Part shown: positions 1 through 64,000 of the stretch, in pieces
How positions within the stretch are numbered: the stretch's first letter is position 1
Layout: each line of letters begins with the position of its first letter
Assembly (NCBI RefSeq): GCF_011682175.1
Contig: NZ_WHJG01000019.1
Location: 1-64,000, forward strand
Length of the DNA: 64,000 nucleotides
Direction: 5' to 3'
Origin: Massilia frigida
GTDB taxonomy: Bacteria > Pseudomonadota > Gammaproteobacteria > Burkholderiales > Burkholderiaceae_D
The notes under the pieces: model-generated
The model's database searches: none
Seen by the model: only the letters and a program-made list of their open reading frames with translations
What the model was told of the DNA's origin: nothing
Position numbers and translations under genes: made by a program

Positions 1-256
1 GCACAGCTTGACGACAACGACACATCCCGCGGTTTCCTCCTTCGCGGCTTGCCCAACGCCGGCCGGAGACGCTTGCGTGCATCAGTTTGAGTCTGTGACG
101 GCGGCCGGCATCGGACAACCCTTAACGAATGTTGCCATTTCACTCGACAATATGCTACTCGTTGGCGAAAGGCAGCTGCCGCCCACATAGCGGACTCATA
201 AAGTCACTGCATGTTTGTGCTGTGCGTGACCAAGCTGTCTACCGGAACCGGGCTAA
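1..256. other. Window edge, no gene seen
   Basis: No convincing coding region, RNA gene or hairpin was recognised between the window edge and the stop codon of the first minus-strand gene. Base composition is lower in G+C than the rest of the window, like the neighbouring gene at 257-850. It may be the downstream region of that gene. Confidence 0.4.
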
Positions 257-850
257 TCATGAGTCGCAGCGCACTCTGATTTTCCATAGCTTATCGTCTT
301 GCAGATCGTCGGCTCGAAGTTCCTGCTGTACATCCGCGCTAAATCGGCTGAACTCAGCATAGGATGGACGCGCTCCAAAAGCCTGGATGACGCCCATTTC
401 TTCAGCCGTAAAGGCCGCCGGCTTCGCATCGCGGATCGCTTCACCCGCCTCAAGCTGTTTTAATCCTGTTTCCATGACTTTCAAAGCATGCCGTCTATAC
501 TTTATTCCTGCCGCGCTTTGCATGAACTCGTTGATCTCTTTCAAGCGTTGAACGTCCTTGAAATTTCTTTTTGCCAGTTTTAGTGACGCATCGTCAAATA
601 CGCTTGGCTCGATCGCAGCGTTCATGCACTTCACAAATTCCGGGCGAACTTTGGAACCCATGTTCACCGCAATCTGCAACACCATTTTTTGGTTCAGCGC
701 CAGCATCTCCGACGCGGGAAAGAGTCCGAGAAACCGCTGCGTCGCCGTGGTCAGCTCATCCGGCTCGGCACAGCTTGCAACCGTTGGTAAAACGGCGGCG
801 CTAAACAACGCCGCGCATATGAAACGCTGCAATGCAGGAAGGCGAATCAT
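257..850 (-). CDS. Secreted protein, DUF2059-like (hypothetical)
   Basis: A 197-residue protein of unknown function. The chosen ATG at 850 begins a clear Sec signal peptide (MIRLPALQRFICAALFSAAV, cleavage near VASCA), so the mature protein is probably periplasmic. A longer frame from 889 would put 13 charged residues before the signal and is less likely. The segment around INEFMQSAAGIKYRRHA resembles the helical core of DUF2059 proteins, but this is a weak resemblance. The coding sequence is visibly more AT-rich than its neighbours (many AAA, TTT and ATT codons). It starts 40 bases after the stop of the truncated rlmI-like gene on the same strand, where the missing methyltransferase half of rlmI would normally lie. 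Transfer or insertion is inferred from that. Confidence 0.6.
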   Translation of the reverse strand: MIRLPALQRFICAALFSAAVLPTVASCAEPDELTTATQRFLGLFPASEMLALNQKMVLQIAVNMGSKVRPEFVKCMNAAIEPSVFDDASLKLAKRNFKDVQRLKEINEFMQSAAGIKYRRHALKVMETGLKQLEAGEAIRDAKPAAFTAEEMGVIQAFGARPSYAEFSRFSADVQQELRADDLQDDKLWKIRVRCDS

Positions 851-890
851 TTTTGGTTTCCATAAGACATCAAGTTCGAGACACGACACA

Positions 891-1529
891 TCAGCGAAAC
901 TTGTAGCGCTCGCCCGTCTTCAAATCCAGCGCAAACTTGACACCGTTCTCGGTGAGCGGCACTTCATCCGGCGGCTCGTCGCCAGCCAGCGCGCCTTCGA
1001 CGAACGGCAAACCCTCGCCCTTGCGCACCAGTTCATCAGCACGCTCGTACACATTGCGGCAGCCCGTCTCCGCGATCAAGGTTTGCACGATCGGCACCTT
1101 CCACGCGTCCACGCCGGCCGCCTGGAATTCGCAAATCAAATACCCCTCTTTGCCGCCGTACTGCTCCACCAGCAAACCCGGCAGGTTGTCCGCCTCGGCG
1201 TTGACCAGCTTGACCACCTGATCGGGACGCGCCTTCTTCGCCGCCGCCGCGCTCTTGGCCAACGCCGCTTTCACGCGCCGTTTGATCAGCGCGTGGTCCA
1301 CCGGCTCGCCTTCGTCGAAGGTCCACACGCGCGCACGGATCTGCGACTTGGAATTGTAGGCGGCGCGCGCCAGGAATTTGGTCGACGACGACTGCACGAT
1401 GGCCGTGCCGCCCGCCTTCATTTTTTCGTTCGGCTTGCCGTCGACTTTTTCGATCGCGGACGCGTAAATCCAGGGCTCGCCGGCGAGCAGGCTCTTTTCC
1501 TTGCCCTGTTTGATGGTGATGATCAGCAT
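891..1529 (-). CDS. RlmI-like protein lacking the methyltransferase domain
   Basis: A 212-residue protein matching the N-terminal half of RlmI, the 23S rRNA m5C1962 methyltransferase (about 395 residues). Visible family features are the PUA-type RNA-binding start (IIT-IKQGKEKSLLAGEPWIY), then NLPGLLVEQYG, and the ERADELVRKGEGL segment. The protein ends at ENGVKFALDLKTGERYKFR, just where full-length members continue into the SAM-binding Rossmann domain (QKTGFFLDQR type). That domain is absent, so catalysis is not expected. The ATG at 1529 is preferred because it starts at the family N-terminus; upstream in-frame starts add unrelated residues. It could be a decayed paralogue or a free-standing RNA-binding fragment. 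An intact rlmI may exist elsewhere in the genome. Confidence 0.7.
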   Translation of the reverse strand: MLIITIKQGKEKSLLAGEPWIYASAIEKVDGKPNEKMKAGGTAIVQSSSTKFLARAAYNSKSQIRARVWTFDEGEPVDHALIKRRVKAALAKSAAAAKKARPDQVVKLVNAEADNLPGLLVEQYGGKEGYLICEFQAAGVDAWKVPIVQTLIAETGCRNVYERADELVRKGEGLPFVEGALAGDEPPDEVPLTENGVKFALDLKTGERYKFR

Positions 1530-1622
1530 GTGGTTCCAGTGAAAATGCATTGCAAGACCACATGATACCGCCTGCCGCCCCATTTAGAGCCCCTCCTCTA
1601 CCTGCGCAACATTTTTCTTGTG

Positions 1623-1642
1623 TATAGACCGATCGGTCTATA
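1623..1642. promoter_or_regulatory. Perfect 20-bp palindromic TetR operator
   Basis: TATAGACCGATCGGTCTATA is a perfect palindrome ending 11 bases before the ATG of the TetR gene at 1654. TetR-family proteins usually bind such palindromes next to their own gene, so autoregulation of the regulator/hydrolase pair is the likely role (inference). Confidence 0.8.
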
Positions 1643-1653
1643 GGATGGTTTGC

Positions 1654-2247
1654 ATGAAAACAAGCGATGCCAAACAGCGCCTGATCGGCGCCATGATCGA
1701 CGCCCTGCAGCGCCGCGGCCTGCACGGCAGCGGCCTGACCGAACTGCTGGCCGCCGCCGACGCCCCCAAGGGCGTGCTCTACCATCATTTCCCGGGAGGC
1801 AAGACCGAACTGGCGGTGGCCGCCATCGAGGTGACCATCGCGCGCCTGTGCGACAGCATGGAAGCGAGCATGGCCGCCAGCGGCGACCCGGGCGCCGCCC
1901 TGATGATCTGGATTAACGGCGCCCAGAAGCGGCTCGACGGCAGCCACTACGAACGCGGCTGCCCGCTGGCCACCATCGCCCTGGAGACCACTGCCGACGA
2001 CGTCGCGATCCGCGCCGCGCTGGCCAGGGGCTTCGCCGCCGTGCGCGACCGCATCGCCACAGGCCTGGTCAACGCCGGTTACGAAGCGGCCAGCGCCCAC
2101 GCCACCGCAGCCCTGCTGCTGGCCGCCTACGAAGGCGGTTTGCTGCAAGCGCGCGTGGCCGGCACGCCGGAACCGATGGCGCTGGTCAGCGCCGCCCTGC
2201 TCACCTACCTGAAGCTGCAGCGCCCCAAGGAGCCCGATCATGAGTAA
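1654..2247 (+). CDS. TetR/AcrR family transcriptional regulator (LmrA/YxaF type)
   Basis: A 197-residue one-component repressor. An N-terminal helix-turn-helix occupies about residues 5-50; the recognition part is the GVLYHHFPGGKTEL segment (usual family form YHHFxSKxxL). The C-terminal ligand domain contains ERGCPLATIALE, typical of the LmrA/YxaF-like subgroup. The ATG at 1654 starts the HTH domain directly; an upstream TTG/ATG start would place the operator inside the coding sequence. The perfect palindrome at 1623-1642 is its likely operator. The stop codon overlaps the start of the hydrolase gene at 2240 by 8 bases, so the two are co-translated and the hydrolase may be the regulated activity. 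Confidence 0.88.
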   Translation: MKTSDAKQRLIGAMIDALQRRGLHGSGLTELLAAADAPKGVLYHHFPGGKTELAVAAIEVTIARLCDSMEASMAASGDPGAALMIWINGAQKRLDGSHYERGCPLATIALETTADDVAIRAALARGFAAVRDRIATGLVNAGYEAASAHATAALLLAAYEGGLLQARVAGTPEPMALVSAALLTYLKLQRPKEPDHE

Positions 2248-3130
2248 TCCCGCCAATGCCCAATCCCTGACCCTCACCACCGCCGACGGCTACCCGATCG
2301 CGGCGCTCCGCTACCCGGCCGCCGGACCCACGCGCGGCCACCTGGTGGTGGCCGGCGCCAACGGCGTGCCGCAGGGCTTCTACCGCCGCTTCGCGCAGTA
2401 CGCCAGCAGTTGCGGCTACAACGTGATGACGCTCGATTACCGTGGCATCGGCCTGTCCAGACCGGCCACGCTCAAGGGCTTTCGCATGGATTACCTGGAC
2501 TGGGGCCGCCAGGACCTGGCCGCCGCCGTCGACGCCATGAACGAACCCGGACTGCCTCTATATATGGTGGGCCACTCCTACGGCGGCCATGCCTTCGGCC
2601 TGCTGCCCAACCACGACAAGGTCGACGGCCTGTACACCTTCGCCACCGGCGCCGGCTGGCATGGCTGGATGCCGCCGATGGAGCGCCTGCGCGTGCTGCT
2701 GATGTGGCGCGTGCTCGGCCCCCTGATCGTGCGCGTCAAGGGTTACCTTGCGTGGAACTGGATGGGCATGGGCGAAGACCTGCCGGTCGACGTGTACCGC
2801 CAGTGGAAGCGCTGGTGTACCTTTCCGCGCTATTTTTTCCAGGACCCGGAGATGAAGCACATCGCCGCGTCCTACGAAAGCGTGCGCAGCCCGATCATGG
2901 CCTGCAACGCGCTCGACGACCTGTGGGCGCGCCCGCCCTCCCGCAACGCCTTCATGTCGGCTTACCGCAACGCCGGCTGGCAGGCGACCGACATCGACCC
3001 GCGCCAGGCCGGGCTGGGACCGATCGGCCACATGGGCTATTTCAAGGCCCACTGCAAGCCGCTGTGGGAAGGGGCGCTCGGCTGGCTGGAACAGCATGGC
3101 CGGATTCCCCCGGCCAGTCCATCGCGCTAA
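2240..3130 (+). CDS. Alpha/beta hydrolase
   Basis: A 296-residue cytoplasmic alpha/beta-fold hydrolase, of the serine aminopeptidase S33 / monoglyceride-lipase-like kind. The nucleophile elbow is MVGHSYGGH with Ser113; an oxyanion region VVAGANGVPQGFYRRFA lies near residue 35 and a DYRGIG motif near residue 76. His in GPIGHMGYF near residue 266 is the probable catalytic histidine. There is no signal peptide. The gene overlaps the 3' end of the TetR regulator by 8 bases and is therefore almost certainly under its control. The substrate cannot be read from the sequence; esters of xenobiotics or lipids are possible. Confidence 0.85.
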   Translation: MSNPANAQSLTLTTADGYPIAALRYPAAGPTRGHLVVAGANGVPQGFYRRFAQYASSCGYNVMTLDYRGIGLSRPATLKGFRMDYLDWGRQDLAAAVDAMNEPGLPLYMVGHSYGGHAFGLLPNHDKVDGLYTFATGAGWHGWMPPMERLRVLLMWRVLGPLIVRVKGYLAWNWMGMGEDLPVDVYRQWKRWCTFPRYFFQDPEMKHIAASYESVRSPIMACNALDDLWARPPSRNAFMSAYRNAGWQATDIDPRQAGLGPIGHMGYFKAHCKPLWEGALGWLEQHGRIPPASPSR

Positions 3131-3248
3131 ACCGCAGTCTGTCCGGCGCGCGCTGCAGTTTGTCGCAAACGGCGCGCTGCGCGCCGTCCGCTTGCCTAGT
3201 ATGCTGGTCAGGAACCCTGTCCAACCATCCATACAAGAGGAAGCCGCC

Positions 3249-4028
3249 ATGACCCGAGCACCATCTACCCGTTTCCCCCTGCGCCACCTCATCCTGGCCG
3301 CCGCCCTCGCGTGCGCGCTGCCCGCCAGCCAGGCTGCGCCCGGCGACTGGTTCAGCGGCGAGAAGGTCCAGGGCAGCACCATCATCAAGCGCCAGACGCG
3401 CGCGCTGGGGCACTTTACCGGCCTGGCGCTGAGCCTTCCGGCCAAGGTGGAAGTGCGCATCGGCGACACCGAAAGCGTCACCATCGAAACCGACGACAAC
3501 CTGCTGCCGCTGGTGGAAACCGTGATCGAAGACGGCACGCTGCAGCTGCGTCCCAACAAGCGTAACCTGAACCTCCAGACCCGCACCATGAAGATCGTGG
3601 TGCAGGCCAAGAACCTCGATCACATATCGATCGGCGGCTCGGGCAGCATCGATGCCGATGCCCTGCGCGGCGACAAGGTGCGCATCAATGTCGGTGGATC
3701 GGGCTCGATCGTCGTCAAGGGCATTGAAGCGGACAACGCCGTCATCGCCGTTGGCGGCAGCGGCAGCCTGACCAGCGGCAGCGGAGCGCTGAACAAGGCG
3801 TCGATCTCGATCGGCGGCTCGGGCGACGTCAACATCGGCAAGGTCAAGGCGCGCGAGGCCAAGATCAGCGTGGCCGGCTCCGGCGAGGCCATCGTATGGG
3901 CCAGCGACAGCTTGAACGCGTCGATTGCCGGTTCGGGCGAAGTCAAATACTACGGCGACCCGAAAGTGAGCAAGTCGGTGGCCGGCTCCGGCAACACCCG
4001 CCGCCTGGGCGACGCGCCGCAACGCTGA
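3249..4028 (+). CDS. GIN-domain secreted protein (DUF2807)
   Basis: A 259-residue exported protein. The ATG at 3249 has an AAGAGGA ribosome-binding site at 3234-3240 and opens a signal peptide ending near PASQAAP. The mature part is a putative auto-transporter adhesin, head GIN domain (DUF2807): a right-handed beta-helix built from repeated IxIGGSGSI / VGGSGS / VAGSGE turns from about residue 125 to 250, preceded by the FTGLALSLPAKVEVRIGD strand typical of the family. Function in the family is not established. It stands alone, converging on the TonB receptor gene with only 4 bases between the stop codons. Confidence 0.85.
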   Translation: MTRAPSTRFPLRHLILAAALACALPASQAAPGDWFSGEKVQGSTIIKRQTRALGHFTGLALSLPAKVEVRIGDTESVTIETDDNLLPLVETVIEDGTLQLRPNKRNLNLQTRTMKIVVQAKNLDHISIGGSGSIDADALRGDKVRINVGGSGSIVVKGIEADNAVIAVGGSGSLTSGSGALNKASISIGGSGDVNIGKVKAREAKISVAGSGEAIVWASDSLNASIAGSGEVKYYGDPKVSKSVAGSGNTRRLGDAPQR

Positions 4029-4032
4029 TTTT

Positions 4033-6312
4033 TCACAGGTCGAAGCGCAGTTCCGCCACCGCCGTGCGCTGGGTGTACGGGTGGAAGGCCCAGTAGCGCG
4101 TGTTGTTCACGTTATCGATCCCGAGCGCCGCGCTCCACTGCTTGTTGATCTTGTAGCGCACGCGCAGGTCGGCCACCAGGTAGTCCGACACGCCCATGTA
4201 GGTGGCGCCGTTCGGATCGGTGTTGTCCAGCGTGCCGTACTGCTTGCCGCTGTAGCGCACACCCACGCTGCCCACCCAGCCCTGTCCCAGATGGTAAGTC
4301 GTCAGCAGGTTGGCGCGCCACTGCGGCACGCGCGGCTGGCGTTTGCCCACGCTGGCCGCAAAGCCGCGATTTTGCGCGATGGTCGAATCGGCGTAGGTCA
4401 GGCTGCCGTTGATGGTCAGCCCGTGCACCATCACATTGTCGCCCTGCCATGCCACTTCCAGTCCGTTGGTGCGGATCTTGTCCACGTTCTGCACGGTGTT
4501 GACAAGGCCGGTCAGCGGCTGCGAGTACAGCGCGTCGCGCGTGGTTTCGTGGAACACGGTGGTGCGCAGCGAACTATCGCCTGTTACCCTTTCAGCGGTC
4601 AGTTCGCCGGTCCATGAACGCTCGGCGCGCAGGTTGGGGTCGCGGTTGACGATCTGCTGGTCGACGATCGAGCCCTGGAACAGTTCCGCCGCGGTCGGGT
4701 TGCGCACCGCGCGGCCGGCCGATGCCTTCAATGCCCAATCGTGCGTGGCCTGCCAGGCCAGCGCCGCTTTCGGCGACCAGCTGGTCTCGACGCGCTCGCC
4801 GAACGGCAGCGGCGCCACCGATGCGGCGTTCGATACTTCACCGCCGTACGCGCTCCAGCGCTCCAGGCGCATGCCGAGCGTGGTCTTCCACTGCGGCGCA
4901 AAGCGCCAGGTGTCTTGCGCGTACAGGCTTTGCAGGCGCGTATTGCCGTTGAAGGTGGAGACGGTGGTGCCGTTGCCGGCACTGATCCAGTCGCTGGCGG
5001 AAAACACCCGCGTGCGCAGGGCCGCGCTGTCGCTCTGCACGCCCATGTCGACGATGTGGGCCGGCGTCGGGCGCCAGATGCCCTTGAGCGCCAGCGTGGT
5101 CCAGCCGCTGCCTTCCATGTCGGTCACGTTGCCACGGCCTGTCTGGCCGACACTGGCGACCGGCACCACCGGCGTGCGCACCAGGTCTTTGGCGTAATCG
5201 TATTTGCTGGCCGCGATTTCCCAGTCCCATACGCCCTTGGTGTGCTGCTTGAGCGAGAAGCCGTGCATCAGGTGTTCGAGCTTGCCGATGCTGGGCGCCA
5301 GGTCCGACGGCTTGAGTTCATAGCGCTTGCCGCCGATGTTGATGAAGCCATTCGCGTCGCCACGGTACACCGGCGCGCCGGCGGCATCAACCAGGTAGGT
5401 CTCGGCGGCGCGGTGGGCGTCGTTGCCCCACCAGCCCAGCGTGTAGCTGGCGCGCAGCGCCGGCGTCACATCATAGGCCAGCTTGATCTTGGCGTGATCC
5501 TGCACCGTGTGCGACTGGCCGCTGGTGCCGATGATCAGCCAGTCCCTGTTGGCCGAATTCCTGTCGGCCACGGCGCCGCTCACCGGCAGGCCGGCCGCGC
5601 TGTTCACGCCCGCCGATACCAGCTTGTTGGCGAACACGATCGGCTGGCCGCGGCTGTCCAGGCGCGATACGTCCACCCACCACGACCACGCGCCCTGGCG
5701 GTTGCCGACCGAGGCGCTGCCCTGGCCGCCGCCGAAGCGCGCGTCGGTGGCGTACTGGCGATAGCGCTGGCTGAACCCCGACAGCTTCACATGCGCCTCC
5801 AGGCGGGTCGGCATGCGGGTCTGGAAGTCGACCACGGCGCCGGCCGAATTGCCCGGATAGGCGGCCGAAAATGGGCCGTACAGCACATCGACGCGCTCGA
5901 TTTCCTCCGGCGAGACCATGCCCCAGCGCGGGGTGAAGGTGGCGCCGTTGCCGAGCAGGTTGGACAGCAGGATGCCGTCCGCGTACACCAGCGAACGCGC
6001 ACTGTTGCCAGTGCCGGACGCGCGGCTGGCCAGCACCGCGTGGTCGTAGTCGCCGATGTAGCGCTTGCGCACGGTCAGGCTGGGGAAGTATTTGAGCGCG
6101 TCTTCGCTGTCGGTGGCGTTGATGCGCTGCTCCACCTGGGTGCCGCTGATCGACTCGATGGTGGTCGGGATCTGGGTCGGCAGCGAGCTGGGACGCCCGC
6201 CGTTGACGGTCACCGTCGGCAGCGTGGCTGGCGTGTGGGTGGCCTGCGCCACGTTGGCGGTACAGGCGAGCAGGATCCCCAGCGCCGGTACGCTGGTCAA
6301 TAAGGTGTTCAT
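4033..6312 (-). CDS. TonB-dependent outer-membrane receptor, probably for copper
   Basis: A 759-residue TonB-dependent receptor. A signal peptide covers residues 1-24, a plug domain runs from about 40 to 160 (motifs LVYADGILLSN and VLYGPFSAAYPGNSAGAVV), and a 22-strand barrel ends in the classical C-terminal strand VAELRFDL with terminal aromatic/leucine pattern. It is the last gene of a minus-strand run with YcnI (9 bases upstream), a PCu(A)C chaperone and a DUF2946 protein, a combination found around copper acquisition in proteobacteria. From that context a copper or copper-chelate substrate is inferred; sequence alone does not define it. An energised TonB/ExbBD complex must be encoded elsewhere. 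Confidence 0.9.
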   Translation of the reverse strand: MNTLLTSVPALGILLACTANVAQATHTPATLPTVTVNGGRPSSLPTQIPTTIESISGTQVEQRINATDSEDALKYFPSLTVRKRYIGDYDHAVLASRASGTGNSARSLVYADGILLSNLLGNGATFTPRWGMVSPEEIERVDVLYGPFSAAYPGNSAGAVVDFQTRMPTRLEAHVKLSGFSQRYRQYATDARFGGGQGSASVGNRQGAWSWWVDVSRLDSRGQPIVFANKLVSAGVNSAAGLPVSGAVADRNSANRDWLIIGTSGQSHTVQDHAKIKLAYDVTPALRASYTLGWWGNDAHRAAETYLVDAAGAPVYRGDANGFINIGGKRYELKPSDLAPSIGKLEHLMHGFSLKQHTKGVWDWEIAASKYDYAKDLVRTPVVPVASVGQTGRGNVTDMEGSGWTTLALKGIWRPTPAHIVDMGVQSDSAALRTRVFSASDWISAGNGTTVSTFNGNTRLQSLYAQDTWRFAPQWKTTLGMRLERWSAYGGEVSNAASVAPLPFGERVETSWSPKAALAWQATHDWALKASAGRAVRNPTAAELFQGSIVDQQIVNRDPNLRAERSWTGELTAERVTGDSSLRTTVFHETTRDALYSQPLTGLVNTVQNVDKIRTNGLEVAWQGDNVMVHGLTINGSLTYADSTIAQNRGFAASVGKRQPRVPQWRANLLTTYHLGQGWVGSVGVRYSGKQYGTLDNTDPNGATYMGVSDYLVADLRVRYKINKQWSAALGIDNVNNTRYWAFHPYTQRTAVAELRFDL

Positions 6313-6321
6313 GGCGAGCCC

Positions 6322-6783
6322 TTAGTGGTGGGGTGCGCCGGCTGCGGCGGGGAGAATGTCGAGCACCGGCGCCGGTGATGCCGGCCTGGCGCCACTGGCG
6401 TCGGGAATGGCGTCCCAGTCCAGGCGGCCTTCGTCGCACAGTTGGCTGACCTTGAAGTAGTACTTGCCCGCCGTGGCCGGCAGCTTGACCTGCATGGCGA
6501 ATTCGTCGAAGTGGGCGTCGGCCAGCGGGCCGCCTTTCCAGGTCAGCTGCTTGGCCGTGCCGGACAGGGTCCAGCCGGCCTTGGGCATCGGCTTGGCGCC
6601 TTCGACGCCGGCTGGCAGGGTCACGCTCAGGGTGTGGGTCGGGCTGCCTTTGCAACCGTGGCCGACGCGGAAGGTCAGCTTTTGGTAAGTGCCGGCGCTG
6701 GCGCTGGTTTGTTCGAGCGTCACGTGGGCGTGGGCGAGCGGCGCGGCCAGGGCCACGCAAGCGAAAAGAATGCGAATGTTCAT
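6322..6783 (-). CDS. YcnI family copper-binding protein (DUF1775)
   Basis: A 153-residue exported protein of the YcnI/DUF1775 family. The ATG at 6783 gives a signal peptide MNIRILFACVALAAPLAHA; cleavage leaves HVTLEQ as the mature N-terminus. That N-terminal histidine is the key copper ligand in characterised YcnI proteins. Later family features include FRVGHGCKGSPT and the conserved tryptophan in KAGWTLSG. The C-terminus is short and histidine-ended (GAPHH) and has no membrane anchor, so the product is probably soluble in the periplasm. It lies between the PCu(A)C gene and the TonB receptor in the copper operon and probably passes or buffers periplasmic copper. Confidence 0.88.
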   Translation of the reverse strand: MNIRILFACVALAAPLAHAHVTLEQTSASAGTYQKLTFRVGHGCKGSPTHTLSVTLPAGVEGAKPMPKAGWTLSGTAKQLTWKGGPLADAHFDEFAMQVKLPATAGKYYFKVSQLCDEGRLDWDAIPDASGARPASPAPVLDILPAAAGAPHH

Positions 6784-6814
6784 GGAGATGTCCGAGTCGG
6801 TTGTAGCGTCAGGT

Positions 6815-7279
6815 TCAGTGGGCAGCGGTGTGCGCACCGGGTGGGCCGGTAAAGTTCAGCGGCTTGACGGGAACGTCGATGGTCATCGATTCGCGTCGTT
6901 TGTTCGGGTGTTCGACAATCAGGGTCAGCGGCACGCTGTCACCCGCTTTCAGCTGGCGTTTCAGGTCGATCAGCATCAGGTGGTAGGCCCCCGAGGCGAG
7001 ATTGACTGCCTGGCCGGCCGGCAGGGCGATGCTGTCGACCTGCTGCATTTTCATCTGGTCGCCCCGCATCTCCATCTTGTGCATTTCAACGCTGCCGGCG
7101 ACCGGCGAACTGGCGCCGACCAGGCGTACATCCTTGGCCGACCGCAGCTGCATGAAGGCGCCGCTGGCTTTCTGGACCGGCACGGTGGCACGTGCCCAGG
7201 GGGCGTCGACTTTTACCTGGGCGAAGGCGGATGAGGCGAGCGCATACAACGCGAGCAGCGCATAACTATTTTTTTTCAT
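6815..7279 (-). CDS. PCu(A)C family periplasmic copper chaperone
   Basis: A 154-residue periplasmic copper chaperone. The signal peptide is MKKNSYALLALYALASSAFA, from the ATG at 7279. The mature domain shows the family's Cu(I) site pattern H(M)-x10-M-x21-H-x-M: EMHKMEMRGDQMKM followed by the distal AYHLMLI. Proteins of this family deliver copper to the CuA site of cytochrome oxidase or traffic periplasmic copper. The tail GPPGAHTAAH adds extra histidines. The gene sits between DUF2946 and YcnI genes in one operon, in keeping with a copper role. Confidence 0.92.
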   Translation of the reverse strand: MKKNSYALLALYALASSAFAQVKVDAPWARATVPVQKASGAFMQLRSAKDVRLVGASSPVAGSVEMHKMEMRGDQMKMQQVDSIALPAGQAVNLASGAYHLMLIDLKRQLKAGDSVPLTLIVEHPNKRRESMTIDVPVKPLNFTGPPGAHTAAH

Positions 7280-7372
7280 GGTCGTTCTCTGAAGTAAGGT
7301 CTGGTGACGTGGGCCTGGCGGGCAGGCGCGCGACGTCGCAACGGTGCGGCGCGCAGTGCGCCGCAAGAGCTA

Positions 7373-7774
7373 TCAGAGAAGCGTGGGCGGGCCGCGCGGC
7401 GGGGCGGCGGTGAGCGCGAGCAGGGGTTGCGGCGCGCGGTAGAACAGGAAGGGACGCAGCTCGTGGCCACCGAGGATGGCCAGGCCCGTGATTGCGTTCG
7501 GCATCAGCGAATACGTGCCGGCGTGCGGCAGGCAGTAGCCGCAGTCTTCCATCATGCCGGCGTCGGTGTGGCTCATCTGGCCGGCGAGCAGGCTGATGGC
7601 CTGGACGCCGGGCGTGGCGCGTGCGCTGGGGTTGGTGAGGCAGATGTCCGGATCGGGAGCGTTACCGCGCACGGCGGCAAGCGCGTGCGACATCGACGGG
7701 GCGAGCACGTTCATCAGGATCGCAATACACGCGATCCAGATTTGCAGGCGCCACTTGGTCGACTTGGTTTTCAT
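7373..7774 (-). CDS. DUF2946 family protein (copper-associated)
   Basis: A 133-residue protein, first gene of the copper operon. The ATG at 7774 begins a hydrophobic signal or anchor (residues 10-32, WIACIAILMNVLAP). The middle part carries HTDAGMMEDCGYCLPHA, a His/Asp/Cys cluster with a CxxC that is typical of DUF2946 proteins and could bind copper. A second hydrophobic stretch lies near residue 95. Function is not established biochemically; members recur next to copper chaperones and TonB receptors, as here. The following PCu(A)C gene starts 93 bases downstream on the same strand. Confidence 0.8.
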   Translation of the reverse strand: MKTKSTKWRLQIWIACIAILMNVLAPSMSHALAAVRGNAPDPDICLTNPSARATPGVQAISLLAGQMSHTDAGMMEDCGYCLPHAGTYSLMPNAITGLAILGGHELRPFLFYRAPQPLLALTAAPPRGPPTLL

Positions 7775-8123
7775 GGGCGAATTATATCGCAGGGATGGGG
7801 GCGCCGGGGGGACTAGCGCGGACGGCAAAAGGACTAGGCGGCGCGCGCCGATGTGCCCATCCACCATCAAAACAACGGTTACAAAAAGCTTAATCTTTTC
7901 GTGTCGCTTGACGTAGTATCTGTCAACGCCCACGACCAAGAAACGACCATGCCCTCGCCCGTCCGCCACATCGCCGACGCCGCCATTGCTGTCGCCGCCC
8001 CGCCCGCCCCCGGGTTTGCTCACGCAGCACAGCGCGTAGAGTGGCGTGTTCCGGCTGGACGTGGCGACGGGGGCGCCGCTGGCGGTCCACTTATGTTCAT
8101 CTCTTCCAACAAGGAGTTAGCCG
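7775..8123. other. Divergent intergenic region
   Basis: About 350 bases between the copper operon (minus) and the metallopeptidase gene (plus). It must hold both promoters. A ribosome-binding site AAGGAG lies at 8111-8116 ahead of the ATG at 8124. A short imperfect inverted repeat TTGAC-N9-GTCAA is at 7908-7926, in an AT-rich stretch (7865-7900). No metal-responsive operator could be identified with confidence, and no gene was recognised. Confidence 0.4.
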
Positions 8124-9344
8124 ATGCATCGTCTTGCGGGCCTGTGTGCCGCCCTTGCGCTGTTATGTCTTGCCCCCTCCTCGCACGCGCAAGGACTGCC
8201 CGCCCTTGCGGTGACGGTCGATGTGAGCCATGTGGGAAAGGATACCTGGCGCGTCGATTACCGCTTTTCGCAGGCGGTAACGGCAGTCGAACTTGAAACG
8301 GTCGGCGATTATCGGCAAAAGGCGTGGAAAATGCTCACGCCAGCGATGCGCCTCGAGCCGGCATCACAGTTCGACCGCATCAGCGCCGACGGCAAGCCAT
8401 TCACCACGGCCAGCATCCAGATCACCACCTTCGACGGCCTGGCGCCGAAGTCCTACGCGCCCTTCAACCGCTTCACGGATGGCGGCACGGCGGTTTTCCT
8501 GGGGAACTTGCAGGGCAACGCGTATCAGGACAAGCAAGCGTTCGCGATGTCGGCCGATATTCGCTTGAAAGGCCTGGCAAAGGAAAACGTGATTGCGCCG
8601 CCGCTGAACAAACTGGTTCCCGGCGGAGAGCGCGGCTATGCGTATTTCGGGCCGGCGCAGCCGGTTCGGTCGGGATCGACGCAATTCCTGCTCGATCCGG
8701 ACACGCCGGCGTGGATGCGCGAGGTGGCGCAGGACGTCGGCGCCAAGGTCTCGGAATATTACGAAAAAGCTTACCGGCGCGCGCTCAAGGAGGGCGTGTT
8801 CGTGATGTTGTCGGTCTCCGGTTTCGAGGAAAAGGGACTGGCGATGAAAGGCGGCGCGGTCATGGGGCAGTTGTCCTACCGCTTCGACGGACAGAAGCTG
8901 CTGGCCGACCACCCGACATACCGTGAAGTGCTGGCCAGGCTCGTCGCGCATGAAATCGCGCATCTGTGGCAATTGAATGTGTCGCGCGGCGGCATCGGCG
9001 AGAACGATCCATGGATTCACGAGGGCGGCGCGGAAGCCATGGCCATCGACGCCTTGCTGAAAACCGGCATATGGAGCCCGCAAAGCGCCGCGAACTATCG
9101 CGCGCAGCAATCGGCAAGCTGCGAAAAGCTCGGCAATTCGGTAGCGTCGTTCGATGGCATATATGCGTGCGGCCTGATGCGCTTCGACAAGCTGGGCATC
9201 GATATCGTGCCGCTGTGGCGTTCCATGATCCAAACCTCCGAAGCGAAGGGCGAAGTGTATTCCGAACGGATGATCGAAGCCATTGCAGGCGGCGCGGGTG
9301 GTGCGCTGCAAGCGCGGGCGAAACATGGCGGCGCGGGCGAGTAG
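8124..9344 (+). CDS. Secreted gluzincin-type metallopeptidase (M1/M61-like)
   Basis: A 406-residue exported zinc peptidase-like protein. A signal peptide ends near SSHAQG (residue 23). The N-terminal 180 residues are beta-rich, as in M61 aminopeptidases. The catalytic motif is HEIAH (His276, Glu277, His280), followed 19 residues later by Glu300 in WIHEGGAEAMA, giving a complete HExxH...E gluzincin zinc site. The pattern and the preceding beta domain suggest an M1/M61 relative, but the protein is shorter than typical M61 members and lacks a PDZ domain. Substrate is unknown. It stands alone with a strong hairpin just downstream at 9369-9395. Confidence 0.78.
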   Translation: MHRLAGLCAALALLCLAPSSHAQGLPALAVTVDVSHVGKDTWRVDYRFSQAVTAVELETVGDYRQKAWKMLTPAMRLEPASQFDRISADGKPFTTASIQITTFDGLAPKSYAPFNRFTDGGTAVFLGNLQGNAYQDKQAFAMSADIRLKGLAKENVIAPPLNKLVPGGERGYAYFGPAQPVRSGSTQFLLDPDTPAWMREVAQDVGAKVSEYYEKAYRRALKEGVFVMLSVSGFEEKGLAMKGGAVMGQLSYRFDGQKLLADHPTYREVLARLVAHEIAHLWQLNVSRGGIGENDPWIHEGGAEAMAIDALLKTGIWSPQSAANYRAQQSASCEKLGNSVASFDGIYACGLMRFDKLGIDIVPLWRSMIQTSEAKGEVYSERMIEAIAGGAGGALQARAKHGGAGE

Positions 9345-9368
9345 CCCGGCAGCCTTGAAGCGGGATCT

Positions 9369-9395
9369 GTCATTTCTGCCATTGGCAGAAATGAC
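9369..9395. terminator. Perfect 12-bp stem hairpin
   Basis: GTCATTTCTGCC / loop ATT / GGCAGAAATGAC: a perfect 12-bp stem with a 3-base loop, 25 bases after the stop codon of the metallopeptidase gene and between convergent genes. No T-run follows on either side, so it is not a canonical Rho-independent terminator, but position and strength suggest a transcript end or stabiliser. Confidence 0.6.
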
Positions 9396-9475
9396 TTCCC
9401 ACCCACGCGGGAAAGAGGGACAGGCATGCCGGGGCAAGAATGGCCCGGGTTGGCGTGCCTTGCGTGACCTCTGGT

Positions 9476-10018
9476 TTAACGCATGGCCTTGAAATCCTCG
9501 CGCTCGATCAGCACCGTGGTCACGCTGTCGGTCAGGTAGATCTGGCCATCCTGGATCGTGCATTGCAGCTGCATATTGCGCTGCGCCAGCGCTTCGAGCT
9601 GGGCGCTGGCATCGGCCGGGATATTAATCACGGTCAGGTTCTTGGCCCGCTCGAGCTTGTTGGCGATCTGCTTGTACCAGATATGGCTGGTCGCGCTGTA
9701 GCTGTACACGATCACGCGCTCGCTGCGGCCGCACGCTTTCATCAGGCGCTTTTCGTCCGGCTGCCCGACTTCGATCCACAATTCGATCGCGCCGGTCAGA
9801 TCCTTCTGCCACAGATCCGGTTCGTCGGTATCGAACAAGCCCTTGGTGAAGGTCAGCGATTCGCTCGCGTGAATCGCAAAGGCGAGCAAACGGATCATCA
9901 TCCGTTCGTCGGTCTCGGAGGGATGCCGCGCCAGCGTCAGGATGTGCTCCTGGTAGTAATTGCGGTCCATGTCCGCAATCTGCAGTTCTGCCTTGTAAAT
10001 CGTCGCTTTAAGTGCCAT
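9476..10018 (-). CDS. yaeQ: YaeQ family protein
   Basis: A 180-residue protein of the YaeQ family. Recognisable blocks are MALKATIYKAELQIADMDRN, the HPSETDERMMIRLLAFA segment, and GQPDEKRLMKAC, which belong to the PD-(D/E)XK nuclease-like fold of YaeQ. The ATG at 10018 is at the family N-terminus. Biochemical function is unsettled; E. coli YaeQ was linked to suppression of rfaH defects. The gene lies 28 bases downstream of purU on the same strand and may be co-transcribed with it. Confidence 0.93.
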   Translation of the reverse strand: MALKATIYKAELQIADMDRNYYQEHILTLARHPSETDERMMIRLLAFAIHASESLTFTKGLFDTDEPDLWQKDLTGAIELWIEVGQPDEKRLMKACGRSERVIVYSYSATSHIWYKQIANKLERAKNLTVINIPADASAQLEALAQRNMQLQCTIQDGQIYLTDSVTTVLIEREDFKAMR

Positions 10019-10046
10019 TGATACGCCTGCCTTTAACTTCTCTGAA

Positions 10047-10916
10047 TTATTTGAAGACGACAGTCTTGTCGCCATTTTGCAAAATGCGGTGCTCGACAAA
10101 CCATTTCACCGCGCGCGCCAGCACCACGCACTCGACATCGCGCCCGATCGCGCTGAGGGTGTCGGCATCCATCGCATGATCGACCCGTTCGACGTCCTGC
10201 TCGATGATCGGACCTTCATCGAGGTCACCGGTGACGAAGTGCGCCGTGGCGCCGATCAGCTTCACGCCGCGGTGGTGCGCCTGCGCGTACGGCTTGGCGC
10301 CCTTGAAACTCGGCAGGAAGGAATGGTGGATATTGATCGCCCTGCCCCGCATCGCCTCGCACAGGCCGGGCGACAAAATCTGCATGTAGCGCGCCAGCAC
10401 CACCAGGTCGATCTTGTGGGTGTGCATCAGGTCCAGCACCCGCGCTTCCTGCGCCTGCTTGGCCGCCGCGTCCGCCCCCGCCGCCAGCGGCAAGTGGTGG
10501 AACGGAATGTTATAGCTGGCCGCCAACTGGTAGAAATCCATGTGGTTCGAGACGATGGCCGGAATTTCCACCGGCAACAGGCCGCTCTTGTAGCGGAACA
10601 GCAAATCGTTCAGGCAATGCCCGATTTTCGACACCATCAGCAGCACGCGCGGCTTGGCGTGAGCGTCGTGCAACTGGCCGTTCATGCCCATGTGCGTGCA
10701 CAGGGCGGCGAAATCGGCGCGCAGCGCGGCGTCGCCGACGGCGCCTTCTTCCAGCGCAAAATGGACGCGCATGAAAAACAGCTTCGATTCGGCATCGCCG
10801 AACTGGGCCGAATCGATGATGTTGCAACCATGCTCGGCGAGGAAGCCCGAAACACGATGCACAATGCCGCGCTGATCGAGGCAGGACAGGGTCAGGATGT
10901 ATTCTGGATGCGTCAT
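10047..10916 (-). CDS. purU: Formyltetrahydrofolate deformylase
   Basis: A 289-residue enzyme that hydrolyses 10-formyltetrahydrofolate to formate and tetrahydrofolate, balancing one-carbon pools and feeding formate to PurT-type purine synthesis. An N-terminal ACT domain (residues 1-85, LTLSCLDQRGIVHRVSGFL) precedes the formyltransferase-fold catalytic domain. Catalytic-region motifs are INIHHSFLPSFKGA and the TGDLDEGPIIEQD segment with the conserved His and Asp. The ATG at 10916 matches the family start. It diverges from the oxidoreductase gene at 11055 and probably shares its transcript with yaeQ. Confidence 0.96.
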   Translation of the reverse strand: MTHPEYILTLSCLDQRGIVHRVSGFLAEHGCNIIDSAQFGDAESKLFFMRVHFALEEGAVGDAALRADFAALCTHMGMNGQLHDAHAKPRVLLMVSKIGHCLNDLLFRYKSGLLPVEIPAIVSNHMDFYQLAASYNIPFHHLPLAAGADAAAKQAQEARVLDLMHTHKIDLVVLARYMQILSPGLCEAMRGRAINIHHSFLPSFKGAKPYAQAHHRGVKLIGATAHFVTGDLDEGPIIEQDVERVDHAMDADTLSAIGRDVECVVLARAVKWFVEHRILQNGDKTVVFK

Positions 10917-11054
10917 GGTCTTGTAGTAGATGGCGTGGGAACTGCGAACCTTGTATTGTCGCATGCGTCAGGGAAAACCGCCCATCACAAAAAAGCACGC
11001 TCGTGCAGAATTGCGGTATAGTAGACGAATCACTCCCTCACACAAGGATTCGCC

Positions 11055-12086
11055 ATGACGACTACCGCACTGATGAACCAGCAGTTCCGCCTCGCCGCCC
11101 GCCCTGTCGGGATGCCGAAACGCAGCGACTGGGAACAAACCACCGAACCAGTGCGCGACATCAACGATGGCGAAATCGTGATCAAGGCCCTGTACCTCTC
11201 GCTCGACCCCGCCATGCGCGGCTGGATGAACGAAGGCAAGTCCTACATCCGCCCGGTCGCCATCGGCGAAACGATGCGCGCCGCCGGCGCGGGCGTGGTC
11301 GTGGCATCGAAGTCCGACAAGTTCGCCGTGGGCGACACCGTGTCCGGTGGCATCGGCGTGCAGCAATACTGGGTCGGCGCGGCCGATGACAAGTCGGCCA
11401 GCCTCTACAAGATTTTCCCGGCCATGGCGCCGCTGACCACCTGGCTCAACACCCTGGGCATGCCCGGCATGACCGGCTACTTCGGCCTGATCGAATCGGG
11501 CCAGCCCAAGGCCGGCGAAACGGTCGTGGTGTCGGGCGCGGCAGGCGCGGTCGGCATGACGGTCGGCCAGGTCGCCAAGCATCTGGGCTGCCGCGTGGTG
11601 GGCATTGCCGGCGGCAAGGAAAAATGCGATTTCGTGGTCAATGAACTGGGCTTCGACGCCTGCATCGACTACAAGAACAGCTCGGTCAAGGATGGCCTGA
11701 AGGAACATTGCCCGGACGGCGTGGACATCTACTTCGACAATGTGGGCGGCGAGATCCTCGAAACCGTGCTCGCCCGCATCAACCTGCGCGCCCGCATCGT
11801 CATCTGCGGCGCCATCTCGCAGTACAACACCACCACGCCATTGAAAGGCCCGGCCAACTACATGTCGCTGCTGGTCAACCGCGCGCGCATGGAAGGCATC
11901 CTCGTGTTCGACTACGCCGACCGCTATCACGTGGGCGTGGCCGCCATGGCCAAGTGGATGCAGGAAGGCACCTTCAAAAGCCGCGAAGACGTGGTCGACG
12001 GTTTGGAAAACTTCCCCGAAGCGCTGCTGATGCTGTTTGAAGGCAAAAATTTCGGCAAGCTCGTGCTCAAGGTGGCGGACGCCTAA
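11055..12086 (+). CDS. NADP-dependent oxidoreductase, MDR superfamily (CurA / prostaglandin-reductase type)
   Basis: A 343-residue zinc-independent medium-chain reductase. The N-terminal catalytic fold contains LSLDPAMRGWM, a signature of the leukotriene B4 12-hydroxydehydrogenase / CurA group. The NADP-binding Rossmann motif is SGAAGAVGMTVGQVAKHLG near residue 155, and FDNVGGEILETVL follows near residue 230. Such enzymes reduce the C=C bond of alpha,beta-unsaturated ketones and aldehydes, so a detoxification role is likely. An ACAAGGAT ribosome-binding site lies at 11041-11048. A TATAGT element at 11017-11022 may be its -10 box. Confidence 0.9.
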   Translation: MTTTALMNQQFRLAARPVGMPKRSDWEQTTEPVRDINDGEIVIKALYLSLDPAMRGWMNEGKSYIRPVAIGETMRAAGAGVVVASKSDKFAVGDTVSGGIGVQQYWVGAADDKSASLYKIFPAMAPLTTWLNTLGMPGMTGYFGLIESGQPKAGETVVVSGAAGAVGMTVGQVAKHLGCRVVGIAGGKEKCDFVVNELGFDACIDYKNSSVKDGLKEHCPDGVDIYFDNVGGEILETVLARINLRARIVICGAISQYNTTTPLKGPANYMSLLVNRARMEGILVFDYADRYHVGVAAMAKWMQEGTFKSREDVVDGLENFPEALLMLFEGKNFGKLVLKVADA

Positions 12087-12295
12087 GTCGCGCGCCGCAC
12101 CAAATGATCTGACCCGGATCACCCGGGCCGCCCGTTCGCGGCGGCCCTCTCCCTCCCTCCCCGCTTGACCGAACGCGCCCGCGCATCATGTTCGCGGAAC
12201 TTTGATCCGTCCCCTCACGTCTATCACATGCCCATTCGACGTCCGTTCGCCTGACCGCGACGGCGCCCTTCCCATGTTTTATGACGAGGACAGCC

Positions 12296-12664
12296 ATGCC
12301 ATCCTATTCAAGCAGACCATCCGTGCGCTCGCAGTTCGACATGCAGGTGGACTTTTTCACCGAGCTGGCCCGCGCGGGCATCGACGCGCTGCGCAGGCTG
12401 AGCGAGCTCAATGTACACCTGGCGCGGCAACTCAATGACGATGCCGTGAATGCCGGGCGCGCCATGCTGTCGTGCGGCTACCCCTTCCAGCTGCCCGTGG
12501 TCGCCGCGAGCGAGGCGGCGCCGTTCATCGAGCACCTGCGCAGCTACCAGCAGCAGTTGGGCGGCCTGCTGTCGGGCGCGCGGATGGCCCAGGCCCGCCC
12601 GCCCGGCGCCCGCGCCGATGGCGCGGCCCACGTCCCGCTCGATATCCACCACACGCCGGAGTAA
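12296..12664 (+). CDS. Phasin family protein (small)
   Basis: A 122-residue protein with the helical phasin pattern: FDMQVDFFTELARAGIDALRRLSELNVHLARQLNDDAVNAG, then a proline-rich tail. Phasins coat polyhydroxyalkanoate granules and occur as stress-associated proteins. The ATG at 12296 has AGGA at 12286-12289. The protein is shorter than typical phasins (about 180 residues). It is followed within 34 bases by a hemerythrin gene and then a KGG stress protein, which suggests a stress-induced group. Confidence 0.75.
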   Translation: MPSYSSRPSVRSQFDMQVDFFTELARAGIDALRRLSELNVHLARQLNDDAVNAGRAMLSCGYPFQLPVVAASEAAPFIEHLRSYQQQLGGLLSGARMAQARPPGARADGAAHVPLDIHHTPE

Positions 12665-12697
12665 AAACCGGCACACAGCCCAACACGGAGTTCACCC

Positions 12698-13252
12698 ATG
12701 TCTACCCACGGTAAGCCAAAAAGCGGCGCGGCGATCGACGCGCTCGAATTGCTGAAAGCCGACCATGAAAAGGTCAAAAGCCTTTTTCGCGAGTTTGAAC
12801 GTCTGCGTGACGACGAAGACGCTGATGAACGCAAATTTGAACTGGTCGACGACATTTGCTATGAACTGACAGTCCATTCGATGATCGAGGAAGAAATTTT
12901 CTATCCGGTGCTGCGCTCGCTGATCGATGACGACCAGTTGCTCGACGAAGCCGAGGTCGAACACGCCGGCGCACGCGACCTGATCGGCCAGCTCGAAGTG
13001 ATGTACCCGGGCGACGACCATTTCGACGCCACGGTGGCGGTGCTGGGCGAGGAAATGGCGGACCACATCGACAGGGAAGAAAGCGCGCTGTTCGACGCCG
13101 CGCGCCAGTCGGGCGTCGACCTCGACGAGCTGGGCGAACGGCTGTCGGCCCGCAAGGATGAACTGGACGACGACCTGACCTCGCCGCCGGCCCCGGTCGA
13201 CGCGATGGAACCGCACAACGGCGCGCGCCGGCCACCACGTCCACCGAACTAG
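12698..13252 (+). CDS. Hemerythrin domain-containing protein
   Basis: A 184-residue protein with a hemerythrin-like HHE cation-binding fold. Candidate iron ligands are His in LLKADHEKVKSLFREFE, the HSMIEEEIFYPVL helix, EVEHAGARDLI, and DHIDREESALF. These give the full HxxxE/H pattern of the family, so oxygen, NO or iron binding is likely. Its C-terminus is acidic, then basic (ARRPPRPPN). A ribosome-binding site (ACACGGAG) lies about 10 bases before the ATG. Its neighbours are a phasin upstream and a KGG protein downstream. A role in oxidative or nitrosative stress is inferred. Confidence 0.9.
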   Translation: MSTHGKPKSGAAIDALELLKADHEKVKSLFREFERLRDDEDADERKFELVDDICYELTVHSMIEEEIFYPVLRSLIDDDQLLDEAEVEHAGARDLIGQLEVMYPGDDHFDATVAVLGEEMADHIDREESALFDAARQSGVDLDELGERLSARKDELDDDLTSPPAPVDAMEPHNGARRPPRPPN

Positions 13253-13364
13253 TGACGCGCCACGGAACTTATAAAGTGAGCACGTCTCTAACCCACATAC
13301 CCAGTAACGCGTCAGTAGCGCATGAGAGCGGGGTTCCGATACCGAAGCAAACAAGGAGAACGAC

Positions 13365-13769
13365 ATGGCGACAAGTAAGGAAAGTGGAGGCAACAAGAAC
13401 AGCACATCCGGCGGCAACGCGCAAAAAAGCGGCAGTGGCAGTAGCCAGGGTCCCGCCAAGCGCGGCTTCGCAGCCATGGATCAGCATCAGCAGCGCGAGA
13501 TCGCCAGCAAGGGCGGCCAGGCTGCCCACCAGAAGGGAACGGCGCACGAATTCGATTCCGAAGAAGCGCGCCGGGCCGGGCAAAAAGGCGGCGAGGCGGT
13601 CAGCCGCAATCGCGAGCACATGGCCGATATCGGACGCAAGGGTGGCGAGAGCCGCCAATCGGCGGCCCGCAACGCCGCTGCCGCTGCCGGCGGCGGAGGC
13701 GGCGATGGCGCCGCTGCCAAAGGATCGCGCCAGGGGAGCAAGGAGAAGGACAAGGACAAGACGGATTGA
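13365..13769 (+). CDS. KGG-repeat stress-induced protein
   Basis: A 134-residue, very hydrophilic protein with several KGG-domain motifs (REIASKGGQAAHQKG, RAGQKGGEAV, DIGRKGGESR), as in YciG/GsiB-type general stress proteins. Low-complexity Ser/Gly (residues 5-30), Ala/Gly (100-118) and Lys/Asp (125-134) segments make it probably disordered. AAGGAG at 13351-13356 is its ribosome-binding site. No enzymatic function is expected. The 13253-13364 gap before it may carry its own promoter. Confidence 0.88.
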   Translation: MATSKESGGNKNSTSGGNAQKSGSGSSQGPAKRGFAAMDQHQQREIASKGGQAAHQKGTAHEFDSEEARRAGQKGGEAVSRNREHMADIGRKGGESRQSAARNAAAAAGGGGGDGAAAKGSRQGSKEKDKDKTD

Positions 13770-13894
13770 CCGGCAAGTCCGCTGGCCCCGGCCGGCATGG
13801 CAGGTTCGTGTCGGCTGTTGCTTATCCGGGACGACGGCACCAGTGGGTGTTTTCGTTCCGGTGATGCGCTTGCCGAGCTTGTGGCGGCAGGCTG

Positions 13895-13954
13895 CCGGAT
13901 CGCCGGGTCGCCGGGTCGCCGGGTCGCCGGATTGCCTGATTGCCGGATTGCCGG
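13895..13954. repeat. Tandem repeat, 8-bp unit CCGG(G/A)T(C/T)G, about 7.5 copies
   Basis: Consecutive 8-base units CCGGATCG, CCGGGTCG (three times), CCGGATTG, CCTGATTG, CCGGATTG and a final CCGG. The unit drifts from CCGGGTCG to CCGGATTG along the tract, as expected for slippage followed by point mutation. Confidence 0.9.
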
Positions 13955-13970
13955 GGATGGCTCTCCTGGC

Positions 13971-14064
13971 AGCTTGCATGCCGCCACCATCTCATAGCGG
14001 CTTGCTTGCTTGCCGCCGCCTTCTCATGGCGGCTTGCTTGCATGCCGCCGCCACCGGCTTATAG
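13971..14064. repeat. Tandem repeat, about 30-35-bp unit, 3 imperfect copies
   Basis: Three imperfect copies of a unit with the core GCTTGCxTGCCGCC followed by a pyrimidine-rich part and TCAT(A/G) or TTATA. Copies begin near 13971, 13997 and 14029. A sub-repeat GCTTGCTTGC occurs inside copies two and three. Confidence 0.7.
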
Positions 14065-14090
14065 CCTGTCAGGTTTCCCGGCTGCTCGCC

Positions 14091-14122
14091 TGTTTGGCTG
14101 TTTGGCTGTTTGGCTATTTGGC
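14091..14122. repeat. Tandem repeat, 8-bp unit TGTTTGGC, 4 copies
   Basis: Three exact TGTTTGGC units and one TATTTGGC, followed by a degenerate TGTCCGGG. The period equals that of the first tract although the sequence differs. Confidence 0.9.
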
Positions 14123-14246
14123 TGTCCGGGCAGACAGTGGGTCTCGATGAGTCCATCATGCCTCCGTTTGCGCGGGCAACACCGCGCCATGCGGCGGGTG
14201 CACGCGCGCACCGCACAGGTCGCCGCCGGAGTAAGCCATTCAACCT

Positions 14247-14340
14247 GGCGTCCCATCCTGGCGTCCAGCGTCGCGTCCATCTTCGCGTCCATCTTCGCGT
14301 CCATCTTCGCGTCCATCGTGGCGTCTACCCTTGCCGTCCA
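14247..14340. repeat. Tandem repeat, 12-bp unit TCGCGTCCATCT
   Basis: Four near-exact copies at 14271-14318 (three TCGCGTCCATCT, one ending in G) flanked by degenerate units such as TGGCGTCCCATC and TGGCGTCTACCC. On the minus strand one frame would read repeated Met-Asp-Ala-Lys, but there is no supporting gene context. Confidence 0.9.
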
Positions 14341-14377
14341 CCCTGTTTTTGCGCCCGCATACATATACAGATAGTGA

Positions 14378-14479
14378 GGATGCGCCAACATCCCCGCATA
14401 GCCGCCGTGCGCATGAAGAGGGCCGGATGCTTCCCGCATCTCCCTCTATGTTCGCGCGCATATACGTATCGGCGCATCC
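14378..14479. other. Nested inverted repeats, possible structured RNA or regulatory DNA
   Basis: Outer arms GGATGCGCC (14378-14386) and GGCGCATCC (14471-14479) are perfect complements. Inside lies a hairpin at 14418-14446: GAGGG-cc-GGATGC, loop TTCCC, GCATCT-CCCTC. No coding function is apparent. It may be leader or regulatory structure upstream of the hydrolase gene at 14652. Confidence 0.35.
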
Positions 14480-14651
14480 GGTGTCGGGTCATGCCGCGTC
14501 CGCATGCATATGGCAAGCGCATCAACGCCAGTATGGCGCGCTTTCACGAATAGCAGCTCCCGCGTCTCCTCAAACACGGCGAAATAATCTATGATGCAAC
14601 TCCGAAAGCCGCCGCTGGCGGCCCCCCAATCCACCCAGAAAGCCGATTGCC

Positions 14652-15665
14652 ATGCCACGTTTCGCCTTGCGTATATCCATGATCGCCATCGCCGCAGCTT
14701 GCAGCGCTTCCAGTTTTGCCCAGGCGCCCGCTGCGGTGGATACCCAGCTCGCGTTTTCCCACCCTAACCAGATGGTCGATATCGGCGGGCGGCGCCTGAA
14801 CCTGTATTGCAGCGGTTCGGGAACGAACACGGTCATCTTCGATTCGCCGTCGGGCATGGCAGGCTGGGTCTGGTACGCGGTGCAGCCAGAGATCGCCAAG
14901 CAAACGCGCGCCTGCATCTTCGACCGCGCCGGCTTGGGCTTCAGCGACCCGGCCGAACGCCCCAACATCTCGGAAAACGTGGTCGAGGACTTGCACGCCG
15001 CGCTGGGCAAGGCTGGCATCGCGCCGCCTTACGTCCTGGTTGGCAATTCCTTCGGCGGGGGCAACATCCAGTTGTTCACCTACCGCTACCCCAACGAGGT
15101 CCAGGGACTGGTGCTGGTGGAAGCCCAGCATGAAGATGAAATGGACCGCATCAATGTCGTCTCGAAAGGCAAACTCAAGGAAATGAATGCGATGCAGGCG
15201 GAGTATTCAAAAACCTGCGCGACGCAGTCCGAAAAAGGCTTTGCTCCCGGCAGCGAGCTGTTCACTAACTGCACTGGCGGCTTCCAGCCGCAGTTCGGCC
15301 GCGCCCTGAATGCCGCTTACCTCGCTTCACTGACCTCCCCAGCCTACTGGCGTGCGCGCAATGCCGAGGAAGACGCCTTCGAGACCAGCAACGCCCAGCT
15401 GCGCGCGGCGCGCCGGCCGTTCGGCGACCTGCCGCTGATGGTACTGACGCGCGGCGTGTCGCCGTATGCGATTCCCGGCAAACCTCAAAGCGAGCTGAAT
15501 AAGGCGACCGAAAAAGAAAATTTCATCATCCAGCAGGAGATGGCCGCCCTCTCCACGCGCAGTACCCAGCGGGTGGTGCCGGGCGCCGGCCACATCATCC
15601 AGGTCGACAAGCCGCAGGCGGTGATCAAGGCGATCAAGGACCTGCTCGCGCAAATCAAGCCATAA
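14652..15665 (+). CDS. Secreted alpha/beta hydrolase
   Basis: A 337-residue exported hydrolase. The signal peptide ends near SSFAQAP (residue 24). The alpha/beta fold shows GGRRLNLYCSGSG, the FDRAGLGFSD strand, and the nucleophile elbow LVGNSFGGGN with Ser133; the catalytic histidine is probably in VPGAGHIIQVD near residue 315. Two cysteines (near residues 178 and 193) could form a disulphide. The fold resembles haloalkane dehalogenase / proline iminopeptidase-type hydrolases, but substrate is unknown. It is followed by a hairpin at 15676-15697 and then a nucleotidyltransferase gene. Confidence 0.85.
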   Translation: MPRFALRISMIAIAAACSASSFAQAPAAVDTQLAFSHPNQMVDIGGRRLNLYCSGSGTNTVIFDSPSGMAGWVWYAVQPEIAKQTRACIFDRAGLGFSDPAERPNISENVVEDLHAALGKAGIAPPYVLVGNSFGGGNIQLFTYRYPNEVQGLVLVEAQHEDEMDRINVVSKGKLKEMNAMQAEYSKTCATQSEKGFAPGSELFTNCTGGFQPQFGRALNAAYLASLTSPAYWRARNAEEDAFETSNAQLRAARRPFGDLPLMVLTRGVSPYAIPGKPQSELNKATEKENFIIQQEMAALSTRSTQRVVPGAGHIIQVDKPQAVIKAIKDLLAQIKP

Positions 15666-15675
15666 TGCGGCATCA

Positions 15676-15697
15676 GCAGGCGGACCGATCCGCCTGC
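15676..15697. terminator. Hairpin after hydrolase gene
   Basis: GCAGGCGGA / CCGA / TCCGCCTGC: a perfect 9-bp GC-rich stem and 4-base loop, 11 bases after the hydrolase stop and 19 before the next ATG. No T-run follows. It could attenuate transcription or act as an RNA processing or stability element. Confidence 0.5.
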
Positions 15698-15715
15698 GAA
15701 ACACAAGGAACAAGC

Positions 15716-16504
15716 ATGATCCCAGTCGAGGTGAGGGCCGAGATAATGCGCCGTCTGGCGCGTACCGAGCAGGAAGAAGGCGTGCGCATCCTGCTCGCGA
15801 TTGAATCGGGAAGCCGCGCCTGGGGCTTTGCCTCACCCAACAGCGATTACGACGTGCGCTTTATCTATGCGCGCAAGGCCGACTGGTATCTGGCAGTCGA
15901 TCTGGAAGAGCGGCGCGACGTGATCGAATATCCGATCGTCGACGATATCGACCTCAATGGCTGGGACCTGCGCAAGGCGCTGCGCCTGCTATGGAAAACC
16001 AATCCGGCGATGGTGGAGTGGATCCAGTCGCCGATATCGTATATCGAGACCGGCGGCATTGGCGCCGGCGCGCGCGAACTGCTGCCGGCCCTGTATTCGA
16101 CCGAACGCGGGATTTATCACTATCGCAGCATGGCCAAGACGAATTACGCCAATCATTTGAGCGGCGCGCAGGTACCGCTCAAAAAATACTTTTATGTGTT
16201 GCGCGCGCTGCTGTCGGTGCACTGGATCGAGCGCTACGGCTCCGCCGCCCCCATTGAATTCCACAAACTGCTGCACTTGCTCGATCACCGTCCGGATTTG
16301 CTGGCCGAGATCGACGCGCTGCTGGACAAGAAACGCGCAGCACCCGAACTGGGGCTGTCCGAGCCGATTATCAGCCTGAATCACTTCATCGAGCAGGAAC
16401 TGGTGCGCCTGGAATCGGTGCCGCCGCTGCCGGCCGCACGGGCCCAGCCGCTGCCCGCCTTGAACGCCCTGTTCCACAGCGTCCTGCGCGAACAGCAGGA
16501 ATAA
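15716..16504 (+). CDS. RlaP-like nucleotidyltransferase (PF10127)
   Basis: A 262-residue DNA-polymerase-beta-type nucleotidyltransferase. The active-site pattern GSRAWGFASPNSDYDVRFIY near residues 31-50 is the diagnostic block of the YcgL/RlaP family: GS followed by DxD metal ligands. VIEYPIVDDIDLNGWDLRKA follows, also typical. The ATG at 15716 follows an ACAAGGAACA ribosome-binding site. RlaP proteins are predicted to act in RNA repair beside RNA ligases; no ligase gene is visible here. Specific activity is therefore unknown. A hairpin separates it from the preceding hydrolase gene. Confidence 0.85.
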   Translation: MIPVEVRAEIMRRLARTEQEEGVRILLAIESGSRAWGFASPNSDYDVRFIYARKADWYLAVDLEERRDVIEYPIVDDIDLNGWDLRKALRLLWKTNPAMVEWIQSPISYIETGGIGAGARELLPALYSTERGIYHYRSMAKTNYANHLSGAQVPLKKYFYVLRALLSVHWIERYGSAAPIEFHKLLHLLDHRPDLLAEIDALLDKKRAAPELGLSEPIISLNHFIEQELVRLESVPPLPAARAQPLPALNALFHSVLREQQE

Positions 16505-16635
16505 CGCCGTCCCGCGCGCCCCGCGCACACGCCCCCCCAACCGGATGTCAAGCCTGACATCCGGACACGATCACCTCCTTCCAATCCTCCCGATACGCGC
16601 TTGACCACGCCGCCGGCGCCATTTTAGCTGCCCGC

Positions 16636-16681
16636 CTGCACGTAATTCGTAAACCTTCTATAATTTCAGTAATTCCTGAAA
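16636..16681 (+). promoter_or_regulatory. Promoter and inverted repeat of the cyd operon
   Basis: A perfect -10 box TATAAT (16659-16664) lies 17 bases after a weak -35-like CTGCAC (16636-16641). Directly on the -10/start region sits an inverted repeat TTTCAG-TAATTC-CTGAAA (16664-16681), well placed for a repressor. It is 27 bases upstream of the GbsR-type regulator, the first gene of the operon, so autoregulation is the simplest reading (inference). Confidence 0.65.
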
Positions 16682-16708
16682 ATTCAATACTTCCAAAGAC
16701 CTATAGAC

Positions 16709-17326
16709 ATGACCAATCTCAGTCCACTTGCCCAGAAATTCATCCTCCACTTCGGCGAAATGGGCAGCCGCTGGGGCATCAACCGGACCGTGGGCCAGAT
16801 TTACGCCCTGCTGTACGTACTGGCCAAGCCGCTCAATGCCGACGAAATCGCCGAACATCTGCAGTTTTCGCGCTCGAACGTGTCGATGGGACTGAAGGAA
16901 TTGCAGTCCTGGCGCCTGGTCAAGCTGCTGCACCAGCCGGGCGACCGCCGCGAGTACTTCGAGCCGCCCAAGGATATCTGGGACATCTTCAAGGCCCTGC
17001 TGGAGGAGCGCCGCCGCCGCGAAGTCGAGCCGACCCTGTCGATGCTGCGCGACGCCCTGCTCGAAACGCCGGCCACCGACGCCGACCGCGTCGCCCAGGA
17101 GCGCATGCGCGAGATGTACAACCTGATCGAGCTGTCGAGCTCCTGGTTCGACGACGTGCAGCGCCTGTCGCCCGAAACCCTCACCTCGCTGATGAAAATG
17201 GGCTCCACGGTGAAAACCCTGCTCAACGTCGGCGACACCGTGCGCGGCACCTTCCGCAAGAAGCGCGCCCCCGAGCCGGCCGCCACCGACGCAACGCCCG
17301 CCGACAGCGGCGCCAAAGGCGAATAA
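16709..17326 (+). CDS. GbsR/MarR family transcriptional regulator of the cyd operon
   Basis: A 205-residue winged-helix regulator. The GbsR-type N-terminus (FILHFGEMGSRWGINRTVGQ) is followed by the DNA-binding HTH LNADEIAEHLQFSRSNVSMG and a wing ending in GDRREYF. The C-terminal 110 residues are helical and end in a Pro/Ala-rich tail. It is the first gene of a tight plus-strand operon: cydP starts one base after its stop, followed by cydA, cydB and cydX. This, with the inverted repeat over its promoter, makes it a likely autoregulated local regulator of cytochrome bd. The inducing signal is unknown; respiratory or redox state is possible. Confidence 0.88.
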   Translation: MTNLSPLAQKFILHFGEMGSRWGINRTVGQIYALLYVLAKPLNADEIAEHLQFSRSNVSMGLKELQSWRLVKLLHQPGDRREYFEPPKDIWDIFKALLEERRRREVEPTLSMLRDALLETPATDADRVAQERMREMYNLIELSSSWFDDVQRLSPETLTSLMKMGSTVKTLLNVGDTVRGTFRKKRAPEPAATDATPADSGAKGE

Positions 17327-17327
17327 G

Positions 17328-17534
17328 ATGCGCGCCCTTCTCCACCGTCTCCCGTTCGCACTGGCGATCACGCTGGTGCTGGTTTTGAAGGTCGTCCTCC
17401 TGTTCATGCTCCACAAAGCCTTCTTCTCCACGCCCCAAGTAAAAAAAATGCGCATGCCGACCGCGCAGGTGGAACAGCACCTGCTCGATACGCCGCGACC
17501 GAAACCCTCTCTTCCTGCCAAGGCCACGCCATGA
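17328..17534 (+). CDS. cydP: Cytochrome oxidase putative small subunit CydP
   Basis: A 68-residue membrane protein with one transmembrane helix (residues 10-30, FALAITLVLVLKVVLLFML), a short positively charged N-terminus, and a proline-rich C-terminal tail. This layout and its position directly before cydA match CydP, a small protein found upstream of cytochrome bd genes in betaproteobacteria. Its stop overlaps the cydA start by 4 bases (ATGA), so it is translationally coupled. It probably aids assembly or stability of the bd oxidase. Confidence 0.85.
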   Translation: MRALLHRLPFALAITLVLVLKVVLLFMLHKAFFSTPQVKKMRMPTAQVEQHLLDTPRPKPSLPAKATP

Positions 17535-19093
17535 TTCCCATTGATGATGTTGTCAGCCTGTCGCGGCTGCAGTTCGCCGCGACCGCCATGTATCACTTCC
17601 TGTTTGTCCCGCTCACGCTCGGCCTGTCGTGGATCCTGGTGATCATGGAGTCGGTCTACGTGATGACCGGCCGCGAAATCTACCGCGACATGACCAAGTT
17701 CTGGGGCAAGCTGTTCGGCATTAACTTCGCCATGGGCGTCACCACCGGCATCACCCTCGAATTCCAGTTCGGGACCAACTGGGCTTACTACTCGCACTAC
17801 GTGGGCGACATCTTCGGCACCCCGCTGGCGATCGAAGGCATGATGGCCTTCTTCCTCGAATCGACCTTTGTGGGCCTGTTCTTCTTCGGCTGGTCGCGTT
17901 TATCGAAAGTGCAGCACCTCGGCGTGACCTTCCTGGTCGCCCTCGGATCGAGCCTGTCGGCCCTGTGGATCCTGATCGCCAACGGCTGGATGAACAACCC
18001 GGTCGGCGCCGAGTTCAACTTCGAAACCATGCGCATGGAACTGGTCAGCATGACGGACGTGATCTTCAATCCGGTCGCCCAGGTCAAGTTCGTGCACACC
18101 GTCGCCGCCGGCTACGTGACCGCCTCGATGTTCGTGCTGGGCGTGTCCGCCTTTTACCTGCTCAAGGCACGCGACGTGCCGTTCGCACTGCGCTCGTTCG
18201 CGATCGCGGCCGGCTTCGGCCTGGCCTCGACCCTGTCGGTGATCGTGCTGGGCGACGAATCGGGCTACACCGCCGGTGAAGTCAACAAGGTCAAGCTGGC
18301 CGCCATCGAAGCGGAATGGGAAACCGAGCCCGCTCCCGCCGGCATCACCCTGATCGGCCTGCCCAACGACAAAGAGGAACGTACCGACTACGCCGTCAAG
18401 ATTCCCTACGTCCTGGGCCTGATCGCCACCCGCTCGCTCGATACCAAGGTCACCGGCATCAAGGACCTGAAAAAGCTGCACGAGACGCGCATCCGCAACG
18501 GCATGCTCTCGTACGCAGCCCTCACGCGACTCAAGAGCGGCGACAAGTCGCCCGAAGCGCGCGCCGAATTTCTGCGCCTGAAGGACGACCTGGGGTACGG
18601 CCTGCTGCTGAAAAAATACACGCCGCGCGTGATCGACGCCACCGAGGCGCAGATCAGGATGGCGGTCAACGATACCGTGCCCAAGGTCGCGCCGCTGTTC
18701 TGGTCGTTCCGCATCATGGTCGGCCTGGGGTTCCTGTTCCTGTTCATCTTCAGCGCCTCGTTCTACTTCCTGATCCGCAAGCGCCTGGCGCAGCAGCGCT
18801 GGCTGCTGAAACTGGCCGTGATCTCGATCCCGCTGCCATGGGTGGCGGCGGAACTGGGCTGGGTGGTGGCCGAATACGGGCGCCAGCCATGGACCATCGC
18901 CGGCATCCTGCCGACCCACCTGTCGGCGTCGACCCTGCAGGTGTCGAATCTGTATTTCAGCCTGGCCGGCTTCATCGGTTTCTACACGCTGCTGCTGGTA
19001 ATCGAAATGGGACTGATGATCAAGTTCACGCGCCTGGGGCCGAGCGCCCTGCACACGGGTAAATATCACTGGGAAAAGCTGGAGGCCGCATGA
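17531..19093 (+). CDS. cydA: Cytochrome bd ubiquinol oxidase subunit I
   Basis: A 520-residue multi-pass membrane subunit that carries haems b558, b595 and d and the quinol site. Expected ligands are present: His22 (MYHFLF; high-spin haem), His189 (FVHTVAAGY; b558) and Met396 (RIMVGLGF; b558). The GWVVAEYGRQPW block near the C-terminus is the family signature. The length (about that of E. coli CydA, 522) and the long insert at residues 255-375 show a long Q-loop, so this is a true bd-I-type quinol oxidase rather than the short-loop cyanide-insensitive type. It overlaps cydP upstream and cydB downstream by 4 bases each. Confidence 0.97.
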   Translation: MIPIDDVVSLSRLQFAATAMYHFLFVPLTLGLSWILVIMESVYVMTGREIYRDMTKFWGKLFGINFAMGVTTGITLEFQFGTNWAYYSHYVGDIFGTPLAIEGMMAFFLESTFVGLFFFGWSRLSKVQHLGVTFLVALGSSLSALWILIANGWMNNPVGAEFNFETMRMELVSMTDVIFNPVAQVKFVHTVAAGYVTASMFVLGVSAFYLLKARDVPFALRSFAIAAGFGLASTLSVIVLGDESGYTAGEVNKVKLAAIEAEWETEPAPAGITLIGLPNDKEERTDYAVKIPYVLGLIATRSLDTKVTGIKDLKKLHETRIRNGMLSYAALTRLKSGDKSPEARAEFLRLKDDLGYGLLLKKYTPRVIDATEAQIRMAVNDTVPKVAPLFWSFRIMVGLGFLFLFIFSASFYFLIRKRLAQQRWLLKLAVISIPLPWVAAELGWVVAEYGRQPWTIAGILPTHLSASTLQVSNLYFSLAGFIGFYTLLLVIEMGLMIKFTRLGPSALHTGKYHWEKLEAA

Positions 19094-20232
19094 TCTTCGA
19101 CTACGACACGCTCAAAGTCATCTGGTGGGGCTTCGTCGGCATTCTGCTGATCGGCTTCGCGCTGACCAACGGCTTCGACTTCGGGGTCGGCATGTGGCTG
19201 CCCTTCCTGGGCAAGGACGACATGGAACGGCGCGTCATCATCAACGTGATCGGCCCGACCTGGGAAGGCAACCAGACCTGGTTCATCGCCGCCGGCGGCG
19301 TCATGTTCGCGGCCTGGCCGCTGGTGTACGCGGCCGCCTTCTCCGGCTTTTATGTGGCGCTGATGCTGCTGCTCTTTGCGCTGTTCTTCCGGCCGGTCGG
19401 CTTCGACTACCGCAGCAAACTGGCAGACCCGCGCTGGCGCAATGCCTGGGACTGGGGCTTGTTCACCGGTGGCTTCGTGCCGCCGCTAATCTTCGGCATC
19501 GCCTTCGGCAACCTGCTGCAGGGTGTGCCCTTCCACTACGACGACACCATGCGCATGGAGTACACCGGCAGCTTCTTCGGCCTGTTCAATCCTTTCGGCC
19601 TGCTGGCCGGCGTGCTGGGCGTGTCGATGCTGGCCATGCACGGCGCCACCTACCTGGTTCAAAAGACCGAGGACGTCATCGCGGCGCGCGCGCGCAAGGC
19701 GGCCATGGCGGCCGGCGCGGTCACCGTGGCCGCGTTCGCGCTGGCCGGCGTGTGGGTCGCCACCGGCATGGACGGCTTTCGCATCGTCTCGATGCCGCCG
19801 GTCGACAGCGCCTTCATGCCGACCGCCAAAGTGGTCGAACGCGGCGTCGGCGCGTGGATGGATAACTACGCGCGCTGGCCGCTCACGATCGCCTTCCCGG
19901 TACTGGGCCTGGTCGGCGCGGCGCTGGCGGTGGCCTTGTGCGCGGCGCGCCGCAGCCTGGCGGCGTTCCTGGCCAGCGGCGTGTCGGTGGCGTCGATCCT
20001 GCTCACGGCCGGCGCGGCCATGTTCCCCTTCATCATGCCATCATCGCTCTCGCCCGGCAGCGGCCTGACCGCGTGGGATGCGGTGGCCAGCCACAAGAGC
20101 CTGGGCGTGATGTTCTGGGTGCTCGTGATCATGCTGCCGATCGTGGTGCTGTACACCAGCTGGGTGTACTCGATCATGCGCGGCAAGGTCACCGCGGCGC
20201 ACATCCGTGAAAACGAACACGAATCTTATTAG
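19090..20232 (+). CDS. cydB: Cytochrome bd ubiquinol oxidase subunit II
   Basis: A 380-residue integral membrane subunit with about eight to nine transmembrane helices. The N-terminus contains the CydB signature (WWGFVGILLIGFALTNGFDFGVG region) and GPTWEGNQTWFIAAGG. The FPFIMPSSLSPGSGLTAWDA block near residue 320 is also typical. CydB pairs with CydA to complete the oxidase. Start and stop context show tight coupling: ATGA overlap with cydA and a 9-base gap to cydX. Confidence 0.97.
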   Translation: MIFDYDTLKVIWWGFVGILLIGFALTNGFDFGVGMWLPFLGKDDMERRVIINVIGPTWEGNQTWFIAAGGVMFAAWPLVYAAAFSGFYVALMLLLFALFFRPVGFDYRSKLADPRWRNAWDWGLFTGGFVPPLIFGIAFGNLLQGVPFHYDDTMRMEYTGSFFGLFNPFGLLAGVLGVSMLAMHGATYLVQKTEDVIAARARKAAMAAGAVTVAAFALAGVWVATGMDGFRIVSMPPVDSAFMPTAKVVERGVGAWMDNYARWPLTIAFPVLGLVGAALAVALCAARRSLAAFLASGVSVASILLTAGAAMFPFIMPSSLSPGSGLTAWDAVASHKSLGVMFWVLVIMLPIVVLYTSWVYSIMRGKVTAAHIRENEHESY

Positions 20233-20241
20233 GAGCAGACC

Positions 20242-20400
20242 ATGTGGTATTTTGCCTGGATATTAGGGATCGGCCTGGCCCTGTCGGCCGCCATCATCAA
20301 CGTCATGTGGCTGGAGGCGAACTACGCGTTCGGCCTGCGCGACGAAGACGCCACCCGCACCAGTTTTGAAAAGGCCAGCAAGGATAATCTGCTGCTGTGA
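20242..20400 (+). CDS. cydX: Cytochrome bd oxidase small subunit CydX
   Basis: A 52-residue single-helix membrane protein beginning MWYFAWILGIGLALS, the standard CydX/CbdX start, with the conserved tryptophan and a glutamate (WLEAN) after the helix. The C-terminal tail (TSFEKASKDNLLL) is hydrophilic and longer than E. coli CydX (37 residues). AGGAGCAGAC directly upstream supplies its ribosome-binding site. CydX stabilises the haem centres of bd oxidase. The gene is short and easily missed by automated calling. Confidence 0.93.
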   Translation: MWYFAWILGIGLALSAAIINVMWLEANYAFGLRDEDATRTSFEKASKDNLLL

Positions 20401-20427
20401 GCCCGGAGTGACGCGTAAACGCTGTGA

Positions 20428-20456
20428 GCGATCGGCGGCAGGGCGCCGCAGATCGC
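20428..20456. terminator. Hairpin after cydX
   Basis: GCGATCGGCGGC / AGGGC / GCCGCAGATCGC: a 12-bp stem with one mismatch and a 5-base loop, 28 bases after the cydX stop. No T-run follows. It is the probable end of the cyd transcript, facing the convergent gene at 20486. Confidence 0.55.
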
Positions 20457-20485
20457 GTCAGGACATTCGCAGGGCGTTACTGGCG

Positions 20486-21097
20486 TCAGTGAGTCACGCC
20501 GGCGCCGGCCAGGAAGCCGGTTCCGAATATGCTAATCCAGCAAATGCAGCCGATGGCGATCCACACGTAATTGGCCGCTGTAAATCGGCTGTTGCTGCGG
20601 CCCGCGGGATCGCCGCAGCAGGCATTGATATGCTTTTGTGCGCTGAAACTGCTGAAGAATATCCCCACCATCAGAATCAGCATCAGCGCGAGACTCAGGC
20701 CCGACCCCAAGGTCGTTTCGTTCATTCGAGTCAGGACATTCAGGGCAATCAGCATGACCACCAGACCGGTGGCATGGGATTTGTGATCCCATTGCGTCGG
20801 ACGCATCTTTGCCGCCGCGTGCATAGACACTTCATTAAACAGGGAATGGGTGTAAAACACGGCGAAAATGGCGCGCGGTACCGGCCAGATCTCGCTGTCC
20901 GCAGCATTGTCAAGCTTGCATTGCCGTTTGTAGAGGTTCCAGTTCTTGAAATACCAAAAGAACTGATACATGCCCAATGTTGCAAGGAACAGAATCGTGA
21001 ACTTGGTCAGGGAGACGACATAGAACATGTTATCGGAACCAATTGTTGCGCCAATGCTCATGTCGGCTTGGGGTGGAGCGTATAAATTGTCGTTCAT
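20486..21097 (-). CDS. Multi-pass membrane protein, DUF4234-like (hypothetical)
   Basis: A 203-residue protein with a short cytoplasmic start (MNDNLYAPPQADM) and about four predicted membrane segments: near residues 32-52 (FTILFLATLGMYQFFWYF), 113-132, 134-155 and 180-200. The 'YAPPxA' N-terminus followed by 'LGMYQFFWYFKNW' recalls small DUF4234-type membrane proteins. Function is unknown. The gene is AT-richer than its surroundings and stands alone between convergent and divergent neighbours, possible signs of later acquisition. Confidence 0.65.
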   Translation of the reverse strand: MNDNLYAPPQADMSIGATIGSDNMFYVVSLTKFTILFLATLGMYQFFWYFKNWNLYKRQCKLDNAADSEIWPVPRAIFAVFYTHSLFNEVSMHAAAKMRPTQWDHKSHATGLVVMLIALNVLTRMNETTLGSGLSLALMLILMVGIFFSSFSAQKHINACCGDPAGRSNSRFTAANYVWIAIGCICWISIFGTGFLAGAGVTH

Positions 21098-21445
21098 ATA
21101 TTGCACCAAGGAAATTCACGAATTTTAACAGACCGGCGCCTCCTTCTGGTGATTCGCCCTGGACCAATGGGCATCCCGCCACGGCATGCTCGGCGCTGAA
21201 CTGCGCGCCCTGGCGCATTGCACGCCAACGTTACGCAGTAGCGCAGCACGCAGGCGTCACCGTCGACTTCGTAAAAGCGCCCGGCGTTACCAGTCTGATG
21301 AACAGTAGAATTCCCACACCGCACAGAGAGCGTGGACAAGCGTTCGGGCCTGCCATGTCGCCGCACAGCCAACCCGGGCACTGCCGATGAACTTCCCCTT
21401 CATGCTGGCCGGCCCCACTCCAGGCTGATATGGTAAAGTGCCCCC
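21098..21445. other. Divergent intergenic region, no gene seen
   Basis: About 350 bases between the membrane protein gene (minus) and the YgjP-like gene (plus). It should contain both promoters. No repeats, RNA genes or clear operator were recognised. Short open frames on both strands look non-coding. Confidence 0.4.
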
Positions 21446-21952
21446 ATGCAACCCCTCAAATACTTAGGCGCCTATTCCGACCAGACGCTCGCACAAGTGA
21501 CCGCGCTAATCGAGCAGAACAAGCTCGGCGAAGTGCTGCAGAAGCGCTACCCCGCCGCCCACGGCGTACGGACCGACAAAGCCCTGTACGACTACGTGCA
21601 AGACCTCAAGACCGAATTCCTGCGCAATGCCGATCCGATCAACAAGGTGGCCTTCGACAACAAGATCCACGTGATCCAGCACGCGCTCGGCCTGCACACC
21701 ACCATTTCTCGGGTCCAGGGCAACAAGCTCAAGTCGAAGCACGAAATCCGCGTGGCCACCGTATTCAAGGACGCCCCCATCGAATTCCTGCGCATGATCG
21801 CCGTCCATGAGCTGGCGCACGTCAAGGAAAAGCAGCACGACAAGGCTTTCTACAAGCTGTGCTGCTACATGGAACCGAACTATCACCAGTACGAGTTCGA
21901 CCTGAGGCTGTACCTGACGCAGCTCGACGTGTCAGGCCAGCGCCTCTGGTAA
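21446..21952 (+). CDS. YgjP-like metallopeptidase (DUF45)
   Basis: A 168-residue cytoplasmic protein with a zinc-peptidase site HELAHVKEKQHD: His121, Glu122, His125 and a third ligand His131. This is the HExxH-x5-H pattern of the YgjP / DUF45 (M48-related, WLM-like) family. The upstream helix carries KTEFLRNADPINKVAFDNK. No signal peptide or membrane helix is visible. Physiological substrate is unknown. It ends 4 bases before the stop of the convergent GH43 gene. Confidence 0.85.
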   Translation: MQPLKYLGAYSDQTLAQVTALIEQNKLGEVLQKRYPAAHGVRTDKALYDYVQDLKTEFLRNADPINKVAFDNKIHVIQHALGLHTTISRVQGNKLKSKHEIRVATVFKDAPIEFLRMIAVHELAHVKEKQHDKAFYKLCCYMEPNYHQYEFDLRLYLTQLDVSGQRLW

Positions 21953-21956
21953 GCAG

Positions 21957-23327
21957 CTAACGCCGCTGCAGCGCCCACTGCTCGCTGGCAGCGTTGTTGA
22001 GCGGGTTCTGGATGATGGCCGCATTGTCCTGCGTGCTGCCGCCCTTGATGTCGAGCGCCATGCCGCTCAACTGGTTGCTCACCGTATTCCAGCCTGCCCC
22101 CAAGCTGGCGAAACGCCATTTCTGCCCGCCGCCGGCCCAGTAATCCCACTGCGCGATGGGGGTCCCGGCCGTGGTGGAATTGCCGTAGTTATCCAGGCTG
22201 CGCAGGCTGCCCGCGTTGATGATGCTGTAATACCCATCGCCCTGCCCGATCACATACCACGACTGGTGCTTCGCCCCGCTGTCGGCAGCCTGCTGCACCA
22301 TGGCGCCATTGGCCGTTGCCGCGCCGGCCACCGTCAGCACCTTGCCGCTGGCGCGCGACTTGATCGCATAGGCGCCGTCGCTGATGCCGCCGCAGCCGGC
22401 AAAGCTGGTGAAATTACGCGTCATGCCCGGCCAGCCACCGCTGTACGTCATCCTCAGCAGGTCCAGCTTGGCCTTGCCCCCGTCGGCCAGGTCGTAATAA
22501 TGCGTGGAGACGAAATTGCAGCCATCCTGCTTGAGCACCGCCACGTGCCCCGGCCCCCGGTACTTGCCGTCGCTGACAGGCAGGATGGTGCGCACGCCGG
22601 AATACGGCCCCGTGATGCTGGTCGCGCGCTGCACTTCCACGTAATAGGTGCTGTCGGCCCACTTGCAGCAGGCGCCGCGGTTGACGAACAGGTAGTAGTA
22701 CCCGCCATTGCGCGTGATGTAGGGCGCCTCGATGTCCTGATGTCCGCCGCCCAGGATCCTGGTCACGCTGCCGGCCAGCTTGCCGGTGGCCTGGTTGATC
22801 TGCGCCACCCCGATCCCGCCAAAGAACGAGCCATACGACAAATACACCTTGCCGTCATGGTCGCGCATCAGGGCCGGGTCGATCGCGTTGATCTCCGTGA
22901 ACCCACCGAACGATTCGAGCACGATGCCAAGGTCGGTCCAGGACGGATTTTTGAGCGACGCCGAACGCGCCACGCCGATCGCCGACGTGGTCGTGCCCCA
23001 TTGCGACACCGAGTAGTACAGGTAGTAGTAGCCGTTCATGTGGATTACGTCGGGCGCCCACATCGCCCCCTTGAAGCCCGGGATCTTGTTGGCGATCCAG
23101 GCCGGGTAGGTGGAAAACACCGGTTTGGCCTGCGCCGACCAGGTCACCAGGTCCTTCGAGGTCGAGTGCCAGATGCCCTCGTCGCTCGTGGTGAAGTTGA
23201 AGTACGTGTCGCCGTCCTTCGTGATGGTGCCGGGGTCGTGGGCATTCTTGACGCCAGCCAGTTCGATGGCTGGCGCCGGGGTGGCGGCCAGGGCGAGGCA
23301 AAGCGCCGCCAGTCGTGGTTTTAACAT
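21957..23327 (-). CDS. Secreted GH43 arabinan endo-1,5-alpha-L-arabinosidase with ricin-type lectin domain
   Basis: A 456-residue secreted glycoside hydrolase. A signal peptide covers residues 1-20. The GH43 five-bladed propeller (about 22-310) has the expected acids: Asp31 (NAHDPGTI, base), Asp150 (AIDPALM, pKa modulator) and Glu200 (QDIEAPYI, acid). Residues 315-456 form a ricin-B beta-trefoil (CBM13-like) with repeats such as KHQSWYVIGQGDGYYSI and QKWRFASLG. The mix suggests an endo-arabinanase acting on plant pectin arabinan. Two cysteine pairs (CC near 225; CGG near 313) may be disulphides. It faces the porin gene divergently. Confidence 0.9.
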   Translation of the reverse strand: MLKPRLAALCLALAATPAPAIELAGVKNAHDPGTITKDGDTYFNFTTSDEGIWHSTSKDLVTWSAQAKPVFSTYPAWIANKIPGFKGAMWAPDVIHMNGYYYLYYSVSQWGTTTSAIGVARSASLKNPSWTDLGIVLESFGGFTEINAIDPALMRDHDGKVYLSYGSFFGGIGVAQINQATGKLAGSVTRILGGGHQDIEAPYITRNGGYYYLFVNRGACCKWADSTYYVEVQRATSITGPYSGVRTILPVSDGKYRGPGHVAVLKQDGCNFVSTHYYDLADGGKAKLDLLRMTYSGGWPGMTRNFTSFAGCGGISDGAYAIKSRASGKVLTVAGAATANGAMVQQAADSGAKHQSWYVIGQGDGYYSIINAGSLRSLDNYGNSTTAGTPIAQWDYWAGGGQKWRFASLGAGWNTVSNQLSGMALDIKGGSTQDNAAIIQNPLNNAASEQWALQRR

Positions 23328-23681
23328 GGGTCTCCGATCTTGTTATGTGCTTGTCCTGCCAATGCAGGGTAGGCCGCCCCGCCCGCGCCGGCCAATGACT
23401 TTTTTACATCGCGCGATCACCGTTTCGGTATCGCCCGCCATGCGCGTGAAAGTCGATTCTCACCGAATGTTGCATTTCCGCAGCACAAGTTATCAGAACG
23501 ATTACGTCCGGCTGGATAATGATCGACAAGCGCCACCCTGCTCTATAAAGTCGAGTCTGAACCCGCGCCGGCCCGACCCCCGCCATCCTGACAAAAAACC
23601 ATCCCCCCGCACCTGGCCCTTCGCTCGCGCGCGCACCACCGTGCTGCGCCTCCGCAAGACATGCCCCACCGGACTTCATTC
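23328..23681. other. Divergent intergenic region
   Basis: About 350 bases between the GH43 gene (minus) and the porin-like gene (plus). It must hold both promoters. The middle part (23455-23560) is AT-richer than the flanks and is the probable promoter zone. No operator or RNA gene could be named. Confidence 0.4.
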
Positions 23682-24944
23682 ATGCACAAGTTTTACCCAC
23701 GCCCCGCCCATCTCGTCGTCACGCGCGCCTGCGCCCTGGGCGTCGTGCTGCTGGCCGGCGTCGACGCGCGCGCGGCCGATCCCGATGCCCTGAACTGGAC
23801 CTTCGGCGGCTTCGGCACGGCTGCGGTGAGCCATTCCGACAACCGCCAGGCCGACTTCAGTTCCAGCGTGCTCAAGGCCACCGGCGCCGGCTACACCAGG
23901 GCCTGGAGCCCGCATGTGGACAGCCGCCTCGGCGCGCAACTGGGCGTCACCGTCAACAAGCAGTGGTCGGGCGTGGTGCAGGTGATCACCGAACAGCGGC
24001 TCGACCGCAGCTACCGCCCCATCGTCGAATGGGCCAACCTGAAATACCAGGCCACGCCCGACCTGTCGCTGCGCCTCGGCCGCATCGCGCTGCCAGTGTT
24101 CCTGGCGGCCGACTACCGCAAGATCGGCTACGCCTATCCATGGGCGCGCACCCCGGTCGAAGTCTACGACGCCATCCCGATCAGTAACAGCGACGGGATC
24201 GACATCAGTTACCGCTGGCGCGCCAGCGGCGTCAAGTTCGTCAGCCAGGCGGTCGTTGGCGGCACCACCCTCGATCTGCTCGGCGACAACAAGGTCAAGT
24301 CACGCAAGCTGGCCGGGGTATCGACCACGGCCGAACGGGGCGCCCTGAGCGGCCGTATCAGCGCCTTCAGCAGCGAGGTGTCGATCAACCTGGCCGAATA
24401 CCTGTTCGACGGCTTGCGCCAGTTCGGCCCGCGCGGCGAAGCGCTGGCGCGTCAATATGAAGTCGAGCGCAAGCGCTTCAACGCCCTGACCCTCGGCGCC
24501 ACCTACGATCCGGGCAACTGGTTCGCCATGGCCGAAATCGGGCGCTTTACCAGCCATTCCTTCTTCGGCAAATCGATTACCTTGTATTCCAGCGCCGGCT
24601 ACCGCTTCGGCGCGTTCACGCCCTACATCGCCTTTGCCAGCGCCAAGGCCAGGAGCCGGACGCGCGACCCCGGCCTGCCGCTCGACGGCTTGCCGCCGGC
24701 GCTGGCCGCGCGGGCCGCCCAACTCAACGAAAGCTTGAACTACCTGTTGATGAGCGTGCCGGTCCAGAACACCGCCAGCGCCGGCGTGCGCTGGGATGTG
24801 CGCCGCAATATCGCCCTCAAGCTCCAGTACGACCGGGTGCGGCCGGGCGAGCACTCGCGTGGCACCCTGTTCAACGTGCAGCCGGGCTTCGGCGCGCATC
24901 CGCGCGTCAACCTCGCGAGCGCGGTGCTCGATTTCGTGTTCTGA
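23682..24944 (+). CDS. Porin-like outer-membrane beta-barrel protein
   Basis: A 420-residue outer-membrane protein. The ATG at 23682 opens a signal peptide with cleavage near DARAADP; an in-frame ATG at 23661 is an alternative. The remainder alternates hydrophobic strands and Gly/Asn turns (WTFGGFGTAAVSHSD at the mature start, then WANLKYQATPDLSLRLGRI), and ends in the barrel strand SAVLDFVF with terminal Phe, the signal for BAM insertion. It belongs to the porin-like class without a named substrate. A substrate-binding-like protein gene follows 10 bases downstream and a GGDEF-EAL gene after that. Confidence 0.82.
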   Translation: MHKFYPRPAHLVVTRACALGVVLLAGVDARAADPDALNWTFGGFGTAAVSHSDNRQADFSSSVLKATGAGYTRAWSPHVDSRLGAQLGVTVNKQWSGVVQVITEQRLDRSYRPIVEWANLKYQATPDLSLRLGRIALPVFLAADYRKIGYAYPWARTPVEVYDAIPISNSDGIDISYRWRASGVKFVSQAVVGGTTLDLLGDNKVKSRKLAGVSTTAERGALSGRISAFSSEVSINLAEYLFDGLRQFGPRGEALARQYEVERKRFNALTLGATYDPGNWFAMAEIGRFTSHSFFGKSITLYSSAGYRFGAFTPYIAFASAKARSRTRDPGLPLDGLPPALAARAAQLNESLNYLLMSVPVQNTASAGVRWDVRRNIALKLQYDRVRPGEHSRGTLFNVQPGFGAHPRVNLASAVLDFVF

Positions 24945-24954
24945 GGGCGCCGGC

Positions 24955-25389
24955 ATGAACAACCATTCCTTTCGCCACCTGCTGGCCGCCTGCGCCCTGG
25001 CGCTGCAGCCGCTGCACGCCGCCGGCACCGAGCTGGTGGTGATCGTCTCGGCCAAAAGCGCGGTCGCCAGCATGCGCGCCGAGCAGGTGGCCGACATCTT
25101 CCTCGGCCAGGTCGGCACCTTTCCGGACGGTGCCGAAGCGGTCGCGCTCGACCAGCGCATCGGCACCGGCCTGCGCGACGAATTCTATGCGCGCGTCACC
25201 GCCAAGACGCCGGCGCTGCTGAAAGCTTACTGGACCAAGATGATCTTCACCGGGCGCGGCCAGCCGCCCCAGGAAGCGCCCGACAGCGCCGCCGTGCGCC
25301 GCATGGTGGCCGATAACCCGGCGCTGATCGGCTACATCGACAAGGCGGCGCTCGACCACAGCGTCAAGGCCGTGCTGGTGGTGCGCTGA
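24955..25389 (+). CDS. Small PstS-like periplasmic binding protein
   Basis: A 144-residue exported protein. The signal peptide ends near LHAAGT (residue 24). The mature part matches the first lobe of PstS-type phosphate-binding proteins (VVIVSAKSAVASMRAEQVADIFLG, then FPDGAEAVALDQR and a C-terminal GYIDKAAL). It is half the size of a transport-type PBP and has no ABC permease neighbours, so it is unlikely to be a transporter part. Between a porin and a membrane GGDEF-EAL protein it may instead supply a ligand signal to the sensor (inference). Confidence 0.8.
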   Translation: MNNHSFRHLLAACALALQPLHAAGTELVVIVSAKSAVASMRAEQVADIFLGQVGTFPDGAEAVALDQRIGTGLRDEFYARVTAKTPALLKAYWTKMIFTGRGQPPQEAPDSAAVRRMVADNPALIGYIDKAALDHSVKAVLVVR

Positions 25390-25391
25390 CC

Positions 25392-28073
25392 ATGAGCAGC
25401 GCGCGCGCCCGCCTCACGCGCCTGGTCGGGCTCGGGCTGGAAACCCACATCTCGCTACCGCTGTTCGCGCTGCTGCTGCTGGCGACGATCTGGATGGCCA
25501 CCGACCGCTTCATCGGCATCGAACGCGCGGCCGCGCGCAACGCCGCGCGCGAATCGAGCCAGGAACTGATCGACACCTACGAAGCGCAGATGCAGCGCAA
25601 CCTGGGCAGCATCGACCAGACCCTCAAGGTGCTCAAGTACGCGGTCGAACTGAAAGGCACGGCCGGCGCGCTGCCGGCCCTGAACCAGCAAGGCTTGCTG
25701 CCTTCGGGACTGGTGTTCGTGGTCAGCATCGCCGACCGCGGCGGCATGGTGGTGGCCAGCAATCCGCCGGCGCGCGTGATCGACGTCTCGGCCCAGAACT
25801 ACTTTGCCTTTCACCGCGACAGCGACACGAATACCCCCTTCGTGAGCCAGACCCTGCGCGACGATGCCAATCCCGACTGGCACCTGCACTTCACGCGGCG
25901 CCTGAACGACAAGGATGGCCGCTTCGCCGGCGTGGCCATCGTCGAAGTCGACCCGGGCTACTTCACCAGCGGCTACGAGCGTTCGCGCCTGGGCGAGTCG
26001 GGCGCGCTCGGGCTGTATGGCACGGACGGCGTGTTCCGCGCCCTGCGCATCGGCGACAAGGTGGTGTGGGGCCAGCGCGCGCCGCAACTGGCGCGCGAGA
26101 CCGGCGCCGGCCAGGTCGTCGCCAACGCCTGGGATGGCGTGCGCCGCTACACCAGCGTGCGCCGCCTGCACGGCTTTTCGCTCACCGCGCTGGTCGGCCT
26201 GTCCGAACACGAATCGATGGCCGCCTTCGAGCAGCAGCGCCGCAATTACCTGTGGGTGGCCGGCAGCGGCAGCGCGCTGCTGGTCATCATCGTCACCCTG
26301 GTGTGCGGCTGGTCGTGGCAGCTCACGCGCACGCGGCGCCGCATCCGCCGCGCCCAGGAGACTTACGCGGCCGCCTCGGAAGCGAGCCTGGACGCGTTTT
26401 TCGTCATGCGCAGCATCAGTGCCGAGGGCGGCGCGATCACCGACTTCATCATCGAAGCGACCAACACGCGCGCCGAAAAGCTGGCCGGCATGGACAAACC
26501 GAGCCTGCGCGGCCTGCGCCTGTCGGCCATGCTGCCCGCCTTTCGCGACAACGGCATTTTCGAGGACCTGATCAAGGTCACCCTGGTCGGCGGCGTGCAC
26601 GAAGCCGAATGGCTGGCCGAATTGAGCGGCGAGCGCACCTGCTGGCTGCACCGCCAGGTGGTCGCGGTCGAAGGCGGCGTGGTGGCGATCGTGCGCGACA
26701 TCACCGAGCGCAAGGTGGCCGAGGAACGCATCCGCCACATGGCGCACCACGACGAATTGACCGGCCTGCCCAACCGCAGCCTGATCCGCGACCGCCTCGA
26801 CCAGGCCATCCTGCAGGCGCAGCGGCGCGGGCGCTGCGTGGTGGTGGCCTTCATCGACCTCGATGGCTTCAAGCTGGTCAACGACGGCTTAGGTCACAAC
26901 GCCGGCGACGAACTGCTGAAAGTCGTGGGCGCGCGCATGAGCGCCTGCGTGCGGCGCGAGGATACCCTGGGCCGCTTCGGCGGCGACGAATTCATCATCA
27001 TCCTGCCCGACCAGGCCGACAATCCGATGGCGGTCGCTCCCCTCCTCGAAAAAATCCGCCAGGCGGTCACCGAACCGATGCTGCTCGGTGGCCAGGAAGT
27101 GCAGGTCAGCTGCAGCATGGGCGTGGTGATGTACCCGCGCGACGGCGCCGATCCGAACGCCTTGATGATGAACGCCGACGCCGCCATGTACCGCGCCAAG
27201 GAGATGGGCAACAATAACTTCCAGTTCTACGCGCGCGAGATGAACGCCAGCGTGGAAGAAAAACTGATGCTGCTCGAAGGCTTGCGCGGCGCCCTCGACG
27301 AGGGCCAGTTCCACCTGCTGTACCAGCCCAAGGTGGACCTGCGCAGCGGCCTCATTTTCGGCGTCGAAGCGCTGATCCGCTGGGAGCATCCGGAGCACGG
27401 CGTGGTGTCGCCGCTGCGCTTCATCGGCCTGGCCGAGGAAAGCGGCCTGATTGTCGCCATCGGCGACTGGGTGCTGCACACGGCCTGCCGCCAGAACAAG
27501 GCGTGGCAGGATGCGGGGCTGGCGCCGATCACCATGTCGGTGAATGTCTCGCCGCGCCAGTTCGAGGAAAAGCGCCTGGTCGAGCGGGTCGCGGCCGCCC
27601 TGCGCGAGAGCGCCCTGGACCCGGGCGCGCTGGAACTGGAAGTGACCGAAAGCCTGATCATGCGCGACCTGGCGCAGTCGGTCGGCAAGATGCGCGAACT
27701 CAAGGCGATGGGGATTTCGCTCTCGATCGACGACTTCGGCACCGGTTATTCGAGCCTGTCGGCGCTCAAGTCCTTCCCCATCAGCACCCTGAAGATCGAC
27801 AAGTCCTTCGTGCGCGAACTGGCCGACAATACCGACGACCAGGCCATCGCGATGGCCGTGATCTCGCTCGGCCACAAGCTGAACCTGCGCGTGATCGCGG
27901 AAGGCGTCGAGACCGAGCAGCAGTGCACCTTCTTGCGCGATAACGACTGCGACGAGATGCAGGGCTACCTGTTCAGCCGCCCGGTGCCGGCGGCGCAGAT
28001 TGCGGCGCTGCTGGAAGAACAGGCGCGCATGCAGTCCGGCTGCGACCACCCGGGCGCTGGGGCTTACCCATAG
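25392..28073 (+). CDS. Membrane-anchored GGDEF-EAL c-di-GMP enzyme with Cache-type sensor
   Basis: An 893-residue bifunctional c-di-GMP protein. Two membrane helices (about residues 17-35 and 292-315) bracket a periplasmic double-Cache-type domain; a PAS-like domain follows (about 325-445). The GGDEF motif is intact at 530-534 (GRFGGDEFIII) and the EAL motif at 659-661, with later PDE residues also present (ELEVTES, DDFGTGYSS, KIDKSF, AEGVET). Both activities are therefore possible. It starts 2 bases after the binding-protein gene and probably forms a sensing module with it and the porin. Confidence 0.95.
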   Translation: MSSARARLTRLVGLGLETHISLPLFALLLLATIWMATDRFIGIERAAARNAARESSQELIDTYEAQMQRNLGSIDQTLKVLKYAVELKGTAGALPALNQQGLLPSGLVFVVSIADRGGMVVASNPPARVIDVSAQNYFAFHRDSDTNTPFVSQTLRDDANPDWHLHFTRRLNDKDGRFAGVAIVEVDPGYFTSGYERSRLGESGALGLYGTDGVFRALRIGDKVVWGQRAPQLARETGAGQVVANAWDGVRRYTSVRRLHGFSLTALVGLSEHESMAAFEQQRRNYLWVAGSGSALLVIIVTLVCGWSWQLTRTRRRIRRAQETYAAASEASLDAFFVMRSISAEGGAITDFIIEATNTRAEKLAGMDKPSLRGLRLSAMLPAFRDNGIFEDLIKVTLVGGVHEAEWLAELSGERTCWLHRQVVAVEGGVVAIVRDITERKVAEERIRHMAHHDELTGLPNRSLIRDRLDQAILQAQRRGRCVVVAFIDLDGFKLVNDGLGHNAGDELLKVVGARMSACVRREDTLGRFGGDEFIIILPDQADNPMAVAPLLEKIRQAVTEPMLLGGQEVQVSCSMGVVMYPRDGADPNALMMNADAAMYRAKEMGNNNFQFYAREMNASVEEKLMLLEGLRGALDEGQFHLLYQPKVDLRSGLIFGVEALIRWEHPEHGVVSPLRFIGLAEESGLIVAIGDWVLHTACRQNKAWQDAGLAPITMSVNVSPRQFEEKRLVERVAAALRESALDPGALELEVTESLIMRDLAQSVGKMRELKAMGISLSIDDFGTGYSSLSALKSFPISTLKIDKSFVRELADNTDDQAIAMAVISLGHKLNLRVIAEGVETEQQCTFLRDNDCDEMQGYLFSRPVPAAQIAALLEEQARMQSGCDHPGAGAYP

Positions 28074-28094
28074 CCCGACGCGGCCTAAGCAGTT

Positions 28095-28937
28095 TTACGC
28101 AAAGCGCATCGCCACCGCGCCGCCCGCAATCAAACCGACCGCGCACAGGCGACGCACGCCAAGCCGCTCGCGCAGGAACACGCGCGCGATCAGCGCCGCA
28201 AACAGGATCGATGTCTCGCGCAGCGCGGCGATGACGGCCACGGGCGCCGCAGTCATCGCCCACAAGGCCAGTCCGTACGACGCCATCGAGACCAAGCCAC
28301 CAAGCATGCCGGTTTTCCAATATTGGCGCCCGTATTCCCGCAACGCCTGCCGTTTGCCCATCACCGCAACGAGCAGCACGACTGCCGACAGCGCGAACAG
28401 CCACAAGGTGTAGGCGAGCGGCGCCCCGGAGCGGCGCACGCCGATGCCGTCGATCAGCGTGTAGCAGGCGATCACGGCGGCGTTAAGCAAGGCGAACAGG
28501 GTGGCGCGGCGCGAAGGTGGCGCCGCGCCGGCGCCACGCCACAGGCTCATCGCCAGCACGCCGGCGCAAATGAGGGCAATCGCGCCATACTGCCTTGCAC
28601 CGAGCGTCTCGCCGACGAGCACGGCGGAGCCGAGCGCCACCAGCAAGGGCGCGCTGCCGCGCATCAGCGGATAGGCGTGGCTCATGTCGCCGTGCGCATA
28701 GGCGGCGGCCAGCAGCCGGTAGTAAGCAAGGTGGCAGCACGCCGACCCGGCCAGCCACGGCCAGCTGGCCGCGTCGGGCAGCGCCAGGAACGGCAGCGCC
28801 AGCGCGGCCAGCACACCGGCGCCACCGGCCACCAGCACGGTGGAGAGGAGTTTATCGGGGCCCGCCTTGACCAGCGCATTCCAGCTCGCATGCAGCAGCG
28901 CGGCGAACAGCACCAGCAGCACGGTGGCGCCGGACAC
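28095..28937 (-). CDS. EamA/DMT family transporter
   Basis: A 280-residue inner-membrane protein with ten predicted transmembrane helices in two EamA repeats (residues 1-135 and 145-280). Typical motifs are LHASWNALVKAGPDKL at the first helix and SVMGxRQ-like loops later. DMT proteins export or import small metabolites; the substrate is not predictable here. It converges on the GGDEF-EAL gene and precedes the LOG gene on the same strand with an 18-base gap, though no functional link is evident. Confidence 0.9.
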   Translation of the reverse strand: MSGATVLLVLFAALLHASWNALVKAGPDKLLSTVLVAGGAGVLAALALPFLALPDAASWPWLAGSACCHLAYYRLLAAAYAHGDMSHAYPLMRGSAPLLVALGSAVLVGETLGARQYGAIALICAGVLAMSLWRGAGAAPPSRRATLFALLNAAVIACYTLIDGIGVRRSGAPLAYTLWLFALSAVVLLVAVMGKRQALREYGRQYWKTGMLGGLVSMASYGLALWAMTAAPVAVIAALRETSILFAALIARVFLRERLGVRRLCAVGLIAGGAVAMRFA

Positions 28938-28955
28938 GGGGCGGCCGGCGCGTCG

Positions 28956-29495
28956 TTAGCTGGCCAGCAGGCGCGCCAGCAGCGCCTCCGGCTCGGCTTC
29001 GACCATCATCAAGCCCGCATGCTCCTCGCGCACGAAGGCTTCGCGATGCTGGTGCGCCACGAACGCGGCCAGCAGGTCGTAGAAACCGCCGGCATTGAGC
29101 ACGCCGACCGGCTTGCGGTGGATGCCGAGCTGCGACCAGGTCAGCATCTCGAACAATTCTTCGAGCGTCCCCATCCCGCCCGGCATGGCGATAAAGCCGT
29201 CCGACAGTTCGGCCATCATGGCTTTGCGTTCATGCATGTCGCGCACGATGAATAGCTTGGTCAGGCCGTCATGCGCCAGTTCGCGTTCGAGCAGCGCCTG
29301 CGGAATCACGCCGACCGCTTCACCGCCCAGGCGCAGCACTTCGTCGGCGATAACGCCCATCAGGCCCACCTTGCCGCCGCCATACACGAGGCCGATGCCC
29401 TGCCCCACCAGCGCACGCCCCATGGCGCGCGCGGCCTCCGCGTACAGCGGCAAGGCGCCGTACGAGGCGCCGCAATAAACTGCGATTGACTTCAT
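28956..29495 (-). CDS. LOG family protein (cytokinin riboside monophosphate phosphoribohydrolase-like)
   Basis: A 179-residue Rossmann-fold protein of the TIGR00730/LOG family. The diagnostic PGGMGTLEE motif is at residues 105-113, with YCGAS near the start and GLVYGGGKVGLMG near 37-47. LOG proteins hydrolyse N6-modified or plain AMP to free base and ribose 5-phosphate. The ATG at 29495 is at the family start. A TetR gene is 13 bases upstream on the same strand, so they are probably co-transcribed. Confidence 0.93.
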   Translation of the reverse strand: MKSIAVYCGASYGALPLYAEAARAMGRALVGQGIGLVYGGGKVGLMGVIADEVLRLGGEAVGVIPQALLERELAHDGLTKLFIVRDMHERKAMMAELSDGFIAMPGGMGTLEELFEMLTWSQLGIHRKPVGVLNAGGFYDLLAAFVAHQHREAFVREEHAGLMMVEAEPEALLARLLAS

Positions 29496-29508
29496 TGATT
29501 CCTGCTTC

Positions 29509-30174
29509 TTATTTGAGTTTTTTGAGGTATTCCTCGGACAGCTTCTGGAACAGCAGATGCGTGTCGCCGCGCAGGTAGGGCCCGATTTGCGAGAGTACCT
29601 GGTAGCAGCCGCGCGCCAGCGCGTCCGACATGGCCTGCTGCTCCGAATACTTGCGCGGATTGAGCACGTATTCGTACGACAGCCAGTAGGTGGCGACGAC
29701 CACCATGTTGGTGGCCATGGCATTGATGTCGGCGTCCGACGCTTCGAGCGACTTTTCGCTGCGCAGGTCTTCGCACAATTCCTTGGCCACCTTGATCTTG
29801 TGCGCCAGGATCAGCTTGAAATGCAGTTCGAGCTTGCGGTTACGCGAGAGCAGGTCGTTCAGGTCGCGGTAGAAGAAGCGGTAGCGCCAGATCAGTTCAA
29901 ACATCAGGTGCAGGTAAATCCACACATCCTCGATGTTCGAGCGGCGCCCGTCCGGCACCGTCAGGATGCGTTCGATCTCCGCTTCGAACTGCACGAAGAT
30001 CGAGTTGACGATGTCGTCCTTGTTGCGGAAATGGTAGTAGAGATTGCCCGGGGAGATATTCATCTCCTCGGCGATCACGGTGGTCGTGATATTCGGCTCG
30101 CCGAACTCGTTAAACAGCCGCAACGACAATTCCAGGATGCGTTCTCGGGTGCGGCGTGGCGCTTTTTGTAGCAT
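29509..30174 (-). CDS. TetR/AcrR family regulator
   Basis: A 221-residue TetR regulator. The HTH at residues 8-55 contains ITTTVIAEEMNISPGNLYYH followed by FRNKDDIVNSIF. The C-terminal domain (TetR_C type, rich in WIYLHLMFELIWRYRFFYRD) resembles regulators near phasin and lipid metabolism genes in betaproteobacteria. The ATG at 30174 begins the domain; upstream residues from 30225 look untranslated. It may control the LOG gene, the phasin gene at 30263, or itself; no operator was recognised. Confidence 0.88.
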   Translation of the reverse strand: MLQKAPRRTRERILELSLRLFNEFGEPNITTTVIAEEMNISPGNLYYHFRNKDDIVNSIFVQFEAEIERILTVPDGRRSNIEDVWIYLHLMFELIWRYRFFYRDLNDLLSRNRKLELHFKLILAHKIKVAKELCEDLRSEKSLEASDADINAMATNMVVVATYWLSYEYVLNPRKYSEQQAMSDALARGCYQVLSQIGPYLRGDTHLLFQKLSEEYLKKLK

Positions 30175-30262
30175 GGCGGGGCGGTCGGTGTTTTTTCTCA
30201 CGCAAGCATAACACCGAACACCCATGTATTCACAGGGCCAATGACGATACCCCGGCGTACGG

Positions 30263-30811
30263 TCACTCGCCCTTGCCGCCCTTCGGCGCGGCCGCTTTGC
30301 TGAGCGCGGGCTTGCGCGTGCGCGCCGCTGCCGTCTTGGCGGCTGGCTTGGCCGTCTTCCCGGCCGCCTTCCTGGCCGCCGCCTTGGGGGCCGCCTTGGG
30401 GGCTTGCGCGCCCAACTCTTCCAGCTGCTTGCTCAATTGCTCGACCTTCAAGGCGAGCGCATCGATTTCCTGCCGGGTCGGCACGCCCATCGTGGCCAGC
30501 GCGCGCGTGACCCGGTCTTCGAACACCTGCTCCATCTTGTCCCACGAACCGGATGCCTGGCGGGCCACGAGGTCGGCCACGTCGGCGGCGGCATCGGCCA
30601 CGTTGCCGGCCTTGTCCCCGGCCATCGAGCGCGTGCGTTTTTGCAGCTCGTTGCCTTCCTCGACCAGTTTGTTGAAGACCCGTGTGCCCTCCTGCTGCGC
30701 CTTGGCGAACGCGCCCAGGCCGGCTTGCCAGACCTGATGCGCCGAACTGCGCACGGTGTCGGTGAGCTGGGCGTCTTCGTCGATCGTTTGCGGCTTGAGT
30801 TTTTTTTCCAT
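30263..30811 (-). CDS. Phasin with histone-like Ala/Lys/Pro tail (PhaF-like)
   Basis: A 182-residue phasin. The N-terminal amphipathic helical region (VWQAGLGAFAKAQQEGTRVF, then LVEEGNELQKRT) binds polyhydroxyalkanoate granules; residues 110-135 form a heptad coiled coil (EIDALALKVEQLSKQLEEL). The C-terminus is an AAKPA-type basic tail (KAAARKAAGKTAKPAAKTAA) resembling histone H1, which in PhaF links granules to the nucleoid. Length and composition fit the PhaF/PhaI group. Confidence 0.9.
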   Translation of the reverse strand: MEKKLKPQTIDEDAQLTDTVRSSAHQVWQAGLGAFAKAQQEGTRVFNKLVEEGNELQKRTRSMAGDKAGNVADAAADVADLVARQASGSWDKMEQVFEDRVTRALATMGVPTRQEIDALALKVEQLSKQLEELGAQAPKAAPKAAARKAAGKTAKPAAKTAAARTRKPALSKAAAPKGGKGE

Positions 30812-30900
30812 TTGGAAACTCCGTAAATGAGGTGGGGATCGGGCTCGCTGCGGCCCATTCTAGTGGGCTATCTTAGAGCATGCTGTCTAAAGCGTGGGCG

Positions 30901-31509
30901 TCAATCCGTTTCGGCCGCCGGGCTGGCGTCGTCGTCGGATAAAGAGCGGTAATACATTTCCAGCATTCCCAGGCGCGTATGCGCAAAACCGGGCGGGGTC
31001 TTGTCCAGCGATTTCTGGATTTCCTTCCAACGCGCGGGGCGCAGGCCGGGGTCCTGATTCTTGATTTTATCGAGCACGGCAACGGCCTGGTAGCCCGCCT
31101 CGTCGTACGGGCCGGCCGCTACGCGCAGCAGCGCGCTCACCACCGCGGGCGTCATCGGCGCCAGTTGTCCGATGCGCCGCACCGCCAGGGCGCCCCGGGT
31201 CGCGGGGTAGCGCCCGATCAGGATACCGGGGCCGCTGCGGATCACCAGGCCGTAGCTGGAAATCGGCTCGGGCACCAATTCGTCGGCATCGCTCCGCAAT
31301 GGCAGCGTCAGCAAGGCAGGCAGCACGCGTGCGCGCTGCCGCTGCAGGGCATCCCTGGCGGCGGGTGCGGATAACAGGGACTCGACGGCGGCCAGCGGTC
31401 CGTCGCGCAGGCTGCCGATGTCGGCCTCGATGCGCGGCAAGACCAGCCCGATCTGGCGCTTCAGGATTTGGCTCAGCCAGTACATGTGTTCCTCGTTCGC
31501 GCCGGCCAA
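30901..31509 (-). pseudogene. 3' part of a frameshifted HEAT-like protein gene
   Basis: This reading frame (about 202 residues from 31509) has no credible own start: its apparent TTG at 31509 lies inside a frame that reads on upstream as DLHSRDALEFLYERFLAG. Removing one base from the CCC run at 31554-31556 fuses it to the upstream gene (start 32815) into one 637-residue frame. The segment continues the helical, Leu/Ala-rich repeat character (VLPALLTLPLRSD, PAVVSALLRVAAG) and ends EMYYRSLSDDDASPAAETD. It is either a real frameshift or a sequencing error; if real, this part is probably not translated. Confidence 0.65.
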
Positions 31510-31537
31510 AAACCGCTCATAGAGAAATTCCAGCGCA

Positions 31538-32815
31538 TCACGGCTGTGCAGGTCCCGCGAGCATGTTCGACACCGTGGCCAGGCACTGCGTCGCGCCGGC
31601 GCGGGAAGCGTCCCGATAGGCGTTTTTCAGCACGCCAGAATCGGCCGGCGGGATTGGCCCGAGGCTGGCCAGCAGGCTGGCGGAGCGGCATGCCACCGCA
31701 AAGCAGGCCTGCGCCGTGCAGCCGCTCGCGGAATCGCTGCTGCGCTCGGCCAGCGGAGCGGTCCTGGCAATCGCCATGGACAGCGCGGCGCGGCGCACGC
31801 CGTCCGCGCTGTCCGTCGCCGCCAGCAGTGCGCGCAAGCGCTGGTTCGCCTGCGCAATGTCCTGCCCGAGGGCGGTAAATACATCGGCAGCCGACGGATC
31901 GTTCAAGCGATCGATAAAGTAGGCGATGGTCGCCGGCGACGCCATTCCCCGTCTCATCAGGTCCAATGCCGCAGGCAGCAAGGCCGGGTTGTTGGCGGCA
32001 GTGAGAAGGTGCTTGTCCAGTTCCGCCGGCGACGCCCGCTTCCTGAGCGCGGCCTCGATCGCCGCATGCATCGCGTCATCGCTGCTGGCCGCATACGCCT
32101 TGAGGAGGTGCGCAATCCCGATGTCGTTTCCCTGCACGCTGAGAAAAGCGTCGACCAGGCCGGGCCCGATGTGCGGCAGACGCAAGCCGGCCCGCAACGC
32201 CGGCAGCACGGCTGCGGCCCGCCCGCCCTGATCGGCCACGAAGGGCCCCAGCACCGATACCGTCTGCGCGCTGAGGTTTTCCTCTGCCAGCAAGAGCGCA
32301 AGTGCTGCAAAGCGCTCGCGCTCATATCCTTCAGTGAACTTCCAGAACAGGGCGAAGCCCTTTGCGGTCACCTTCGCCTCGTCTTCCGGACCGCCATATT
32401 GCGCCAACAGATAGTGCGCCGCCGACTGCGCGCAAGCGCGCGGCGGCCCGCCGATGCAAATCAGCATGGATAAAAAAAACTCCTTGTCCGATTCCCCGGG
32501 CCGGCCACCGGCCAGCTCCTCGCGCCGCGCAATCGCCTTCGTGGCGACGCAATACGAAGCGGGACGGTCATCATGCAGGAGCCGGATCAGCACAGGGACG
32601 GCTTGCTCGCCCAATGCCACCAGTCGATCTTCAGCACAGTGTATATGCCGCTCCCCACCCTCATGAATCAGCGCCTCCAGGCGCTCCGCAGTCATGGACG
32701 CATACGCACTGCCGCACGCCGATGGCACGACCGTTTTCGCCCCGCTCGCGGCGAACGGGACAAGGGCAAGCATCGCCATGAGCGCGGCACGGCGGATTAC
32801 GGGCGTGAATCTCAT
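31538..32815 (-). pseudogene. 5' part of a frameshifted secreted HEAT-like protein gene
   Basis: From the ATG at 32815 a 425-residue frame with a signal peptide (RRAALMAMLALVPFAASGA) and HEAT-type helical repeats, for example EQAVPVLIRLLHDDRP, AAAVLPALRAGLRLPHIGP and NPALLPAALDLMRRGM. It ends abruptly at SNMLAGPAQP, 30 bases before the apparent start of the next frame. Deleting one base of CCC at 31554-31556 continues it as SNMLADLHSRDALEFLYERF, giving 637 codons to the stop at 30901. HEAT repeats usually bind proteins. Mature product would be periplasmic. The gene is listed as broken; the alternative is an assembly error. Confidence 0.65.
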
Positions 32816-32958
32816 TCCAAAACGTCCTATCGTAAAAAATGGCCGGATGCACCGGCTTGCCATGTCTGGCACATTTTTGATTGGTATCAATTGTAGCGCG
32901 CCATGGTGTATAAAAGAGCCTGCGACGCAGGCAGCGTCACCGGCTTGGAGAGGATGAC

Positions 32959-33660
32959 TTGAACAGGAACTTGACAGGAAGCTGCGTGCTGGCCGCCATG
33001 CTGGCCGCATGCCACGACCAGGCCGCGCAGGCCAAGGACGCCCCCGGCGCGGCCAACACGATGAGCTGCATCATCGATGGCGCCACCACCTTCAGCGCCA
33101 GCGGCAAGGATGTCAGCATCGCCAGCCTGGGCACCACGGCCGCCTCGGCCAACCTGGGACTCGGGCTGCATGCCAGCAGCATCGGCCGCACCCATGCCAT
33201 ATCGACCGGGCTGGTGGAGCTGCCGATCGCCCAGGGCAGCTATCAATTCCCCAAGCCCGGCACGCCCGGCGCCTCGGGCGCCTCCTACCGCATCAGGAAC
33301 GACGCCAACGAGACCCTGGAAGACTATACCGGCAGCGCCTACGGGCAGTTCTACGCCCTGGCCGAGCAGGATCCGCAAGCCCGGCTGGTGCTCGACATCA
33401 CCCGCTTCCAGAAGCTGCCCGCGGCCATGCCGAAAACGCAGCGCCTGAGCATCGCCGGTACCTTCCGCTTCAACGCGGCGTATGTCGCCTACGTCAAGGG
33501 CAAGCTGCCGGACGCCTGCAGCACCGAAGCGCTCACCCGCTCGATGAGCAATATCGGCAAGCCGGTCAGCTACCCGCGCTACAACCCGGACATCTGCGGC
33601 GCAAAACGCCACCGCGTCGAGTGCAAGTTCGACGTGACGCAAGACTTGATGCTGCTGTGA
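32959..33660 (+). CDS. Lipoprotein of unknown function (TTG start)
   Basis: A 233-residue protein. Translation most likely starts at the TTG at 32959: GGAGAGG lies 7 bases upstream, the ATG at 32954 is followed at once by a stop, and the TTG gives a lipoprotein signal peptide with lipobox MLAAC (Cys18). The mature part is secreted and beta-rich, with four further cysteines (SCIIDG, DACSTE, DICGAK, VECKFD) that could pair. No known domain was recognised. It converges on the gene at 33665 with 4 bases between them. The start codon choice is well supported; function is unknown. Confidence 0.78.
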   Translation: MNRNLTGSCVLAAMLAACHDQAAQAKDAPGAANTMSCIIDGATTFSASGKDVSIASLGTTAASANLGLGLHASSIGRTHAISTGLVELPIAQGSYQFPKPGTPGASGASYRIRNDANETLEDYTGSAYGQFYALAEQDPQARLVLDITRFQKLPAAMPKTQRLSIAGTFRFNAAYVAYVKGKLPDACSTEALTRSMSNIGKPVSYPRYNPDICGAKRHRVECKFDVTQDLMLL

Positions 33661-33664
33661 GCCG

Positions 33665-34303
33665 TCAGCGGCAGTTCGCGTTCCACGCATCGTAGTCGGC
33701 GCCGGTGCGGCGCGCCCAGATGGTGGCGCCGCCATCGCGCGCGCTGCGGAACACCAGCGCCACCATTTCTTCGCTGCCCTCGCCGCTCGCGCCGACATCG
33801 ATCGCATACAGCTCGAACGGCGCCGAACGCTGGCGCGCGCAGCCGGTGTTCCCGGCCAGCAGCAGGCGTGCCTTGTCCAGCAGCTTGCCCTGCTGCGCCA
33901 GCACGCCGACCAGTTCCGTGTCCGGCATGCGCTGCAACAGCTCCACCGGCCTGGCCGGCGGCACGCAGCCGCTGGCGCGGTCGAGCCAGACGAACTGGCG
34001 CACGCGTTCGCCGCCGCCCCACTCGCCTTTGTCGGGCGCGTAGGCAAAATCGATGCGCTGCATGCGGCACAGCAGCTTGAGCCCGCGCTGCGGCGCCATG
34101 AGCACCGTGGCCGTCACCTGCCATGGCGCGCCGGCGCCCGCGCGCGTGAGCGCGAAGGCTGGCTGCGCGCTGTGATTCTCGGGGAAACGCTTCTGGTAGT
34201 AGGCATGGAACGATTTGAGCTCGGCCTCGGCCGGGGCCCGCGTCTCCACGGCCGCCTGCGCGGCGCCCGCCACCAGCAGCATGGCCAGCAACGCCGCCCT
34301 CAT
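33665..34303 (-). CDS. Secreted protein of unknown function
   Basis: A 212-residue protein with a signal peptide (MRAALLAMLLVAGAAQA) and four cysteines in the mature part (LLCRMQ, SGCVPP, TGCARQ, NANCR). Beta-strand pattern with WQVTATVLMAPQRGLKLLC and EEMVALVFRSARDGGATIWA. No known domain was recognised. The gene overlaps the 3' end of the histidine kinase gene by 4 bases (ATGA), so it is translated with it and may be a functional partner, but no established family link is known. Confidence 0.7.
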   Translation of the reverse strand: MRAALLAMLLVAGAAQAAVETRAPAEAELKSFHAYYQKRFPENHSAQPAFALTRAGAGAPWQVTATVLMAPQRGLKLLCRMQRIDFAYAPDKGEWGGGERVRQFVWLDRASGCVPPARPVELLQRMPDTELVGVLAQQGKLLDKARLLLAGNTGCARQRSAPFELYAIDVGASGEGSEEMVALVFRSARDGGATIWARRTGADYDAWNANCR

Positions 34304-35511
34304 GCGCGCACGACCGTGCGCCGCTCGACCGACTCGCCGGCGCGCATGCGGAACGTAAAGCGCGTGGCGCCGTTTTCGGATGTCACTTCCAGCGTGCCGC
34401 CATGCGAACGGGCGATTTCGGACACGATGAACAAACCCAGTCCCAGCCCTTCGCTGGCGGCGTGGCCGGCGGCGCGCCAGAACGGCTTGAACAACTGTCC
34501 GATGGTGGCCGGCGCGATGGCCGGCCCGCCATTGGCCACCGAGATTTCCAGCTCGCCGCCGCGTGCAATGGCGCGCACCAGCACCGCTTCCTCGCGCGCA
34601 CCGTGCACCAGCGCGTTCTTGAGCAGGTTCGACAGCAATTGCTGGATGCGCCCGCTATCGCAATACACGCAGCCCGGCACGTCGATGTCTTGTGCGATAC
34701 GGTGTTCCGGATAGGCGCCCTGCAACTCGGCCACCACTTGTTCGAGCGACTGCTGCAGGCCGGCGTCGCTGTGCAAATTGAGCGCAATGCCGCCGCCCAT
34801 GCGCCCGCGCGTGAAATCCATGACATCGTTGACCAGGGTCGACATGCGCAGTGCGCTGCGCCGCATGCGCTCGACCACGCCCGCGGCCTGCGCGCCGAGC
34901 GGCTCGCGCTTGAGCAGTTCGGCGCCCAGCAGGATCGACGATAGCGGCGTGCGCAAGTCATGTCCCAGCACGGCAATGAACTGCTCGCGCAGCTCCGAGG
35001 TATCGCGTTCGCTCAGTAGCGCCGATTGCGATTCGCTCAATTTCAGTTCACTTTCGAGGTGCTTGGATATGAGCTGGGCGAACAGGCCCATGCTCGCCAC
35101 GGTGGCCGTGTTCGACAAGTCCGCCGGCAGCGGATCGAGCCCGCACAGGGTGCCGAAATAGCTGCCGTCCGCGCGGTGGATCGGCAGCGAAATATAGCTC
35201 TGGAAGCCGTAGATGAGCGGCGTATGGTGGTCGCGGTAGCGCGCATCGGCGCTGACATTGTCGATGATGACGGGGCGGCCGCTGTCGCGCACTTCTTGGC
35301 ACAGGGTGGTGGCCAGGTCGAGGCCGTCGCCGGCCTTGAGGCCGAATCCGAGCCGGTCGAGCACGGCGCAGGTGGTCCACGCATCGGCGCTCACGCGCGC
35401 GATGCAGACAAAGCGCAAGCCGGTGATCGCGGCCACCGCTTCGAGGATTGTCGGCACTGAGGAAATCGCCTCAATGGCAGCGATATCGGCAGCAATCTCT
35501 GTTTGCATCAA
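34300..35511 (-). CDS. GAF-domain sensor histidine kinase
   Basis: A 403-residue soluble histidine kinase. A GAF domain covers residues 10-150 (SYISLPIHRADGSYFGTLCG). The HisKA box is AVLGHDLRTPLSS with phospho-acceptor His184. The HATPase domain shows the N-box (LLSNLLKNALVHGA), an SVANGGPAI G1-like box, and EGLGLGLFIVSE. No receiver or membrane segment is present. It resembles bacteriophytochrome-like kinases lacking the chromophore domains. The next gene upstream on the same strand is the REC-GGDEF-EAL protein, 95 bases away, so it is a candidate partner. Confidence 0.92.
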   Translation of the reverse strand: MMQTEIAADIAAIEAISSVPTILEAVAAITGLRFVCIARVSADAWTTCAVLDRLGFGLKAGDGLDLATTLCQEVRDSGRPVIIDNVSADARYRDHHTPLIYGFQSYISLPIHRADGSYFGTLCGLDPLPADLSNTATVASMGLFAQLISKHLESELKLSESQSALLSERDTSELREQFIAVLGHDLRTPLSSILLGAELLKREPLGAQAAGVVERMRRSALRMSTLVNDVMDFTRGRMGGGIALNLHSDAGLQQSLEQVVAELQGAYPEHRIAQDIDVPGCVYCDSGRIQQLLSNLLKNALVHGAREEAVLVRAIARGGELEISVANGGPAIAPATIGQLFKPFWRAAGHAASEGLGLGLFIVSEIARSHGGTLEVTSENGATRFTFRMRAGESVERRTVVRA

Positions 35512-35606
35512 TCTCTCTTGCGCGAAAACCGGGTTGAACGAAGCGCAATCGTATCATGCGTTCCCGGCGCCGGAGATTTTTGCGGCGGCGGGCGTGCCGC
35601 CCCCGC

Positions 35607-38600
35607 TCAGGCGGCCTGGCGCCCGTGCATCTGGTGGTGCAGGCGGAAGCCTTCGCGGATATTCTCGCGCAGCACCGCGCCCTTCCACGGCTTGGTGTAG
35701 AAGCGGTCGATCGCCCCATGGTTAATCGCCGCCATGATCGGGGTCAGGTCCGAATACGCCGACAGCATGATGCGGAAGGTGTCCGGACACAGGTTCTTGA
35801 CCCGCTCCATGAATTCGGTCCCGCTCATGAGCGGCATGCACTGGTCGCACAGGATCACCTGCACCTTGTGGCGCGCCAGGATGTCGAAGCCTTCGGCCGC
35901 CGTCTGCGCGGTCAGGATGCGGTAGCCGTCCTGCGCCAGGAAGTCCGACAGCACGTCGAGCATGAAGGCGTCGTCGTCGACGATGAGCAGGGTTTGCTGG
36001 TTGACCAGGGATTCGTCGAGCGGCGGCATCAGGTACTTGCCCTCGCTGAGCATGTGCTCGAATTCGTCTTCCGGCAGCGGGCGGCTGAAGTAGTAGCCCT
36101 GCATCTCGTCGCAGCCGTGGCGGCGCAGGTAAGCCAGCTGCGCATCCTTTTCCACGCCCTCGGCGATCACCTGCAGTTTCAGGCTGTGCGCCATGTTGAT
36201 GATGGCCAGCACGATGGCCGCGTCGTCCGGGTTGCTGGTCACTTCGCGCACGAACGCGATGTCGATCTTCAGTTTGTCGATCGGGAAGCGCTTCAGGTAT
36301 GCCAGGCTCGAATAACCGGTGCCGAAATCGTCGATCGAAATCTGGATCCCCAGCGCCTTGAGGTTGCGCAGCACGGTGATGGTGTCTTCCGCGTTCGACA
36401 TCAGGGAGCTTTCGGTCAGTTCGAGTTCGAGCAGTTCGGGCGCGATGTCGTGCACCTTGATTGCATTGAGCACTTCCTGTTCCAGGCCGCCGACGAAAAA
36501 CTGGATGCCCGACACGTTCACCGACAGGTGCACCGGCCCGATCTTGCTCTTGCCCCACTCGCTGATCTTGCGGCACGCTTCATTCAACACCCAGGTGCCG
36601 ACCCGCACGATCAGGCCGGTCTCTTCCAGGATCGGAATGAACAGTCCGGGCGAGACCATGCCGTGGCCCGGCCGCTTCCAGCGGATCAGCGCTTCGGCGC
36701 CGCTGATGCGGCCCGACCCGATATGCACCTTGGGCTGGTAGAACAGTACGAATTCGCCATTGTCGATGGCGCGCCGCAGCGCGTTTTCCAGGTCCAGGCG
36801 CGCCAGCGACTGCGCGTTCATCTCCGCCGTAAAGAAGCGGAACGCATCGCGCCCGGCTTCCTTGGCGCGGTACATGGCCGTGTCGGCATACTTGATCAGC
36901 GTGTCGGCATCGAGGCCATCGTCCGGATACACGGTGATGCCGATGCTGGCCGTGACGGTCACTTCGTGCCCTTCCAGGTCGAACGGGCGGCGCAGCGTTT
37001 CGCGGATCTTGTCGACCACCGCGATGGCCGTCTGCGGGCCTTCGGGCAGCATCAGGATGGCCGCGAATTCGTCGCCGCCGAAGCGCCCGATGGTGTCGCG
37101 CACGCGCAGGCAGTCGACCAGGCGGCTGGCGAACTGGCGCAGCAGCTCGTCGCCGATCGGGTGGCCGAGCGTGTCGTTGACGGTCTTGAAGCGGTCGACG
37201 TCGAGGAACAGCACCCCCACCGCCCAGCGGTGTTCGCCCGCCTGCTCCAGCGCGCGCGTGAGCGAGGAATAGAACTGGCTGCGGTTCGGCAGCCCGGTCA
37301 GGGTATCGAAATGGGCCAGCTTCAGCAGGCGCAGTTCGGCTTCCTTGCGCTCGGTGATATCGCGCGCCACCGCCACCAGGATCCAGCTCGAACCGGAACG
37401 CAGGGTGCGGCGCTGCACTTCGACCGACAGCGGCGAGCCATCCTTGCGCTGCAACAGCAGTTCGGCCATGGCGCCCGACTGGTCGCCCGAGAGCAGCTTC
37501 TCGTACAGGTCCTTGAGACGCAGCTTGTCGTTTTCATCCTCGCCCGGCAGGGCCGGCGCCGACAGCGCCAGGAAGTCGTCGCGCGCGAAGCCGAGCATGC
37601 GGCAGGCGGTGGCGTTGACGTCGACGAAGGCCATGCCGGAACGGTCGATCAGGAAAATCGCGTCGGCGGTGGCATCCATCGCGGTGCGGAAGCGCCGCAA
37701 ATCCTCGTCGAGGCGGATGCGCGCCGTCATGTCGGCGGTCAGCTGGGCATGGTGGCGCTTGATTTCTTCGTACAGCAGCAGGTTTTCGTAAGCGACGGCG
37801 ATCTGCGCACTGACCGTCACCACCACGCGCTCGTCGACTTCCGAAAAGCCGTCGGCGCCGAGCTTGTCGACCAGGTACAGCCAGCCGTGCACGCGTTCGC
37901 GCGCGGCGATCGGCACGCCCAGGAAGGAATGCACCGGCGGGTGGTTCTGCGGCAGCCCGATCGTGCGCGGGTCGCCGCCCACGCTATCCATGCGCACCGG
38001 GATGCGCTGGTCGAGCAAGGTGGCCAGCACCCCGGCGCGCGGCGTGCTGGCGACCACCCGCGCCTGGCGGTTTTCGCCGCACGAGGAAAAATAACTCAGT
38101 TCGTCGGCGCCTTCATCGAGCACGCCGATGCAGGCATATTTGGACACGCAGACATTCTGCGCCACGCGGCAGCCGATTTCGAGCAGCGCGGTCGGATCGC
38201 GTTCGGCCCCCAGCTCGATCCCCAGTTCGATCAGGGCGGTCAGGCGCAGGCTCACCGCCTGCAGGCTGGACAGGGAACTGGAGAGCCGGTCGGTCATCTG
38301 CGCCAGGTCGTACGAGGGCTCGGGCATGCCGTGGCTGGCGATGCGCGACAAGACCTGGCTGCTGCTCGACTCGACTTCGACCAGGCATTCGGCCACCGTG
38401 TTATCGATCAGGTGCATGCGGTTCGGCTCGGCCTGCGGCACCGAAAACGCGGGCAGCATGGGCGGATCGGTGATCCCGAGCGCTTCGTGCACGGTGCGCA
38501 GGATCACGTCCGGGTCCGACGGTTTGGGCAGCACCCAGCGCACCCCGCAGGCTTGCGCCATCTTGTTCGCTTCGCGCTCGCGGTAGGTGGCGGTGTAAAA

Positions 38601-39290
38601 GATCACCGGCAGCTCGTCCATGGCCGGGTCCTTGCGCAGGCGCATGACGAATTCGTAGCCATCCATGTTCGGCATCAGGATGTCGGAGATGATCAGGTCG
38701 GGGCGCTCGGCATACACCATCTTCAAGCCTTCGACCCCGTCGGCGGCCTCGATCAGGCGGTAGCCGCCGTAGCCGAGCAGAGTCATCAGGAATTCGCGGT
38801 TGAGCACATGGTCGTCGACGATCAGGATCGTGGCCTGTTCACCGCTGCGCGCTTCGCTGGCGGGCGCGCCGGCCGGCTCGGCATGGCCCTCGGCGGGACT
38901 GGCCACCGGTTCGGACGGCGCCAGCAGCGGTAGAAAGCTTTCCAGCTGGGCGACAAAAGTGTCGGGCTCGATCGGTTTGCCGATATAGCCGTCGAAGCCG
39001 GCGGCGAGCAAGCGTTCGCGGTCGCCCACCATGGCCAGCGCGGTCACCGCCAGCACCGGAATGGCGGCCAGCGCCGGATCGCCCTTGAGCGCCGCCACCA
39101 CGCCGTAGCCGTCCAGGCGCGGCAGGTGCACGTCGCAGATGATCAGGTCGGGAATCGCCTCGCGCGCGCTATCGACGCCGCTCACGCCATCGTACGCCGT
39201 CAACGGGGTATAGCCGAATGCCTTCAGCAAATACACCATCAATTCCATATTGGTGGTGTTGTCTTCGATGATGAGGATGCGTGCGGACAC
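35607..39290 (-). CDS. Three-receiver hybrid c-di-GMP protein: REC-REC-GAF-PAS-GGDEF-EAL-REC
   Basis: A 1227-residue cytoplasmic signalling protein starting at GTG 39290 with AGGAG 9 bases upstream. Domains in order: receiver 1 (residues 1-125; phospho-acceptor Asp53 in ICDVHLP), receiver 2 (about 152-270; ISDILMP), a GAF domain (about 330-500), a PAS domain (about 530-650), GGDEF at 738-742 (RFGGDEFAAIL), EAL at 866-868 (GAEALIRW) with DDFGTGYSS and AEGVEK, then receiver 3 (about 1105-1227; CDQCMPLMSG, lysine in TKPW). Both catalytic motifs look intact. A GAF histidine kinase is the next gene on the same strand and could phosphorylate one or more receivers. Confidence 0.95.
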   Translation of the reverse strand: MSARILIIEDNTTNMELMVYLLKAFGYTPLTAYDGVSGVDSAREAIPDLIICDVHLPRLDGYGVVAALKGDPALAAIPVLAVTALAMVGDRERLLAAGFDGYIGKPIEPDTFVAQLESFLPLLAPSEPVASPAEGHAEPAGAPASEARSGEQATILIVDDHVLNREFLMTLLGYGGYRLIEAADGVEGLKMVYAERPDLIISDILMPNMDGYEFVMRLRKDPAMDELPVIFYTATYREREANKMAQACGVRWVLPKPSDPDVILRTVHEALGITDPPMLPAFSVPQAEPNRMHLIDNTVAECLVEVESSSSQVLSRIASHGMPEPSYDLAQMTDRLSSSLSSLQAVSLRLTALIELGIELGAERDPTALLEIGCRVAQNVCVSKYACIGVLDEGADELSYFSSCGENRQARVVASTPRAGVLATLLDQRIPVRMDSVGGDPRTIGLPQNHPPVHSFLGVPIAARERVHGWLYLVDKLGADGFSEVDERVVVTVSAQIAVAYENLLLYEEIKRHHAQLTADMTARIRLDEDLRRFRTAMDATADAIFLIDRSGMAFVDVNATACRMLGFARDDFLALSAPALPGEDENDKLRLKDLYEKLLSGDQSGAMAELLLQRKDGSPLSVEVQRRTLRSGSSWILVAVARDITERKEAELRLLKLAHFDTLTGLPNRSQFYSSLTRALEQAGEHRWAVGVLFLDVDRFKTVNDTLGHPIGDELLRQFASRLVDCLRVRDTIGRFGGDEFAAILMLPEGPQTAIAVVDKIRETLRRPFDLEGHEVTVTASIGITVYPDDGLDADTLIKYADTAMYRAKEAGRDAFRFFTAEMNAQSLARLDLENALRRAIDNGEFVLFYQPKVHIGSGRISGAEALIRWKRPGHGMVSPGLFIPILEETGLIVRVGTWVLNEACRKISEWGKSKIGPVHLSVNVSGIQFFVGGLEQEVLNAIKVHDIAPELLELELTESSLMSNAEDTITVLRNLKALGIQISIDDFGTGYSSLAYLKRFPIDKLKIDIAFVREVTSNPDDAAIVLAIINMAHSLKLQVIAEGVEKDAQLAYLRRHGCDEMQGYYFSRPLPEDEFEHMLSEGKYLMPPLDESLVNQQTLLIVDDDAFMLDVLSDFLAQDGYRILTAQTAAEGFDILARHKVQVILCDQCMPLMSGTEFMERVKNLCPDTFRIMLSAYSDLTPIMAAINHGAIDRFYTKPWKGAVLRENIREGFRLHHQMHGRQAA

Positions 39291-39559
39291 TGTTGCGCTC
39301 CTGGGTTAAACCGGACTGGTGCAACTGGTGGAATCGCATTCCGGGCTTGTCTGTTGCATCCTGACACATTCCTACGGCGATAGGCAATTGTGCACGACGT
39401 TATCAACGGGACAGACACGCAAGCAGTCGCTATTCGGCGACAAAACCCGCTCCGGCGATGTTTCGAAAACAAGAATCTCACCAATACTATCGAGCAAGAA
39501 ATCGGATTGTCCATGACAATCATTTCTCAATGACTCTATCACGCCTTTTGCCGGGCTTG

Positions 39560-40522
39560 CTAAAGAATATCCGCCGGTGTGGACAGCTTGGCAATTTCAT
39601 CCATCAGGCGCGCCAGCACGCGCCCGTTGCGGCACAGCGCCACGTGGCCGACGCCGCCGAAAGCGATATTGCGCGCCCCTTCCAGCACGCTGGATGTTTG
39701 CGGGGCCACGATGTTGTCGTGGTGGGTATAGAGGGAGGTGATGAGGGCGCGCGTGGCCGCGCTTTCGCTGGCGCCCAGCGCGCGCAGCCAGGCGCTTTCA
39801 AGAGCCTCGCCGCCGGCCTGGCGCTGCATCTGGCTGGCGTTCACGCCCACGCCCTTGCCGGCCAGGACGGTGCCGTGATGCGGCGTACCGATGGTAAATA
39901 CATGGGCCACGCGCGCGCTGCCGTGCGCGCGCAGGTAGGCGCGCGCCACCAGGCCGCCCATGCTGTGCGCCACGATGATGACGCGCTGCGCGCCGCTCGC
40001 TTCGCACAGGGCGTCGGCGGCGCGCCGCACCAGCGGCACGAAGTCGTCGATGCCGGCCAGCAGCGGCTCCAGGTCGAGCGAGGCGTGGCTGATGCGGGCC
40101 GCGTCGAGATGCCGTGCCAGGTGCGCCCAGTAGCCGCTGTTGCAGCCGTAACCGTGCAACAGCAGCACCGGCGGCGCAGTGCTGCCGGCGTAAAGACGCT
40201 GGCGCGCCACCGCGTGCACCATGAACCACGACGATTGCAGCATGCTCGCCATGAATTCCTCGGCGAACAGGCGCAGCATGGCGCCGGGACCGATCCGGAA
40301 CGGCGCCGGCGTCGGGCTGGCAAAGCGCGCCGTCATGACGAAATTGTTCGCCGTGATCAGCAGGCGCACCAGCAGCACCGCGGCCAGCCCGCAGCCGAGC
40401 GCCAGCCAGGGCGAGGCCAGGCCGCCGTAGCGCATCGCCGCGAAGCCGATGGCGCCCGCCGCCGCGGCCTGCACCAGCAGCAGCGAGCGCAGCAGGGCGC
40501 GCGTGCTCAGCGCCACCTTCAC
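39560..40522 (-). CDS. Membrane-anchored lipase/alpha-beta hydrolase (GTG start)
   Basis: A 320-residue protein with one or two N-terminal membrane helices (residues 8-30 and 38-57), then an alpha/beta hydrolase (PVLLLHGYGCNSGYW oxyanion region, nucleophile VAHSMGGL with Ser187, and GTPHHGT typical of triacylglycerol lipases and PGAP1-like esterases). The GTG at 40522 overlaps the stop of the GMC gene by 4 bases and gives this start; no ATG fits. It is the last gene of a Tat-protein / GMC oxidoreductase / hydrolase operon. Substrate may be an ester, possibly linked to the product or feed of the oxidoreductase (inference). Confidence 0.88.
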   Translation of the reverse strand: MKVALSTRALLRSLLLVQAAAAGAIGFAAMRYGGLASPWLALGCGLAAVLLVRLLITANNFVMTARFASPTPAPFRIGPGAMLRLFAEEFMASMLQSSWFMVHAVARQRLYAGSTAPPVLLLHGYGCNSGYWAHLARHLDAARISHASLDLEPLLAGIDDFVPLVRRAADALCEASGAQRVIIVAHSMGGLVARAYLRAHGSARVAHVFTIGTPHHGTVLAGKGVGVNASQMQRQAGGEALESAWLRALGASESAATRALITSLYTHHDNIVAPQTSSVLEGARNIAFGGVGHVALCRNGRVLARLMDEIAKLSTPADIL

Positions 40523-42135
40523 GCGACCCGGGGGGCCGGCTTGCCGCTCAGTTCCTGCGCCAGCTCGCTCGCTAGGCGCGCCGTGATGGCATAGATCGAC
40601 AGCTGCGGATTGGCGCCGATCGAGGTCGGGAACAGCGAACCGTCGTGCACCGACAGGTTGCGCACGCCGTGGTAGCGGCCATTCGCGCCGACCACCCCGC
40701 GCCGCTCGTCGTCGGACATGGTGCAGCCGCCCATCACGTGCGCCGAGACGATGCGCGTGATGTGCTCCCGCATCGGCAGCGCGGCGATGCCTTTCCTGGC
40801 GCCGTCCCAGCTGGTATAGCGTTCGGCCAGTTCGTGCACCGGCTGCACGCTGGTGGCGCCGGCTGCGAACTGGATTTCGGCCATCGACAGCATGGCGCGG
40901 CGCACGCCATCCCACAGATAATCACCCAGCGGATAATCGAGCAGCGCCGCGCCTTCGCGCGTCAGGCCCACGCTGCCGCCCGGGGCGTCGCCATGAAAAC
41001 CGTCGCGCAGCAGCGCCAGCAAGCCATGCACATGGGGGAACTGGCGCATGGTGTCGGTATGCGCCTGGCCATATCCGGCCATGGTGGTCGACAGCAGCAG
41101 CGGATGCAGGGGCGGCGCTTCGAGCTTGTAGCCGATCGGCCCGTCGATCGGGCCAGTTTGCAGGAAGTGATCGGAGTAGATGGTTTGCGGGGCGCCGGCG
41201 AAGCCGTCCACGCGCTGCGCGAAGATGCCGGCCGAGATCACGGTCGGATGCAGGAAGGTGCGCCTGCCGAGCAGCCCGTGGGGATTGGGCGCGCGTGAGC
41301 GCAGCAGCAAGGCCGGCGAATTGATCGCCCCGCCGGCCACGATGAAGTGTTTGGCGCGCAGCGTGACGACCCGCCCGCTCGCAGCCAGACCGCTCGCGTC
41401 CATCGCTTCGCACACCAGGCTGTCGACCGCGTCGCCCTTGAACACCAGGCGCTGGGCGCGCGCATGCGTGAGCAGGGTGGCGCCGTGGCTGAGCGCCGAC
41501 GGGATGGTGGTGACCAGCATCGACTGCTTGGCATTGGTCGGGCAACCCATGCCGCAGTAGCCCAGGTTCCAGCAACCCTTGACGTTGCGCCGGATCGCGC
41601 CCGAGGAAATGCCCAGGCGTGCGGCGCCGCGCTTGAGCAGGTCATTGTTTTCGTTGGGCGGGGCTTGCCAGTCGCCCACCGACAGGCGCGCTTCCATCAT
41701 CGCGAACCAGGGCGCCAGCGCCTCGGTGCTGTAGCTGGCCAGGCCGAAGTTTTTTTGCCAGTACGCCAGGGTCGGGGCCGGGGTGCGAAAGCTCGAGGTC
41801 CAGTTGACGGTGGTCGAGCCGCCTACGGTGCGCCCTTGCAGGATGTTGATGGCCTTGTCGCGCGTCTTGCGCGCGGCCGATTCCTGGTACAGCGCCGGAT
41901 AGGCATCCGCTTCGCGCATCTTGAAGTCTTTCGAGGACTTGAGCGCGCCCTCCTCCACGATGACGACCGTGAGGCCGGCCAGCGCCAGGATCTCGGCGCT
42001 GACGCCGCCCCCGGCGCCGCTGCCGATGATGACCACGTCGGCAAGGATGGTGCGGTCGGCCTCGAGGCGGGCGCCATCGATCACTTTCCAGCCGGCTGCC
42101 AGGCCGGCTTCGATCGGATCGGGGATGGGGCTCAT
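40519..42135 (-). CDS. GMC family oxidoreductase
   Basis: A 538-residue FAD-dependent alcohol/sterol oxidase-like enzyme. The dinucleotide motif VVIIGSGAGGGVSAE is at residues 34-48; the GMC signature lies in LQGRTVGGSTTVNW near 100; the C-terminal active-site region contains SAHVMGGCTMSDD with the catalytic histidine pair zone. Eight or more cysteines (for example GCWNLGYCGMGCPTNAK) resemble other GMC enzymes that act with a small subunit. It overlaps the Tat-signal gene upstream (4 bases) and the lipase downstream (4 bases), indicating one functional unit. Substrate alcohol or sterol is undefined. Confidence 0.92.
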   Translation of the reverse strand: MSPIPDPIEAGLAAGWKVIDGARLEADRTILADVVIIGSGAGGGVSAEILALAGLTVVIVEEGALKSSKDFKMREADAYPALYQESAARKTRDKAINILQGRTVGGSTTVNWTSSFRTPAPTLAYWQKNFGLASYSTEALAPWFAMMEARLSVGDWQAPPNENNDLLKRGAARLGISSGAIRRNVKGCWNLGYCGMGCPTNAKQSMLVTTIPSALSHGATLLTHARAQRLVFKGDAVDSLVCEAMDASGLAASGRVVTLRAKHFIVAGGAINSPALLLRSRAPNPHGLLGRRTFLHPTVISAGIFAQRVDGFAGAPQTIYSDHFLQTGPIDGPIGYKLEAPPLHPLLLSTTMAGYGQAHTDTMRQFPHVHGLLALLRDGFHGDAPGGSVGLTREGAALLDYPLGDYLWDGVRRAMLSMAEIQFAAGATSVQPVHELAERYTSWDGARKGIAALPMREHITRIVSAHVMGGCTMSDDERRGVVGANGRYHGVRNLSVHDGSLFPTSIGANPQLSIYAITARLASELAQELSGKPAPRVA

Positions 42136-42668
42136 GCCAGTTCCTTGATCGGACCGGGATAGCCGATGCCGGCCCAGCTGGACGGATCGGCATACCAGGA
42201 ACCGATGATCAGGTCATGCAGCGCGTGGTAGGCGCTTTGCAGCATGCCGATGCGGTGAAAGCGCCAGTCGTGCAGGAATACGCCGACCTGCTCGACGCTG
42301 GCGCCGGCCCAGCCGCCCGACACGCCCGCCAGCAGGCGCCGCGCGGGCGCCAGCGAGAGCAGGCCGAACAGGTCCTGGACTTCCTTTTGCGCAGACAGCG
42401 GCAGGCCCAGGATGGCCTGGTGCACGCGCGCGGTGGTGGCCGTCACGGCGGCCAGGCGCGCGCCCGGGTCGGCCGGCAGCGCCCCGGCCAGCATGGCCGG
42501 CACGATGGCGTCGATGGCCGCGCGCGCTTCGCCGTCGAGGGCAAAGCGGCCCAGCGGCGAGGGATGGGTATAGCGGTAAATGCCGCCGCCTGCCGCCAGG
42601 GTCAGCGCGGCCAGCGCCCCGACCTTGAGGAAGGTTCTGCGTTTGGTCTCCATGTCTTTGTTTTCCAT
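42132..42668 (-). CDS. Tat-exported small subunit for the GMC oxidoreductase
   Basis: A 178-residue protein whose N-terminus has a twin-arginine signal (TKRRTFLKVGALAALTLAAG), so it is exported folded through Tat. The rest is helical and resembles gluconate 2-dehydrogenase subunit 3-like small subunits that pair with GMC flavoproteins. The ATG at 42668 is chosen because it starts the Tat signal; its stop overlaps the GMC start by 4 bases. The GMC partner lacks its own signal, so it may be carried by this protein or piggyback through Tat (inference). Confidence 0.82.
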   Translation of the reverse strand: MENKDMETKRRTFLKVGALAALTLAAGGGIYRYTHPSPLGRFALDGEARAAIDAIVPAMLAGALPADPGARLAAVTATTARVHQAILGLPLSAQKEVQDLFGLLSLAPARRLLAGVSGGWAGASVEQVGVFLHDWRFHRIGMLQSAYHALHDLIIGSWYADPSSWAGIGYPGPIKELA

Positions 42669-42720
42669 GCTATTTTTTGGGGTAGTGTACGCCAAAGGGG
42701 ATGGTATAAAATCCAACAAA

Positions 42721-42740
42721 CTAGAGTGAACCGTCTAGAC
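42721..42740. promoter_or_regulatory. Inverted repeat in divergent promoter region
   Basis: CTAGA-N8-TCTAG (42721-42738) overlapping the 8-bp palindrome GTCTAGAC (42733-42740), in the 90-base gap between the Tat-protein gene (minus) and the FFLEE-motif gene (plus). An AT-rich TATAAAA lies at 42705-42711. Position suits an operator, but no regulator gene is nearby, so this is tentative. Confidence 0.35.
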
Positions 42741-42758
42741 GTTTCTGGTACAAAGCGA

Positions 42759-43457
42759 ATGAATAAAGACAAACTGGCCGCCGAACTCGAACACCATCTG
42801 CGCCTGCTGGCGGCCGGGCGCGAGCAGGCGCGCCGCGATCCGGCCCTGCAGGCGGCGCGCACGGCGCTCAAGCGCTACCAGTCGGCCCGCCTGGCCGCCA
42901 CCCACCCCGACCTGCTGGCCGCGCCCGACACGCGCGAGGCGGCCGCTTTTTTCCTCAACGATATCTATGGCGCGCACGACCTGGAGCGGCGCGAGGCCGA
43001 CCTCGAACGCGTGGTCCCGAGCCTGCAGCGGCTGCTGCCCTACGAATCGCTGCACACGATCACGGGCGCGATCGCGCTCGACGCCCTGACCGAACAGCTC
43101 GATACAGCCATGGCGCGCGTGCTGGGCGCCGATGTCGATGAAGGCGCGTACCTGCTGGCCTACCGCAGCGCCACCGCACCCGAGCAACGCGCGCGCCAGC
43201 TCGACCTGGTGCAGCAGCTGGGCGACTCGCTGTGCACGCTGGTGCGCATTCCCCTGCTCTCGCTGACCTTGTCGGTGATGCGCGGGCCGGCCAGGCTGGC
43301 CGGCGTGACCGACCTGCACCAGTTCCTCGAACGCGGTTTCAGTACCTTCAAGAAGATGAAAAAGCCGGCCCAGTTCGTCGACACCCTGGTCGGACGCGAA
43401 CGGCGCGCCATGGGGCATATCTACAGCGGACGCAGGGAACCCTTCGACGTCTTCTGA
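42759..43457 (+). CDS. FFLEE-motif family protein (hypothetical)
   Basis: A 232-residue helical cytoplasmic protein. The segment AAAFFLNDIYGAHDLERREAD near residue 61 corresponds to the FFLEE-type motif used to name this family. Predicted all-helical, with no signal or membrane helix. The ATG at 42759 lies in a promoter-like divergent region. Function is unknown. The next 500 bases to the CTQ-oxidase gene do not suggest an operon link. Confidence 0.78.
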   Translation: MNKDKLAAELEHHLRLLAAGREQARRDPALQAARTALKRYQSARLAATHPDLLAAPDTREAAAFFLNDIYGAHDLERREADLERVVPSLQRLLPYESLHTITGAIALDALTEQLDTAMARVLGADVDEGAYLLAYRSATAPEQRARQLDLVQQLGDSLCTLVRIPLLSLTLSVMRGPARLAGVTDLHQFLERGFSTFKKMKKPAQFVDTLVGRERRAMGHIYSGRREPFDVF

Positions 43458-43965
43458 TCCCGGCCCGCCCCCCCTGCCCACCGCCAGTGCGTCAAGCCCC
43501 GGATCAACGCCCTTGTTGTTTCCATACAGCATTTGGTCGTTTGCAGCCTGCTCAACCGCCAAATTTGCATTTCTTTAATATATTTACAGCACTGTGAGTA
43601 TTGGGGAGATTTGCCCTAGCGATGTGGGGTATGTTGGATGGCTCGGTACCCGAAAACAGACCAGCGGCGTGGACCCAGCACGCCTCGAGGGGAAGACGAT
43701 GCCACACACTCCGGCCGGCCCGAACGATCCGCAAGCCTCTGGCGCGCAAGGGGCGACGCGCGCCCCGATGTTCGGCGAAGCGGATAAGCCGGCCATTGGC
43801 CTGATGTGTTTCGTGGCGGCCGGCATGGCCAGCCCGCAGGCTTGCATTCCAAGAACATCCCCATCGACGCCCGCATTCCGACAGTGATACGCAGTCAGCG
43901 TCCCGCTGCCTCCCCGGTGCCGGCACGCCAGTCCTATTCCAACTATATAGAGAGGGAGAACAGCA
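43458..43965. other. Upstream region of the CTQ-oxidase locus, with candidate small ORF
   Basis: About 500 bases between the FFLEE gene and the large oxidase gene. A purine-rich GAGAGGGAGAA just before the ATG at 43966 is its ribosome-binding site. The region also contains the candidate small ORF at 43699-43887. Near 43560-43590 an AT-rich stretch (TTTCTTTAATATATTTACAG) is a plausible promoter zone. No repeats or RNA genes were recognised. Confidence 0.5.
43699..43887 (+). CDS. Candidate small ORF upstream of the CTQ oxidase
   Basis: A possible 62-residue protein (starts MPHTPAGPNDPQASGAQG) with a good ribosome-binding site, AGGGGAAG at 43688-43695. It contains a short hydrophobic stretch near residues 34-43 (IGLMCFVAAG) and two cysteines. 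The first two thirds show GC-rich third positions like real genes; the last 15 codons do not. It ends 78 bases before the large oxidase gene. No homology is recognised. It could be a leader peptide, a substrate or regulatory peptide for the oxidase, or chance. Confidence 0.3.
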   Translation: MPHTPAGPNDPQASGAQGATRAPMFGEADKPAIGLMCFVAAGMASPQACIPRTSPSTPAFRQ

Positions 43966-46900
43966 ATGAAAGCGAGTCAGCCCCTGCACAGTGCGTTCCG
44001 GATTCATCCTGCCGTCGGTGTCGCGCGGGTGGGCAATAGCGAGGAATTTGTCATCGCTCCCGAGACCATGGCCGGCGCTCCGATCGCCCCGGGCCAGGTG
44101 CTGAGCGGCGGTTTGCCGATCCGGGCTGGCAGCGAGGCCGACCCGGTGCGCAGCGGCGACCTGCGCGATGCGCAAGGCGCCCTGAAGCGCCAGGCCGCGC
44201 GCTTTCGCATCTTCCACTACGCCCCCCAGGCCAGCGAGAGCTGGCCGCGCGGCGACGGCACCGAAGTCGGGATCGGCACGCGCATCGAGGGCTTGACGGT
44301 GACCGACATCATCTGGACCGTCCACCTGGCCAACAAGAAAGCCAACACCTTTGTGCTCGAAGAGACGCATCTGCCGGGCATCGATGGCTACGCGGAGGGG
44401 CAGCTGCCGCCGATCCGCAATGCCGCGCTGCCACTCCAGCAAGCGTCGCACTCGACCGACAAGATTGCCATCCTGAACCTGCCGGAACGGGTCCGCAAGC
44501 TGACCATCGACCCCGGTCCGCGCACGATCGCGGGCGCGCGCGCCAGTGCCGTGCATTTCGACAAGGCCACCGCGGCCTCGTATTACGACGCGGCCAGCGC
44601 CAGCGTGGTTGCGCTGGCGCGCTATCCGATGTCCTTCCCGGGCGACGCGTTCGCGCGCATGGACAGCCCCGCCGGCCCGATCGATACCCTGGGCAGCCTG
44701 CTCACCGACGAGCGCGGCCGCCTGCTGGTGGTCGGCGGCTTCGGGCGCGCCAGCGGCTGGGCGCAAGTCGCTCCCACGCCGCTGAACGATGATGTGAACA
44801 ACGACCAGTGGTTCGACGACACCTCGGACGGCCCGGTATCGGCCACGCTGGTGTTCGACGACGGCAGCCACGCCGTGGTGCACGGCGCCTGGGTCACCAC
44901 CACCGATCCGGCCTATGCACCCCAGATCCCGAACATCGTGTCGCTGTGGGACGATGTGTACGACTGCTGGGTGCGCAAGATGGCGCTGGCGCCGGCCATC
45001 TTCAACGCCAAGACCGGCACTTACCGGAGCGACTACAAGCCCAGCTTCGACGACCAGCTTGCCCCCATGTTCACCAGCGCGGCGCTGCAGCAATGGACGG
45101 TCAACATGAGCGAGCGCGGCATGTCGGCGCACCGCAACCTGGCCACCATCCGCGCCGTGGACGATCCGGCCAGCACCGCCCTGGCCGGGCTGGCCGCGAT
45201 CTTCCGCAATCCGTTCGAGCCCGGCCATACCGACACCACGCGCATGCCTTTGCACCTTGGCGACGCCAAGAGCGCAATGCTGACCCTGCGCCAGACCCAG
45301 TATTTCTTTCTGCAACGCTGGAACCAGGGGCGCGGCAACTATGTCGCCGGCAGCGGCCCGGCGCTGGGGGCCGGCGAGTATCTCGACAAGGCGACCATGG
45401 TCAACTGCCTGGGCGGGCGTTTCAGTCCCGGCATCGACCTCACCTTCACCATGCGCGAAGCGGCCATCTACCTGCAACCCTGGGCCAGCTGCGGTGCCGG
45501 GCCGTTCCGCATCCGAGCCGCCGCGCTGGACTACGCGGCGATCGCTGCCGGCCCCGGCACCGGCGCGCCCTTGCTCAGCGTCGGTTATGTGCCGCGCCAC
45601 CGCGAGGCGGAGGGGCTCGAGCCGGGCGACCTGTCCAAGTTCATGGCAGTGCCGTGGCACACCGACTATAACTCCTGCGCCACCCACCTGCCCTCGCCCA
45701 ACCCGCCCGGCAACCGCACCCTGTTCTGGTCGTGGCCGGCGCAACGGCCGGTAGCGGTCTACGCCCTGGCCGACGTGCGCAGCGAAGCGTCCGGCGATAT
45801 CAATACCCAGGAACCGGACCGGCCGCCACAGGTCGCCGTGCTCGGCGCGCAACGCTGGTCCGTGCGCGGCCCCGGCACCGATTCCGGGCAGCCGGAGAAC
45901 TGGGGGCGCTACCAGAACCGCATGGACATCCTCGATCACTGGCACCGTATCGGCGTGGTCATGCAGGCGAGCGCGATCGACGGCAGCACGCTGGCACTCG
46001 ACGATGGCTGGTACCTGGAAGTGGAAAGCAAGCTGGTCGATACTGGACTCACGCCCGTGGTGCCGTTTCCCAACTTCGCCAGCGCGACCGCATCCACTGA
46101 CGCCCGCACGCTCGACGCCCGCAACCTGTTCCACCAGCTGATGAACGTGGCGGCGCATCCGGAAGTGCTGCCCGACGCGCGCGCCTACGTCGATGCCTGG
46201 CTGGCCTGGGCCGAGCTGTTCGCCGCCGATCCGCAGCGCGCCTCGGCGGACTTGCTGGCATTCGATTACAGCGAGGATGCGTTTCGCGAGCGGCTCGACC
46301 TGATTTACCAGGAAATGGTGGACGATGCCGCCGCCGTCGATCCGGGCGACAATGGCCAGTATTTCAACACCTATGCCGCGATGGTGACCTACACCATCCA
46401 GTGGGCGCCGTTCAACCTGATTGACGGCGCCTGGCTGCGCAACATCGGCCGCACCGGTCCGATCGACGCCGTGCGCGCGCTGCTGTACTCGGTGTCGATG
46501 GATGAAATGGGCGATGGCAATGTGTCCATGAACCATTGCAATATCTACCGCGATCTGTGCGCCTCGGTCGGCTACTATCCGCAGCCGATCGACTCGCGCG
46601 AATTCGCCTTCGATCCGACCTTTCTCGACAGCGCCTTCAGCGTACCGGCATTCCAGATGGCCATTTCGCAATTTTCGGAAGATTATTATCCGGAACTGAT
46701 CGGCATGACCCTGTACCTGGAATGGCAAGTGGTCGACCTGAAGCCGACCCGCGACCTGATGGAGTATGTCGGCATCGATCCGCACTTTTATGTCATGCAC
46801 ATCGGCATCGACAACGCCGTCAACGGCCACGGCCAGCGCGCCGCCGAGGCGGTGCGGCTGTATCTGCAGGGCGTGCGCGACCTCGGTGAAGGCGAGCAGG

Positions 46901-47745
46901 CGGTGCAGCGCGCATGGCGCCGCATCTGGAACGGCTTCGTCGCCTTCGGCAGCATCGGCAGCTTCGGCGCAGACCTGATCAAGCTGGTCACGCAAGCGCC
47001 CACCCTGCGCCAGCAAATGCTGTCCATGATCGAGCGCAAGACGACCTTCGGCAGCCGCAACCACCAGAAAAAGATGGTGGGCGGCTGCCGCATCGACGAG
47101 TGGTTCGCCGACCCGCCCGGTTTCCTCGACGCGCTGGTCGAACATGGCTGGATCACGCCCGGCGACTGGGCCGGCAGCCGCATGCATGCCTTGATGAATT
47201 TCGAGACCGGCCCCATGTACCGCGTGTTCACCGATGACGAAATCACGCTCTGGGCCGATTACACCGCCGCGCTGGCCCATCCCGCGCCGCCGCCGGCCCC
47301 GCCGCCGCTCCCGCCCGCCTTCGCGATGGCGGCGCTGGTCGAGCAACTGCGCCCGGTGCAGCGCGGCGTGGCCGGTCACGCCACCGGCATGATGGCCGAC
47401 CCGCACGGCGTGATCCACTCGATGGCCTGGTGGTTCGAGCAAAGCACGCGCGACTTGATGGCGGCGCTGGCCTCGCCCGTCAACGGCCTGGTCGTGCCGG
47501 GCCGGCCGCAGGACAGCCGCTTTTTCATGAGCCTGATCGCTCCCACCGGCCCCATGGGCTCGGCGTTCAGCCTGCCGGCGGCGGCGCCGAACAGCGGCAC
47601 TTGCCGCGATGTGGTGCACCGCTGGATCCTGAACCAGTGTCCGCTGCTGGACCCGGCGCCCCTGCGCGTGCGCCTGCACTCGCCGCGCGCCAGGCACGAA
47701 CGCAATCCGGGCGGGAAGATCATTGGCATGGGAGGCGTGCATTGA
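43966..47745 (+). CDS. LodA/GoxA-type CTQ oxidase fused to a haem-oxygenase-like diiron oxidase
   Basis: A 1259-residue fusion. Residues 1-690 match the LodA/GoxA family (FRIHPAVGVARVGNSEE at the start; PVSATLVFDDGS; MDILDHWHRIGVV). The two residues that would form the cysteine tryptophylquinone cofactor are present: Cys481 in NCLGGRFSPGID and Trp564 in AVPWHTDYNSC, 83 apart (65 in LodA). Residues 715-1090 resemble haem-oxygenase-like diiron oxidases ('iron-containing redox enzyme'): candidate ligands Glu847, His857, Glu910, His945, Asp949 and His955 (HIGIDNAVNGHG). A Pro-rich linker at 1106-1120 leads to an unknown 140-residue end. No signal peptide. Amine oxidation coupled to iron oxygenation is inferred. 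Overlaps lodB-like gene by 4 bases. Confidence 0.82.
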   Translation: MKASQPLHSAFRIHPAVGVARVGNSEEFVIAPETMAGAPIAPGQVLSGGLPIRAGSEADPVRSGDLRDAQGALKRQAARFRIFHYAPQASESWPRGDGTEVGIGTRIEGLTVTDIIWTVHLANKKANTFVLEETHLPGIDGYAEGQLPPIRNAALPLQQASHSTDKIAILNLPERVRKLTIDPGPRTIAGARASAVHFDKATAASYYDAASASVVALARYPMSFPGDAFARMDSPAGPIDTLGSLLTDERGRLLVVGGFGRASGWAQVAPTPLNDDVNNDQWFDDTSDGPVSATLVFDDGSHAVVHGAWVTTTDPAYAPQIPNIVSLWDDVYDCWVRKMALAPAIFNAKTGTYRSDYKPSFDDQLAPMFTSAALQQWTVNMSERGMSAHRNLATIRAVDDPASTALAGLAAIFRNPFEPGHTDTTRMPLHLGDAKSAMLTLRQTQYFFLQRWNQGRGNYVAGSGPALGAGEYLDKATMVNCLGGRFSPGIDLTFTMREAAIYLQPWASCGAGPFRIRAAALDYAAIAAGPGTGAPLLSVGYVPRHREAEGLEPGDLSKFMAVPWHTDYNSCATHLPSPNPPGNRTLFWSWPAQRPVAVYALADVRSEASGDINTQEPDRPPQVAVLGAQRWSVRGPGTDSGQPENWGRYQNRMDILDHWHRIGVVMQASAIDGSTLALDDGWYLEVESKLVDTGLTPVVPFPNFASATASTDARTLDARNLFHQLMNVAAHPEVLPDARAYVDAWLAWAELFAADPQRASADLLAFDYSEDAFRERLDLIYQEMVDDAAAVDPGDNGQYFNTYAAMVTYTIQWAPFNLIDGAWLRNIGRTGPIDAVRALLYSVSMDEMGDGNVSMNHCNIYRDLCASVGYYPQPIDSREFAFDPTFLDSAFSVPAFQMAISQFSEDYYPELIGMTLYLEWQVVDLKPTRDLMEYVGIDPHFYVMHIGIDNAVNGHGQRAAEAVRLYLQGVRDLGEGEQAVQRAWRRIWNGFVAFGSIGSFGADLIKLVTQAPTLRQQMLSMIERKTTFGSRNHQKKMVGGCRIDEWFADPPGFLDALVEHGWITPGDWAGSRMHALMNFETGPMYRVFTDDEITLWADYTAALAHPAPPPAPPPLPPAFAMAALVEQLRPVQRGVAGHATGMMADPHGVIHSMAWWFEQSTRDLMAALASPVNGLVVPGRPQDSRFFMSLIAPTGPMGSAFSLPAAAPNSGTCRDVVHRWILNQCPLLDPAPLRVRLHSPRARHERNPGGKIIGMGGVH

Positions 47746-48878
47746 CTGGCCCGGAGCGCTGCGACGTCGCCGTGCTGGGGGCCGGACCGGCCGGCTGCGC
47801 GACGGCGCTGGCGCTGGCGCGCAATACAGCCTGGCGCATCCGCCTGATCGACCCCGGCGTGGCGCCCGGGCCCAGGGTCGGCGAGACCTTGTTGCCCGAC
47901 ACCCGCCTCGTGCTGGAACAGCTGGGCGTGCTGGATGCGTTCCTGGAGCAAGGCCACGCAAGCTGCCTCGGCAGCTGCTCGGCGTGGGGCAGCGCCATCC
48001 TGGGCTTCAATGACTTCCTGCTCAGTCCGAACGCGCTGGGCTGGCATCTGGACCGGCGCCGCTTCGATGCCTTCTTGCTGGACCATGCCGCCGCCCGCCC
48101 GCAGGTGCGCTGCCTGCCGTCCCGCTTCGAGGCGTGCGCGCCGCTCGCCGGCGGCGGTTTCGCGCTGCGGCTGGCGGACCGGCAGGGCTCTGGCGCGGTG
48201 CTGGAGGCGCGCATCGTGGTCGACGCCACCGGACAGCGCGCCGCGTTTGCCCGGCGCGCGGGCGCGCGCCAGCAGTACCTGGACCGCCTGATGTTCGTGT
48301 ATGGCTTTTTCGACACCGGCGCGGCCAGTTCCAGCGCCAGGCTGACCGTGCTGGAAGCGGCGCAATCGGGCTGGTGGTATGCGGCGCAGTTGCCCGATGC
48401 GCGCCTGGCCGTGGCCTGCGCCACCGATCCGGACTTGCTGCGCCGGGATGGCCTGGGCGGCGACGACGCCTGGCTGGCGCGGGTGCTCGCCACCGGGCAT
48501 ATCGCCGCCCGCCTCGACGGCTGCCGTTTCCTGCGCGGATCGCTGAGCATACGCCCGGCCCTCAGCGGCATGCTCGATACCGTCGCCGGAGCGCACTGGC
48601 TGGCGGTCGGCGATGCCGCCGCGGTGTACGATCCGCTGGCGGCGCAGGGCATCCATAAAGCCTTGTCCGACGGCCTGCGGGCGGCAGCGGCGATCGATGC
48701 CGCGCTCGGCGCCGACGGCGTGCTGGCGCCAGGGTATGGCAGCGGCGCGGCCGAGCGCTTCGAGCAGTACCGGACCAACCGCAACTATTTTTATGGACTG
48801 GAGCGGCGCTGGGAGCGGGACACGTTCTGGCAGCGCCGCCATGCGCGCACCGAACTGCAGCCGGCGCGCGGCCATTGA
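47742..48878 (+). CDS. LodB-like FAD-dependent oxidoreductase (CTQ maturation factor)
   Basis: A 378-residue flavoprotein. The start is TTG at 47742, overlapping the LodA-like stop (TTGA); GGAGG sits at 47731-47735. The FAD motif VLGAGPAGCATALALA is at residues 10-25, and WLAVGDAAAVYDPLAAQGIHK near residue 287 is the second FAD site. The closest known group is LodB/GoxB, related to tryptophan halogenases, needed to form CTQ in the partner oxidase. The coupled position fits that role. No halogenase KxxWxWxIP motif was seen. It probably matures the N-terminal half of the fusion protein. Confidence 0.88.
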   Translation: MTGPERCDVAVLGAGPAGCATALALARNTAWRIRLIDPGVAPGPRVGETLLPDTRLVLEQLGVLDAFLEQGHASCLGSCSAWGSAILGFNDFLLSPNALGWHLDRRRFDAFLLDHAAARPQVRCLPSRFEACAPLAGGGFALRLADRQGSGAVLEARIVVDATGQRAAFARRAGARQQYLDRLMFVYGFFDTGAASSSARLTVLEAAQSGWWYAAQLPDARLAVACATDPDLLRRDGLGGDDAWLARVLATGHIAARLDGCRFLRGSLSIRPALSGMLDTVAGAHWLAVGDAAAVYDPLAAQGIHKALSDGLRAAAAIDAALGADGVLAPGYGSGAAERFEQYRTNRNYFYGLERRWERDTFWQRRHARTELQPARGH

Positions 48879-48906
48879 CGCTGGCCCGGCTGGCCTGCCG
48901 CGTCGC

Positions 48907-49671
48907 TCAGCGCGGCAATTTCAGGATATGGCGCGCGATCCCGCGCAGGATATTCACTTCCTCGGTTTCCAGCTGGGTGCGCGAAAACAGGCGTTTCAGG
49001 CGCGGCATGAGCTTCTTGGGATTGTCGGCATCGAGGAAATCGATCGCCACCAGGGCTTGTTCCAGGTGCGCATACATGCCCTCGATCTGTTCCAGGCTGG
49101 CGGCGTCGCCATGAAAGCCGATCGCGCTCGGCGCGCGCACGCCGCTTTCGCCCGCCATGCCCGCCACCCGGCACTCGTAGGCCAGCACCTGGGCCGCCTG
49201 GGCCAGGTTAAGCGAGGAATAATCGGGATTGGCCGGAATATTGATCAGCACATTGCACTGTTCGACGATCTGGTTGGGCAGGCCGAAGCGCTCGTTACCG
49301 AAAATCAGCGCGGCCGACAAGTCGCCCTGCCCCGCCACGTGGCCGGCAAAATCGCGCGGGGTCCACACCGGCGGCGAGAATTCGCGCAGCCGGGCCGACA
49401 CCGCGGCGGCGAAATTGCAGCCTTCCAGGGCCTCGCCGATGCTGCCGACGATGCGCGCCCCTTCCAGGACATCCTGGGCGCCGCTGGCGAAGGCCACCGC
49501 TTCCGGGTCTTGCAAGGCATCGGGAAAGCGCGGATTGACCAGCACCAGGTCGCCGAAGCCCATGGTTTTGATGGCCCGGGCGGCGGCGCCGATATTGCCG
49601 GCGCGGCTGGTCTCGACCAGGACAAATCGCAGGCGTTTGAAAACAGACGTGTTGATTTCGGGCGTGTTCAT
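48907..49671 (-). CDS. trmJ: tRNA (cytidine/uridine-2'-O-)-methyltransferase TrmJ
   Basis: A 254-residue SPOUT methyltransferase that methylates position 32 of several tRNAs. Motifs include FVLVETSRAGNIGAAARA at the start, IFGNERFGLPN near residue 122, and NIPANPDYSSLNLAQA that forms part of the trefoil-knot SAM site. The C-terminal dimerisation helix contains RLKRLFSRTQLE. Starts at ATG 49671. It faces suhB divergently, a common arrangement in betaproteobacteria. Confidence 0.95.
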   Translation of the reverse strand: MNTPEINTSVFKRLRFVLVETSRAGNIGAAARAIKTMGFGDLVLVNPRFPDALQDPEAVAFASGAQDVLEGARIVGSIGEALEGCNFAAAVSARLREFSPPVWTPRDFAGHVAGQGDLSAALIFGNERFGLPNQIVEQCNVLINIPANPDYSSLNLAQAAQVLAYECRVAGMAGESGVRAPSAIGFHGDAASLEQIEGMYAHLEQALVAIDFLDADNPKKLMPRLKRLFSRTQLETEEVNILRGIARHILKLPR

Positions 49672-49840
49672 TTAAAATAGCGCTATCGCGCAGTAGCGGA
49701 TGATTAAAAACAGGGCTGACCAGCCCGCGATTTTAACCAGTTCGCCGCCGCACCGCTCTTTAATTCATTCTTGTTCACTACCGTACGCTGCGCCCAAGGG
49801 GGCGCCGTGGGCGTTAGCGTTCTTTTAACGGAAGCTCTAC

Positions 49841-50629
49841 ATGCACCCAATGCTCAATACGGCGATCAAGGCAGCTCGCCGCGCCGCCACCGTGATCCAG
49901 CGCGCGTCTTTCGACGTCGACCGGATCAGTGTTACTGAAAAACAACACAACGATTTCGTCACCGATGTCGACCAGGCGGCCGAACAGGCAATCATCGAAA
50001 CCTTGCTCAAAGCCTATCCCGACCATGCCATCCTGGCCGAGGAATCGGGTGCATCCGCCAACCTGAACGACGAGAGTGAATTCGCCTGGATCATCGACCC
50101 GATCGATGGCACCACCAATTTCATGCACGGCTACCCCAACTATTGCGTCTCGATCGCGCTGGCCCAGCGCGGCATCGTCACGCAAGCCGTCATCTACGAC
50201 CCCGTGCGTAACGACCTGTACACCGCCAGCAAGGGCGCCGGCGCCTACCTGAACGACAAGCGTATCCGCGTCACCAAGCACGACCGCCTGGCCAACACCC
50301 TGCTGTGCTCGGGTCACGCCGCCGGTCCGCGCGCCTTGGCCGAATACATGAAAATGTACGGCGTCGTCGCCGAACGTTGCCAGGCCGTGCGCAGCGCCGG
50401 TTCGGCCGCGCTGGAACTGGCCAACGTGGCCGCCGGCCGCAGCGACGGCTTCTACGAAAAAGGCTTGAAAGCCTGGGATATCGCCGCCGGCTCGCTGCTG
50501 GTGACGGAAGCGGGCGGCATCGTCGGCGAGTTCAACGGCGAGTCCGCCTACCTGCACAAGGGCGACATCATCGCCGCCAGCCCCAAGGTGTTCGGCCAGA
50601 TGGTCACGCTGTTGGCGCCTTTCGCGTAA
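49841..50629 (+). CDS. suhB: Inositol-1-monophosphatase
   Basis: A 262-residue magnesium-dependent inositol monophosphatase of the SuhB type. Metal-binding motifs are LAEESG (Glu near 68), [10 protein letters not shown] (near 86-95) and [17 protein letters not shown] (near 209). SuhB also acts as an rRNA transcription factor partner of NusA in enterobacteria. Starts at ATG 49841 after GGAAGCTC. Divergent to trmJ. A GGAGG...CCTCC hairpin element follows the stop (50650-50669). Confidence 0.95.
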
Positions 50630-50875
50630 AATACGCCACTAAGCTGTTCAGGAGGTCTTGTCCGGCCTCCACTTTCCCTCCGCCAGGCTTAACAAGCCGC
50701 ACGTGAAATTTCCACAGCGAAACTGATTTCTGTTAAATTTAGCCTCGCTGTGTATGCTGCAATGTCGGGTGGCACCGTTTCCAGTGCCTTTGCCACCACG
50801 ATTTTCTAATATTGATTGCCTGCGACTGGCGCTTTCTGCAATGAGCGACGGGCCGATCTCCACCATAAAGTTATC

Positions 50876-52264
50876 ATGTCATTTTCTAAACTCGGCCTGT
50901 CCGATGCTATCGTTCGTGCCGTAACCGAACACGGTTACACCGTCCCGACCCCGATCCAGACCCAGGCGATCCCCGCCGTGCTGAACGGCGGCGACCTGCT
51001 GGCGGGCGCACAGACGGGCACCGGCAAGACCGCCGGTTTTACCCTGCCAATCCTGAACCGCCTGTCGACCGACGCGGTCGGCGCGGCATTGAGCAGCAAA
51101 ACCTCGACCCGCTCGGTGCGCGCACTGATCCTGACCCCGACCCGCGAACTGGCGGCCCAGGTCGAGGAAAGCGTGCGCGTGTACGGCAAGTACACCCAGC
51201 TCAATTCCGCCGTGATTTTCGGTGGCGTCGGCATCAATCCGCAGATCAAGCAGCTCAAGCACGGCGTCGACATCCTGGTGGCCACCCCGGGCCGCCTGCT
51301 GGACCACATGGAACAGCGCACGGTCGACCTGTCGAAGGTCGAAATCCTGATCCTGGACGAAGCCGACCGCATGCTCGACATGGGTTTCATCCGCGACATC
51401 AAGAAAGTGCTGGCGGCCCTGCCGGCCAAGCGCCAGAACCTGCTGTTCTCGGCCACCTTCTCGGAAGAGATCAAGGCCCTGGCCGATGGCTTGCTGAACA
51501 AGCCGGCCATGATCGAAGTGGCGCGCCGCAATTCGACGGTCGAAGTGATCGCCCAGAAGATCCACCCGGTCGACCGCGACAAGAAGCACCCGATGCTGTC
51601 GCACCTGATCAAGTCGAACAAATGGACCCAGGTGCTGGTATTTACCCGCACCAAGCACGGCGCCAACAAGCTGGTCGAACAGCTCGGCGCGGACGGCATC
51701 GGCGCGATGGCGATCCACGGCAACAAGAGCCAGTCGGCACGCACCAAGGCGTTGTCCGAGTTCAAGGATGGCGCCCTGCAGGTGCTGGTTGCGACCGACA
51801 TCGCCGCGCGCGGTATCGATATCGACCAGTTGCCGCACGTGGTCAACTACGACTTGCCGAACATTCCTGAAGACTATGTGCACCGTATCGGCCGTACCGG
51901 CCGCGCCGGCGCCACCGGCGAAGCCGTGTCGCTGGTCTGCGTGGACGAGCACGACATGCTCAAGGATATCGAGAAGCTGATCAAGCAGACCCTGCCGCGT
52001 CAGATCATCGCCGGTTTCGAGCCGGACCCGAACGCGCGCGCACAGCCTGTGCAACTGCGTAGCGGCGCGCCTGGCCATGGCGGCCGCGGCGGGCGTTCCG
52101 GTGGCGGCCAGGTAGTCAAGGTCGGCGGCGGCGGTGGCCGTGCTCCGGCCAAGCCACGCAGCGCCGGTGGTGGTGGCGGGGGTGGTGGCGGCGGTGGCGG
52201 TACGGCTGGCGCGCGCGGTCCGCGTCCGGCGGCACCGCACCGTTCGGGCGGCCGCGGCCGTTAA
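50876..52264 (+). CDS. rhlE: DEAD-box RNA helicase RhlE with Gly-rich RGG-type tail
   Basis: A 462-residue helicase. Start ATG 50876 gives [16 protein letters not shown] with the Q motif ([14 protein letters not shown]). Motifs in order: AQTGTGKT (Walker A), [20 protein letters not shown], and [10 protein letters not shown]. The last 80 residues are Gly/Arg-rich ([11 protein letters not shown], a run of 12 glycines, then ARGPRP), an RNA-binding RGG-like tail. It has a 246-base 5' leader (50630-50875) that may fold, as in cold-regulated helicases (inference). Confidence 0.95.
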
Positions 52265-52301
52265 GCAGGTCCGGCTCACGCCGTAGCGCGTGGCCACCGA
52301 T

Positions 52302-52325
52302 TCGCCCATCGGCAACGATGGGTGA
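52302..52325. terminator. Hairpin after rhlE
   Basis: TCGCCCATC / GGCAAC / GATGGGTGA forms a 9-bp stem with one G-T pair and a 6-base loop, 37 bases after the rhlE stop. AAATAAG follows, not a T-run. Probable transcript end before the MarR gene. Confidence 0.5.
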
Positions 52326-52403
52326 AATAAGTGGCCATGCGTTTTAAAAGCCTATATACTTGCGCACTCAAACACCTGTACTGTATTTATAAAGGATAGC
52401 GCA

Positions 52404-52850
52404 ATGAACGAATTGAATTCCCACGCCGAACTCTGCCTGCGCATGGCGCGCGCCAACGCAGCCCTGCTGCGCCGTTTCGACACCTCGCTGGGCGGGCATT
52501 ACGGCATCAGCTTTTCCGACTTCCAGATCCTCAACCACCTGAGCCGGGCGCCGGGCGGCCGCCTGCGCCGGGTCGACCTGGCCGAGCGCCTGGGATTGAC
52601 CGCGTCCGGGATCACGCGCAGCCTGCTGCCGCTGGAGAAAATTGGCCTGATCACGCGCGAAGCCGATCCGCGCGACGCCCGCGTCGGCTTTGCCATGATC
52701 ACCGCCAGCGGCAAGGAACTGGCGCTCAACGCCAGCGACGTCGTCGACCTGATCAGCCGGGAAGCGCTACGCGCCTTTGCGCCGGACCAGCTCGAAGCGA
52801 TGTCGGCCATCCTGGGCCAGATCGCCGGCATTAACCTGAGCAATAGCTAA
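52404..52850 (+). CDS. MarR family transcriptional regulator
   Basis: A 148-residue winged-helix regulator. The HTH is RRVDLAERLGLTASGITRSL, followed by the wing ITREADPRDARVGFAM and the C-terminal dimerisation helix. The ATG at 52404 follows AAAGGATAG. The MFS transporter gene starts 5 bases downstream, so the pair forms an operon in which MarR probably senses a compound and represses the exporter. No operator could be resolved. Confidence 0.92.
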   Translation: MNELNSHAELCLRMARANAALLRRFDTSLGGHYGISFSDFQILNHLSRAPGGRLRRVDLAERLGLTASGITRSLLPLEKIGLITREADPRDARVGFAMITASGKELALNASDVVDLISREALRAFAPDQLEAMSAILGQIAGINLSNS

Positions 52851-52855
52851 GCGCC

Positions 52856-54139
52856 ATGGAGGATCAACAACAAGCAAGCGGCGCCCTGCTGCGCCAGCCG
52901 GATTTCCGCTGGATGATGAGCGGCGCCATCATCACGGCCCTGGGTGACCAGTTCACCATCATCGCCCTGCCCTGGCTGGTGCTGGTGAGCACCAACGACC
53001 CGCTCAAGATGGGCCTGGTGATCGCGCTGATGAGCGTGCCGCGCGCGATCTTCATCCTGCTCGGCGGCGCCCTGGTCGACCGCTATTCGCCCAAGTCGAT
53101 GCTGATGATCAGCAAATACGTCAATACCGTGCTGCTGGCGCTGCTGGCGGCGCTGGTCTTGGCCGGCTATGCCAGCCTGCCGGTGATCAGCGTGCTGGCG
53201 CTGGCGATCGGCTTCGCCTCGGCCTTCAGCATCCCGGCCGGCACCTCGATGCTGCCGAACGTGGTGGCGCCGGCCCAGCTGCCCCAGGCCAACGGCATCA
53301 TGATGGGCGTGCGCCAGGTCAGCATGCTGGCCGGGCCACTGCTGGCCGGCCTGCTGATCGCGCTGTTCGGCGATGGCGGCGGCGCGGCCGGCAGCGCGGC
53401 CGGCATCGGGGTGGCGTTCGCCATCGACAGCGCCAGCTTCTTGCTGTCGGCCTGGACCCTGTCCAAGGTCAGGCTCCTGCATGCGCCGCCGCAGGCCGCA
53501 CCGGAGCCGGTCCTGCGCGCGGTCGGGGCCGGCGTCGCCATGGTCTGGAACGACACCGCGCTGCGCACCTGCATGCTGTACTGGGGCCTGGGCGCGTTCG
53601 TGGTGGGCGGCACCATGCAGGTGGCGCTGCCGGTCCTGGCCAGCAGCGTGCTGCACGGGGCCTCGGCATTGGGCCTGATCATGGGCGTGCACGGCGCCGG
53701 CAGCCTGGCCGGGATGGCGCTCACTGGCGTTCTGGGCGAATTCCGGGTGCGCAATTTCGGCACCACCGTGCTGGTCGTGGACGTGCTGGTCGGCCTGCTC
53801 CTCATTCCGCTGGGCCTGGTGGCGGCAAGCTGGCAGGCAGCCGGGCTGATGCTGGTGATCGGCGTGCTGGGTGGATATATGCAGGTGGCCGTGTTCAGCT
53901 GGCTGCAGCAGCGCGTGCCGCGCGCCATGCTGGGGCGGGCGATGAGCATCTTCATGTTCATCTTCATGGGCGTGGCGCCGCTGTCGGCGGCACTCACGGG
54001 ATGGCTGCTGCAACGGGTGTCGCTGGCGCAACTTTTCGGCGGAGCCGGTTTCTTCCTGATGAGTACGGCACTGCTGGCCTGGCTGCTCACGCCGATGGGG
54101 AGCGTGTCCGACAGCACGCCACCGCCGGCGCAAGCCTGA
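52856..54139 (+). CDS. MFS transporter
   Basis: A 427-residue inner-membrane protein with twelve predicted helices. N-terminal domain helices include ALGDQFTIIALPWLVLV; the loop between helices 2 and 3 has GGALVDRYSPKSML, a form of the MFS signature GxLaDrxGrkxxl. The type resembles drug/multifunctional exporters of the DHA-like MFS_1 group. Directly downstream of the MarR gene, so probable substrate is the inducer or a toxic compound. Confidence 0.92.
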   Translation: MEDQQQASGALLRQPDFRWMMSGAIITALGDQFTIIALPWLVLVSTNDPLKMGLVIALMSVPRAIFILLGGALVDRYSPKSMLMISKYVNTVLLALLAALVLAGYASLPVISVLALAIGFASAFSIPAGTSMLPNVVAPAQLPQANGIMMGVRQVSMLAGPLLAGLLIALFGDGGGAAGSAAGIGVAFAIDSASFLLSAWTLSKVRLLHAPPQAAPEPVLRAVGAGVAMVWNDTALRTCMLYWGLGAFVVGGTMQVALPVLASSVLHGASALGLIMGVHGAGSLAGMALTGVLGEFRVRNFGTTVLVVDVLVGLLLIPLGLVAASWQAAGLMLVIGVLGGYMQVAVFSWLQQRVPRAMLGRAMSIFMFIFMGVAPLSAALTGWLLQRVSLAQLFGGAGFFLMSTALLAWLLTPMGSVSDSTPPPAQA

Positions 54140-54232
54140 AACGGCTGGCTTAGCATTACCTTCATTTTTACAACACTCTAAATAAAAAGAGGCAGACTCA
54201 ATCGCGCTTACATGCCTTTGCGTTATAGTTTT

Positions 54233-54271
54233 CAGACACGAAATTTAACCGTACTATTATTTTTGTGTCTG
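54233..54271. promoter_or_regulatory. Inverted repeat in leader of the surface-glycan cluster
   Basis: CAGACAC (54233-54239) and GTGTCTG (54265-54271) are perfect 7-bp arms around a 25-base AT-rich spacer (with AAA/TTT extending the stem after a bulge), 10 bases before the ATG at 54282. It could be a regulator site or an RNA hairpin near the ribosome-binding region. Confidence 0.5.
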
Positions 54272-54281
54272 GTACCCGCAC

Positions 54282-55184
54282 ATGGAAATTACCGGCTCCA
54301 CCGTTACACTCCAGCCTGGCATGTACATCCTGCGCCATCCGACCCGGAACGCGGCCGCGCTGAGCATCGCGCGCGCCCCGGGCACTGTCGCCACGCAGGG
54401 GACCATGGCGCTGCTCAGCACAGCGGGAACCCACGGCAGCATGCTGCGCGACGGCGCCGACTGCATCGTACTGCACATCAGCGACGCGCCCGTCACCTTG
54501 CTGGTCAGCGCCTTCCTGGAAAACAAACACGCCCCCGTCCCGGCACTGCGTGTCGACCAGATCGCGCTCGACCGCGCGCCCGTGCCGCCCCCCATGCCCG
54601 CCACCGCCGCACAGTCCACGCCGGCCGACGCGGGCGCCGCGCCGATTCCCATCAGCGCGCAGGGCATGACCCTCATCGGTCACATCGAGCGCAACGGCGA
54701 CATCATGGCCGCCCCCGGCACCCTGCTCGGCGACCCGGACAGCCTGTTGCGGCTCGAAGGCTTCCAGGTCATGTGGCCCGACCGACCGCCCGGCGTCGAC
54801 CTCGCGTACAGCATTGCGGTCGAAGGCGGCGGCGTGCTGCCCATCGTCAAGAGCGGCAAATTCTGCGGCACCCGCAACGAGGCCAGGCGCATCATCGAAG
54901 TGAGCTTCGCCCTGATCGGACCGGCCGCCAGCGGCTGGCGCCTGGAGGGAACAGCGCACTTCAGCGGTGGCTACCAGGCGCCGGTGCACTCGGCCGTGCC
55001 GCTCAGCGGTCCCTCGGGGCTGGAGCACCTGACCGCGATCACCCTGCAGGCGCACCCCGCCGAGGTGTCGGCCAGCGAGCGCAATCCCTGGCTGGAATCG
55101 GCCACCACCAAAGTTTTCAAGGCGACAGCTGCGCAAGTCGAGCGGGTGCAGTCGGTCGACAGAGCTGAAGAGCTTGCTTCATGA
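54282..55184 (+). CDS. Two-part protein of unknown function, first gene of the surface-glycan cluster
   Basis: A 300-residue protein with no recognised domain and no signal peptide. Residues 1-95 and 130-270 look like two beta-rich modules (MEITGSTVTLQPGMYILRH; then MTLIGHIERNGDIMAAPGT) joined by a Pro/Ala-rich linker (PVPPPMPATAAQ). It starts 10 bases after the inverted repeat at 54233-54271, and the DUF4214 protein gene begins 64 bases downstream. It probably works with the glycan cluster, but its role cannot be assigned from sequence. Confidence 0.65.
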   Translation: MEITGSTVTLQPGMYILRHPTRNAAALSIARAPGTVATQGTMALLSTAGTHGSMLRDGADCIVLHISDAPVTLLVSAFLENKHAPVPALRVDQIALDRAPVPPPMPATAAQSTPADAGAAPIPISAQGMTLIGHIERNGDIMAAPGTLLGDPDSLLRLEGFQVMWPDRPPGVDLAYSIAVEGGGVLPIVKSGKFCGTRNEARRIIEVSFALIGPAASGWRLEGTAHFSGGYQAPVHSAVPLSGPSGLEHLTAITLQAHPAEVSASERNPWLESATTKVFKATAAQVERVQSVDRAEELAS

Positions 55185-55247
55185 ACCACGTTTCGTAGCC
55201 AGTTACGATCGCGGCGGTACGTCTTAACGACCAGAGGAGAACATCTA

Positions 55248-56291
55248 ATGTATCAACTATCAAACAGTGCGACTACCACGACCCTGATGAACCTGAATTC
55301 GACGCTGTTCACGCAGGGAACGATCGACCGCATCCTGGCGCTGACGGCCTCGGTCGACAAATCGGTGTCCTTCGATACGGTAACGCCCGATTCGAAGGGC
55401 GCGCTTCCCGTTACCGCCAGCACCGAGATACTGCTGGTGGCGTCCTCCGACACCGCCCAGACCACCATCGTCGGCGGCCCCAGCGCCCCGGTCACCATCT
55501 TCCAGGGCAAGGGCGGGGTCAACGCGCGCTTCGAGGATACGCGTCCGACCGACCTGCCCTACACGGTCACTGAACGGATCGTGGTCGGCACCACCGGCAA
55601 TGACAAGTTCGTCATCGCCGACGACCGCAACACCCAGCTGACCCTGGGCACCGGCAACAGCATGGCGTCGAGCATCGGCACCAGCTACGACACCATCGTC
55701 GCCGGCCTGGGCAACAGCACCATTGTCGGCGGCACTTCCGGCAATGCGATCGTCCAGCTCAAGGGCAACGCGTCCGACTACAAGGTCACGATCCAGGATG
55801 GCCATGCCATCGTCACCAACCTCGGCACGCTCAAGACCACCGACATCAGCAAGATGCAGTTCGTCCAGCTCGACGGCAACCAGGCACTGGTGTTTGCCAA
55901 CGATGCCAAAGAGGCCAGCGTGAGCACCCTGTACTCGGCCGCGCTGGGACGCTTGCCGGACGCCAAGGGCCTCGAATTCTGGATGGATGCGGTGCGCTCC
56001 GGCGTCTCCCTGGAAAGCATCGCGCAAGGCTTCCTCGATTCGGCCGAGTACAAGGCCAAGCCGCAACTGACCGATCAGCAATTCCTCGACGGCCTGTACC
56101 TGAAAACCTTCAACCGCGCGCCCGATGCCGAGGGCCTGGCCTACTGGACCAATGTGCTCGACAGCGGCATCTCGCGCGCCTCGGTGCTGGCCGGCTTCAT
56201 TTCCGTGGCCGGCAATAGCCTCGATGGCACCGGCAACTATATCGAGCCGGTCGTGGTCGGCTCCGTCACCGTCGTGCATAACATTATTTGA
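55248..56291 (+). CDS. DUF4214 protein, probable secreted surface protein
   Basis: A 347-residue protein. The N-terminal 210 residues are beta-helix-like, with aspartate/glycine turns (TIVAGLGNSTIVGGTSGN). Residues 215-335 hold two DUF4214 repeats (SAALGRLPDAKGLEFWMDAV; then KTFNRAPDAEGLAYWTNVL). DUF4214 is found in surface and type I-secreted proteins that carry S-layer or adhesin roles. No signal peptide is visible, which fits type I secretion. The GT2 gene overlaps its end (TTGA), so it may be the glycosylation target (inference). RBS AGAGGAG is at 55233-55239. Confidence 0.85.
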   Translation: MYQLSNSATTTTLMNLNSTLFTQGTIDRILALTASVDKSVSFDTVTPDSKGALPVTASTEILLVASSDTAQTTIVGGPSAPVTIFQGKGGVNARFEDTRPTDLPYTVTERIVVGTTGNDKFVIADDRNTQLTLGTGNSMASSIGTSYDTIVAGLGNSTIVGGTSGNAIVQLKGNASDYKVTIQDGHAIVTNLGTLKTTDISKMQFVQLDGNQALVFANDAKEASVSTLYSAALGRLPDAKGLEFWMDAVRSGVSLESIAQGFLDSAEYKAKPQLTDQQFLDGLYLKTFNRAPDAEGLAYWTNVLDSGISRASVLAGFISVAGNSLDGTGNYIEPVVVGSVTVVHNII

Positions 56292-58288
56292 ACGCGACCG
56301 CTGCCGTCCAGGGCGCGCCGCCTGCGGCAGCCTGGAGCGCGTCGCGCCTGCGCGAGGATTTCCTGCTCGCGCAGGCGGTCGACGCCCTCCAGGACGGCTG
56401 GCCGGCCGACGCCCTGCTGGCCGCCGAAGCGGCTTGCCGCCGCCATGCAGAGTCCGCCATTCCGGCGCTGCTGCGCGCCACCATCCTGCAAGCGTCCCGT
56501 TCGGCCTTGAGCAGCGCGGCCTGGTATCACGCCTGGCGCCGCGATCCGCAAGATGCACGGCTCCAGGATTTACTGATTCAGGATTGGCTCGCCCACGGCG
56601 AGCGCGCCCGCATCGCCGCACTGGCGCCGGCGCTGCTGCCGGCCCGCTGCCGCGCCGCCAGCCACGCCAGCTTGCTGCCCAGCCTGCGCGAAGCCGCCTG
56701 CCTGCCAGCCGGGGCATGCTGGCGCGCCGGCGCCGCCATCGAAGGCATGCTGTTCGAGGCGCACGCGGCCGCGTCTGCCCAGCTCTGCCTGCGCGACGAA
56801 CTGAGCCAGAAAAACTACGGCGTGCGCCTGCCGCCCGGCACGGCCGGCGCGCACTTTTCCTTCGTCCCGCCGCACCCGGACGGGGTCTGGTCGCTGGCCC
56901 TGGCCGGCGCCACCGCCGCCCTGCCCGGCTCACCCCTGGTGTTTGCCGTGCCGCGCGCAGCGTCCGCAGCCGCCGCCGCGCCCCCCGCCACCACGGCGCT
57001 GGGCGTGCTCATTCCAGTCTACAGCGGCCTGGCGCAAGTGCAGGCCTGCATCGCCAGCGTCCTGGCCAGCCTGCCCGCCAACCGCGCCGGCGCCACCGTC
57101 CTGGTGATCGATGACGCCAGCCCCGAGCCGGCGCTGGCGGCCTGGCTCGACACACAATGCGCCGCCGGACGGATCGGCCTGCTGCGCAACCGCTACAACC
57201 TGGGTTTCGTCGAAAGCGTCAACCGCGGCCTGCGCCAGTTGCCGGGCCACGATGTGCTCCTGCTCAATGCCGACACCCTGGTGCACGGCGACTGGCTGGA
57301 CCGCCTGCGCGCCGCCCTCTACAGGGCCGACGATATCGCGGCCGTGGCCCCGTGGTCGAATAATGGCGAAATCAGCAGCTTTCCCAGCATCGCCAGGGCC
57401 GCCCCGGCACCGGACGCGGACGGCCTGGCCCGCCTCGACGATCAGGCCAGTGCCCTGCACCGCGCCGGCGCCTGCGCCGACGTCGACGTGCCGGCCTGCT
57501 GCGGCTTCGCCATGCTGATGCGCGCCAGCGTGCTCGCCGCGATCGGCGGGCTCGACGGCAACGCCATCGAACGCGGCTATGGCGAGGAAGTCGACTGGTG
57601 CCTGCGCGCGGCCGCCGCCGGCTACCGCCACCGGATCGCCACCGGCGTCTATGTGGCCCATGCCGGCGGGGTCTCGTTCGGCGACGAAAAACACTTGCGG
57701 GTGCGCCAGAACCGCGCCGTGCTGATGGCGCGCTATCCGCACTACTACAGCGCTTACCAGCGCTTCCTGCAAGACGATCCGCTGGCCGCCGCGCGCGCCT
57801 GCCTGGCCGCCGCGCTGCCGCCTGCGGCGGCCGCCATCGATGCGCCGCCCGCGCCGCTGCCGCCGTCGCTGGCCTCTTCCTGCACCCGCATCGCGGTCCT
57901 CGCCCACTGCGCCGCGGGAGCGCTGGCGGCCGGCGTGCTGGCCCTGGCGCGCCTGGTCGCCGCGCGCACCGACCTGGCCCTGCGCCTGCTGGTGATCGGC
58001 GAGGTCAGCGAAACGCTGTGGCGCACCGGCGTGGTCGACGTGGTCGCGCCCGCCAGCGGGGCAAGCTTGCTCAGCGACAGCGACTTGATCGGCCTGAGCG
58101 GCTGCATCGTGCTGCTCGCCGCCGACCCGGCCCAGGCCCGCATCGCCATCGACACCGTGCGCCTGGACCCTGGCTTCGATGCCGGCAGCTGGTTTTCCGC
58201 CTTGCTGGCCCGGGCCCACGTGGCCCCGCGCCCGGCCCTGGCGCCTCTCCATTTTGCCAACCCGGGCAGCACGGGGGCGCGATCATAG
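56288..58288 (+). CDS. Glycosyltransferase, GT2 type with extended N- and C-terminal regions
   Basis: A 666-residue protein starting at TTG 56288, overlapping the DUF4214 stop by 4 bases. Residues 1-230 are helical and unassigned. The GT-A domain (about 238-480) has GVLIPVYSGLAQVQACIASV, IDDASPEPALAAW, the metal site LLNADTLVHGDW, and YGEEVDWCLRAAAAG with the catalytic-loop acids. A C-terminal 120-residue Ala-rich region resembles a Rossmann remnant. It probably adds a sugar to a surface polymer or to the DUF4214 protein. The following methyltransferase overlaps its stop. Confidence 0.88.
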   Translation: MNATAAVQGAPPAAAWSASRLREDFLLAQAVDALQDGWPADALLAAEAACRRHAESAIPALLRATILQASRSALSSAAWYHAWRRDPQDARLQDLLIQDWLAHGERARIAALAPALLPARCRAASHASLLPSLREAACLPAGACWRAGAAIEGMLFEAHAAASAQLCLRDELSQKNYGVRLPPGTAGAHFSFVPPHPDGVWSLALAGATAALPGSPLVFAVPRAASAAAAAPPATTALGVLIPVYSGLAQVQACIASVLASLPANRAGATVLVIDDASPEPALAAWLDTQCAAGRIGLLRNRYNLGFVESVNRGLRQLPGHDVLLLNADTLVHGDWLDRLRAALYRADDIAAVAPWSNNGEISSFPSIARAAPAPDADGLARLDDQASALHRAGACADVDVPACCGFAMLMRASVLAAIGGLDGNAIERGYGEEVDWCLRAAAAGYRHRIATGVYVAHAGGVSFGDEKHLRVRQNRAVLMARYPHYYSAYQRFLQDDPLAAARACLAAALPPAAAAIDAPPAPLPPSLASSCTRIAVLAHCAAGALAAGVLALARLVAARTDLALRLLVIGEVSETLWRTGVVDVVAPASGASLLSDSDLIGLSGCIVLLAADPAQARIAIDTVRLDPGFDAGSWFSALLARAHVAPRPALAPLHFANPGSTGARS

Positions 58289-58938
58289 CGCAGCCGGGCG
58301 ACAGCGGCGTCGCGCGCCGCCTGTCCGACGACGGCGCCGCCGCGCGCCCGCGCCAGCTGCTGCACGTCGGCTGCGGCGCGCGCGGCAACCGCGACTTGCC
58401 GGCCTGCCTGCGCGGCCCCGCCTGGCGCGAAATCCGGCTCGATATCGACCCCGCGGTCGAACCGGACATCGTGGCCAGCATCAGCGACCTGCACATGGTG
58501 GCCGACGCCAGCATCGATGCCATTTTTTCCTCGCACAACCTGGAGCACCTGGACGCCTTCGCGGTGCCGCGCGCCCTGGCCGAATTCCACCGCGTGCTGC
58601 GCGCGGACGGCTACGCCCTGATCACCCTGCCCGACCTGCGCGCCATCGCCCTGCACATCGCCGCCGACCAGCTCGACGCGCCGCTGTACCAGTCGCCCGC
58701 CGGTCCGATCAGGCCGCTGGACATGCTGTTCGGCCACCAGGCCGCGCTGGCCGCCGGCCACCAGCACATGGCGCACCGCACCGGCTTTACCGCCAGCACC
58801 CTGGGGCGCAGCCTGCTGGCGGCCGGCTTCCACGAAGTGCGCGTGCACGAAGGCCGGCACTGGGACTTGTGGGCCCTGGCCAGCATGCCCGCCACCGGCG
58901 CCGCCGTGTGGGACGAGCTGGCGCAGGTGATGCAATGA
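58285..58938 (+). CDS. Class I SAM methyltransferase in the glycan cluster (start unclear)
   Basis: About 217 residues. Motifs: LLHVGCGARGNRD (SAM-binding), DIDPAVEPDIVASISDLHMV, FSSHNLEHLDAF and RADGYALITLPDLRA, typical of Methyltransf_11 proteins in glycan clusters. No ATG, GTG or TTG lies at the N-terminal end: the frame is open across the GT2 stop, and the first candidates there are ATC (58282) and ATA (58285). An internal TTG (in DLPACL) would cut into the SAM-binding region. Overlap with the GT2 stop suggests coupled initiation, or fusion by frameshift. Start given is the ATA; uncertain. It overlaps the next gene by 4 bases. Confidence 0.7.
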   Translation: MAQPGDSGVARRLSDDGAAARPRQLLHVGCGARGNRDLPACLRGPAWREIRLDIDPAVEPDIVASISDLHMVADASIDAIFSSHNLEHLDAFAVPRALAEFHRVLRADGYALITLPDLRAIALHIAADQLDAPLYQSPAGPIRPLDMLFGHQAALAAGHQHMAHRTGFTASTLGRSLLAAGFHEVRVHEGRHWDLWALASMPATGAAVWDELAQVMQ

Positions 58939-60137
58939 AGATCCTGTTCATCCATCAGAATTTCCCGGCCCAGTTCCTGCACCTGGCGGGCGACCTGGCG
59001 CGGCGCGGGCATCAGGTGGTGGCGCTGTGCCGCAACGCGCGCGCCGCGCCCGACGGGGTCACGCTGCGTCCCTACCAGCTGCTGCGCCCGGCGATGCCCG
59101 AGATCCATCCGCTGCTGGCCGAACAGGAAAGCCAGGTGCGCCACGCCGAAGCCTGCGCCGCCGCCGCCATGCAGCTGCAGCGCGAAGGCTTCACGCCCGA
59201 GATCGTGCTGGCCCATCCGGGCTGGGGCGAGGCGCTGTTCATCAAGGATGTGTTCCCGCACGCCAAACTGCTGATTTATTGCGAATACTATTACGCGCTC
59301 GAAGGCCAGGATGTCGGCTTCGATCCCGGGCTGCCCCCGCTCAGCATGCCCGAGCGCTGGCGCCTGCGCTTGCGCAACAGCACCAATCTGCTGAGCATGG
59401 AACTGGCCGACGCCGCCATCGCGCCCACCCGCTGGCAGCGCGACACCTATCCGGCCTGGGCGCGCGACAAGATCAGCGTCATTCATGACGGCATCGACAG
59501 CGAGCGGCTGCGCTTCAACCCGCAGGCGCGCCTGGCCTTGCCTGGCGTGGCCAGAACGTTCGCGCCGGGCGCTGAAGTGATCAGCTTCGTGGCGCGCAAC
59601 CTGGAACCGATGCGCGGCTTCGATGTGTTCATGCGCGCGCTGCCGGACGTGCTGCGCCGCCGTCCGGACGCGCACGCGATCGTGGTCGGCGGGGACGAGG
59701 TCGGCTACGGCTATCCCGCTCCGGGCGGGCGCAGCTGGAAAGAGCACATGCTGGCCGAGGTCGGCGCGCAGCTGGACCTGTCGCGCGTGCATTTCGCCGG
59801 CCAGCTGGCGCCCGGCGAATACCTCGACCTGCTCAGCATCAGCCGCGTGCACGCCTACTGGAGCGCGCCCTTCGTGCTGTCCTGGTCGTTCCTGGAGGCG
59901 GCCCTGAGCGGCGTGCCGGTGCTGGCCTCGGCCACCGCGCCGGTGCTCGAATTCGCCGCCGCCCTGGGCGTCGCCTGCGTGCCGTTTTTCGATGCCGCCG
60001 CCTGGGCCGATGCCATCGCCCTGCGCTGCGCGGCCGGCGCCCAGCCGCGCCAGGCGCCGCCGCCGCTGCCGGAACTGGTGCTGGAGACCTGCCTGGCGCG
60101 CCAGCGCCAGTGGCTAGCCGCGGCGCTGGCGACATGA
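58935..60137 (+). CDS. Glycosyltransferase, GT4 family
   Basis: A 400-residue GT-B enzyme. N-terminal Rossmann domain starts MKILFIHQNFPAQFLHLAGD; the linker helix carries APTRWQRDTYPAW; the C-terminal UDP-sugar site has VISFVARNLEPMRGFDVFM and the E-x7-E-like SWSFLEAALSGVPVLAS. This is typical of capsule or glycan glycosyltransferases. ATG 58935 overlaps the methyltransferase stop by 4 bases. It ends 33 bases before the giant glycosyltransferase gene. Confidence 0.93.
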   Translation: MKILFIHQNFPAQFLHLAGDLARRGHQVVALCRNARAAPDGVTLRPYQLLRPAMPEIHPLLAEQESQVRHAEACAAAAMQLQREGFTPEIVLAHPGWGEALFIKDVFPHAKLLIYCEYYYALEGQDVGFDPGLPPLSMPERWRLRLRNSTNLLSMELADAAIAPTRWQRDTYPAWARDKISVIHDGIDSERLRFNPQARLALPGVARTFAPGAEVISFVARNLEPMRGFDVFMRALPDVLRRRPDAHAIVVGGDEVGYGYPAPGGRSWKEHMLAEVGAQLDLSRVHFAGQLAPGEYLDLLSISRVHAYWSAPFVLSWSFLEAALSGVPVLASATAPVLEFAAALGVACVPFFDAAAWADAIALRCAAGAQPRQAPPPLPELVLETCLARQRQWLAAALAT

Positions 60138-60170
60138 AACCCCGTTTTTCTTACCGCACCTGGAGAACGC

Positions 60171-63100
60171 ATGGACCTGCATGACAATGCCCCTGAGGGC
60201 CACGCCGACGCCGCGCTCGACGCCGCAGACGACGCCCCTGCGCGCCTGATTCGCGGGCGCATCGAGCGCGTCGACGCCTCCGGCGTGAGCGGCTGGTGCG
60301 TGGACCTCAATTGCCCGCAAGAGCAGCTGGCGCTCGAATTTCGCGCCGGCGGCAGGCCGGTCGGCTTTACCACCTGCGGCGTGTGGCGCGACGACCTGGT
60401 TGCCGAGGGCATCGACCCGCGCTGCATCGGCTTTCACTGGCCGCTGCCGCGCCACCTGCCGCAGCTGGCGCTCGACACGCTCGAAGCCTGGGTCTTCGAA
60501 ACCCCGGTCCGGCTCGAGCGCGCGCCGGAGCACGGCGCGCACCTGGCGCGCGCAGCAGCGCCGGCCGGCGCCGCGCGCCACGCGCTTGCCATCGTCATCG
60601 AGCGGGTCGAGTCGTGCGGCATCGCAGGGGTGCTGCGCGGCGCCGATCCGGCGTGCGCCGTGGCGCTCGAACTGCATGCCGACGGCGTGCTGGTGGCCAC
60701 CAGCACGGCCAGCGCGCCCAGCCACGCCTTCGTGCTGGCGGTGCCGGACGCCCTGTTCGACGGCCAGCCGCACCGGCTGCTGGTGCGCGCGCCCGAACTC
60801 GAGGCCGAACTGGCCCTGACGCCGGCGCAAAGCCTGTTCCAGGCCTACCAGGGCGGCAGCTGGCACACCCGCAATGGCATCCTGTACGGCTGGATCGATC
60901 CGCAGCGCTTGCCCGGCGGCGCGGCCGAACTGCGGGTCGACGACGGCGCCCGCAGCCTGGGCAAGATGCCGGTCGACGCCGCGACACTGGTCAACGGCGC
61001 CTTCAGCTTCAAGTTCGAGATGCCGTTCAGCGTCTACGATGGTGCCCGCCACGAGATCGCCATCAACCTGGAAGGCACGCGCTACCGCCTGTGCGCCCAG
61101 GGCGGCGCGCTCTCGCTGGCCTGGTGCAACAGCGTGATCGGCCGGGTCGACCTGGTCGACGCCAACGGCATCTGCGGCTGGGCGCTCGACACCACCGACA
61201 GCGGCGCGGTCCTGACGGTCGGCCTGTACCAGGGCGAGCAATTGCTGGCCCAGACCACGACCCAGATGGCGCGCAGCGATGTCAACAAGCTGTTCAAGAG
61301 CGAAGGACGGCATGGCTTCGAGCTGCTGTTCCCGGCCGCGCTGTACGACCGCCAGGCGCGCCAGATCGCGGTGCGCGTGAACGGCATGCCGCTCAATGTG
61401 CGCATCGAACACGACGTGCCGCTGCTGCTCAGCGAGCAGCAGCTGGCCCAGATCGCGCCCGCCGAGCGCTACCAGGGCTATGTCGAGCAGCTCACCACCG
61501 GCGCCATCATGGGCTGGGCCTGGGACCGCAAGAACCCCGCGCTGCCGGTGCATGTGGCGATCTACGTGGATGACCAATTGCTGGATGTGGTACAGGCCAA
61601 CCGCTTCAATGCCCGCCTGCGCGCCGACAACCGCCACGGCCATCATGTGTTCCTGCTCAAGTTCCCCACGCGCCTGATGAATGGCAGCAAGCGCCGCATC
61701 CGCGCCGTGATCGTCGAAGGCAATCTCGAGATCAAGCAGAACGACGATACCCTGCTATTCCCCCTGGTCGACCATGGCGGACTCCAGATCCGGCCCCTGC
61801 CGGACGGCCACTATACCCATAGCGTGCCGCCCCGGCTGTGGCAAGGAGGGCGTCCGCGCGTCCCGGCCGTCGCCGCCGAATCGGCCGCGCCGCTGATCTC
61901 CATCATCGTGCTGAACTGGAACGGCGCCACCATCCTGCGCGACTACCTGGACTCGATGCTGCGCATCGACTGGCTGCATTCCTACGAACTGCTGCTGGTC
62001 GACCATGGCTCGACCGACGCCAGCCTGCAGGTGGCGGCCGAGTACGCCGCGCGCCTGCCCTTGCGGGTGCTGGCGCGCGGCGTGAATTTTTCGTTTTCGG
62101 CATCCAACAATTACGCCGCGGCGCAGGCGCGCGGACGCTACCTGGTGTTCGCCAACAACGACCTGGTCATGCTGCACGACTGCCTCGCGCCCATGCGCGC
62201 CCACCTCGACGACGAGCGGGTCGGCGCGGTCGGCCTGAAACTGCTCGAGCCGCTCGTCAACGGCGCCGACGCGTGGCGCTTCATCACCCATCACCAGGGC
62301 GTGCAGTTCAAGACCGACAGCCTGCCCGGCAAGGGCGGGCGCTACTACGCACCGATGGAAGTGGGCGAGCAGCCGCACGCCGACCTGGCCGGCTGCTACG
62401 ACCTGCCGGTGGCCACCGGCGCGCTGCTGATGTGCCGCAGCGAGGATTTCCGCGCCGTCGGCGGTTTCCACGAAGGCTATGTGTACGGCATGGAAGACGT
62501 GGACCTGTGCCTGGCGCTGCGCCTCAAGCTCGGCAAGACGATCTTGTGCGATACCGCCGCGGTGGCGCTGCACAACCGCAGCGCCACGCGCGACGCCAAG
62601 ATCCTGGCCGGCAGCCAGCAGAAAGTGTACTCGGCCAAGGTGCACGCCAACAACCGCAGGCTGTATATCGAGCGCTACGGGCGTGACCTGACGCGCACCA
62701 TCCTGCGTGCGCTGGTCGAGGGCGACAGCCTGTGGCGGCCGGCGCCGCTGCGCGTGACCATCGCCGTCACCGCCACCGACATCAGCACCGCGGCCGGCGA
62801 CTTTTTCACCGCGCTCGAATTCGGCGAAGCCCTGCACCGCCTGTACGGCTGGGAGGTGATGTTCGTCAACAACCAGGTACACCAGCTGCCCGGCACCGAC
62901 GTGGTCATCGCCATGCGCCACGATTACGCCATCGACAAGATCAGCGAAGCCAATCCCGGCCTGGTGACGGTGGCCTGGGTGCGCAACCGGGTCGACCAAT
63001 GGCTGGGCGCGCCGCAGTTCCAGGCTTACCAGCTGATCTTCGCCTCCTCGCACAAGGCGATCGAGCACATCAAGGCCGCCACCGGCATCGAGGCCACCCT

Positions 63101-64000
63101 GCTGCCGATCGCCGCCAACGCGGCGCGCTTCCGGCCCATGCCGGCCGCTGCCGAACACGCCAGCGACGTCACCTTCACCGGCAGCTATTGGGGCGCCGAG
63201 CGCGAAGCGATCGGCTTGCAGGACCTGGCGCGCGAACCCTACCGCTTCGCCATCTACGGCCACGGCTGGCAAGACCGGCCCGACTGGAAAGCGAACTGGC
63301 GCGGCGCCGTACCCTACGCCGCCCTGCCGCAGATCTACAACTCGGCCAAGATCGTGCTCGACGATTCGCACCCGGTCACGCGCGAATGGCACTCGCTCAA
63401 TTCGCGCGTGTTCGACGCCATCGCCAGCGGCAAGCTGGTGCTGACCAACTGCAGCGGCGGCGCGGCCGAACTGTTTCCGGACCTGCTGCCCAGTTTCGAG
63501 ACCGACCAGCAATTGCAAGCCTTGCTGCGCCACTTCCTGCGCCACGACGACGAGCGCGAAGCGCTGGCCGCCAGGCTGCAGCGCGAGGTGCTCGACAAGC
63601 ATACCTACGACCAGCGCGCCGCCACCTTCCGCCAGCGCCTGCGCGGCCTGCTCGACCAGTCGCTGCGCTTTGCCATCAAGATCGGGGTGCCGTCCATGAA
63701 GGAGCGCGAACAATGGGGCGACTACCATTTCGCGCTCGGCATCAAGCGCGCCCTGGAACGGCGCGGCCACGTGGCGCGCATCGATATCCTGCCCGACTGG
63801 TACGGCGGCCTGTGCGCGTCCGACGAGGTGGTGATCGTGCTGCGCGGCCTGTCCCAGTACCAGCCGCAGCCGACCACGATCAACCTGGCCTGGCTGATCA
63901 GCCATCCGGACGAGGTGACGGTGACCGAGCTGCAGCAGTATCACCACGTGTTCGTGGCCTCGGACAGCTTCGCGGCCTGGCTGGGCGAGCGCATGGGCGA
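60171..64000 (+). CDS. Giant multi-domain glycosyltransferase (runs off the window)
   Basis: At least 1276 residues, open to the window end. Residues 25-560 carry about four to five repeated 90-100-residue beta modules marked by G-x-x-W (GVSGWCVDLN; ICGWALDTT; IMGWAWDRKN). A GT2 domain spans about 574-830 (LISIIVLNWNGATIL; VFANNDLVMLHD metal site; YGMEDVDLCLALR). From about 860 a GT-B-type half with DVTFTGSYWGAERE (near 1001), YGHGWQ and SRVFDAIASGKLVLTN resembles CgeB/GT4 glycosyltransferases. At about 1165 another GT-B-type domain begins (FAIKIGVPSMKEREQWGDYH). Several glycosyl transfers by one protein are inferred. ATG 60171 follows TGGAGAACGC. Confidence 0.9.
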   Translation, partial: MDLHDNAPEGHADAALDAADDAPARLIRGRIERVDASGVSGWCVDLNCPQEQLALEFRAGGRPVGFTTCGVWRDDLVAEGIDPRCIGFHWPLPRHLPQLALDTLEAWVFETPVRLERAPEHGAHLARAAAPAGAARHALAIVIERVESCGIAGVLRGADPACAVALELHADGVLVATSTASAPSHAFVLAVPDALFDGQPHRLLVRAPELEAELALTPAQSLFQAYQGGSWHTRNGILYGWIDPQRLPGGAAELRVDDGARSLGKMPVDAATLVNGAFSFKFEMPFSVYDGARHEIAINLEGTRYRLCAQGGALSLAWCNSVIGRVDLVDANGICGWALDTTDSGAVLTVGLYQGEQLLAQTTTQMARSDVNKLFKSEGRHGFELLFPAALYDRQARQIAVRVNGMPLNVRIEHDVPLLLSEQQLAQIAPAERYQGYVEQLTTGAIMGWAWDRKNPALPVHVAIYVDDQLLDVVQANRFNARLRADNRHGHHVFLLKFPTRLMNGSKRRIRAVIVEGNLEIKQNDDTLLFPLVDHGGLQIRPLPDGHYTHSVPPRLWQGGRPRVPAVAAESAAPLISIIVLNWNGATILRDYLDSMLRIDWLHSYELLLVDHGSTDASLQVAAEYAARLPLRVLARGVNFSFSASNNYAAAQARGRYLVFANNDLVMLHDCLAPMRAHLDDERVGAVGLKLLEPLVNGADAWRFITHHQGVQFKTDSLPGKGGRYYAPMEVGEQPHADLAGCYDLPVATGALLMCRSEDFRAVGGFHEGYVYGMEDVDLCLALRLKLGKTILCDTAAVALHNRSATRDAKILAGSQQKVYSAKVHANNRRLYIERYGRDLTRTILRALVEGDSLWRPAPLRVTIAVTATDISTAAGDFFTALEFGEALHRLYGWEVMFVNNQVHQLPGTDVVIAMRHDYAIDKISEANPGLVTVAWVRNRVDQWLGAPQFQAYQLIFASSHKAIEHIKAATGIEATLLPIAANAARFRPMPAAAEHASDVTFTGSYWGAEREAIGLQDLAREPYRFAIYGHGWQDRPDWKANWRGAVPYAALPQIYNSAKIVLDDSHPVTREWHSLNSRVFDAIASGKLVLTNCSGGAAELFPDLLPSFETDQQLQALLRHFLRHDDEREALAARLQREVLDKHTYDQRAATFRQRLRGLLDQSLRFAIKIGVPSMKEREQWGDYHFALGIKRALERRGHVARIDILPDWYGGLCASDEVVIVLRGLSQYQPQPTTINLAWLISHPDEVTVTELQQYHHVFVASDSFAAWLGERMG

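Follow-up and report, generated by a model that had tools for sequence, protein, structure and literature searches.

Can one polypeptide hold both a protein-derived quinone and a diiron site and, if so, would the two centres be expected to work together? The question is raised by a 1259-residue protein encoded in a 64,000-nucleotide stretch of the Massilia frigida genome (contig NZ_WHJG01000019.1; hereafter the window), in which a LodA-type half is followed by a haem-oxygenase-like (HDO) domain. To our knowledge, protein-derived quinones and diiron oxygenases have so far been studied as separate enzymes, and one chain with both centres would let the diiron site's source of reducing power or peroxide be probed directly.

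The architecture itself is already known. Five LodA-like proteins that contain pfam14518 appear, without characterisation, in Table 3 of a 2015 survey, which treats the larger LodA-like proteins as apparent gene fusions for which experiments are called for (PMC4417212). These proteins and that of the window belong to the LodA family and share the same Pfam family, but by the survey's description pfam14518 is N-terminal in the former, while it is C-terminal in the latter. The first-pass annotation was aware of no enzyme of this architecture that had been characterised, and a literature search (titles and abstract openings, among the matches listed, with most subscription journals outside its reach) indeed found no characterised LodA-HDO enzyme, nor any link between the fusion and mnxG; the architecture, however, has been in print since that survey. 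What is new here is the correction of the cofactor residues, the repeated assembly of the fusion and its link to mnxG.

The gene pair and its predicted cofactor residues

The pair formed by the fusion gene and its flavoprotein neighbour is genuine (Table 1). The LodA-type half, annotated at first as complete, has both of its domains above their Pfam cut-offs: LodA_N (PF17990) at residues 14–311 (E 5e-53, 180.7 bits against a cut-off of 26.3) and LodA_C (PF18417) at residues 430–577 (E 4e-34, 118 bits against 25). The third domain, Haem_oxygenas_2 (PF14518), matches residues 808–987 (E 1e-20, 74.3 bits against 28.9). The best NCBIfam matches of the 378-residue open reading frame (ORF) downstream are LodB, GoxB and QhpG (NF038171, 232.7 bits; NF038174, 222.4; QhpG, 144.7), every one of them below its equivalog cut-off, and this ORF shares the four bases TTGA (47742–47745) with the end of the fusion gene, the TTG being its probable start codon. 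The LodB-like partner and its overlap, the proline linker (a proline-rich stretch near residues 1106–1117) and the absence of a signal peptide, in that no hydrophobic stretch is seen at the N-terminus of the fusion on reading the sequence by eye, were all rightly described at first pass.

Table 1. Features of the fusion gene and its neighbour (coordinates refer to the window)
Feature	Coordinates	Strand	Basis
LodA-HDO fusion gene, 1259 aa	43966..47745	+	ORF; PF17990, PF18417 and PF14518 above cut-offs
LodB-like flavoprotein gene, 378 aa counted from TTG	47742..48878	+	NCBIfam matches; 4-base overlap
LodA half, residues 1-700	43966..46065	+	Profile alignment to LodA 3weu/2ymw
Predicted CTQ pair, Cys571 and Trp590	45676-45678 and 45733-45735	+	Profile alignment to LodA; 30/30 LodA-type rows
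Asp567, at the position of LodA Asp512		+	Profile alignment to LodA; 30/30 LodA-type rows
HDO (haem-oxygenase-like) domain, about residues 701-1013	46066..47004	+	PF14518 at 808-987
Putative HDO ligand positions E847, H857, E919, H945, D949, H955; D820 a possible seventh		+	45-row columns; SznF alignment
First small domain past the HDO core, residues 1015-1106	47008..47283	+	Shared with stand-alone HDO relatives
Proline-rich linker, about residues 1107-1117	47284..47316	+	Sequence
Repeat of the small domain, residues 1118-1230	47317..47655	+	hhalign between copies
C-terminal tail	47656..47742	+	Conserved final residues

In LodA, cysteine tryptophylquinone (CTQ) is formed by C516 and W581 (PMC4417212). 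When a profile built from five fusions is aligned with LodA (3weu, 2ymw) and positions are counted along the alignment, C516 (in ‘WQADFFNC’) meets C571 of the window protein (‘WHTDYNSC’), and W581, the second Trp of ‘WWPPQ’, meets W590 (‘LFWSWPAQRP’). Cys481 and Trp564, which had been taken for the CTQ pair, align with LodA C442 and W509 and have to give way to Cys571 and Trp590. D567, C571, W590 and also W564 are each present in 30 of 30 LodA-type rows, and C481 in 27. The window protein thus resembles LodA (a lysine epsilon-oxidase) and GoxA (a glycine oxidase) in having LodA_N and LodA_C, the Cys and Trp of CTQ, a conserved Asp ahead of that Cys and a LodB-type gene downstream; it differs from them by some 550 additional residues, the HDO domain included, and by its scores with the NCBIfam models (LodA, 229.9 bits; GoxA, 146.9), which lie so far below both equivalog cut-offs (600 or 750) that its substrate may be other than lysine or glycine.

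For the HDO domain, a profile of 22 rows was searched against the PDB, and conservation was counted over 45 rows (seven fusions and 38 relatives), 14 of 52 HDO ORFs having been dropped as partial or as repeating a retained sequence. The best PDB match is 9pfw (E 0.001), which has no His at the position of H955, while SznF is matched weakly (E 0.08–0.1). In this weak match, five of the residues reported to bind metal in SznF (E215, H225, E281, H311, D315; PMC11705231) align ungapped with E847, H857, E919, H945 and D949, and the sixth, H318, meets H955 only past a gap of three residues. E919, H945 and D949 are found in 45 of 45 rows, and E847, H857 and H955 in 44, all three being missing from one divergent row (L069). 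The ligand set first proposed stands in five of its members (E847, H857, H945, D949, H955); the remaining one, E910, is invariant in the 45 rows, but SznF E281 aligns with E919, which replaces it. The HDO half would accordingly bind two metals through E847, H857, E919, H945, D949 and H955.

A further position, D820, aligns in the same weak match with SznF E189, which we take to be the extra (seventh) carboxylate ligand of the 3H/4C subgroup of HDOs; it is D in 44 of the 45 rows and E in one (L069). Compared with SznF and other HDOs, then, the fusion shares PF14518 and, by alignment, the six E/H/E/H/D/H ligand positions, and differs from SznF in the gap before the last His, in the Asp where SznF has E189, and in the two small C-terminal domains that stand in place of SznF's cupin. 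HDOs have a seven-helix fold, in which the ligands would lie in binding geometry; two AlphaFold models, computed from three-row alignments (the window protein and those of L044 and L045, introduced below), are of low confidence (mean pLDDT 46.2 and 34.6), and the ligand list is therefore based on sequence. As corrected, the residue list simplifies testing to a single mutation for each cofactor.

The C-terminal segment, described at first as unknown, is a duplicate of the small domain that lies behind the HDO core. The two copies match each other across the seven fusions in one hhalign comparison (probability 96.5, E 9e-10); a profile of the second copy recovers the first in 7/7 fusions (E 0.001 or better), and a profile of the first recovers the second within inclusion in 6/7, the value for that of Paraburkholderia caribensis being 0.014. 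The final six residues are, in all seven, G, M or N, three variable residues and H. The duplicated domain and the conserved tail could be structural, and the HDO half might on that account be a binding or oligomerisation domain that has lost its chemistry; this we consider improbable, given that the six ligand positions are retained in 7/7 fusions, across phyla. A MarR-type regulator fold was considered for the small domain and set aside, the PDB matches being too weak (9qdr, E 0.011; 3bpv, E 0.11). A match to the segment in genome G042 lies inside an ORF that resembles, by eye, methionyl-tRNA synthetase, and was for this reason attributed to chance.

Distribution and repeated assembly of the fusion

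In all, seven complete fusions came to light, spread over five genomes or records and at least three phyla. Two belong to the window genome (the window gene and a second one, G000:C197), one to another genome of the genus (G012), one to a metagenome-assembled genome (MAG) of Planctomycetaceae (L044), two to a single Acidobacteria MAG (L045 and L125) and one to a plasmid of P. caribensis (L085). The genome-contig scan used two peptide patterns, and its two matches are a lower bound. All three Pfam domains are present in each of the five fusions scanned for them (window, L044, L045, L125, L085), and the finding of seven full fusions with the six ligand positions kept in every one places the PF14518 match beyond chance.

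The architecture is real and it is rare. A profile of the HDO half matches frames longer than 1000 residues in 2/17 genomes of the genus, in 1/399 of the order and in 1/398 of the phylum, the window genome being included each time and at most three candidates being scored per genome in the order and the phylum. With a profile of the whole fusion and both halves required in one frame, the fusion is found in 1/294 genomes of the phylum of L044 and in 1/297 of that of L045 (at most two candidates scored per genome), in each case the genome already known. One scan of viral contigs with the fusion alignment gave no relative. The concern that most homologues of the LodA half might bear the same second half is answered by the 20 LodA genes of the order (21 rows, one gene being split in two; 15/399 genomes): at the sensitivity of the search only two carry the HDO half, both from the window genome.

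The history of the two halves is not the same. For the LodA side, 30 LodA-type rows were placed in a tree, partial, truncated, duplicate and HDO-only ORFs having been removed by hand (e.g. L018, L134, L102 and L109, and further L090, L003, L031, L075 and L113). The LodA half of the window protein joins LodA proteins that are not fused (G014, G895, Xanthomonas sacchari, Pseudoalteromonas xiamenensis) with support of 100/100, and those of the other six fusions form a separate clade (98/98). A tree constrained to unite all seven is worse by 327 log-likelihood units (p-AU 4.4e-7). In the tree of the 45 HDO rows, by comparison, the HDO halves of the seven fusions form a single clade (100/100). Identity by blocks of 50 residues follows the same line: the window protein and the unfused LodA of G014 are 28–84% identical as far as residue 700, past which no block exceeds 6%, and the window protein and the Planctomycetaceae fusion are 6–50% identical in the first 700 residues and 28–64% in blocks 701–1250. 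Model preference differs as well, the window LodA half scoring higher with LodA than with GoxA, while the five sister halves scored, out of the other six, favour GoxA (278–374 bits, against 170–224 with LodA).

One HDO clade joined to two LodA lineages means that the pairing of LodA and HDO was made at least twice. Either the fusion would have originated twice or the LodA half would have been swapped in frame, and both courses suggest that selection held the pair together. A pairing made twice argues for a joint function, and the presence of the HDO module behind two quite different LodA halves suggests that the halves work together. GC content was considered as a mark of recent fusion (0.61–0.65 in the HDO segment against 0.69 in the LodA half), yet a sister fusion dips too (0.59 at residues 681–850), so the dip in the window gene is not used as evidence.

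LodB linkage and mnxG-type operons

A LodB-type gene stands immediately downstream of six of the seven fusions; none was found adjoining the L045 fusion, in whose genome the other fusion does have such a neighbour. This linkage bears on the idea that the HDO half might help to make CTQ in its own chain, with LodB or instead of it, as CADD-type HDOs are described as modifying their own protein (PMC13108848). Such self-maturation appears very unlikely: besides the 6/7 fusions with a LodB-type neighbour, the unfused LodA of G014, a close relative, is likewise accompanied by a LodB-type gene and keeps the same CTQ residues.

Three of the seven fusions (G000:C197, L007 50–12940; G012, L041; and the Acidobacteria fusion L125) lie in mnxG-type operons, in which the order is a MnxG-type multicopper oxidase, a beta-propeller protein, the fusion, LodB, SCO1 domains and a cytochrome/substrate-binding protein. 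The product of the first gene scores 1067 bits (L125) and 740 bits (C197) with the NCBIfam MnxG model, both below the cut-off of 3100, and that of L125 matches MnxG 9bxa with an E-value of 2e-87. According to Table 4 of PMC11409713, the mnxG operon of Pseudomonas putida GB-1 keeps this gene order but lacks the LodA pair; what it shares with the surroundings of the sister fusions is mnxG, the beta-propeller gene, SCO1 and a substrate-binding protein with a cytochrome part, and what sets G000:C197, G012 and L125 apart is the insertion of the fusion and lodB between propeller and SCO1. The oxidase, propeller and SCO1 genes are also present in Indioceanicola, without a relative of the fusion.

The window fusion itself is outside any mnxG-type operon. 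To its left are a 272-residue ORF (42639–43457, + strand) with no Pfam match and, on the opposite (-) strand at 40519–42719, a GMC oxidoreductase gene and a small-protein gene that overlap by 4 bases; the small protein has a weak Tat-signal match, below cut-off, and by tblastn neither of these two genes adjoins the other fusions. A SpoU-type methylase gene lies to the right of the pair. Elsewhere, LodA genes are found near tyrosinase and SCO or multicopper-oxidase genes on plasmid 2 of P. caribensis (L085 11935–26090) and in Mesorhizobium huakuii (L134 1–6987), which are possibly recurring multi-oxidase clusters.

Proposed reaction and other LodA and HDO partners

The reading that we prefer, and about which our judgement is evenly divided, sees in the protein a CTQ amine oxidase, matured by LodB, and coupled to it a diiron oxygenase that acts on the same molecule or on the product. 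By analogy with LodA and GoxA, Trp590 would be oxygenated by LodB and cross-linked to Cys571 to give CTQ; the LodA half would then convert a primary amine, which probably belongs to an amino acid or a peptide, into an imine or carbonyl, and reoxidation of the quinol by O2 would yield H2O2. The HDO domain, if like SznF it binds two metals, would oxidise the same substrate, or the product, a second time, and the fusion would link the halves either by passing the substrate on or by supplying the diiron site with H2O2 or with electrons from the quinol. The CTQ positions that are kept, the ligand positions retained in 7/7 fusions, the LodB-type neighbour of 6/7, the repeated pairing, and the catalase-type fusions and ferritin-like neighbour of other LodA proteins (below) speak for this reading; counting against it are the many LodA genes, most of those observed, that do without the HDO half, the low equivalog scores of the LodA half, the weakness of the SznF match with its gap before the last histidine, the lack of a His at the H955 position in 9pfw, and the low pLDDT of both models.

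The peroxide that the CTQ half would release allows another role for the HDO half, that of a built-in, peroxidase-like guard that removes or uses H2O2. Catalase-type domains do occur on other LodA proteins (PMC4417212, Table 3), and a LodA fusion of G1235 (L162 3427–6498) has, by eye, a catalase-like N-terminal region. A guard seems unlikely nonetheless, as characterised HDOs are described as acting mainly on fatty-acid or amino-acid substrates (PMC13108848) and no peroxide-specific feature was found in the window protein. A bolder form of the coupled amine oxidase and oxygenase is a self-fuelled enzyme, in which the CTQ half gives H2O2 or quinone electrons to the diiron site and the HDO domain then oxidises the amine-derived product without a separate reductase, the mnx-linked sisters supporting manganese oxidation; we regard this as speculative and rather improbable.

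LodA is also joined to other partners: a fusion of G531 (L126 8950–12318) has a C-terminal VWA domain (Pfam), and on plasmid p3 of Azospirillum brasilense (L132 4623–7848) a gene for a ferritin-like protein (PF12902), a different and possibly diiron partner, stands directly ahead of an unfused LodA gene.

The HDO domain likewise occurs without LodA. Relatives of about 700–770 residues are found in L019, L054, L092, L093 and L111, and others of like length in L057, L064 and L086; in those of G049, G422, G521, G628 and G758 the HDO region is matched in two places. The relative of G628 (L128) is near a polyketide-synthase gene, by eye, and that of L086 is near P450 and acyl-CoA dehydrogenase genes. 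An HDO protein that stands alone, about 500 residues long and of a kind found in 11/17 genomes of the genus, is encoded in the window genome (G000:C176, L008 6686–9290) and is followed on the same strand by a methyltransferase gene; in G059 (L021) a similar pair, identified by eye, is adjacent and on opposite strands.
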